DNA from: Candidatus Syntropharchaeum sp.
GTDB taxonomy: Archaea > Halobacteriota > Syntropharchaeia > Syntropharchaeales > Syntropharchaeaceae
Direction of reading: 5' to 3'
Assembly (NCBI GenBank): GCA_026134025.1
Contig: JAOQII010000017.1
Coordinates: forward strand, 1-34,079
DNA: 34,079 nt
Translations under genes and position numbers: made by a program
Notes under the pieces: generated by a model
Told to the model about the DNA's origin: nothing
The model's database searches: none
Seen by the model: the letters and a program-made list of their open reading frames with translations, nothing else
Shown here: positions 1 to 34,079 of the stretch, in pieces
Layout of the letters: each line of letters starts with the position of its first letter
Position numbering within the stretch: the stretch's first letter is position 1

Positions 1-638
1 CACTGCCCCAGACAGCGGCACTCTTCTCTGGACAGCACTCATGGTACAACCTGAGTGAGAGTGGAAGTCAGGTGCCGTGTATGAAGTGTCATGGTGATAT
101 CAACGCAGAGATGATCGATAGTAATAACGGTGTGCATACAACCCTTGCATCTCCAGGATGTGACTGTCACAGGGTCTCTGGAACAGGTGTTGCAGATGGT
201 GATGGTACAGGCTCAACCCCAGGTACAACATCCCACGCAGCTGAGACGATCGCGTGTATGCTCTGCCATGAGAACAACACCCGAACCGGTGGATCATATC
301 CATTTGCAGGTGGTTTCAACACAACACTGGTCTATCAGGGAACAGGTGCATCAACCCAGTACAACTACTCGTGGGGCAATGGCACAGGCGGTGGCTATGC
401 TGCACATACCGACTTCCTCAGGGAGTCGATAAACGATTCACTGATGACAGACTCAAACGAAGCATGCATCGCATGCCACACAAGGATCGGTGTTAACATC
501 TCATGGACAAAATCGACGACGATGCACTTCAACGCATCTGAGACCAACCAGGGTGTCTGGACAATCGATGACTTCACAGCGCACGGCAGCAATGTAACAG
601 CATCCACATACCAGAACAACTGGACAAACAGTTACTGA
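1..638 (+). CDS. Multiheme c-type cytochrome, secreted, 5' truncated by window edge
   Basis: The reading frame is open from the first bases, so the gene begins outside the window; a GTG at 72 is internal. The visible ~211 residues carry three canonical haem c sites (CMKCH, CMLCH, CIACH) and one shortened CxCH (CDCH). Several further histidines could be distal ligands. About ten N-x-S/T sequons (NLS, NNT, NTT, NYS, NGT, NDS, NIS, NAS, NVT, NWT) and a Thr/Ser/Gly/Asn-rich composition point to a glycosylated protein outside the membrane. No C-terminal membrane anchor is visible; the chain ends in NWTNSY. Multiheme cytochromes of this kind serve extracellular or interspecies electron transfer in ANME, Syntrophoarchaeum and some Archaeoglobi. 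Partner and total haem number cannot be judged. A hairpin terminator follows, so it is the last gene of its transcript. Confidence 0.85.
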   Translation, partial: LPQTAALFSGQHSWYNLSESGSQVPCMKCHGDINAEMIDSNNGVHTTLASPGCDCHRVSGTGVADGDGTGSTPGTTSHAAETIACMLCHENNTRTGGSYPFAGGFNTTLVYQGTGASTQYNYSWGNGTGGGYAAHTDFLRESINDSLMTDSNEACIACHTRIGVNISWTKSTTMHFNASETNQGVWTIDDFTAHGSNVTASTYQNNWTNSY

Positions 639-644
639 AAATGA

Positions 645-692
645 GAGGGTTTATCCCCTCCTCTTTCTCCTTTTTCTACTTCCAAACTTTTT
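645..692 (+). terminator. Hairpin plus T-rich terminator after the cytochrome gene
   Basis: GAGGG at 645-649 pairs with CCCTC at 656-660 across a 6-nt loop. A pyrimidine/T-rich tract with T5 runs follows to about 692. It lies just after the TGA at 636-638 and would separate the cytochrome transcript from the next gene. Confidence 0.5.
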
Positions 693-751
693 ATTGCTCC
701 TCAAAAAAACCTTAAATGGGATGCATTCTTATACTTCTGATGGAGTTTGGT

Positions 752-1960
752 ATGACCACCGATATATCAGAAGCCATCCTCGATCATTTAGATAGGGAAG
801 GTCTGATAGGCGATCTGGTACGCCCTGACTATACTGGATATTCCATCCTCAATGTTGCACCCACGATAGCAGCGTTTCTTGGGATAAACCTCGAGACAGG
901 CAAGCCCCTACAGCAGCTTGAGATCGTTAAGGGTGCGATCAAAGCTGAAGGGATCTCTCCCAAGCACGAAAAGGTAGTCCTTTTATTCATCGATTCATTC
1001 AACAAAAGTATGGACGATCTCATAATCGATGCCGTGAAGGAGAAGAAGTGCGTCAGTGGAGTACTCACTTCCACATTTCCATCGCTCACCCCAACATGCA
1101 CCGCCAGTATGACGACCGGCATCCCACCGATATCTCATGGTATCGTTGGATTCAACATCCTTATCGAGGGGTCCATCTACAGCATCTTTGAACTTGAACC
1201 CATGCTCGGTGGAAAGGAACTTTCCCTGGATTTCTTAAAGGAGATTTTTGATCTTCCAGATATATTCGCGCTGTGTAAAAGCGAAGGGATTGGTGTTACA
1301 ATCCTACTCCCAGAAGATATAGCGGCGAAAGAATCAAGCACCGCCATCTTTGAGGATATCAGGATCGAGCAGTTCGAGTCATTCAGGGAGATGTTCTTAA
1401 AAGTGCGTGAGATAGAGGATCGTTTCCTGTACGTTTATATCCCTGTATTTGATACAATACTCCATGATGAGGGTGCATCTTCTGCAAAAATCCATTCAGA
1501 ACTATCCAATCTGATAGAAGCTCTCAAATCAGAGGTTGATAACTTCAAGAATACGCTTCTATTTCTCATTTCAGACCATGGTCAGATAGAGCTGAATCCC
1601 GAGAATGTTCTGAGACTCGATAATGCGAGGCTACTTAGATGCTATACGCACCCACCTGCTGTAAGTGGTGGCAGGATCGCATACCTCTACACCGATAGCG
1701 TGGAAGAGGTTGAATCTATACTTGAAAAAGAGAAAGACAGAGTGATTCTGATGAGGTCTGAGGACGCGGTAAGTGGTGGTCTATTTGGAAAAGGCTCTGT
1801 GGCAGCGGAATTTAAAGAAAGGATCGGTGATCTGGTCTTAATCGCAAAAGGGAATACGTACTTGAAGTATCCATACCTCAACGATAAGACCTATAAATCG
1901 TCCCATGGTGCATTAAGCAGGGAAGAGATGCTGGTTCCATTCACCTTAATCGAGTTTTAG
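752..1960 (+). CDS. Alkaline phosphatase superfamily phosphodiesterase/nucleotide pyrophosphatase-like protein
   Basis: A ~402-residue cytoplasmic protein without signal peptide. It shows the type I phosphodiesterase/nucleotide pyrophosphatase pattern: an N-terminal metal Asp strand (LLFIDSF), a nucleophile region TFPSLTPTCTASMTTGIPP with SHGIVGF, a central D...H metal pair (VFDTILHDEG), SDHGQ, and a late SSHGAL histidine. The family hydrolyses phosphodiesters, phosphate or sulfate esters with two metals; the substrate is not predictable here. The frame opens at ATG 716, but ATG 752 is preferred. It follows GGAG (742-745) at ~6 nt, and a TATA-like CTTAAATG lies at 711-718, which would put transcription start near 740. 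It sits 70 nt before a CysC-like kinase with its own TATA-like element, so co-transcription is uncertain. Confidence 0.75.
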   Translation: MTTDISEAILDHLDREGLIGDLVRPDYTGYSILNVAPTIAAFLGINLETGKPLQQLEIVKGAIKAEGISPKHEKVVLLFIDSFNKSMDDLIIDAVKEKKCVSGVLTSTFPSLTPTCTASMTTGIPPISHGIVGFNILIEGSIYSIFELEPMLGGKELSLDFLKEIFDLPDIFALCKSEGIGVTILLPEDIAAKESSTAIFEDIRIEQFESFREMFLKVREIEDRFLYVYIPVFDTILHDEGASSAKIHSELSNLIEALKSEVDNFKNTLLFLISDHGQIELNPENVLRLDNARLLRCYTHPPAVSGGRIAYLYTDSVEEVESILEKEKDRVILMRSEDAVSGGLFGKGSVAAEFKERIGDLVLIAKGNTYLKYPYLNDKTYKSSHGALSREEMLVPFTLIEF

Positions 1961-1997
1961 ATCCAGTGGCACTGCCTGCATGAAACCTCGAACAACT

Positions 1998-2004
1998 ATT
2001 TAAG
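1998..2004 (+). promoter_or_regulatory. TATA-like element of the cysC-like gene
   Basis: TATTTAA is centred ~30 nt before ATG 2031, with no Shine-Dalgarno between, consistent with a leaderless archaeal transcript. Confidence 0.4.
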
Positions 2005-2030
2005 CTCAGAGAAGAAAATATACCTGATAA

Positions 2031-2600
2031 ATGGGATGGGTGATCTGGCTTACAGGCTTACCTGGATCTGGTAAGACAACGATCGCAGAGGAGACTCAGA
2101 AAAGACTTGAAAGGAAAGGGATATCTGCTACAAGGCTTGAACTTGATGAGATTCGAAAGCAGATAACTCCTGATCCAACCTACTCAGATGAAGAGCGCGA
2201 GATCGTCTATAGATCTCTTGGATACATGGCGAAACTCCTGTCTGATCACGAGATAAATGTTATAATTGATGCAACAGCCAATCGAAGAGCTTATCGTGAG
2301 TTTGCAAGGGGTTTGATCCCGAATTTCATGGAGGTCTACATAAAAACGCCGCTTGATCTCTGTATCGAGCGAGAGGCTCACCGTGATGCGAGATACGCAC
2401 CGAAAGGGATTTATGATAGATCAACAAGACGTGGTGCGAACGTTCCTGGTGTTAATGTTGTCTATGAAGTACCCAAGAACCCAGAGATCGTGATAGATAC
2501 GGTTGATATGAGCCCTCAAGACGCAGCAGAGGTTATCACGGATTGGGTGATGAAACGAGGTGACTTCTGGGGAGGTATGAACCATGAGAAGAAGATCTGA
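2031..2600 (+). CDS. cysC: Adenylylsulfate kinase-like P-loop kinase (CysC family)
   Basis: 189 residues with Walker A GLPGSGKTT at 9-17 and the CysC fold order: LDEIR in place of the usual LDGDNIR, a YSDEER segment, IIDAT, then KGIYDR for KGLYKK, and VVYEVPKNPE for SPYEAPENPE. APS kinase phosphorylates adenylylsulfate at the 3' position to PAPS. Here the residues usually contacting APS are noticeably changed, so a different small hydroxyl or phospho-ester substrate is possible. ATG 2031 is preferred: TATTTAA at 1998-2004 lies ~30 nt upstream, giving a leaderless mRNA. The 3' end overlaps the rhomboid gene by 17 nt, so the two are co-transcribed. Confidence 0.75.
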   Translation: MGWVIWLTGLPGSGKTTIAEETQKRLERKGISATRLELDEIRKQITPDPTYSDEEREIVYRSLGYMAKLLSDHEINVIIDATANRRAYREFARGLIPNFMEVYIKTPLDLCIEREAHRDARYAPKGIYDRSTRRGANVPGVNVVYEVPKNPEIVIDTVDMSPQDAAEVITDWVMKRGDFWGGMNHEKKI

Positions 2601-3201
2601 GGCTAAACAGTACTACGAACCTCTTCGTTACTACGTCCCCTACAAAAACTACACCCTCTACCTGATCGGGATCTGTGTGATTGTCTACTTTCTCCAGGTA
2701 CTGATACGACCCTTCACGTCCTACTTTATCCTGAGCGGTGCGAGTTTAGCTTTGCAGCCATGGACACTTATAACTCACATCTTCCTCCATGGTAGCATGG
2801 GACATCTCTTCTTCAATATGCTCTTTCTCTTCTTCTTCGGACCTGCGCTTGAGCGGCGGGTTGGAAGCAATAAGTTCCTCATCATATTCTTAATCTGCGG
2901 GGTTCTCGGAGGGCTTGGGCACATTTTGACCTCTCCAGATTCGGCTGTTCTCGGTGCAAGCGGGGCGCTATACGGGGTTCTTGGCGCGCTTGCAATCCTT
3001 GAGCCTGAGATGATGATATTCATCTACTTCATCCCGATGAAGATCACGTATGCTGTGCTCTTTTTTGCAGCCTTTGATATATTGATGGCGGGCTCTGGTG
3101 ACATGATCGCTCACACCGCACATTTGAGCGGGCTTGTTGGCGGGCTCTTGATCGGAAAATATTTAGAAGGTAGCGTGGGTAGTCGTTACCACGGGAGATG
3201 A
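2584..3201 (+). CDS. Rhomboid-family intramembrane serine protease
   Basis: 205 residues with about six hydrophobic segments. Rhomboid hallmarks are HIFLHGSMGHLFFNM (histidine/asparagine in TM2), the catalytic GASGALYG with Ser126, and the partner histidine in AHTAHLSGLVGG (His180). Such proteases cleave single-pass membrane proteins within the bilayer; the substrate is unknown. The start at 2584 follows GGGGAGG (2569-2575) at a good distance and overlaps the end of the cysC-like gene. A P-loop protein starts 3 nt after the stop, so it lies in the middle of an operon that may extend into the pilus genes. Confidence 0.93.
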   Translation: MRRRSEAKQYYEPLRYYVPYKNYTLYLIGICVIVYFLQVLIRPFTSYFILSGASLALQPWTLITHIFLHGSMGHLFFNMLFLFFFGPALERRVGSNKFLIIFLICGVLGGLGHILTSPDSAVLGASGALYGVLGALAILEPEMMIFIYFIPMKITYAVLFFAAFDILMAGSGDMIAHTAHLSGLVGGLLIGKYLEGSVGSRYHGR

Positions 3202-3204
3202 CCT

Positions 3205-4332
3205 ATGCCAATTGCAAAGAGCCTTGGTTCTGCCTACAGAACTTTCTTCCTGGAGCCGATTGAGAGCAAAGAGCAAATGCAAGCGTTCTACGTGAACCGT
3301 GAAAGCCCGATAGAGGAGATTAAAGAGACGATCATATCATCGGATAAAAGCAAAAAGCTTCTTCTGATTGGTGAGAGGGGAAGCGGTATCACAACAGAGC
3401 TTAACAGGCTTTCAATGAAACTCAATGAAGAAGGAAAAATTTTTACATTCACCTACAACCTCGGGGAACTTCTTGATCTGGGTGCATTTGATCTTAGTAC
3501 ATTTTTCACAGGTTTAGCGATAGGTATCTATGAGCTTTCTGAGAATGGTGTTGAGGTTGAACCGAAGGTAAAAGAAGGGTTCGAGGCTTTTCTCATCGAT
3601 CTTGTTGGTCTTACACCAGCCGATGATGATATGATAAAGCGATCCTTCAAACTTCCACTATCAGGGCGACTGAGGTTTGAGATGAACTATAGATCGAGGA
3701 GTAAGAAATCAAAAACGTCCGATTCTCTTTCAGAGGATGAGTCGGCTCAAAAGATTGCCGATCTTGTAGCTGAGATTGATAGGTTCATCGATGCGGTTGA
3801 AAAGGGATTAAATTGCAGGTTTATTCTTATACTCGATGATATGGATTTTATCTTGAAAGAAGAGGATGCTCTGGACTTATTTTTGAGGCAGTCCGATCTG
3901 ATTCTCAAACCGTCCTGCAGCATCATCTATGCAGCTTCTACCTTATTAACCTCTAAGAGGGGTTTTGAGATGCTAAAAGGTCGTCTTGATGGAGTTTATA
4001 CCTTATTATTCCCTGAGGATAAAAAAGCATTCTTCAAAGAGGTAATCTACCGCAGGATGGATCGAAAGCTCATCGATTACGATGCGATCGAGGTTCTGGT
4101 AGATATTGCAGCCGATCTTCCCCTGCTTATCTCAACGATGCGGGGCGTATTGAAGGAGGCGTACCATCTTCATGCAGATCGCATCACCCTGGATCTTGTC
4201 AGGTCTTACCTGAATAAGTTGCGAGAAGGAAAAAAAGGTGCAGAAAGTCCGCTCTATCGATACACGGTCGAGGAGGATCGTAAGCTGTTTTATTACGAAG
4301 ATATGGATACATATAGGGAGACGTATCTTTAG
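3205..4332 (+). CDS. P-loop ATPase-like protein with substituted Walker A lysine
   Basis: 375 residues, soluble. Residues 56-64 read GERGSGITT, a clear Walker A in which the invariant lysine is isoleucine (Ile62). The surroundings ('...TTELNRL') resemble the GxxGxGKSTELNRL class of AAA/STAND-like ATPases. A Walker B, RFILILDDMDF, lies at ~205-215, and the C-terminal half is helical with ISTMRGVLKEA-type sensor/winged-helix-like sequence. Without the lysine the protein may bind nucleotide but hydrolyse poorly. It starts 3 nt after the rhomboid stop; a 44-nt gap separates it from the pilus ATPase. The family was not recognised by name, and function is unknown. It could be a regulatory partner of the rhomboid or of the secretion machine; that link is inference from position only. 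Confidence 0.6.
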   Translation: MPIAKSLGSAYRTFFLEPIESKEQMQAFYVNRESPIEEIKETIISSDKSKKLLLIGERGSGITTELNRLSMKLNEEGKIFTFTYNLGELLDLGAFDLSTFFTGLAIGIYELSENGVEVEPKVKEGFEAFLIDLVGLTPADDDMIKRSFKLPLSGRLRFEMNYRSRSKKSKTSDSLSEDESAQKIADLVAEIDRFIDAVEKGLNCRFILILDDMDFILKEEDALDLFLRQSDLILKPSCSIIYAASTLLTSKRGFEMLKGRLDGVYTLLFPEDKKAFFKEVIYRRMDRKLIDYDAIEVLVDIAADLPLLISTMRGVLKEAYHLHADRITLDLVRSYLNKLREGKKGAESPLYRYTVEEDRKLFYYEDMDTYRETYL

Positions 4333-4376
4333 AAAACAGCTAAAGCTAAATATCATGGTATTTAAAAAATAACTTA

Positions 4377-5987
4377 ATGAGTGGAGGATATATCACAGAT
4401 CTTCTCTCCCGCATCACTGGTCGCGGTTTTCAGGAGGTGTATGATCAGGAGGAAGATATAGAGGATCTTGAGCTCATTCTTTTCGATGGGCTTGAGGGTT
4501 TCAGTGAGATTGATCGATACTGGCTCAGGAAGCCTTTTGCCTTTGCCTCGATCCTCTACAATGAAGAGGAGAATGCATACTACTATTATCTTGCAGAACC
4601 AGAACTGACACCTTTTGAGCGGGCACTCCTTGAGAAGACGTATGATGACCTGAGGGATGTTCTCGTCCTCGAAGTCGGGGTTGAACCTGAGAATAAAGAG
4701 GAAGTTCTCAAATCTCATGCAAATAAGCTTTTGAGCAGGTATGCTGTAGCGATAGAGAAGGAATCACGTGCAAAGATCCTCTATTATCTCAGTCGAAACT
4801 GCATAGGGGCTGGAAAGATCGATGCGCTGATGTATGATGAGTTTATAGAGGATATATCCTGCGATGGTGTCGGTGTCCCGATCTTTTTATATCACAAACG
4901 TTATCAGAACATAAAGACAAATCTATCCTTTGATGAGAATGAACTCGACTCTTTTGTGGTCGTTCTTGCACAAAAATGTGGTAAACACCTCTCGATCGCA
5001 GAACCGATGCTCGATGCGACGATGCAGGATGGTTCACGCCTTCAGATCACACTTGGAAGGGATATTACAACTCGGGGAAGCTCATTCACGATAAGACGCT
5101 TCGCATCACACCCATTCACGCCCGTCGATCTTCTGCGATATGGAACATTCACAAAGGAGATGCTCGCTTACCTCTGGCTCTGCATCGAGAACAACAGGAG
5201 TCTGCTCTTTGCAGGAGGTACAGCAGCGGGTAAGACCTCTGCGTTGAATGCGGTCTCGCTATTCATCCCACCAAACGCAAAGATCATCTCGATCGAAGAT
5301 ACGAGAGAGCTTACACTCTACCATGATAACTGGATCGCTGATGTAACAAGATCATCGACGTTGAGTGGGGGTGTTCGTGAGATCGATATGTATGAGCTGC
5401 TGCGACATGCGCTCAGACAACGACCAGAGTACCTCCTCGTGGGCGAAGTAAGAGGCAGAGAAGCCCACACGCTCTTTCAGGCGATGTCGACGGGGCACAC
5501 GACCTACTCCACGATGCATGCATCATCGATCGAGGAGGTTGTAAACAGGCTGAGGAATGAGCCGATCGGCGTTCCCCTGATGATGTTGCAGGCGCTCGAT
5601 ATCCTCGCTGTCCAGCGATTGATACATATCAAGGGGGAGCGTGTGAGGCGGTGTGATGTAATCGTGGAGTTTGCAGGGATCGATTCCGCAACGAATAACA
5701 TAAAGATAAACGAACTCTACCGGTTCAACCCCAACACAGATTCCTTTGAGATGGGTGCAGACTCGATCGTGCTTGCAAAGATCCAGAATCAGCGTGGGTG
5801 GACAAGGGCTGAACTTGAAGAGGATCTGAGGCGAAGAGCGATCCTGCTCGAGTATATGTTAAAAGAAGATATGTGGGATTATCGAGAGATTTCAATGCTC
5901 ATGCAGCGATATTTCCTCAATGCAGATCCTGTTAGGGGCTTGATCGAAGAAGTGGTCGAGAATGATGCGGATGAACCTGATCGATAG
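4377..5987 (+). CDS. Archaeal type IV pilus / type II secretion ATPase (FlaI/TadA/GspE family)
   Basis: 536 residues. Walker A is AGGTAAGKTS at 279-288, the Asp box EDTREL at 307-312, Walker B YLLVGEVRG at 352-360, then the His-box region STGHTTYSTMHA. The ~230-residue N-terminal domain with DRYWL and AEPELTPFE is typical of archaeal pilus ATPases. The hexameric motor powers assembly of pilin-like filaments at the cytoplasmic membrane. The next gene, the platform protein, overlaps it by 26 nt. No pilin or prepilin peptidase gene lies in the window. ATG 4377 has no Shine-Dalgarno, and a TATA-like TATTTAAAA lies only ~10-18 nt upstream, so the true start or promoter is uncertain. It is distinguished from archaellum ArlI only by context: there are no other arl genes. 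Confidence 0.93.
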   Translation: MSGGYITDLLSRITGRGFQEVYDQEEDIEDLELILFDGLEGFSEIDRYWLRKPFAFASILYNEEENAYYYYLAEPELTPFERALLEKTYDDLRDVLVLEVGVEPENKEEVLKSHANKLLSRYAVAIEKESRAKILYYLSRNCIGAGKIDALMYDEFIEDISCDGVGVPIFLYHKRYQNIKTNLSFDENELDSFVVVLAQKCGKHLSIAEPMLDATMQDGSRLQITLGRDITTRGSSFTIRRFASHPFTPVDLLRYGTFTKEMLAYLWLCIENNRSLLFAGGTAAGKTSALNAVSLFIPPNAKIISIEDTRELTLYHDNWIADVTRSSTLSGGVREIDMYELLRHALRQRPEYLLVGEVRGREAHTLFQAMSTGHTTYSTMHASSIEEVVNRLRNEPIGVPLMMLQALDILAVQRLIHIKGERVRRCDVIVEFAGIDSATNNIKINELYRFNPNTDSFEMGADSIVLAKIQNQRGWTRAELEEDLRRRAILLEYMLKEDMWDYREISMLMQRYFLNADPVRGLIEEVVENDADEPDR

Positions 5988-7896
5988 GATTGGATACAGG
6001 CTCTTTGGTGAAAGGATCCTGAAAAAGAAGATCTATTATTTTGGACTTCAAAAGAGGCTGCGACAGTCGCAGATCCCCTATCCATTCGATCAGTACGTCG
6101 CATCTGCGATCATGTACTCGTTGATCGCGGCCGTGATCGGGGGTCTTCTCGGTTACCTCTTTGCACCAACGCTTCTCAGGATGATTGAGTTCTATACACC
6201 CATGTTCAATATCCATCTAACATCATCGTTCTCCTGGCTTGCACCCTGGCGCGATCTTATTGTAACAGTTATCGCATCCTTCACCCTATTTCTGATTTTC
6301 TGGCAGGCTACATACCGTCTGATCCTTTTTTATCCATCGCTTCTTCTCAGTCTCCGAAAAGACGAGATGGATAGTATCCTCCCACATGCTGTCACTTTCA
6401 TGTATGCACTCAACAAGGGTGGGATGAACCTTCTCGATGTCTTCAGGACGCTCGCATCCCATAGAGGTATCTACACCGTGGCATCAGATGAAGCAGGTCG
6501 CATTGTTCGCGATGTTGACTACCTGGGGTACGATCTTACAACCGCGCTTCATAACGCGAGTCAGTCATCTTCTTCTGAGCGGTTCAGGGATTTCATCGAG
6601 AACATGACATCGGTAATTGATAGTGGGGGAGATCTAAAGAGCTATCTCGGAAAGCAAGCGAAACAGTATCAGGAGGATGCTGTAGATGAGCAGAAGGCAT
6701 TCCTTGAGATGCTTGAACTCATCTCAGAGTCTTATGTCACGCTATTTGTCGCAGGACCAATCTTTCTGATCGTTGTAATCGTTCTCATGGGCATGATGGG
6801 CTCGGTCTATGTTAGTTTTCTCTACCTCCTGATCTATGCCGTAATCCCGATCGGATCGCTTGCGTTCATCGTCCTTATAAACTCGATCTCAAGATCGGTG
6901 CACGAGGAGGGTGGTGAAAAGGTCATTAAAACGAGAAGACGTATCGATGTATTCAGAGATGTCAAAGAGATCAGGGTTGAGCCAGATGCTGAAGCAAGCT
7001 TTTTCAGGGCACTCCAGAGATATGAGATGCTGGAGCGCCCAATCACTTTTTTGAAGCATCCGTATCGAGCGTTCATCGAAGCGCCAAGACGGGTGCTGTA
7101 TCTTTCGATCCCTGCATCGATTCTTTTCTTGGTTTTCATGCTCAACAGGCTTGAAACACTCACACCTGGTTCTGTAGATGATATTTTATTCTTTACTCTT
7201 CTTATCGCATTTGTACCCTTTGCCCTCACGTTTGAGATCAAGGGGCGGATTGTTAAGGCGATCGAAAAGGCTGTGCCTGACTTTCTCAGCTCACTTTCAA
7301 GCGTGAGTGGTGCAGGACTCACGTTAAAGCGTGCGATTGAGACCGTTCTCAGATCGGATCTTGGTGTTTTAACAAGTGAGGTCAAGAAGATCAGGTCTGA
7401 TATGGAATGGGGAAGTTCAACCCAGGATGCACTCTACAAATTCGAAGAGCGTCTAAAGATTGGGGCGGTTTCTCGTGCAGTAACGCTGATCGTAAAGGCT
7501 TCAGAGGTTTCAGGCGATGTTAGAGAGGTCTTATCGATCGCTGCAAAGGATGCAGCGACTACCGAGCGATTGCGGGAGGAACGATACTCAAACACCTTCA
7601 TCTATCTCATCATAATATACATAGCGTTCGGGGTCTTTCTCGGAATACTTTACGTCATATCTTCAGTCTTTTTGCCACTCATGCCATCTCCAGAAACGAT
7701 TCCACTCCAGCAGACGGTAAGATCGTCCATAGCTCCCAGTGCTTACAGGCTCCTCTTCTTCCATGCAGTCCTGATACAGGGTTTTTTCTCAGGGCTTATA
7801 GCAGGTGAGATCGGCGAGGGCAATGTCCTAAGCGGTATAAAGCACGCGCTCATCATGATGACGATCGCATACACGCTCTTCATGCTTTTTCTCTGA
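5962..7896 (+). CDS. Archaeal type IV pilus platform membrane protein (FlaJ/TadC type, two T2SSF domains)
   Basis: 644 residues with two type II secretion F domains. The first is around residues 140-220 (TFMYALNKGGMNLLDVFRTL ... SGGDLKSYL) and the second around 430-520 (DFLSSLSSVSGAGLTLKRAI ... ASEVSGDVREVL). Each is followed by hydrophobic helices, and the N- and C-termini also carry membrane segments. This is the double-length arrangement usual for archaeal FlaJ/PilC-like platforms. It couples the cytoplasmic motor encoded just upstream (26-nt overlap) to extrusion of pilin subunits. The 3' end overlaps the convergent trmY gene by 17 nt. Confidence 0.92.
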   Translation: MMRMNLIDRIGYRLFGERILKKKIYYFGLQKRLRQSQIPYPFDQYVASAIMYSLIAAVIGGLLGYLFAPTLLRMIEFYTPMFNIHLTSSFSWLAPWRDLIVTVIASFTLFLIFWQATYRLILFYPSLLLSLRKDEMDSILPHAVTFMYALNKGGMNLLDVFRTLASHRGIYTVASDEAGRIVRDVDYLGYDLTTALHNASQSSSSERFRDFIENMTSVIDSGGDLKSYLGKQAKQYQEDAVDEQKAFLEMLELISESYVTLFVAGPIFLIVVIVLMGMMGSVYVSFLYLLIYAVIPIGSLAFIVLINSISRSVHEEGGEKVIKTRRRIDVFRDVKEIRVEPDAEASFFRALQRYEMLERPITFLKHPYRAFIEAPRRVLYLSIPASILFLVFMLNRLETLTPGSVDDILFFTLLIAFVPFALTFEIKGRIVKAIEKAVPDFLSSLSSVSGAGLTLKRAIETVLRSDLGVLTSEVKKIRSDMEWGSSTQDALYKFEERLKIGAVSRAVTLIVKASEVSGDVREVLSIAAKDAATTERLREERYSNTFIYLIIIYIAFGVFLGILYVISSVFLPLMPSPETIPLQQTVRSSIAPSAYRLLFFHAVLIQGFFSGLIAGEIGEGNVLSGIKHALIMMTIAYTLFMLFL

Positions 7897-8512
7897 ACTT
7901 TAGCGCCACCCTATCGATCTCATTTAAAAGCAGGATGATGCAGTGATCCGCATGAAGAACCCTTGGACCAACCGAGATTCGAGAAGCTCCAAGATCATCG
8001 AGAAGTTTTTCATCTGCCCGGTTCAGTCCTGTATGATCACCAAGCACAAATAACGGATCTTTATCAAGCCATTCTTCAATCTCGGACTCAATCCCTCTTA
8101 TATCCCTGGATGCTTCTTGAAGATAGATTATCGGATCAAAACCTCCCTCCTCGATGAGATCGTAAAGGTCGCCTCTTCTTATCGTAATCCCGGGCGTACT
8201 TCGCCGAATATCACCACTATCCAGCCCAAGACCTTCTTTCAGGGCAATCTTGATCAATGCAGCGGTGCTACGTTCATCTGGATTCAGATGTTTGAGGTGA
8301 CCACCATCAAGGGTTAAGATCTTTGGTGGATCACCCTTCCCTCGAAGGATGAGATGCAGCTGAATATCACGCCTTATTCCATGTGATAGAAGAAATGCAG
8401 AGTTCACAGACCTGCACAGCACATCTATCCGCCCAGATGATCCAGGAAGGTCATCCAAGCTGAATTGTGGGCTTGTGAAGGCGAGGTTTCCAACCACGGT
8501 GATATGTTTCAT
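7880..8512 (-). CDS. trmY: tRNA (pseudouridine(54)-N1)-methyltransferase TrmY
   Basis: TrmY is a SPOUT-class enzyme using S-adenosylmethionine to turn pseudouridine 54 of archaeal tRNA into N1-methylpseudouridine. The protein matches the family throughout: DLPGSSGRIDVLCRSV, LLSHGIRRD, STPGITIRRG, and the C-terminal SAM-binding knot FVLGDHTGL ... RISVGPRVLHADHCI. The ATG at 8512 gives 210 residues, close to the family's ~200. The frame runs open further upstream to 8686, but that extension crosses the divergent promoter and has no similarity. A TATA-like GTATAAAAAC lies 29-38 nt upstream. Monocistronic; convergent with the pilus platform gene. Confidence 0.95.
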   Translation of the reverse strand: MKHITVVGNLAFTSPQFSLDDLPGSSGRIDVLCRSVNSAFLLSHGIRRDIQLHLILRGKGDPPKILTLDGGHLKHLNPDERSTAALIKIALKEGLGLDSGDIRRSTPGITIRRGDLYDLIEEGGFDPIIYLQEASRDIRGIESEIEEWLDKDPLFVLGDHTGLNRADEKLLDDLGASRISVGPRVLHADHCIILLLNEIDRVALKFREKA

Positions 8513-8540
8513 AGAACCAGATTCTCGGGGATAAAGATAA

Positions 8541-8550
8541 GTTTTTATAC
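8541..8550. promoter_or_regulatory. Shared TATA-like element between trmY and the LSm gene
   Basis: GTTTTTATAC reads as TTTTTATA for the rightward LSm operon and TATAAAAA for leftward trmY. Expected starts are near 8572 (leader of ~27 nt with AAAGGAGGAG at 8581-8590) and near 8520 (8-nt leader). It is the only strong TATA-like run in the 86-nt divergent gap. Confidence 0.5.
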
Positions 8551-8598
8551 TCTGAAATTGAAATATGTACATAAGTGTAGAAAGGAGGAGAAGGTAGG

Positions 8599-8820
8599 TT
8601 GTTTCCAAATAAGAAGATACAGAGTTTGATTGGACAAAAAATTCAGGTAGAGATGAAAGGGGATAAAAATATGCTTGAAGGCACACTGGTGAGTGCGGAT
8701 GACTATCTGAACCTTTATCTAACCTCTACAGCCGAGATTATAGATGGTGAACGAAAACGGGTACTGGGATCCGTTGTGCTTAGGGGGAACAATATCATCA
8801 TGATAAATCCCGTGAACTGA
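8599..8820 (+). CDS. Archaeal Sm-like (LSm) RNA-binding protein
   Basis: 73 residues, the usual archaeal LSm size. The Sm1 motif is SLIGQKIQVEMKG ... LEGTLVSADDYLNLYL and Sm2 is LGSVVLRGNNIIMI. Such proteins form six- or seven-membered rings that bind U-rich RNA and act in RNA processing or small-RNA metabolism. The start codon is TTG at 8599, behind AAAGGAGGAG at 8581-8590. The usual archaeal partner, ribosomal protein L37e, does not follow. Instead a winged-helix/cysteine-cluster protein starts within about ten bases, and GatC follows that. Sequence divergence suggests it could be a second LSm paralogue rather than the main one; other genome copies are not visible. Confidence 0.85.
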   Translation: MFPNKKIQSLIGQKIQVEMKGDKNMLEGTLVSADDYLNLYLTSTAEIIDGERKRVLGSVVLRGNNIIMINPVN

Positions 8821-8821
8821 G

Positions 8822-9232
8822 GTGTTGGTTTTGCTTGAGAATACAATTCTTGAACTGATTGCATCGGAAGAGAAGGAAGGAATCAGGCAGAGCGATATCT
8901 GGAAGCAGATTGGGATAGATAGCAGGACATGTTCAAGGGTCGTAACAAGACTGGAGAATAAGGGACTGGTCATAAGAGAGTGGGAGACTATCGGAAACAC
9001 GAGAACGTATCGTATCTGGTACGTTGGAAAGGATGGAAATGGCGAAGTAAAGGTAGAGCAGATAGAGCCTCCTGAAAAGGTTGAGTTAGAGGAGAAATCC
9101 GTTTCTAAGCTCACAGATGACTATTCATTCCTCCTCATCGAAGATACGCTTGCGCCATGTGTTAATTGTAACGAGATGTGCGAGCCAGAGACCTGTATCA
9201 AGCTCGCTGAATGGATAAATCTACTCTTATGA
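8822..9232 (+). CDS. Winged-helix protein with C-terminal Cys4 cluster, TFE-beta / RPC39 (RPC34)-like
   Basis: 136 residues. Residues ~5-66 form a winged helix (ILELIASEEKEGIRQSDIW, RVVTRLENKGLVIRE, a TYRIWYV wing). After a charged linker comes CVNCNEMCEPETC (Cys113, 116, 120, 125) followed by IKLAEWINLLL. That ending mirrors the 4Fe-4S tail of RNA polymerase III subunit RPC39/RPC34 and archaeal TFE-beta (PC..C....C ... P..C.....EWL), with a shorter loop between cysteines. TFE-beta helps open promoter DNA during archaeal initiation. The link is motif-based inference; another MarR/Lrp-like FeS regulator is possible. The GTG at 8822 falls inside the GAGGTG Shine-Dalgarno, so TTG 8831 may be the real start. 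It overlaps gatC by 4 nt. Confidence 0.65.
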   Translation: MLVLLENTILELIASEEKEGIRQSDIWKQIGIDSRTCSRVVTRLENKGLVIREWETIGNTRTYRIWYVGKDGNGEVKVEQIEPPEKVELEEKSVSKLTDDYSFLLIEDTLAPCVNCNEMCEPETCIKLAEWINLLL

Positions 9233-9507
9233 TATCAGATGAAGACGTCAAACACCTGGGCTGGCTTTCGCGGGTAGAACTTGAAAAAGAAGATTCTGAG
9301 AAGTTTGCCAGGGAACTTGATAGAATACTCGATTATTTCACGATACTTGATGCTGTAGAGTCAGATCTTTCGCCCCTGCACCATGTACTGGAGCTTTCGA
9401 ACGTCTTCAGGGATGATGTGGTAGCTGACTCACTCACAGCTGAAGAAGCACTCTCCAATGCAAAGCTGCAGGAGAATGGATACTTCAGGGCACCACGGAT
9501 TTTGTGA
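9229..9507 (+). CDS. gatC: Asp/Glu-tRNA amidotransferase subunit C (GatC)
   Basis: GatC stabilises GatA in the GatCAB complex that converts Asp-tRNA(Asn) and Glu-tRNA(Gln) to the amidated forms. The sequence shows family features: an N-terminal ISDEDVKHLGWLSRVEL helix, FARELDRILDYF, the LSPLHHVLEL linker, NVFRDDV, and a C-terminal NGYFRAPRIL. ATG 9229 forms an ATGA overlap with the preceding stop and gives the usual ~92 residues; an in-frame ATG at 9211 is an alternative. gatA and gatB do not follow: the next gene is on the other strand. It is coupled to the LSm and TFE-beta-like genes, all serving RNA or gene expression. Confidence 0.9.
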   Translation: MISDEDVKHLGWLSRVELEKEDSEKFARELDRILDYFTILDAVESDLSPLHHVLELSNVFRDDVVADSLTAEEALSNAKLQENGYFRAPRIL

Positions 9508-9539
9508 TCTGTCGAGTATATCAATAGTTAGTTGAGTTT

Positions 9540-10691
9540 TTATCTCGCTATAGCTGTTTTCCACATCCTCTTAAATATGGTGGGACAGCTGATGCTTGTC
9601 AGTATCGCCAGCAGAACGATCGCTGATTCCAATTTGGTATCGATCAAGCCAAGCTCTAACCCGACCGCTGCCACCGCTATCATCATCGAGAGCCTTGATG
9701 AAAGAAGTATACCTGCTAAAATGCTCTCTTTAAGCGTGTAACTGGTGAGAAGTATTAAAGATGGTATAATCTTCACGATGAGCGCTATTGCAAAAAATAT
9801 CGGGATCAGATAGATTCCTTCTCCAGTTACCAGCACACCGAGATTGAAGCCGATTCCAACGTTTATGAAGAAGATCGGGATAAGAAATCCATACCCGATA
9901 CCATATAGCTTCTGTTCGAGAACCGTGCCCCCACCAAACAAACCAGATAGCATCGCCCCTGCGAGAAAAGCTCCAAGTACTGCTTCAGCCCCTAGTGCTT
10001 CTGATAGGATTACAAAAATTAAAAGGAGAGCAAAAGAAGCTCTTACACCGATCTCTGACGGCTGATCTGGCTTGAATAGCTTTGAAAGGCGTTCTGGAAA
10101 GTGCCAGATCAGGTGGCGTCCAAGATAATAGACCCCAAAGAAGAGGAGGAACAATATCGGTATCAGGAGCAACCGCTCTGTTGTTATACCCTCTCTGAGA
10201 TAGAAGGTGTATGCACTCACGAGTAGTATGACAGCAAAGTCCGCAATAAATGCAGCGATTATGATCATCTGGCCATATTCACTACGTGCTATTCCTGTCT
10301 CACGCAAGGTTGAAGCGATAAGCCCTACCGCAGAGCATGAGAGGATCATCGCAAAATAGATCCCATACCCCATCTGATCCGCCAATACGATCGAGGTTGC
10401 AAGGGTAAGTATAAAGATAACAACTCCATTAATAAGGGCTCTTGGGCCGTGAAACTCAATATTGGAGAAATCGATCTCAAGACCGATTAAAAACATCAGA
10501 AAAACAAACCCAAACCTTGAGAGAAACGCTATACCCTCTTCTTCGCCTGAGAATATCCCAAGAACACTTCCACCAATGATTATTCCGCAGACGATCTCAC
10601 CAACAACCGCAGGGATGCCCACCCTCTCAGATATTATCGGGATTATGAATGCAAGAACTGCGATTAGAAATAGGGGAAGATACGTACTCAT
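9540..10691 (-). CDS. Cation:proton antiporter, CPA2/Kef membrane domain without RCK
   Basis: 383 residues, almost all hydrophobic, with about 12 membrane helices. CPA2 family signatures include ISERVGIPAVVGEIVCGIIIGG near the N-terminus, FLMFLIGLEIDF, AVLGAFLAGAMLSG and FFINVGIGF. Such proteins exchange Na+ or K+ for protons at the cytoplasmic membrane. The chain ends after the membrane domain, without an RCK/TrkA tail. The start is ATG 10691, which forms a TCAT/ATGA overlap with the stop of the upstream RCK-USP gene, rather than an in-frame codon at 10721. The upstream gene may supply the missing regulatory domain in trans. Convergent with gatC. Confidence 0.88.
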   Translation of the reverse strand: MSTYLPLFLIAVLAFIIPIISERVGIPAVVGEIVCGIIIGGSVLGIFSGEEEGIAFLSRFGFVFLMFLIGLEIDFSNIEFHGPRALINGVVIFILTLATSIVLADQMGYGIYFAMILSCSAVGLIASTLRETGIARSEYGQMIIIAAFIADFAVILLVSAYTFYLREGITTERLLLIPILFLLFFGVYYLGRHLIWHFPERLSKLFKPDQPSEIGVRASFALLLIFVILSEALGAEAVLGAFLAGAMLSGLFGGGTVLEQKLYGIGYGFLIPIFFINVGIGFNLGVLVTGEGIYLIPIFFAIALIVKIIPSLILLTSYTLKESILAGILLSSRLSMMIAVAAVGLELGLIDTKLESAIVLLAILTSISCPTIFKRMWKTAIAR

Positions 10692-11815
10692 CGTCTGGTA
10701 CAAACTGTTAGAACAGAGCAACTGGCGTCATACACGATCCTTCTTATCATGCTGGATCGTATGATCCCTGTACCTCTCCATGGGGTCACTACAAGATCAT
10801 ACTTTTGACTCTTAACTTCTTTCACTGCTTCTATCATCGGATTACCATCAACTTTCATCTTTATAATTTCAACGTTCTTCACCTCTCCCTGCTTTTTTAT
10901 CCGCTCCCGAAATTCTGGTGGTATCTCTTCCAGAAGCAGTAGAGAAAGATCGGATCCAAATAGATGAGCAATTTGAAGCGCGATGATCAGGTTTTTCTCA
11001 GATGCCGGGGACGAATCGAGGAGGACGAGGATATGCCTATAATAATTGCAGGTTCGCGCCACAAGAACCGGGCATGAGACCGATCTCATCAGTTGCAGGG
11101 TGACATTTTTATGGAGGAGTCTATCCATGAACGTGATCTTCTCATCGTCTATCACGATACAATCGGCACGGTGGAGGTGGTTTGTAAGCATCTCTACAAT
11201 ATCCCCCTCCTCGAGCAAAAATTCGAATGGTACATCCTCCTCGCGTGCCATTCTTTTCATCTGCTTTGCTTCTGTGTCATCAGAAGATACCACTTCTACA
11301 CGTGACTTCATCTCTGAGATCGATGCAATAAGTAGCGCCTCCCTGAAAGCTTTCTCTGTTGTGGTTTTACCAACCAGTGGGACCAGTATCTTAGCAAAAG
11401 GCCTGTGAATGCGCTTTTTGTCGTCAGTCTTTAATAGATCTCTGATACGATTTGCGATCATCCTTGAGGGAAACATAATTGATTCAACACCAAGGTCACG
11501 AAACCTCTCCTCATTTTCAGGATCATCGACCCTTGCGATAATACTGCTGACACCATATCGCTTTGCGATGGAAGCAGATTTAAAGTTAACCTCGTCGTCA
11601 TTGGTGAGTGCGATTAGTGCATCAGCCTCATCAAGTCCCAATTTTATGAGTAACCTCTCATCAGTCCCGTCTCCCCTGACAACATTGACGTTCTTGATCT
11701 TTGAAGACTTTTTAGCTGCATCTGGATCTGCTTCAATGATGGTCGCACCTGGAAGTTGCATGGCTAACTCCCTTCCAGTTCGCCCCCCACCCACTATAAT
11801 CCGTTTCTCCATCAT
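10688..11815 (-). CDS. RCK (TrkA-N) protein fused to two universal-stress-protein domains
   Basis: 375 residues. Residues 1-~130 are an RCK-N Rossmann domain (IIVGGGRTGREL, IIEADPD, VVRGDGTDERLL) that normally binds NAD(H) or nucleotides. Two USP-like domains follow, ~140-250 (AKILVPLVG ... SVSCPVLVA) and ~260-375 (RHILVLLDSSPASEKNL ... DASCSVLTV). The ATP-binding G-2x-G-9x-G(S/T) pattern of USP is not intact: the second domain reads RGTGIIRSSM where it would lie, so ATP binding is doubtful. It is most simply the cytoplasmic regulator of the antiporter encoded next, with which it overlaps by 4 nt. It begins with two consecutive ATGs (11815, 11812), 3-4 nt after the preceding Kef gene. Confidence 0.82.
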   Translation of the reverse strand: MMEKRIIVGGGRTGRELAMQLPGATIIEADPDAAKKSSKIKNVNVVRGDGTDERLLIKLGLDEADALIALTNDDEVNFKSASIAKRYGVSSIIARVDDPENEERFRDLGVESIMFPSRMIANRIRDLLKTDDKKRIHRPFAKILVPLVGKTTTEKAFREALLIASISEMKSRVEVVSSDDTEAKQMKRMAREEDVPFEFLLEEGDIVEMLTNHLHRADCIVIDDEKITFMDRLLHKNVTLQLMRSVSCPVLVARTCNYYRHILVLLDSSPASEKNLIIALQIAHLFGSDLSLLLLEEIPPEFRERIKKQGEVKNVEIIKMKVDGNPMIEAVKEVKSQKYDLVVTPWRGTGIIRSSMIRRIVYDASCSVLTVCTRR

Positions 11816-11818
11816 TAA

Positions 11819-13843
11819 TTAATCAAATTCCTTGATATTTAAAGATTCTCTATGATCCTCATTTCCACCAACGAGGTTAGAGAGCCTGAAAAGCTCATCA
11901 TGCCTCCCAAGTGCGATTATAGTATCCCCTTCAAGAAGCTGTACATTCCCACCCGGATTCGGAATTGCCTCACTATCTCGAATTATCGCAAGCACCGTGA
12001 TACCATACCTGCGTCTTAAGTTCACCTCCTGAAGCGTCTTTCCAACTACCGATGAAGTCTCTTCAATCCTGAATGCATCCATCTCAAAATCTGAGAGGTG
12101 AACCTCAAGATCAGGGATCGATAAGGTTTTTCCATGCAGGCTTCTGAGCATCTCATAGTTCCCGCGCCGAACCTCAGCGATGTACTTCTCAACCTCATCT
12201 CTGGGTACGAGGTACTTGTAAAGCACCCTGGCAAAGATCTCCATGGATGCCTCAAACTCCTCTGAAATGACCTCATTTGCACCAAGTTCTGTTAACTCCT
12301 CCACCTCCTGAAGGTAGCGGATTCTAACAATTATATGGATCTTAGCATTGAGCTTCCGTGCAAGCGATGTTATTCTGCGAGTTGCGATTGGATCTGAGGT
12401 CGCGATAACAACGATCCGTGCCTCCTCAACCCCTGCTTCTTTGAGTACGTTTATCCTGGTTGCATCTCCGAAAAATATCGGTTCACCCTTTGCTCTCTCA
12501 ACGCGCACAGTCTCGGGATTTGTCTCGATTATGACATAAGGAATACCTACACCTGATGCAACCTTTGCGAGGTGTCTTCCATTTATCCCAAACCCGATGA
12601 TTACAAGATGATCTTTAATACGCACCTGCTCATCCAGACGTGCAAGTTTCCCACCCGTAATCAACCTTTCGGATATTGGTAAGTGTGAAACGAGAGTCGC
12701 AAAAGAAGGGGCAATTATCATCATGAAAGGTGTTAGTGTCATCGTTATTATTGAGCCTGCAAGAAGGAACTGGTACTCAGTCTGGGTGATTAAACCATAC
12801 AGGAACCCGGCATGGGAGAGTATGAACGAGAACTCCCCCACCTGACTGAGCGAAAAACCTGCAAGTATCGCGGTTCTCATTGGGAGACCCATCATAATCG
12901 TTGAAAAACCGGCAAGCATGGATTTTGCCACTAAAATCCCAAAAGTTACAGCCAGAACGAGCATAAGATGATTTAGCAGAAAACCGAGATCAAGGAGCAT
13001 CCCGATTGAGATGAAGAAGAGGCTTGCAAAGAGATCTTTGAAGGGATTTATCTTTTCGAGTGCTTCATGACTGTACTCAGACTCCGATATGATGAGTCCT
13101 GCCAGAAACGCACCGAGTGCAAGGGAAAGCCCCATGCTGGATGTGAGGTATGCGATTGCAAGGCATATTACGACCACACTGAGGATGAATAGCTCTTTGC
13201 TCCGTGTTTTTGCAACCTGATGGAGCATATAAGGCACAATCCATTTTGCCAGGATGACAACGAGTAAGATTATCCCGACCCCTTCAATAATGACAAGAAG
13301 GAGGGATTGAAAAACCGTATCCTGGCTACCAGCAAGCACAGGCGTTAGAAGCATCATCGGTACGATGGCAAAATCCTGAAATAGAAGGATTCCCAGTGAC
13401 GTCTGTCCATGCGGACTATCAATCTCTCCCCTGTCCTGCAGGAGCTTTATCACAATGGCTGTACTGCTCAGTGATATTACAAATCCGATGAAGAGCGATT
13501 TGGCTGTGGATAACCCGAATATCTCTGCGATCAGGGTTACATATCCGATCGTGAGTAAGACCTGAAGTGATCCACCTACAAAGAACAATCGCTTGATTCG
13601 AGAGAGGTTCTTGAGTGAGAACTCGATACCGATCGTGAAGAGCAGTAAGACGACCCCGATCTCTGCCATCATCTCAACCTCTTCAACGATTCCAATAAGG
13701 CTCAATCCATGCGGTCCTGCAAGCACACCGGTTATGAGAAAACCAACAATCGATGGCAGACGCATCCTGTGAAATATGAAGAGCACGAGCGAAGAGAGTG
13801 CGAATATGAGGAGGATATCTCCTATAATTATACTTGTATCCAT
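11819..13843 (-). CDS. Kef-type K+/H+ antiporter with C-terminal RCK domains
   Basis: 674 residues from ATG 13843. An in-frame TTG at 13864 would overlap the previous gene, whereas GGAGAG stands ahead of the ATG. Residues 1-~390 are a CPA2 antiporter (HRMRLPSIVGFLITGVLAGP, LLLFTIGIEFSLKNL, ALGAFLAGLIISESEYSHEALE, FISIGMLLD). An RCK-N domain follows (LVIIGFGINGRHLA, VIIETNPE, FFGDATRINVLKEAG), then an RCK-C domain (YGITVLAIIRD ... LLEGDTIIALGRHDEL). It should expel K+ in exchange for protons under nucleotide, NADH or cyclic-di-AMP control; which ligand is not shown. It lies 1 nt after the stand-alone RCK gene. Confidence 0.92.
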   Translation of the reverse strand: MDTSIIIGDILLIFALSSLVLFIFHRMRLPSIVGFLITGVLAGPHGLSLIGIVEEVEMMAEIGVVLLLFTIGIEFSLKNLSRIKRLFFVGGSLQVLLTIGYVTLIAEIFGLSTAKSLFIGFVISLSSTAIVIKLLQDRGEIDSPHGQTSLGILLFQDFAIVPMMLLTPVLAGSQDTVFQSLLLVIIEGVGIILLVVILAKWIVPYMLHQVAKTRSKELFILSVVVICLAIAYLTSSMGLSLALGAFLAGLIISESEYSHEALEKINPFKDLFASLFFISIGMLLDLGFLLNHLMLVLAVTFGILVAKSMLAGFSTIMMGLPMRTAILAGFSLSQVGEFSFILSHAGFLYGLITQTEYQFLLAGSIITMTLTPFMMIIAPSFATLVSHLPISERLITGGKLARLDEQVRIKDHLVIIGFGINGRHLAKVASGVGIPYVIIETNPETVRVERAKGEPIFFGDATRINVLKEAGVEEARIVVIATSDPIATRRITSLARKLNAKIHIIVRIRYLQEVEELTELGANEVISEEFEASMEIFARVLYKYLVPRDEVEKYIAEVRRGNYEMLRSLHGKTLSIPDLEVHLSDFEMDAFRIEETSSVVGKTLQEVNLRRRYGITVLAIIRDSEAIPNPGGNVQLLEGDTIIALGRHDELFRLSNLVGGNEDHRESLNIKEFD

Positions 13844-13844
13844 T

Positions 13845-14516
13845 TCAGCTACTTCTCTCTCCAAAAAGCTCTTTAAAGCGTTCTACCTGTTGTTCATGCC
13901 CGATCACCGCGATTACATCCCCTGCCTCGATCTTCGTTGATGCATCGATCTCTGCGATCACATCGTCTCCTCGTTTTATTCCAATCACAGTACATCCTGT
14001 CTTGAGGCGGATATCAAGATCTGCAAGGGTACGTCCAGCCAGCATTGAGCCGTCCTTGATCTCCTGTTTCAGGATCTCAATCCCCTCGCAGAGCTTCACA
14101 ACATCCTTTAGCTCGCCTTCGCCGGTCACAAGCCGTGCAAGCAATTGTCCTGCCATTATCGGTAGTGCTGCTACAAAATCTGCACCTGCACGGTATATCT
14201 GCTCTATCGCCTCAACCGTATTTGCACGGGAGAAGATCACGGCATGTGGGTTCATATTCCTTGCAAGAAGCGTTGTGAAGACGACATTCATATCGTTATT
14301 CAGGAGTATCATCACCATACGGGCATCTCTGATCCCTGCAAGCTCCAGCGTCTCTTCTTCGGTGCTATCGCCAATTATATAGGGAATTTTCGATTTTTTT
14401 ACCCGTTCCTCATCCACATCCACGATCACCAAATCTATCTCACCATGTAAAGCCTCGACGGCGGCCCTGCCCACATCACCATACCCGATCAGGATGTAGT
14501 GATCCTTAATTTTCAT
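13845..14516 (-). CDS. TrkA-like RCK protein (RCK-N + RCK-C), K+ transport regulator
   Basis: 223 residues. RCK-N at 1-~130 (YILIGYGDVGRAAVEAL, VIVDVDEE, IIGDSTEEETLELAGI) and RCK-C at ~150-215 (SMLAGRTLADLDIRLKTGC ... IEAGDVIAVIGHE). Proteins of this layout gate Trk/Ktr transporters or ion channels from the cytoplasm; no TrkH/KtrB partner is in the window. It overlaps the K+ channel gene by 4 nt and precedes the Kef gene by 1 nt, so either may be its partner. Confidence 0.9.
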   Translation of the reverse strand: MKIKDHYILIGYGDVGRAAVEALHGEIDLVIVDVDEERVKKSKIPYIIGDSTEEETLELAGIRDARMVMILLNNDMNVVFTTLLARNMNPHAVIFSRANTVEAIEQIYRAGADFVAALPIMAGQLLARLVTGEGELKDVVKLCEGIEILKQEIKDGSMLAGRTLADLDIRLKTGCTVIGIKRGDDVIAEIDASTKIEAGDVIAVIGHEQQVERFKELFGERSS

Positions 14517-15529
14517 CGGTGAAAGCCTCCTGTTGTAAGCGCCCTGAGCCTCGATAATTCCTCCATCGTACCGATAGCAAGTAGAACTGAACTCTCCCGT
14601 ATCATTTCATCCGCAGGTGGGCCAAGCGTAAGCTCGCCCTTATTCCATATCCCAACAACACGCGTGCCGGTCTTATACAGGCGCTCGCTCTCCCTCAGGT
14701 TTTTTCCGATGAGAACGCTACCAGGGAAGATTGGAAGTTCAACAATTCGGAGGTTCTTGAAGAACTCCACAGACTCGAGCACCTCATTGACGAGTGGTCC
14801 TGTTGCTCGCATACCGATCTGCATCCCGTAGATCTGCTTTGGAGATATCACCCGATCCGCACCAGCGTATGCAAAATATTTCGAATTTTTAATATCCTCA
14901 ACGATCGCGATTATCTCAATATTGGAGAAGGATGATGCAAGAAGCACGATCGTTGCATTCGTCTCATCATCCATATTTGCAATGAGCTTTGAAGCAGTCC
15001 CGATCCGTGCATTGATCAGCACTTCGTACTCAGTGGGATCGCCCAGTATACATGGCATATTATGTCCTACAAGATGCTCGATATGCTCCTTAACAGGGTC
15101 AACAACGACGAACGGATGCTTCTCTGATTGAAGTTCATGTATGAGTGATGCAACAAGGGGATTGTAACCGCAGATTATGATATGTTCCCTGAGATTATCT
15201 GCTGCGACAGTCGGCATCTCGCTGAAGTGTTCCTTGAGCCGTCTCTCGATTGCTGGGGATACGACCAATGGAAAAAGCATCCCGAAGAAGAATAAAATGC
15301 CCGTAAGCTGAACGATGATTGAGAACACACGGATAATATCGGCTGTAAACTCAATATCTCCATATCCCACGGTAGTCATCGTCTGGATTACCCAGTAGAT
15401 GGCAGTTACGAAGCTGATTTCTCTCCCCTCGAAAAGGATCATCAATCCAAAGAATATCGCTGCATACGAGAATATGAAATCAACGAACGCAATAAGGTAA
15501 AATGTTACGGCTTTAAGCTTTTTGTCCAC
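14513..15529 (-). CDS. Two-TM potassium channel with RCK domains
   Basis: 338 residues from GTG 15529. The order is TM1, pore helix with selectivity filter TTVGYGD (residues ~50-56), TM2, then RCK-N (IIICGYNPLVASLI, VVVDPVKEHI, CILGDPTEYEVLINA) and RCK-C (GSVLIGKNLRESERL ... SVLLAIGTMEEL). This is the MthK-like design, in which cytoplasmic RCK domains open a tetrameric K+ pore. The first RCK-N glycine motif is altered (GYNPLV instead of GxGxxG), so its ligand may differ from NAD. GTG 15529 follows GGGGGA at ~6 nt; an upstream TTG at 15550 would lie before that Shine-Dalgarno. It overlaps the end of panE by 17 nt. Confidence 0.92.
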   Translation of the reverse strand: MDKKLKAVTFYLIAFVDFIFSYAAIFFGLMILFEGREISFVTAIYWVIQTMTTVGYGDIEFTADIIRVFSIIVQLTGILFFFGMLFPLVVSPAIERRLKEHFSEMPTVAADNLREHIIICGYNPLVASLIHELQSEKHPFVVVDPVKEHIEHLVGHNMPCILGDPTEYEVLINARIGTASKLIANMDDETNATIVLLASSFSNIEIIAIVEDIKNSKYFAYAGADRVISPKQIYGMQIGMRATGPLVNEVLESVEFFKNLRIVELPIFPGSVLIGKNLRESERLYKTGTRVVGIWNKGELTLGPPADEMIRESSVLLAIGTMEELSRLRALTTGGFHR

Positions 15530-16424
15530 CAAAAATCCCCCTTTCCTCAATCCCCTTTACTAAAAGTGTGAGAATACGATTTACAGGGGTTTCAATCCCA
15601 ACTTCCGCCCCTATCTTAACGACCGCCCCGTTTATCGCATCTATCTCAGTACGTTTCCCTCTTGATACATCCTGAAGCATTGATGAACGATTCGCTGCGG
15701 TCTTTCTTGCAACATCTTCGACCTCTTCGATCAGATCATGATCAAGGTCGATCCCAACCTTTCTTCCAACCTCAACCGCCTCACGGCTCGCAGCGTGCAT
15801 AAGTTCCCGAAGCGCCGGTATTTCAAGAAGTTTACCATTATTAACCCCTGTTATCGCGGTTAAGGCATTTATACCGACATTTACAACGAGCTTCTCCCAG
15901 ATCTTCTGTTTTATCACATCTGTAACGTCAGTTTTGATGCCTGCCTCACTCAGGATCTTTGCAATATTAAGAACCCGCTCTGTTATCGCGCCGTCAAGCT
16001 CTCCGATTACGGTATTACCAATGCCGGTATGTTTGATGTGCCCTGGCTCGATAAAGAGCGCGCCGTGGGAGGTGATGCCACCGATGACATGATGATCTCC
16101 AACCACCTCTTGGATTTTTTCTTCATTTCCAAGACCGTTCTGGAGGCTTAAAATGATTGTATCATCGTTTATAATAAGTTTTGAGGCAGCTTCCTGGGTA
16201 TCGTAAGATTTTACCGTAAAGAGGATGAGATCTGCTGCTTCTAGATGGACCGATGCTTTCAAATCGAGAACAGCGTCTGTCAGCCCGCTTAGCTTAAGTC
16301 CATTTTTATTTATCGCATCAACATGCCTTTCTCTTCCAACAAGCACAACTTCTTCCCCTGATGATGCGAGAATCCCCCCAAAGAGGCTTCCAAGCGCACC
16401 TGCACCCATGACAACGATCTTCAT
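15513..16424 (-). CDS. panE: 2-dehydropantoate (ketopantoate) 2-reductase
   Basis: 303 residues with Rossmann motif VVMGAGALGSLFGG at the N-terminus, a VKSYDT segment, LQNGLGNEE, and the C-terminal catalytic helix region IWEKLVVNVGINALTAI with KRTEIDAINGAVV. The enzyme reduces ketopantoate to pantoate with NAD(P)H in coenzyme A synthesis. It is the first gene of the leftward ion-transport run; a TATA-like element at 16448-16456 lies ~28 nt from ATG 16424, giving a leaderless transcript. Its placement ahead of five potassium-related genes is not explained by known function. Confidence 0.93.
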   Translation of the reverse strand: MKIVVMGAGALGSLFGGILASSGEEVVLVGRERHVDAINKNGLKLSGLTDAVLDLKASVHLEAADLILFTVKSYDTQEAASKLIINDDTIILSLQNGLGNEEKIQEVVGDHHVIGGITSHGALFIEPGHIKHTGIGNTVIGELDGAITERVLNIAKILSEAGIKTDVTDVIKQKIWEKLVVNVGINALTAITGVNNGKLLEIPALRELMHAASREAVEVGRKVGIDLDHDLIEEVEDVARKTAANRSSMLQDVSRGKRTEIDAINGAVVKIGAEVGIETPVNRILTLLVKGIEERGIFGGQKA

Positions 16425-16447
16425 TTGATAAATCTAATACCATCTAA

Positions 16448-16456
16448 TTTATATAT
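16448..16456. promoter_or_regulatory. AT-rich TATA-like element between panE and the CBS-ParB gene
   Basis: TTTATATAT is placed ~28 nt from panE ATG 16424 on the minus strand. For the rightward gene (ATG 16494) it would give a ~16-nt leader carrying GGGATAGAGG. A second TTTTATAG at 16465-16472 could instead give a leaderless rightward transcript. Confidence 0.45.
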
Positions 16457-16493
16457 CCACCGTATTTTATAGATTGTGAAAAAGGGATAGAGG

Positions 16494-17312
16494 ATGAGTG
16501 CAGATAACAGAAGACGCGTTAAGGTTGAGCGTTACATGACCACAGATGTCGTCGCGGTGCACCCTGATCAACCGATAAGCGAGGTTGTTAGACTTATGAG
16601 AGCGGTTCACCATGATGGCTTTCCTGTTCTCGATGATGGAAATCTAGTTGGCTATATCTCCTCCTATGATCTCATAATGCACGATCTCAACCATGCTGTA
16701 AGGGAAGTTATGTCTACACATCTTCTGGTTGCACACCCATCAATGTGGCTTGACGACGCTGCAAGGGTTTTATTCAGATCTGGCAGGTCAAAACTTCCTG
16801 TAGTCGATGATAATGGAAAGATGGTTGGTATCATCACAAATACAGATGTTATAAGGTCACAGATAGAGCGTGCTCACCCTGAAAAGGTCTCAAAGATCAA
16901 GAAGGTAATTGAAGGGATACATGATATAAATCTAAGACTTAAGCGTGGGCTTGTCAGGGTGAAAGATATAACCCCGACTCAGTCGAAGGTCTATGGAGAT
17001 GAGCTTGAGGGAAGGGGTTATGAGCTTAAAAAAGGATTGAACGAGCCTATAATTGTTATACAGAAACCAAATAAGTATGTTCTTGTTGATGGGCACCATA
17101 GAGCAGTTGCAGCAAAGCAGCTTGGGATCGAAAAGCTCGATGCTTACATACTCGTTATGGAGGAGGATATCAAACTCGGGCTTGAGGCGACCGCAGAAAA
17201 AGAGGGTATCAGGACGCTTGATGATGTAACAATCCTTGACTACGCAAAACACCCCTTAATCGAGGTTACCGAGCGTCTAATGAGAAAAGACGCAGATTAC
17301 GCACGCGAATAG
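16494..17312 (+). CDS. CBS-pair protein fused to a ParB/SerK-like domain
   Basis: 272 residues. Two CBS motifs occupy ~10-65 (MTTDVVAVHPDQPISEVVRLM) and ~75-130 (LVAHPSMWLDDAARVLF ... VGIITNTDVI); CBS pairs usually sense adenosyl nucleotides. Residues ~155-260 form a ParB/sulfiredoxin-like domain with LVDGHHRAVAAKQLGI. The DGHHR motif is shared with archaeal ADP-dependent serine kinase SerK as well as with ParB CTPases, so a small-molecule kinase role is as likely as DNA partitioning; there is no parA or parS here. It is divergent from panE and its last 16 nt overlap the convergent HTH-CBS gene. Confidence 0.75.
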   Translation: MSADNRRRVKVERYMTTDVVAVHPDQPISEVVRLMRAVHHDGFPVLDDGNLVGYISSYDLIMHDLNHAVREVMSTHLLVAHPSMWLDDAARVLFRSGRSKLPVVDDNGKMVGIITNTDVIRSQIERAHPEKVSKIKKVIEGIHDINLRLKRGLVRVKDITPTQSKVYGDELEGRGYELKKGLNEPIIVIQKPNKYVLVDGHHRAVAAKQLGIEKLDAYILVMEEDIKLGLEATAEKEGIRTLDDVTILDYAKHPLIEVTERLMRKDADYARE

Positions 17313-18187
17313 ACAGCAAACTCCTTCAAGACATCTGCCCTGCTCACGATCCCCTTCGGTACGCCATTTTCTGTGACAAGGATAGACCCTATGTTGTACT
17401 TATCAACCATCTTTGCCGCCTCATAGATCGACTCATCACTCTCGATCGAAATGACATCCTTCTTTACAAGCTCTTTTACACGGGTGTGGAGCTTCCCTGA
17501 TGCAATCGCCTTTCCTATATCCTTGAAAGATAGAATACCTTCTACTTTATCTCTGTTCATGACAAGTGCACGCTGGACGCCGCTCTCAACAAGTATCCGT
17601 GACGCCTCCTGGATGGATGAGTTGAGCGGGATTAGGACGAGCTTCGATGAGACAAACTCTCCTACAGGCATCATCGGGAGTGTGAGCATTTTTTCTATCT
17701 CGATCAGGAGAATATTTTCTGAATCATCTCTTCCAGTCACCTTCCCATAGATTATGAGCTTATTGACAGGCGTTGGTCCCATCTCAATCTCATCCCCTTC
17801 TTTGAATGAGCGAATGTTCCCTATCATCTTCAGCGTAGAATGGCACGCAACAGGGCTGCGAAGCGCCTTGAGGTGCAAATCCTCGACAGTGACCCCTTCT
17901 AAAAGTTCACCGTTTCGCTTAACCGGGATGTGAACCTTACCCTCTGTGGTATCGATCGATAGAGTTTCGTAAGCCTTTCCAGTGGCTTTATATCCTCCTT
18001 TTGGACCTGGCATACCCTCAACCAGTCCCAAGACCTTCAATGATTGCATCTGATTCCTTATCGTCCCTGGATTCCTATCTATCAGTTCTGCGATCTCTTC
18101 TCCCTTAACAGCGACCCCTTCTTTCTTGTGATATATCCCTATCAGCGCTGTCAAAACTTCTTTCTGTATCGGTGTAAGTTCCATCAT
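17297..18187 (-). CDS. Transcriptional regulator with winged helix and C-terminal CBS pair
   Basis: 296 residues. The N-terminal ~70 residues are a winged helix (LTPIQKEVLTALIGIY, EEIAELIDRNPGTIRNQM, LVEGMPGPKGGYK). The middle ~100 residues form a beta-rich domain (SPVACHSTLKMIGNIRSF, KLIIYGKVTGR). The last ~120 residues hold two CBS motifs. This matches the archaeal 'predicted regulator with C-terminal CBS domains' family; the CBS pair would read an adenosyl nucleotide and alter DNA binding. The start is one of two adjacent ATGs (18187/18184) behind GAGGA. Two AT-rich direct repeats upstream (18213-18252) could be its operator or tandem promoters. The targets are unknown. Confidence 0.85.
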   Translation of the reverse strand: MMELTPIQKEVLTALIGIYHKKEGVAVKGEEIAELIDRNPGTIRNQMQSLKVLGLVEGMPGPKGGYKATGKAYETLSIDTTEGKVHIPVKRNGELLEGVTVEDLHLKALRSPVACHSTLKMIGNIRSFKEGDEIEMGPTPVNKLIIYGKVTGRDDSENILLIEIEKMLTLPMMPVGEFVSSKLVLIPLNSSIQEASRILVESGVQRALVMNRDKVEGILSFKDIGKAIASGKLHTRVKELVKKDVISIESDESIYEAAKMVDKYNIGSILVTENGVPKGIVSRADVLKEFAVYSRA

Positions 18188-18212
18188 AGTTCCTCGTTCA
18201 CCACAAATAATA

Positions 18213-18252
18213 GGTATAAATTAAATATCCCAAACTGGTATATAAAAATATC
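18213..18252 (-). repeat. Direct repeat pair in the promoter of the HTH-CBS gene
   Basis: GGTATAAATTAAATATC (18213-18229) and GGTATATAAAAATATC (18237-18252) are near-identical with 24-nt spacing between starts. Read on the minus strand, each is a GATATTT..TATACC unit upstream of the HTH-CBS start at 18187. They could be two TATA boxes or two operator half-sites. Confidence 0.45.
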
Positions 18253-18254
18253 GT

Positions 18255-18995
18255 TCAAATACCATAAACATTCTTGACGTTTTGGAGGCTCATCCTGGCA
18301 ACTTCTTCGATCTCGATCCCCTTAATGCCTGCGATCTTCTGCGCTGCCTCCAGAACATAGGCAGGTTCGTTTCGCTTACCTCTGAATGGTGAGAGAAATG
18401 GGCTATCCGTCTCAATTAACAGGTTTTCAAGTGGAACACGCTCAACAACCTTTCTATGGTCCTTTGAGTAGCATATAACCGTTGCAAGTGAGACATAAAA
18501 ACCTTTCTCAACGATTTTTTCCATCAATGACGCATTACCGCCATAGCAATGAAATATGACCCTATCAAGATCCTTCACGAGCTCAAAGCAATCTTCTTCG
18601 GCGTCCCTTGAGTGGAGAATGATCGGCATATCGAGTTCTCTCGCAAGTTCGATCGTTCGAAGAAAGACCTCTTTCTGCTCAGCCGGTGCTACTTTGCCCC
18701 TGTAGTAATCAAGACCAACCTCTCCAATCCCAATAGCATCACTCGATCGCTTCTCGATCAGATCAAGCGTAAGATCAACGTCAGTTTCTACTATCATATT
18801 CGGATTCAGACCGAGCGTAACCTTGATGAAATCATGATCTGACGCGAGCTTAAGTGAACTTAGGTTCGTCTCATAGTCAACCCCTGAGTTTATGATAAGA
18901 ATTAGCCCTGCATCCTTCGCCCGCTGTATCACCTGATCTCGATCCTTATCAAATCGCTTGAAATCGATATGGCAGTGCGCATCAACAAGATCCAT
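18255..18995 (-). CDS. tatD: TatD-family metal-dependent hydrolase (DNase-like)
   Basis: 246 residues with the TIM-barrel amidohydrolase metal ligands: DAHCHID at the N-terminus, GIGEVGLDYY (Glu), ILHSRDAEED (His), IFHCYGG (His) and LIETDSPFLSPFRGKRNEPAYV (Asp). TatD proteins are 3'-5' nucleases acting in DNA repair or turnover. Length and motifs are normal. The start codon at 18995 immediately follows the leuA stop (leuA ends at 18996), so the two are co-transcribed, although no functional connection is known. Confidence 0.93.
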   Translation of the reverse strand: MDLVDAHCHIDFKRFDKDRDQVIQRAKDAGLILIINSGVDYETNLSSLKLASDHDFIKVTLGLNPNMIVETDVDLTLDLIEKRSSDAIGIGEVGLDYYRGKVAPAEQKEVFLRTIELARELDMPIILHSRDAEEDCFELVKDLDRVIFHCYGGNASLMEKIVEKGFYVSLATVICYSKDHRKVVERVPLENLLIETDSPFLSPFRGKRNEPAYVLEAAQKIAGIKGIEIEEVARMSLQNVKNVYGI

Positions 18996-20528
18996 TCAAT
19001 CCACCTTCTTCTTCAGCAGTGATAACCTGTTTATACCTGAAACAAGTGCATCAACCGATGCGATGACGATATCATCCCGCACACCTCTGGCACTGACGAT
19101 CCTCCCCTCCTCATCCTCAACAGCGATCATAACATCTGCAAGCGCATCAGATCCACCTGTTATTGCATCAATCCTCAAATCTCTGAGTTTAACCGTCTCA
19201 AACTCACCGATCAAACTTTTAACAGCGTTAAGGGCAGCATCAACCGGTCCAACCCCGATCTCAGCAACAGCACGCTCTTCGCCATGAACCACGGCACGAA
19301 CAACCGCGGTGGGTGTCAAGACGTTTCCTGTCATGACAGATAGTTCCTTTACCCTCAAAACCTGCTCCTGTTTTCCAATTTCACGAAGAACGACTTCTGC
19401 TATCGTGTAGAGATCCGCATCTGTCACCATCTTGCCCTTCGAGCCAAGCTCTTTCACCCTTGAGAGGATCTCGTCAAGCTGCTCTTTCGTAACCTCAATC
19501 CCGATCTCTTCAAGCTTCTCAGCAACAGCATGAGCCCCTGTGTGCTTGCCAACAACGATACGTCGCCTGTGTCCAACCATCTCCGGGGTCATGATACCAG
19601 GCTCAAAGGTTGCACTCTCCTCGATGACGCCGTGTGCATGGATCCCGGACTCATGCGAGAATGCGTTCTCACCAACGATCGGCGTATTTGGCAGGATGTG
19701 CATGCCACACAACCGCTCAAGAAATTTTGATGTCTCGTATAGGTACCTGGTTCTGATCCCGGTCCTTGCGCCATAGATCGAATGGAGGCTCATCACAACC
19801 TCTGCAAGATTTGCATTCCCTGCTCGTTCACCGATGCCGTTCACCGCAACCTGGACCTGACGTGCCCCAGCCTCCACCGCCATCACAGTGTTTGCAACAG
19901 CCAGTCCAAAGTCATTGTGGCAGTGAACATCCAGCGGAACTGATATCTCCTCCCTGATCTTGCTTATCAGGTTGTACATGAAGGAGGGAGACGCCACCCC
20001 GACGGTATCAGGGATATTGATCGCGTCAACACCCGCAGCTTCAACGAGTTTGAATATCTTTATCAGGTAGTCAGGATCGGTGCGCGTTGCATCCATCGCC
20101 GAGAACAGACACTCCAGACCACGATCCTTCACGTACTCCACCGATTCCACCGAGATGTTGCAGACCTCATCCCTGCTCTTCTTGATCGTGTGCTCTCGCT
20201 GTATATCAGAGGTTGATACGAAGATGTGAACCATATCCACCCCGGCATCGATGCATGCATCTATGTCTTCTCTGACAACCCTTGCAAGCCCGCATATCGT
20301 TGAATCGAGTCCAGCTTCCGCGATCCTTTTTACTGCTGTAAGCTCCTCATCGGAAGATATCGGAAAGCCCGCCTCGATCGCATCCACCCCGAGTTTATCG
20401 AGCTGACGCGCAATCTCAAGCTTCTCCTCAAGCGTGAATGCGATACCGGGCGTCTGCTCACCATCCCGCAGTGTTGTATCAAATACCCTCACCACTTCCC
20501 CAATTAAGACATCGGTGTGAAGATCCAT
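18996..20528 (-). CDS. leuA: 2-isopropylmalate synthase (LeuA/CimA family)
   Basis: 510 residues from ATG 20528. The DRE-TIM metallolyase core has [25 protein letters not shown] and [12 protein letters not shown]; the lyase linker has [14 protein letters not shown]; a full C-terminal LeuA regulatory domain (~385-510) is present. The enzyme condenses acetyl-CoA with 2-oxoisovalerate for leucine synthesis and is normally inhibited by leucine. The closely related citramalate synthase (isoleucine pathway) and homocitrate synthase AksA share the motifs. [10 protein letters not shown] favours LeuA but does not exclude CimA. An in-frame GTG at 20564 lies within the TATA box (TTTATAAATC, 20551-20560), so the ATG, ~27 nt beyond it, is the leaderless start. 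Confidence 0.85.
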
Positions 20529-20628
20529 CGTGATACATTCACCACAAGGTTTTATAAATCTCACTCACAGAAAAGGTTATATTGAGTTCTCAAGATGGTT
20601 AATATGAGAATCAAAAGAGGGTTTGTTG

Positions 20629-21768
20629 GTGACCAAACGGGATTACTATGAGGTTCTGGGTGTTTCAAAGCATGCAACGCCCGATGAGATAAAGAGGGCG
20701 TATAGAAGACTTGCAAAAAAGTACCATCCAGATGTGAATAAGGAGGATCCAGGGGCGGAAGAAAAGTTCAAGGAACTTGCAGAGGCGTATGAGGTCTTAT
20801 CAGATCCCACGAAACGAGCACGTTATGACCAGCTCGGACATGAGGGCGTGAATTTCGGTGGTAGAGGCTTTACATGGCAGGACTTCACGCATGCTGGAGA
20901 TTTTGATGATATATTTGGGGATCTGGGGGGGTTTTTCAGTCAGTTCTTTGGTGGCTTTGGGCGAGAGAGGGGTACCAGGCGACGTGCAAGGGGTAGGGAT
21001 CTCAAGGTCAATCTTGAGATAACCCTTGAAGAAGCAGCTTTCGGGGCTGAGCGTGAGATCACGTTCAAAAGACGAGAGATCTGCAGTGAATGTAACGGAT
21101 CTGGCGCGAAGAGCGAATCTGATATCAAGACCTGTCCGAGCTGTGGTGGGACAGGAGAGCTCAGGCGAGTATCAAGCATGGGAGGATTTGGGCAGTTTGT
21201 CCAGGTTGCAACCTGCAGCACATGTAATGGAGAGGGAAAGATCGTAACAGCACTCTGCCCGGCGTGTGATGGCAGGGGGAGGATAAGTATTGAGAAGCGG
21301 CTGAATGTTACGATACCACCTGGAATCGATAGCGGTATCCAGTTGAGAGTTAGAGGAGAGGGGGAATTGGGAGAGGGGGGTGCAGGCGATCTCTATGTTA
21401 CTATTTATGTCACCTCTCATGATCTCTTTGAGCGATCTGGTAGAGATATCATCTTCGAGCTGCCTGTAAGCTTTGTTCAGGCATCACTTGGGGCAGAGGT
21501 TGAAGTTCCAACACTCGATGGCCGCGATACGATCTCTATTCCTCCTGGAACACAGCATGATACGATCTTCAGGCTTAAAGGTAAGGGTTTACCTGATATG
21601 AGGTCAAAACGCAGGGGGGATGAACTTGTTCGGGTTCGGATCGTGATACCAGATAAGCTCACCTCAAAGCAGAAGGAGCTTTTAAGGGCGTTTGAAGAAG
21701 AAGGAGATAAAAGCTCGAAAAAAGGGATTCTTGGTAAAGTGATCAATGAGGTAAAAGAGATCATCTGA
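20629..21768 (+). CDS. dnaJ: Molecular chaperone DnaJ
   Basis: 379 residues. The J domain ([21 protein letters not shown] with HPD) is followed by a G/F-rich stretch ([12 protein letters not shown]) and four CxxCxGxG zinc repeats ([32 protein letters not shown]). The two C-terminal client-binding domains end in a short tail. DnaJ delivers unfolded proteins to DnaK and stimulates its ATPase. The frame opens at TTG 20623, but GTG 20629 lies ~8 nt after AGAGG and gives the typical [11 protein letters not shown] start. dnaK and grpE, often adjacent in methanogens, are absent here. The next gene begins 5 nt after the stop. Confidence 0.97.
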
Positions 21769-21773
21769 TCTAA

Positions 21774-22733
21774 ATGGAGGAACGTGACCTGTTAGAGGTT
21801 CTGATATATTTTATATACCTTCTTGGTGGGTTTTTAATACTCTTAAAGAGTGCAGAGAGTGTTATCGATCATGCAGCCCTTGTTGCTGTAAAGCGAGATA
21901 TCTCCCACCACACAATCGGGATGACGCTCGTTGCGCTTGTCACATCACTACCCGAGTTTGCGATCTCAACCTCCAGCTCATTTCTTGGTGAACCAGATAT
22001 AGCGATCGCAAATGTCGTTGGATCGAATATAACAAACATCGCGCTCGTTCTTGGCTTATCCTTCCTCCTGAAGCCGTCTGATCACAGAAATGGCTATCTT
22101 GATGCGCTCTTCATGCTAACGGTCACTCTTGTATGCGGTCTTTTAATCTTTGATGGTACGGCATCGCGGATCGATGGTCTGATCCTCTTTCTCATTATAT
22201 TCGTGTTCATCTATCTTCTAAAAGAGAAAGAAGGGAGGAGAAGGAAGGACGAGGTAGATCGGGGAGATTTGTATAAGAGTGGAAGATCGATTCGTTTAGA
22301 TCTCCTGATATCGCTGCTTGGTATGGCTGGTATCTGGATCGGAGGATGGGCGATCGTAAAGGGGGTCGTTGGGATCTCTGCTCACTTCGGGATAGCAGAA
22401 CTTGCGATTACACTCACCGTTGTCGCTCTCGGAACATCACTCCCTGAGCTTGCAACAGCCCTCATAGCGATCAGGAAAGAGATGGGAGCTATTGCTGTTG
22501 GAACGATCATCGGGAGTAACGTCCTCAATATCGCCTTTGTTCTCGGCACAGCCTCCATTGTAAAGCCTATTGTAGTAGCTCAATCGGTGATCGCATATTA
22601 TCTACCATTGATGATACTATCCGCGCTTCTTCTTCTGATAATCATAAAACGGGGCAGGCTGGGGAGATTTGAGGGCTCGATCCTCCTTCTATTATATATT
22701 GCGTTTTTAGCGCTTGTTGGAGGAGGGTTTTGA
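21774..22733 (+). CDS. Cation/Ca2+:Na+ exchanger, CaCA family (YrbG/NCX_Mj-like)
   Basis: 319 residues with about ten membrane helices in two inverted halves. Alpha-repeat 1 is GMTLVALVTSLPEFA ... GSNITNIALVLG and alpha-repeat 2 is ALTVVALGTSLPELA ... GSNVLNIAFVLG. The Glu in each TSLPE and the Asn residues of GSN are the cation-binding positions. A charged cytoplasmic loop (~145-170) separates the halves. In repeat 1 the usual glycine before TSLPE is valine. It exports Ca2+ using the Na+ gradient by family analogy. It lies 5 nt after dnaJ, so it is co-transcribed. Confidence 0.92.
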   Translation: MEERDLLEVLIYFIYLLGGFLILLKSAESVIDHAALVAVKRDISHHTIGMTLVALVTSLPEFAISTSSSFLGEPDIAIANVVGSNITNIALVLGLSFLLKPSDHRNGYLDALFMLTVTLVCGLLIFDGTASRIDGLILFLIIFVFIYLLKEKEGRRRKDEVDRGDLYKSGRSIRLDLLISLLGMAGIWIGGWAIVKGVVGISAHFGIAELAITLTVVALGTSLPELATALIAIRKEMGAIAVGTIIGSNVLNIAFVLGTASIVKPIVVAQSVIAYYLPLMILSALLLLIIIKRGRLGRFEGSILLLLYIAFLALVGGGF

Positions 22734-22793
22734 GGAGGAGATGGGGCGTTGGAACATTATAAATAGCATGAATTAAAAATTAAACACGGATGG

Positions 22794-24146
22794 ATGAGAG
22801 AGAACAGGCAAAAGAAAAGCTCAAAGAACTTGCCCGGCGATTCAGGTATAATCTCGACGTTTACAAAAAAATCAACATATAATGAGACACAGGTAAGACG
22901 AGAATTTATCGACCCTTTCTTTGAAGCACTTGGTTGGGATGTGAGCAACAAAGCTGGGCATGCAGAGCAGTACAAGGACGTTGTCCATGAAGATGCGATA
23001 AAGGTGGGACGTTCGACAAAAGCACCAGATTACAGTTTCAGAATCGGGGGTCAGAGAAAGTTCTTTGTTGAGGCAAAGAAGCCTTCGGTGAATATAAAAG
23101 AGGACGTCAACCCATCATATCAACTGAGGCGATATGCATGGAGCGCAAAGCTGCCATTGTCCATCGTAACGGATTTTGAGGAGCTATCGGTCTACGACTG
23201 CCGGATTAAGCCCAACCCAAATGACAAACCAAGTGTGGGGCGGATTGGATATTATACGTTTGAGGATTATCTTGACAAGTTCGATGAGATCTACGATGTC
23301 TTCTCCAAAGATGCGATTCTCAAAGGAAGCTTTGACAGGTACGCACAATCAACGAAGGGCAAGAAGGGCACTGCGGAGGTGGATAGTGAGTTTTTGAAGG
23401 AGATTGAGAGCTGGCGTGAGATGCTGGCTAAAAACATCGCACTCAGGAATCCCGATGTCTCTATTTTTGAGTTGAACTATTCAGTGCAGAAGATTATAGA
23501 CCGTATCATCTTCCTGCGAATCTGTGAAGATCGAGGGATCGAACCTTACGGACAGTTGCAATCGAAAGCCGAATCTACTGACGTTTACAAAGACCTCCTG
23601 AATCACTTCAAACTCGCAGAGTCCAAATACAACAGCGGTATATTTGATTTTGAGGATGATGGGATAACGCCCATGCTGAAGATTGATGACAAGGTCTTGA
23701 AAACGATTATCCAGAGTCTCTATTATCCGAAATCGCCGTATGAGTTCTCAGTTCTCGGTGTTGAAATCCTTGGGAATGTGTATGAGCAGTTCTTGGGTAA
23801 GGTCATCAGGCTGACCGCGGGGCATCAGGCAAAGGTTGAAACTAAGCCAGAGGTTAAAAAGGCGGGCGGTGTGTATTACACGCCCCAGTATATCGTTGAT
23901 TACATCGTCAAGAACACGGTTGGCAGACTGGTAGAGGGAAAGACACCTGAGGAGATCGCAGAAATTAAAATACTCGACCCTGCATGTGGTTCAGGAAGTT
24001 TTCTCATTGGTGCATACACGTATCTCTTGAAGTATCATCTGGACTGGTACACAGAGAACAAGCCGAAGAAGCACAAGAATGCGGTTTTTCAGGTTAGAAA
24101 GAACGAATGGCATCTGACAACAGCAGAGAAAAACGAATTCTTTTAA
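22794..24146 (+). CDS. Restriction-modification fragment 1: nuclease domain and methyltransferase motif I
   Basis: 450 codons. Residues ~28-150 are an HsdR-like N-terminal nuclease domain: ETQVRREFIDPFFEALGWDV, then PDY (78-80) and EAK (93-95) as PD-(D/E)xK catalytic residues. A helical region follows, with the SAM-binding motif LDPACGSGSFLIGAY (DPACGSG 395-401) near the end. The first ~25 residues (RENRQKKSSKNLPG) do not look native: the native N-terminus is in another frame from ATG 22790. The frame ends at TAA 24144-24146, shortly after the A5 tract, and the methyltransferase continues in another frame. On its own it lacks the NPPY catalytic motif. Confidence 0.75.
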   Translation: MRENRQKKSSKNLPGDSGIISTFTKKSTYNETQVRREFIDPFFEALGWDVSNKAGHAEQYKDVVHEDAIKVGRSTKAPDYSFRIGGQRKFFVEAKKPSVNIKEDVNPSYQLRRYAWSAKLPLSIVTDFEELSVYDCRIKPNPNDKPSVGRIGYYTFEDYLDKFDEIYDVFSKDAILKGSFDRYAQSTKGKKGTAEVDSEFLKEIESWREMLAKNIALRNPDVSIFELNYSVQKIIDRIIFLRICEDRGIEPYGQLQSKAESTDVYKDLLNHFKLAESKYNSGIFDFEDDGITPMLKIDDKVLKTIIQSLYYPKSPYEFSVLGVEILGNVYEQFLGKVIRLTAGHQAKVETKPEVKKAGGVYYTPQYIVDYIVKNTVGRLVEGKTPEEIAEIKILDPACGSGSFLIGAYTYLLKYHLDWYTENKPKKHKNAVFQVRKNEWHLTTAEKNEFF

Positions 24147-25786
24147 ACAACATCTACGGCGTTGATATTGACCCGCAGGCAGTGGAAGTTACGAAACTGA
24201 GTCTGCAGTTGAAGGTGCTTGAGAACGAAAACAGAGAGAGCATAGAGGGACAGGTGAGATTAGGAATGGAGGGCATTCTCCCCAATCTCGAAGATAATAT
24301 CAAGTGCGGCAACTCGCTGATCGGTCCTGATTTTTACGATACACCTCAGACAACGCTCTTTGATGAGGAGGAGATGAGGCGGATCAATGTCTTTGATTGG
24401 AATGATAAAGCGAGGGGGTTTGGGAGGATTATGGCGCGGGGTGGGTTTGATTGCGTTATTGGGAATCCGCCGTATGTTCGCCAAGAACTGCTGAAAGAGC
24501 GGAAGGAATATTTCAAGGCTCATTATCAGGTATATCAGGGAACTGCTGATCTGTGTGCTTATTTTATTGAAAAAGGGGTTTCACTGCTAAGGTCTGGCGG
24601 GTTCTTCTCGTATATTGTTGCAAACAAGTGGATGCGTGCGAATTATGGCAAACCACTCAGGCAGTGGCTCAAGACAAAGCGGATCGAGGAGATTGTTGAT
24701 TTTGGCGACCTTTCGGTGTTCCAGAATGCCACTACTTACCCATGTATTTTGCGGATTTCCAACGGGGAACCCCGCTCGACATTTGAAGTGACGCAGGTCG
24801 AAACGCTGGGGTTCTCAGACCTCGGGGCTTATGTGAAAGAGCATCAGTATGCTGTGAATCAGGATGAACTGGATGATAGCGGTTGGTCGCTCGTCGATGA
24901 AGAGACCCGGGCGTTACTGGATAAACTACGTAAAACTGGCGTCCCGTTGGATGAATATGTCGATGGAAAAATATATTATGGCATTAAAACGGGTCTGAAT
25001 GAGGCTTTTGTTATCGATTCCTCAACTCGCGATAAGCTGATCGCAGAAGACCCCAACAGCGCGGAATTGATCAAGCCATTTCTTGCTGGCAAGGACATTA
25101 AAAGGTATCAGCCGCCGTGCAGCGAACGGTACTTGATACTGATGCCGAAGGGTTGGACAAACCAAAAATCAGGAGGGGTGAAAAATGCATGGAAATGGCT
25201 ACAAAATAACTATCCTGGTGTGGCTTTTCATCTGAAACCTTTTTCTGAAAAAGCTCAGAAACGCTATGATAAAGGCGAATACTGGTGGGAACTGCGTGCT
25301 TGTGATTACTACGCTGAGTTTGAAAAGCCTAAGATAATGCTACCTGATATTTCAATGCGTGGTAATTTCACAATAGACACTGCTGGGGATTTCTATTGTG
25401 TTAATACCGCCTACATCATATCAAATGCAGAAAAGTATCTTTTAGGTATTTTGAATTCGACCATCATAACGTTCTTTTACAAAAATATAGCGTCTACATA
25501 TCGTGGTGGATATTTAAGGTTTATTTACCAATACATGGCGGAACTCCCCATCCGCACCATAGACTTCTCCAATCCCGCCGAAAAATCCCAGCACGATAAA
25601 CTCGTTGCTCTGGTCGAGAACATGCTCGAACTCCAGAAGAAATACCATGAGGCGAGAATGGAGCGAGATAAGGAGCTTTATGAACGGCAGATAAAAATTG
25701 TTGATGCGCAGATTGACAGGCTGGTTTATGAGTTGTATGGATTGAGTGAGGAGGAGATAGAGGTGGTGGAAGGAGTGGTTCGATAA
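24107..25786 (+). CDS. Restriction-modification fragment 2: methyltransferase catalytic motif and recognition domain
   Basis: 559 codons. Native sequence begins at about residue 9 (KRILLNNIYGVDIDPQAVEVTKLSL, methyltransferase motif II region). NPPYVRQE at 120-127 is the adenine-N6 methyltransferase motif IV. Residues ~260-480 form a TaqI/Eco57I-type target-recognition domain (FLAGKDIKRY, GGYLRFIYQYMAELPI), and the C-terminus is a coiled coil (ENMLELQKKYHEARMERD) with a YELYGLSEEEI tail. It lacks motif I, so it cannot bind SAM alone unless it pairs with fragment 1. The first eight residues (MASDNSRE) are out-of-frame. The stop falls inside the adjacent transposase remnant. Confidence 0.75.
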   Translation: MASDNSREKRILLNNIYGVDIDPQAVEVTKLSLQLKVLENENRESIEGQVRLGMEGILPNLEDNIKCGNSLIGPDFYDTPQTTLFDEEEMRRINVFDWNDKARGFGRIMARGGFDCVIGNPPYVRQELLKERKEYFKAHYQVYQGTADLCAYFIEKGVSLLRSGGFFSYIVANKWMRANYGKPLRQWLKTKRIEEIVDFGDLSVFQNATTYPCILRISNGEPRSTFEVTQVETLGFSDLGAYVKEHQYAVNQDELDDSGWSLVDEETRALLDKLRKTGVPLDEYVDGKIYYGIKTGLNEAFVIDSSTRDKLIAEDPNSAELIKPFLAGKDIKRYQPPCSERYLILMPKGWTNQKSGGVKNAWKWLQNNYPGVAFHLKPFSEKAQKRYDKGEYWWELRACDYYAEFEKPKIMLPDISMRGNFTIDTAGDFYCVNTAYIISNAEKYLLGILNSTIITFFYKNIASTYRGGYLRFIYQYMAELPIRTIDFSNPAEKSQHDKLVALVENMLELQKKYHEARMERDKELYERQIKIVDAQIDRLVYELYGLSEEEIEVVEGVVR

Positions 25787-25823
25787 GTTCCCATTCCTCG
25801 TCAGTCAATTCCTCAAATTTCAT
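25761..25823 (-). mobile_element. Remnant of an IS5-type transposase N-terminus
   Basis: On the minus strand, ATG 25823 begins MKFEELTDEEWELIEPLLPP, the characteristic start of IS5/IS1182-like (DUF4096-type) transposases. Similarity stops after ~21 codons: the following sequence is the antisense of the restriction gene and has no transposase features. The restriction gene's stop (25784-25786) lies inside this piece, so an IS end appears to have fused to the 3' end of that gene. Upstream, TATATAAG on the minus strand (about 25864-25871) could be its old promoter. No complete IS, catalytic DDE region or second end is visible. Confidence 0.55.
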
Positions 25824-25828
25824 ATCAT

Positions 25829-25861
25829 CCCCTCAGAACCTGTTAATTTGTTATTGAGGGG
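25829..25861. repeat. Stem-loop CCCCTCA / TGAGGGG
   Basis: CCCCTCA (25829-25835) pairs with TGAGGGG (25855-25861) around a 19-nt AT-rich loop, directly before the transposase remnant. It may be part of an IS terminal structure or a terminator for the restriction gene. Confidence 0.45.
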
Positions 25862-25962
25862 GTCTTATATAAATGTTTTGAAATGAGTTCAGTGAATGCA
25901 GCAGTGCCTGGCATTTACAAAAACTTAAATAATCCCGAGCGAATCTTCCTATTGGTGATCAT

Positions 25963-26033
25963 GCGCTGATGGTCTAGAGGCATGACTTGGGCCTTCCAAG
26001 CCCACAGCCCGGGTTCGAATCCCGGTCGGCGCA
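25963..26033 (+). tRNA. tRNA-Gly (anticodon TCC)
   Basis: The 71-nt sequence folds as a full cloverleaf. The acceptor stem GCGCTGA/TCGGCGC has one T-G pair, and the anticodon stem TGGGC/GCCCA has loop CTTCCAA (anticodon TCC). The T arm is CCGGG-TTCGAAT-CCCGG, with discriminator A at 26033. CCA is not encoded. A TATA-like ACTTAAATA at 25923-25931 lies ~35 nt upstream. The gene flanks the broken restriction locus, a common site for accessory DNA. Confidence 0.95.
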
Positions 26034-26043
26034 TCTTATTCTC

Positions 26044-26631
26044 CTATTCTCTGACCTCGATCAGATCATCATGCCCAGGGATTATAATATCTGCAAGTTC
26101 CTCCACTTTAAGAAAACTCTCCATCGCAATATCGGCATCCACATGAATTCTCGGAATCACGCGTTCGTAGTAGTTGTTTCTCGTGGGAATTGCATCCCCG
26201 GCAATCACCACAGTTTTCTCAGAAGAACGATAGACAACCGATATATGCCCCCACGTATGCCCGGGAGTCTCAATTATCTCGATTTTATCTGTTATCGGGT
26301 TTGTGTAGGGAAAAACGCCATCTGTGAACTCGCCCCGCTCTATCTCCTTTGGATGTGCGTACTTCCTAACATCAAACCGGTCGTTGCATCCAACATGATC
26401 CGCGTGAAGGTGTGTGTTTATGATAAAATCAATGTCGTCGACCTTAAACCCACACGCATCGATTCCCTGTCTTATCTGATCCCAGTCCTCAGATAGTCCT
26501 GTATCGATGAGTAGCACAGATTCATCATCGATCAAGACAACCGCAGATGATGCGTAAAGAATAGAAACTTCATCATATATCACCTTCCCTGGTTTCACGA
26601 TGTAAAGACCATCACAGACTGGCTCCATCAA
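26044..26631 (-). CDS. Metallo-beta-lactamase fold hydrolase
   Basis: 195 residues. The metal-binding motif NTHLHADHVG (HxHxDH) is followed by HTWGHIS, VIAGDAIPTRN and a late IIPGHDD histidine, giving a complete dinuclear site of the glyoxalase II/MBL superfamily. The substrate is not predictable; small MBL proteins include glyoxalases, lactonases and quorum-lactone hydrolases. The start overlaps the hemB stop by 4 nt, so it is the last gene of the HTH-kinase-hemB-MBL operon. It ends 11 nt from the convergent tRNA-Gly gene. Confidence 0.9.
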   Translation of the reverse strand: MMEPVCDGLYIVKPGKVIYDEVSILYASSAVVLIDDESVLLIDTGLSEDWDQIRQGIDACGFKVDDIDFIINTHLHADHVGCNDRFDVRKYAHPKEIERGEFTDGVFPYTNPITDKIEIIETPGHTWGHISVVYRSSEKTVVIAGDAIPTRNNYYERVIPRIHVDADIAMESFLKVEELADIIIPGHDDLIEVRE

Positions 26632-27605
26632 AATTCCTCCATGTATCCTGCCACATCCTTTGCAAAGTATGTTATTATCATATCAGCACCCGCACGCTTA
26701 ATAGCAAGGTGCATCTCATATACGATTTTCTCTTCGTCGATCCATCCATTCATCGCTGCAGCTTTTACCATCGAGTACTCGCCGCTCACACTGTACGCAG
26801 CGGTTGGCATCCCAAATGTACTCTTGACGCGGTAAAGCACATCAAGATAGCCAATCGCAGGTTTCACCATGACGATGTCAGCACCCTCCATAATATCGAG
26901 TTCAACCTCTCGTATCGCCTCATCTGAGTTTCCAGTATCCATCTGGTACGAGGATCGATCTCCAAATGAGTAAGAAGAGTCTGCTGCATCCCTGAACGGT
27001 GAGTAAAACGAGGAAGCATACTTTGCTGCATAAGACATGATGAGTGTATCCTGATACCCATTCTCGTCAAGAAGACTTCTGATCGAGGATACCATCCCAT
27101 CCATCATTCCCGAAGGCGCAACGATATCAGCCCCAGCCTCGGCATGGGATAGCGCCATCCTGGCTATTCTTTCAAGCGTCGGATCGTTGAGTATCTTTTC
27201 ATCCTCGATGATGCCGCAGTGTCCATGTGTTGTGTACTCACAGAGGCAGATATCGGTTATAATAACGATTTCATCCCCGACAGCATCTCGTATCGCCCTG
27301 ATAGAGCGCTGTATGATTCCACGATCGTCGAGAGCTGAAGTTCCAAGCTCATCCTTCCTATCTGGTATCCCAAAAAGAAGAACAGCAGGGACATTGAGAT
27401 CAAGAAGCTCAGATACCTCATCTTTGAGATCGCTCAGAGGCAACCTGAACTGCCCTGGCATCGACTCAATCTCACGCTTCTTTGTTATCGTGGCATCGAT
27501 AAAGACCGGGTATATCAGATCTTTTGGGCTCAAAGTCGTCTCTCTCACCATATCACGGATTGGTCGAGACGCTCTCAACCTTCGCATTCTCGTTATCGGA
27601 AACAT
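26628..27605 (-). CDS. hemB: Porphobilinogen synthase (delta-aminolevulinate dehydratase)
   Basis: 325 residues, normal for the family. The N-terminus has RPIRDMVRETTLSPKDLIYPVFI; the metal-binding cysteine cluster is CLCEYTTHGHCG; the two Schiff-base lysines sit in MSYAAKYASSFYSPFRDA and VMVKPAIGYLDV. It condenses two 5-aminolevulinates to porphobilinogen, the first shared step toward haem, sirohaem and coenzyme F430; this matches an organism with multihaem cytochromes and methyl-CoM chemistry. It overlaps the upstream kinase gene by 13 nt. No other hem genes are adjacent. Confidence 0.97.
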   Translation of the reverse strand: MFPITRMRRLRASRPIRDMVRETTLSPKDLIYPVFIDATITKKREIESMPGQFRLPLSDLKDEVSELLDLNVPAVLLFGIPDRKDELGTSALDDRGIIQRSIRAIRDAVGDEIVIITDICLCEYTTHGHCGIIEDEKILNDPTLERIARMALSHAEAGADIVAPSGMMDGMVSSIRSLLDENGYQDTLIMSYAAKYASSFYSPFRDAADSSYSFGDRSSYQMDTGNSDEAIREVELDIMEGADIVMVKPAIGYLDVLYRVKSTFGMPTAAYSVSGEYSMVKAAAMNGWIDEEKIVYEMHLAIKRAGADMIITYFAKDVAGYMEEF

Positions 27606-28249
27606 TCTTCCAGCTCCCTATCTATTCCTCTTATCACTGTTCCCTTAAATGCTCTTTCATCGATTACACGTTTAAGCCGGTCTGGATACCTTCCGTTTAT
27701 AACGATGCAGTCCATATCGTGTCTGATCAGAAAATCTGGAAGCCCCTTATCGGTGCATGAGCTATCCAATAGTCTGAGAGAACCGGCTGACACCACCGAA
27801 AGAAGCTCACCCCCACGAAATACCCCGTCAACATCGGTTAACTTGATGAGGGATCCGTTAAGCTCTTTTGAAACCCATGCAGCGATCGTATCCGATGTGA
27901 CATCCCACGTCTGCGGGAGTGGATCGCGCTCTTTCATGATCTGGTTCAGAAGAAGGATTGAAACGCCATCCAGATCTTCAATCTCATCCAGACGATCTAT
28001 CACCCTGATACCACCAAGATCCGCGAGATAGATCCCGTACTGATCCATCGCAAGTATGGCCATCGTGTGAGCCGCCCCATCAGAGAGCTTCGATCCATAT
28101 TTTCTCACCGTATCCGCAAAAACCCCTCCACCTGGAACGATCACGATATTAAGCCCATATCTCTCGGATAGCTCATTTAAACTTATCAGTAAAAGTTCAA
28201 CAGAATCTATCAGTGAACCTCCGAGCTTAAGAACTATGGTCTGTTTCAT
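27593..28249 (-). CDS. Amino-acid-kinase superfamily protein, MfnE-like
   Basis: 218 residues. Fold signatures are VLKLGGSLID at the N-terminus, IVPGGGVFAD, a HTMAILAMDQYGIYLAD helix, TSDTIAAWV, LIKLTDVDGVF and a late VINGRYPDRL. The MAILAMDQYG and TWDVTSDTIAAW segments resemble MfnE, the methanofuran-pathway kinase that phosphorylates the aminomethylfuran phosphate. Other amino-acid kinases (UMP or carbamate kinase) lack these segments. Methanofuran would suit a methanogen or methane oxidiser. It overlaps the HTH regulator by 4 nt and hemB by 13 nt. The substrate assignment is moderate. Confidence 0.7.
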   Translation of the reverse strand: MKQTIVLKLGGSLIDSVELLLISLNELSERYGLNIVIVPGGGVFADTVRKYGSKLSDGAAHTMAILAMDQYGIYLADLGGIRVIDRLDEIEDLDGVSILLLNQIMKERDPLPQTWDVTSDTIAAWVSKELNGSLIKLTDVDGVFRGGELLSVVSAGSLRLLDSSCTDKGLPDFLIRHDMDCIVINGRYPDRLKRVIDERAFKGTVIRGIDRELEECFR

Positions 28250-29187
28250 CTATGGGATCCGGCCCTGCTCAGTAGAAGCTTGAGAAACTCATCAGTGTTA
28301 GAGATCTTTTCAACTTCTTTCTCTTCCAGTATCGCTGTATTCTCAATGTTCTCCTCTTTTGATCGTTCTTCTATGATTATGGCAGACATCGTGCCTGTTA
28401 CATACGAGATACTGCTCATGATCTTCGCACGTTTCCTGACTGAGGAAACTTTCTTACCCGATCCTGTAAGGATCTTTGTCCGGTCACGATCCTCTGAAAT
28501 CGCATCAAATGGTGCCTGTGGTGTCGGATGAACCTCAAACCCAATCTCAGACATCAGATGCAGGACGTCTAGATTCAATTCTTTCTCGTTTATCAGGGGG
28601 GGCTTCATTGATAAAGGATCTATTGGGGTTAAAATATCTTCTCCAAGCGTTTCCTGAAGCTCAATCGCATTGGAAACCGTTGTCTCCATTAGATTCTCCT
28701 CGTATCGGCTAATACTTCGTCTTGAAACACCGATCATCTTTGAGAGATCGCCGACGGAGAGCCCCATCTTAAGCCTCGCGCGCTTTATTGCATCGCCGTC
28801 AATCTTGACGTACAGCCCCCCACGCTCTGAGTAGGCGTAAATCTTGATCTCTTCCACGAAATAATCGTAGAGCGTCTCGACGTTCATCGACGGAATCCCA
28901 TAGCGTCTGTAAAGAACGCCCGTCTCGAGAAACCGCCCTTTCATCCGCTCTCCTACTACCAGTGGCGATGCTAAAAGGTGTTTTGTTATCCGTTTCAGCT
29001 CTTCAGCCATCTCCTGGTTCACGGCATCAATGTTGTATAAAACCTTCAAGAGTAGGGTATCGCGATCATTTTTTGCCACGATATCAAAACTTCTCGGTCT
29101 AACATCACACCGCTGGGATGTTCTAAATCCCGCCATTTGCAATATCTCTGTCACAGATGGGAGCAGAAGTGAACGGCTCAGGCTCAT
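28246..29187 (-). CDS. Archaeal HTH-type transcriptional regulator (MTH967 family)
   Basis: 313 residues. The N-terminal ~110 residues resemble a nuclease-like alpha/beta domain (SFDIVAKNDRDTLLLKVLYNID). The XRE-type HTH lies at ~130-180 (IKRARLKMGLSVGDLSKMIGVSRRSISRYEE), and the C-terminal half has a conserved VHPTPQAPFDAIS stretch. It belongs to the widespread euryarchaeal 'putative HTH-type transcriptional regulatory protein' family with no defined target. It leads the operon with the MfnE-like kinase, hemB and MBL genes. An inverted repeat flanks its TATA-like element (29189-29234) and could allow autoregulation. Confidence 0.85.
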   Translation of the reverse strand: MSLSRSLLLPSVTEILQMAGFRTSQRCDVRPRSFDIVAKNDRDTLLLKVLYNIDAVNQEMAEELKRITKHLLASPLVVGERMKGRFLETGVLYRRYGIPSMNVETLYDYFVEEIKIYAYSERGGLYVKIDGDAIKRARLKMGLSVGDLSKMIGVSRRSISRYEENLMETTVSNAIELQETLGEDILTPIDPLSMKPPLINEKELNLDVLHLMSEIGFEVHPTPQAPFDAISEDRDRTKILTGSGKKVSSVRKRAKIMSSISYVTGTMSAIIIEERSKEENIENTAILEEKEVEKISNTDEFLKLLLSRAGSHR

Positions 29188-29188
29188 A

Positions 29189-29234
29189 TGTAACTATTTC
29201 GTACCGCGACTTTATGAATTTTTTTGTAGTTGCA
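29189..29234 (-). promoter_or_regulatory. Inverted repeat flanking the promoter of the HTH-kinase-hemB operon
   Basis: TGTAACTA (29189-29196) and TAGTTGCA (29227-29234) form a 7-of-8 inverted repeat. Between them lies ATTCATAAAG on the minus strand, a plausible TATA element, and the HTH gene starts at 29187. It is a candidate operator; no binding is shown. Confidence 0.35.
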
Positions 29235-29253
29235 ACCCTTCCGAACACCCGAC

Positions 29254-29274
29254 TTCCGCTTGATGATAGCGGAA
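29254..29274. repeat. Stem-loop TTCCGC / GCGGAA in the divergent gap
   Basis: TTCCGC (29254-29259) pairs with GCGGAA (29269-29274) over a 9-nt loop, between the divergent HTH operon and the DUF4349 gene. Function unknown; the stem is short enough to be chance. Confidence 0.3.
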
Positions 29275-29360
29275 AAAGTACCCTTCAATAAACTTCGAAC
29301 CAAGTTGTAGCTTAAGTAAAAAATTAATACCACAAAGAGCAATTCTAATATGTGATAATT

Positions 29361-30215
29361 ATGAAAAAAGAGAGCCTTTACAGGGTTATACTTGTTCTCC
29401 TACTGATTGCAAGCTCAACGATTTTTGCAGGCTGTATTTCACGATCACCTCAAGAAGGATACTACGAGGGATGGAATGGTGGAATCAGTGGCGTGGATAA
29501 GTCAATGGAGCTCGCTATTCCTGAAGAGATGGCATATCAAGAAAGATTGGGTTCTGAAATGATTGATTACGCTGATCGGATGGTAATAAGGACTGCAAAC
29601 CTGAATATCGAGGTTGATAACTTTGATTCAAGTTTCAACGATATTTTAAAGATCGTAGAGGAGCATGACGGGTTCATCCAGGATTCATCAAGCTACATAA
29701 CATCGAGCGGTGGAAAGAGCGGGTATGTTACAGTCCGTGTTCCCGAGGATGAATTTCTCGATGTGATCATGGCATTTGAAGAGCTTGGGAAGGTTGAGTC
29801 GAAGTCAATTGCTGGTGAGGATGTGACAGAGGAATACATCGACCTTCAGGCACGACTCAACAACTCAAGACGAGAGGAGGAGCGTCTACTTGCGATCCTT
29901 GATATGGCAGAGGATGTTGAGGATGTCCTTGCCGTGGAACGTGAACTTTCAAGAGTTAGAGGCGAGATTGAACGCCTGAAAGGTCGGATCAACTATCTTG
30001 AGGATCGCGTCTCACTCTCAACGATAACAGTCTCACTCCATGAGCCAACACCGATCACCCACAGCTGGGGGATACGGGATGCTATAAGAGATGCAGTGGA
30101 TGCTTTCATAACAACCGTGAACGGTCTGATCATCTTTACAGGCTTTATACTGCCGTTTGTGATAATCGGTCTGATCATCATCGGAGTATACAAGATATGG
30201 AGGAGAAAAAAATAG
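29361..30215 (+). CDS. DUF4349-type lipoprotein with coiled coil and C-terminal membrane anchor
   Basis: 284 residues from ATG 29361; a GTG at 29352 in frame could be a leaderless start. A signal sequence (VILVLLLIASSTIFAGC) ends in a lipobox cysteine. The DUF4349 body follows (MVIRTANLNIEVDNFD, DGFIQDSSSYITSSG, YVTVRVPEDEF). A heptad-rich coiled coil at ~165-220 (REEERLLAILDMAEDVED) is next, then one membrane helix and the basic tail RRKK. The protein faces outside and may be anchored at both ends; no enzymatic role is known. It is convergent with a small secreted protein, 26 nt between stops. Confidence 0.88.
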   Translation: MKKESLYRVILVLLLIASSTIFAGCISRSPQEGYYEGWNGGISGVDKSMELAIPEEMAYQERLGSEMIDYADRMVIRTANLNIEVDNFDSSFNDILKIVEEHDGFIQDSSSYITSSGGKSGYVTVRVPEDEFLDVIMAFEELGKVESKSIAGEDVTEEYIDLQARLNNSRREEERLLAILDMAEDVEDVLAVERELSRVRGEIERLKGRINYLEDRVSLSTITVSLHEPTPITHSWGIRDAIRDAVDAFITTVNGLIIFTGFILPFVIIGLIIIGVYKIWRRKK

Positions 30216-30241
30216 TCAGTTGACGAAAAAATATTCTTCCT

Positions 30242-30664
30242 TTACATGCTCACCCTGACAAGCGAGGTATCTCTAAACTCGTCTCGTCTCTGATCTGGAT
30301 ACTTAACGATGATAAGTGGAATCTTCTGCGAGAATGCTATTGTAGTTCGGGAGGTATCAAACGCTATACTGAACTTTGCACTATCCTTAGTCATCTGCAG
30401 GATTTCAAGATCCTCTGCATCTGTAATAAGCTCATTCAGGATGGGTTCGATGACTTTCCCACCAAGTATGAAGACATAAAAGACGATGACACCATGTAAC
30501 TCGTAATCTACCGATACGATCGCGCAATCTCCATCAAGCTCAATAATGACACGATCGATATCGAGCGATTTCTCGTTCCACTCAGGACTGATAGCAGATA
30601 CAGGTAGTGTAAGAATCTGCATCAGCAGGAATACGACCACAAGTGATCTGGAGCATATTCTCAT
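30242..30664 (-). CDS. Small secreted protein of unknown function
   Basis: 140 residues. The N-terminal ~24 residues are a clear signal peptide (VVVFLLMQILTLPVSA). The mature part is beta-rich with alternating hydrophobics (VIIELDGDCAIVSVDYEL, IPLIIVKYPD) and has no cysteines apart from one in the DCAIV strand. No family was recognised. TATA-like CTTATACG on the minus strand (about 30687-30694) lies ~25 nt from ATG 30664, with no Shine-Dalgarno, supporting this start. It faces the DUF4349 lipoprotein gene tail to tail; both products are exported. Confidence 0.6.
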   Translation of the reverse strand: MRICSRSLVVVFLLMQILTLPVSAISPEWNEKSLDIDRVIIELDGDCAIVSVDYELHGVIVFYVFILGGKVIEPILNELITDAEDLEILQMTKDSAKFSIAFDTSRTTIAFSQKIPLIIVKYPDQRRDEFRDTSLVRVSM

Positions 30665-30852
30665 ACAGGAGGTTGTATTGACGCTATCGTATAAGAACCT
30701 TTTGATCGAGGAGTGTGGATGTTATAGGTATCTGTTAATGAATACGCTCTATAGCTGTCATATTGCTCCACAAAGAATTATCAAAAAAACTAAAATACAT
30801 TTGCGCGCCAATGAGAAAAGGATTGATATAAGAGTGAAGATGATCTCTGCGT

Positions 30853-32319
30853 ATGCTCCTCATCATAACAGGAAAAAAGGCGTTCGAGATTGTAAAGTGC
30901 TATACCGCTGGTCTGGCAGATATTACGGTCGCAGATATAGATGTTGCAGCCCTCATCTCACCCAGAATACTTAGAAATCATCTAAAAAAGCTTGATCTAT
31001 CAAAATACGACCTTATACTTCTTCCAGGAAATGTTTCATCAGATTTCAGCCGCATTGAGGATGAGTTTGGGGTCAAGATCAGGCTTGGTCCCAGATATGC
31101 TCATGATCTTCCAGCTGTACTTGAGAGGATCGATGAGGTTGAGCTCTCAAGGACAGTTCCAGCCTGCAGGTTTCTTGAGTCTGACCCTGATCTGATCAGG
31201 AAGGAGCTTCTTGAGCTTGAAGAGATGAGTGAACCTGCGTTCATGATCGATGAGGTCAAGATTGGTGGTAACTCCGCGATGAAGGTGATGGCAGAGATCG
31301 TCGATGCAACCTCTCTGGATCGAGATCAACTCAAAAAAAAGGTAAATTACTTCACAGAGGAAGGTGCTCACATCATCGATCTTGGGATTGAGCTTGATGC
31401 TAGCGTGGATGATGTAAAACGTGTTCTTGAGGTTTCACAATCCGCGACAGAACTTCCTGTGAGCCTTGATACGATGGAACCAGATCTAATAAGAGCAGGG
31501 ATCAATTCAGGTGCGAAGCTCATCCTGAGTCTTGATAAAGATAACATCAAGGAAGTGGGGAGAGATATTGCAAAAGCGGATCTTCCAGTCGTTATCTTAT
31601 CAAGGAGCGGTCTTGATGAGCTGTTTGAGACGATTGGGTATGCACGATCGATCGGGATTCGCAAGCTCATCGCAGATCCTGTCCTTGCGCCACTGGGACA
31701 TGGTCTCACACGATCGATCCACGACTACTACCACTTCAGAGAGGTGGATCAGGTAACACCGCTATTTTTTGGGATCGGGAATGTCACAGAGCTTCTCGAT
31801 GCAGATTCAATCGGTGTGAATGCATCTTTTGCAGGTATCGGAATGGAACTTGGTGTTAGCATACTATTTGCCCCTGAGGCAAGCAGGAAGACTGAAGGAA
31901 GTGTGAGGGAACTTGTAACAGGATCGATGATGATGAGGCTTGCTTCAGCAAGGCAATCTTCACCCAAGGATCTTGGAATCGATCTCTTTGTAGCGAAGGA
32001 AAAACGAAGACGGGAGGGTGTGCCAGTACTGGACGTCGATCCTGTTGTCACAGTCGTAGAAGCGCCTCAATGGGCGTCTGATCCGCTTGGCTACTTCAGA
32101 ATAGCTGTAAAAGACGGAATGATCTTTGTAGAGCATAACCTGCCTGATGGAAAGGTTGAGATCATAAGCGGTAAGCGAGCGAAGGATATCGCCGCATATA
32201 TCGCAAAGAGTGGGCGCATATCGATGATGGACCATGGTGCATACCTCGGGGTTGAACTTGCAAAGGCGGAACTTGCCCTGAAAACCAAAAGGAGCTATGT
32301 ACAGGATGAAGAGATATAG
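30853..32319 (+). CDS. Dihydropteroate-synthase-like protein (archaeal)
   Basis: 488 residues. The N-terminal ~140 residues form a flavodoxin-like domain (LLIITGKKAFEIVK, YDLILLPGNVSSDF) unique to the archaeal subfamily. Residues ~155-400 are a pterin-binding TIM barrel (MKVMAEIVDA, GAHIIDLGIELDA, LPVSLDTMEPDLI, GIRKLIADPVLAPLGHG). The C-terminal part is of unknown fold. The family is found in methanogens and relatives and is thought to act in tetrahydromethanopterin or folate biosynthesis, though the reaction is not firmly known. TATA-like GATATAAG at 30825-30832 lies ~25 nt from ATG 30853: leaderless. It overlaps ksgA by 14-23 nt. Confidence 0.88.
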   Translation: MLLIITGKKAFEIVKCYTAGLADITVADIDVAALISPRILRNHLKKLDLSKYDLILLPGNVSSDFSRIEDEFGVKIRLGPRYAHDLPAVLERIDEVELSRTVPACRFLESDPDLIRKELLELEEMSEPAFMIDEVKIGGNSAMKVMAEIVDATSLDRDQLKKKVNYFTEEGAHIIDLGIELDASVDDVKRVLEVSQSATELPVSLDTMEPDLIRAGINSGAKLILSLDKDNIKEVGRDIAKADLPVVILSRSGLDELFETIGYARSIGIRKLIADPVLAPLGHGLTRSIHDYYHFREVDQVTPLFFGIGNVTELLDADSIGVNASFAGIGMELGVSILFAPEASRKTEGSVRELVTGSMMMRLASARQSSPKDLGIDLFVAKEKRRREGVPVLDVDPVVTVVEAPQWASDPLGYFRIAVKDGMIFVEHNLPDGKVEIISGKRAKDIAAYIAKSGRISMMDHGAYLGVELAKAELALKTKRSYVQDEEI

Positions 32320-33040
32320 GGGGCTGGGTCAGCACTTCCTCGTTGATGAAAAGATCCTGGATCGGATCGTTGCTTATGGAGATCTTATGAAGGAGGATCG
32401 AATACTTGAGATTGGGGCAGGTATCGGAAACTTAACAGAACGTCTCATTGAGCAATCAGCGAACGTCTATGCGATTGAGGTAGATTCAAGGTTAGCAGAG
32501 CGGCTTGAAGAGAGGTGTGGAAAGAGAGCAACGGTTATAAACGCAGATGCGCTCAAGATTGAGTTTCCTGAATTTGATAAAGTGATCTCAAACCTTCCCT
32601 ACGCTATATCATCAAAGATTACACTCAAGATCCTGAGATCGAACTTTACTATTGGGGTTTTGATGTATCAGGCAGAGTTTGTGCGAAGAATCACAGCATC
32701 GCCTCGTACAAAGGCGTATGGCAGGATCGCTGTGTGTGTTCAGGCACTGACAGACGTCGAGGTACTTGAGGAGGTGCCGCGGACGGCGTTCAATCCTGTA
32801 CCCCCGGTTCACTCAAGTATAGTAAGACTTACGCCAAAGCATAATCCCGAAATCGAGAATAAAGACCTTTTTTTAAATTTCGTCACAAATTTATTCTCAA
32901 ATCGGAGAAAGAAGCTTTTTAAAACGCTTAAATCGCTCAGGTTCGATACCACAAATTTGAGTCATGAAAAGTTTCTTGGCAGACGCCCCGATGAGCTTGA
33001 GGTCTCAGCGATGGTTGAGCTGTATCGTAAGCTCATTTGA
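32297..33040 (+). CDS. ksgA: 16S rRNA dimethyladenosine transferase KsgA
   Basis: 247 residues. Motifs are RGLGQHFLVDEKILDRIV, the SAM site LEIGAGIGNLTERL, AIEVDSRL, and the catalytic NLPYAISSKI; the C-terminal helical domain (RRKKLFKTLKSL ... RRPDELEVSAMVEL) completes it. It dimethylates two adjacent adenines in the 3' hairpin of 16S rRNA during small-subunit assembly. Two ATGs compete: 32297 is only 3 nt after GGAG, while 32306 is 12 nt after it and gives MKRYRGLGQHF, more typical. It is translationally coupled to the pterin-synthase-like gene, and its last 8 nt overlap a convergent kinase-like gene. Confidence 0.96.
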   Translation: MYRMKRYRGLGQHFLVDEKILDRIVAYGDLMKEDRILEIGAGIGNLTERLIEQSANVYAIEVDSRLAERLEERCGKRATVINADALKIEFPEFDKVISNLPYAISSKITLKILRSNFTIGVLMYQAEFVRRITASPRTKAYGRIAVCVQALTDVEVLEEVPRTAFNPVPPVHSSIVRLTPKHNPEIENKDLFLNFVTNLFSNRRKKLFKTLKSLRFDTTNLSHEKFLGRRPDELEVSAMVELYRKLI

Positions 33041-33929
33041 ATACAGCACTCTCGCGTATCCCATGGGATCGTATTACACCAAGAAATGTCTTAAAGTGCG
33101 GGTTTTGCCGGATATCGATCCCAAATTCACCAAGCACCGCCCTCACAAACTCCTCGTATCTCTTCTTTATCTCGCCCTCAAACTCGATACGGTGAAAGCG
33201 CATGTATCCATCGAGAAAGAGTGTGGAGTCGCCGATCAATATCGAGAGATCATCCTCCCTATCTTTCGGGTTCTTGAGGTGCTTGAACTTCTCAAAATCG
33301 ATTAAGTGCCATCTATCACCTTTTAATAGAAGATGCTCACCTTTGAGGTCGTTATGCTTCACCCCCTTTGACCAGAGAAGTCTTAAGAGATCCCCAAGGT
33401 TGTAAAACTCGAGTCGATCGATCTTCCCGATCGTCCAGTTTAAGAGGTACTCCTCAAAGTTGATATCATGCTCGATGTACTGCATCCAGAAGTAGCCAAA
33501 GACCTCCTTAAATTCCCTCTCAAGTCGACTATCGTAGAGGAAGTAGTAGGGAACTGGCATGTAAGGTTCGTCATAAAACCGATAGAAGAGCGCCCAGAAC
33601 TCCTTGTCTCCATCACGCTTCGTCATCTGCTTTGCAATGACATACATCCTCGCTTCTTCCACGGTGTATATCACCCGGTAAAGCCTGTGCGTCGCCCATA
33701 TTCCAAATTTCGGCGGATAATAACCCTCTAAAGCTACAACTTCCTTCTTTATCCCGCTTTTTCCAGGACAGATCCCGGTCACACCGTTCAGGGTCGCTTC
33801 AAGCTCGTCTATATCAAGGATATTGATGGGAAGTGCACCCCTTGGGAGCAGGCGCTTCTGATCTACGCTTGAAAGCCCTTTAAACTCATCCGCAAGGCCT
33901 TCTTTCGAGCCTATCTTAACCCATGGCAT
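33033..33929 (-). CDS. Divergent protein-kinase-fold protein
   Basis: 298 residues. A kinase core is recognisable: YVIAKQM with Lys100 as the VAIK lysine, a catalytic loop GVKHNDLKGEHLLL (His192, Asp194), and LIDFEKF, where DFE at 211-213 replaces DFG. No glycine-rich loop is evident, and the N-terminal ~85 residues have no recognised match. This places it with atypical RIO/Bud32/LPS-kinase-like enzymes rather than eukaryote-type kinases. The substrate is unknown. It is monocistronic and convergent with ksgA (8-nt overlap). An ancient ribosome-related role like that of RIO kinases is tempting given ksgA but unproven. Confidence 0.65.
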   Translation of the reverse strand: MPWVKIGSKEGLADEFKGLSSVDQKRLLPRGALPINILDIDELEATLNGVTGICPGKSGIKKEVVALEGYYPPKFGIWATHRLYRVIYTVEEARMYVIAKQMTKRDGDKEFWALFYRFYDEPYMPVPYYFLYDSRLEREFKEVFGYFWMQYIEHDINFEEYLLNWTIGKIDRLEFYNLGDLLRLLWSKGVKHNDLKGEHLLLKGDRWHLIDFEKFKHLKNPKDREDDLSILIGDSTLFLDGYMRFHRIEFEGEIKKRYEEFVRAVLGEFGIDIRQNPHFKTFLGVIRSHGIRESAVFK

Positions 33930-34079
33930 AGATCAATCTCAGCAGAAGGGGTTAAAAGAGGTTGCCATTTTTTGATTTTTTTGGGTTTAAAGGAGTTTTA
34001 ATGAGAACTTTGAAAAACCCACCCACCCCTCAAACCTCACCAAATTAACAAGCAAATCAAAAATCTTCTTGACCAAAAC
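33930..34079. other. AT-rich intergenic end of window
   Basis: These 150 nt hold the presumed promoter of the kinase-like gene and T-runs around 33968-33982. They also hold an AAAGGAG followed by a 15-codon ORF (34001-34048) with proline-rich sequence. Nothing else is recognisable. Confidence 0.4.

Follow-up and report, generated by a model that had tools for sequence, protein, structure and literature searches.

An open reading frame beside an LSm gene of Candidatus Syntropharchaeum is best explained as a euryarchaeal TFE-beta with a compact Cys4 tail

The open reading frame at positions 8822-9232 of the DNA stretch analysed here (34,079 nucleotides of a Candidatus Syntropharchaeum sp. contig, called the window throughout) is best explained, as judged from its sequence, as the euryarchaeal form of TFE-beta, the archaeal RPC34/RPC39. 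The archaeal orthologues of RPC34 have been described as proteins in which one winged helix-turn-helix is combined with a domain of the form CxxC-x(3-5)-C-x(4-10)-C; their Cys domains differ between euryarchaea and crenarchaea, and the genes of non-haloarchaeal euryarchaea are predicted to share a transcript with Sm-like genes (Blombach et al. 2009, PMC2770514). The window gene, tfeB, shows every one of the sequence features published for archaeal RPC34, and an adjacent, apparently co-transcribed Sm-like gene is found here as well. It is thus an ordinary member of its group: both its motif spacing and its gene context are normal, and its kind was already described in 2009. Our analysis gives a firm name to a gene for which domain searches return MarR or TFIIIC-like labels, and it corrects the notion of a functional tie between GatC and TFE-beta. 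The part worth pursuing is the set of architectures found in relatives of the window gene: tail-only, domain-swapped and lost forms are natural experiments on the essential part of TFE-beta.

Identity of the winged-helix Cys4 protein

Counted from the GTG at 8822, the reading frame on the forward strand encodes 136 amino acids. The TTG at 8831 appears to be the likelier start, as a GAGGTG Shine-Dalgarno-like site is located at 8819-8824 and the relatives align from the Leu-Glu that follows this codon. The two parts that had been recognized by the sequence-only reading, i.e. one winged helix and a Cys4 tail, are both present, and the tail reads C-VN-C-NEM-C-EPET-C-IKLAEWINLLL. The pattern CX2C-X3-5-C-X4-10-C-X2-[LMI]-X2-W occurs once in the six-frame translation of the window; 60 shuffled windows contained no instance of it. 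The four cysteines and the tryptophan of the tail are invariant in 17 of 17 aligned sequences, and the invariant positions of the winged helix in the same sequences include Q, WK, DS and CS. The closest sampled relative, which belongs to the same genus, has a protein with 69% identity. A scan of named archaeal genomes yielded 80 loci, mainly from Methanosarcinales, Methanocellales, Methanotrichaceae and Methanoperedenaceae, and the orthologues at all 80 carry CX2C-X3-C-X4-C-X2-[LM]-X2-W or a near-identical motif; across the phylum, the tail profile matches 201 of the 394 sampled genomes. The shortened cysteine spacing that had been singled out earlier is real but not peculiar to this gene: it is the normal euryarchaeal form. 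A spacing variant, CX2C-X4-C-X4-C, is present at two loci of a more divergent branch (family f10), with LSm still upstream.

Profile searches with Pfam returned three matches on the winged helix, i.e. TFIIIC B-block (4e-8), MarR (PF01047, 9.6e-8) and DUF7646 (9e-7), and no match on the Cys4 tail. The TFIIIC B-block and MarR profiles fit the winged helix alone better than the RPC34 profile. With RNA_pol_Rpc34 (PF05158) the window protein stayed below the cut-off and is thus not filed under that model, which exceeded its cut-off in none of the 59 relatives' genomes and in one control genome only. Nor did profile searches of the PDB reveal a significant direct sequence link to RPC34. Since the MarR profile matches all 17 aligned members, and since a 2023 survey labels HTH genes adjacent to lsm as MarR or Lrp/AsnC (PMC10221803), the protein might be taken for a MarR-like regulator that acts on specific genes and carries unrelated cysteines in its tail. 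We consider this most improbable: MarR is the expected next-best match for archaeal RPC34 and a source of misannotation (PMC2770514), the tail cysteines are invariant rather than incidental, and the tail is retained even where the winged helix has been lost or replaced. Moreover, the AlphaFold model begins at helix 1 of the winged helix and is predicted to lack the long dimerisation helices of MarR proteins, with only a terminal helix of eight residues at its C-terminal end. In this model the linker is disordered and the tail is moderately confident. Foldseek matched it to TFIIIC, MarR and the structure of RPC39 winged helix 2 (2dk5), none below an E value of 0.001, and did not separate RPC39 from MarR. 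The euryarchaeal genes beside lsm that are listed as MarR in the survey may themselves encode TFE-beta.

The assignment to TFE-beta was also compared directly with human RPC39, using a query sequence identical to PDB 7a6h chain P. When the human tail is aligned with the tail profile, the Pro-Cys and the final Cys-X2-[LM]-X2-W fall in register (hhalign P 5e-4). This score was reached by 2 of 400 full shuffles and by 5 of 400 shuffles in which the cysteines were kept fixed, and the tail match is therefore suggestive: it supports the link to TFE-beta but is not conclusive alone. The second winged helix of human RPC39 aligns with the winged-helix profile at P 0.0024. Taken singly, the direct sequence link to the human protein is weak. 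In the HMM search that had been proposed as a check, PF05158 was not matched; what supports the identification as TFE-beta is its conservation across the family, the genes around it and the published literature. Of the two outcomes that had been named as refuting it, MarR-type matches do occur on the winged helix, with cysteines that are invariant, and a bona fide TFE-beta elsewhere in the genome was not found: in this genome (92.5% complete) the window gene is the sole match to the TFE-beta profile. A TFE-alpha gene was found as well (PF02002, 82.5 bits). In locus L139 (964-1950) the SRP RNA and a tRNA-Ser(GCT) gene directly precede this TFE-alpha gene, which occupies 1450-1950.

Neighbouring genes: LSm and gatC

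The gene is located between an LSm gene and gatC, and we infer that the three genes are transcribed together (Table 1). Ten nucleotides separate the LSm stop codon from the TTG of tfeB, and the tfeB stop codon overlaps the gatC ATG by four nucleotides (ATGA, 9229-9232). A T/A-rich, TATA-like stretch is present at about 8544-8553 in the intergenic region upstream of LSm. The divergent gene on the other side of this region is trmY, encoding the tRNA pseudouridine-54 methyltransferase (7880-8512, reverse strand); the same layout is found in a relative of the genus.

Table 1. Features of the tfeB locus in the window
Feature	Position	Strand	Evidence and remarks
LSm/SmAP gene, TTG start, first in predicted operon	8599..8820	+	PF01423 2.4e-19
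tfeB, putative euryarchaeal TFE-beta (RPC34/RPC39-like)	8831..9232	+	133 aa from TTG; ORF reaches back to GTG 8822
Winged-helix domain, residues 1-65	8831..9025	+	Pfam winged-helix profiles; AlphaFold pLDDT above 90 across most residues
C-terminal Cys4 tail (predicted 4Fe-4S), CX2C-X3-C-X4-C-X2-L-X2-W	9119..9229	+	Invariant in A1/A2/A3; profile versus human RPC39 tail
gatC	9229..9507	+	TIGR00135 2.2e-23; adjoins tfeB only in the window's genus
Putative shared promoter region, trmY (-) versus LSm-tfeB-gatC (+)	8513..8598		Sequence reading; promoter activity predicted

The two neighbours differ in their conservation. LSm is directly upstream of tfeB in all 110 related loci (30 of 30 in whole genomes and 80 of 80 in the named genomes), and in the 80 named archaeal loci the distance between the two genes ranges from 2 to 57 nucleotides. 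The gatC gene follows in 2 of the 30 whole-genome loci, both of the window's genus, and in none of the 80 named loci; moreover, gatA is located on another contig of the same genome, away from gatC. Of the coupling suggested by the sequence-only reading, the LSm part holds and the gatC part does not, and the order LSm-wHTH-gatC is not conserved. We therefore reject a conserved functional operon of LSm, TFE-beta and GatC, with gatC missing from the 28 other whole-genome loci and from the 80 named ones and with gatA elsewhere. The overlap with gatC is a recent, local arrangement, and any link to tRNA amidation is likewise local since this neighbour is confined to one genus.

The strict pairing with LSm could also mean that the protein works with LSm in RNA metabolism and is not an initiation factor, with the tail as an RNP-docking element; the lineages in which the tail alone persists beside LSm, of which there are two (see below), would fit such a role. 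We regard it as very unlikely: family f3 keeps LSm without tfeB, indicating that tfeB is not required by LSm, and co-regulation alone may explain the pairing of the genes. The LSm neighbour of TFE-beta probably reflects the co-expression of RNA-handling and transcription proteins.

Variant forms of TFE-beta among relatives

Three kinds of departure from the two-domain protein were found outside the window. (i) In six genomes of family f7, and in G025, which belongs to family f6 of the window's class, the LSm gene is directly followed by a gene for a tail-only protein, a Cys4 domain of 40 to 47 amino acids. The winged helix of the TFE-beta family was not found elsewhere in these genomes. Between the six f7 genomes the tail shows many more synonymous than nonsynonymous differences (e.g. 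12-13 of about 25 versus 3-7 of about 95), whereas the spacer is riddled with insertions and deletions, indicating that the tail is under purifying selection. At one of these loci (L159), a stretch of 48 open codons precedes the tail and might be a remnant of an N-terminal domain. All genomes with the tail-only form carry TFE-alpha, and five of the six f7 genomes have two PF02002 genes over the cut-off; in the three f7 genomes inspected, both copies contain the winged helix and the zinc ribbon. (ii) A W-T-x-D/E-E...S-W-x-S-I-x-K-K segment and a predicted HTH stand before the tail, in place of the winged helix, in f11 (genome G062) and in f17 (five genomes), again at loci located after LSm. The N-terminal segment looks SANT/Myb-like, with Pfam support below threshold. 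(iii) In f3, the largest family of the window's class (about 50 genomes), no TFE-beta was found; LSm and TFE-alpha are retained in nearly all of these genomes, and at most of the f3 loci that were read a gene for an F420_oxidored (ProC-like) reductase starts within about 15 nucleotides after LSm. The absence of tfeB from the f6 genome G019 was set aside, as the contig ends inside LSm.

In crenarchaea, binding of TFE-alpha by TFE-beta needs the Cys domain, and the winged helix is dispensable (PMC4495717). The tail-only, swapped and lost forms agree with this result from Sulfolobus, in which the Cys domain rather than the winged helix is the core of dimerisation. It is tempting to speculate, and we lean slightly towards this view, that the Cys4 tail is the conserved core of TFE-beta, that the free-standing tail of f7 and G025 is a complete subunit together with TFE-alpha, that the N-terminal domain has been swapped in f11 and f17, and that TFE is thus a modular platform. 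If so, the tail-only forms are the natural counterpart of the minimal core, the TFE-alpha winged helix plus the TFE-beta FeS domain, that was proposed from deletion work in Sulfolobus. These relatives bear both on the dispensability of the winged helix for dimerisation and on the question of how archaea do without TFE-beta. Our literature search covered open-access papers, and there may be earlier reports of tail-only or SANT-fused forms.

Proposed role and comparison with known systems

The crenarchaeal orthologue is known as TFE-beta and stimulates promoter opening (PMC4495717). By analogy, we think it highly probable that the window protein is a euryarchaeal TFE-beta orthologue whose Cys4 tail docks on TFE-alpha, giving a heterodimer that aids promoter opening. 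The tail, probably with a 4Fe-4S cluster, would bind TFE-alpha as in Sulfolobus and Haloferax; the heterodimer would sit on the clamp of RNA polymerase and help to open the promoter DNA, and the winged helix would add contacts across the DNA channel. For the window protein, we infer the cluster type, the binding of TFE-alpha and the role in initiation from these characterized proteins. In the open-access literature we found no biochemistry on any euryarchaeal protein that carries the compact tail, the characterized Haloferax protein being devoid of the cysteines and functional without them (PMC5861453). The protein could also be a true TFE-beta homologue whose compact tail holds zinc instead of 4Fe-4S: its CX2C-X3-C-X4-C is shorter than the CX2C-X5-C-X10-C of the Sulfolobus and human proteins (PMC4495717), the domain was termed a Zn finger in the 2009 paper (PMC2770514), and the metal site is not represented in the AlphaFold model. 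However, the Cys4 domains of Sulfolobus TFE-beta and human RPC39 do carry 4Fe-4S (PMC4495717), and we think a zinc tail rather doubtful.

Among the described systems, the euryarchaeal RPC34/TFE-beta forms of Blombach et al. (PMC2770514) share with the putative TFE-beta of the window the single winged helix, a signature that includes the compact Cys4 tail, and the Sm-like gene upstream. Nothing essential differs: the window's genus has a longer linker, and gatC instead of other genes is located downstream. Sulfolobus solfataricus TFE-beta (Sso0944, PMC4495717) likewise has a winged helix, a C-terminal Cys4 domain and a TFE-alpha in the same genome, but it differs in the longer cysteine spacing given above; in Crenarchaeota, moreover, the neighbours are genes for tRNA/rRNA modification and a paralogue of TFB, unlike those in the window. 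The TFE-beta of Haloferax volcanii (PMC5861453) is euryarchaeal as well, combines a winged helix with a C-terminal domain and has TFE-alpha as its partner, but it has lost all four cysteines that the window protein keeps. The human RNA polymerase III subunit RPC39 (POLR3F, 7a6h chain P) shares the PC-X2-C...C...C-X2-[LM]-X2-W tail and a similar winged helix 2; in contrast to the window protein, it has three winged helices and larger loops in the Cys domain and is a stable subunit of the polymerase. Finally, MarR-family regulators have the winged-helix core in common with the window protein, which differs from them in the lack of dimerisation helices and in its invariant Cys4 tail.
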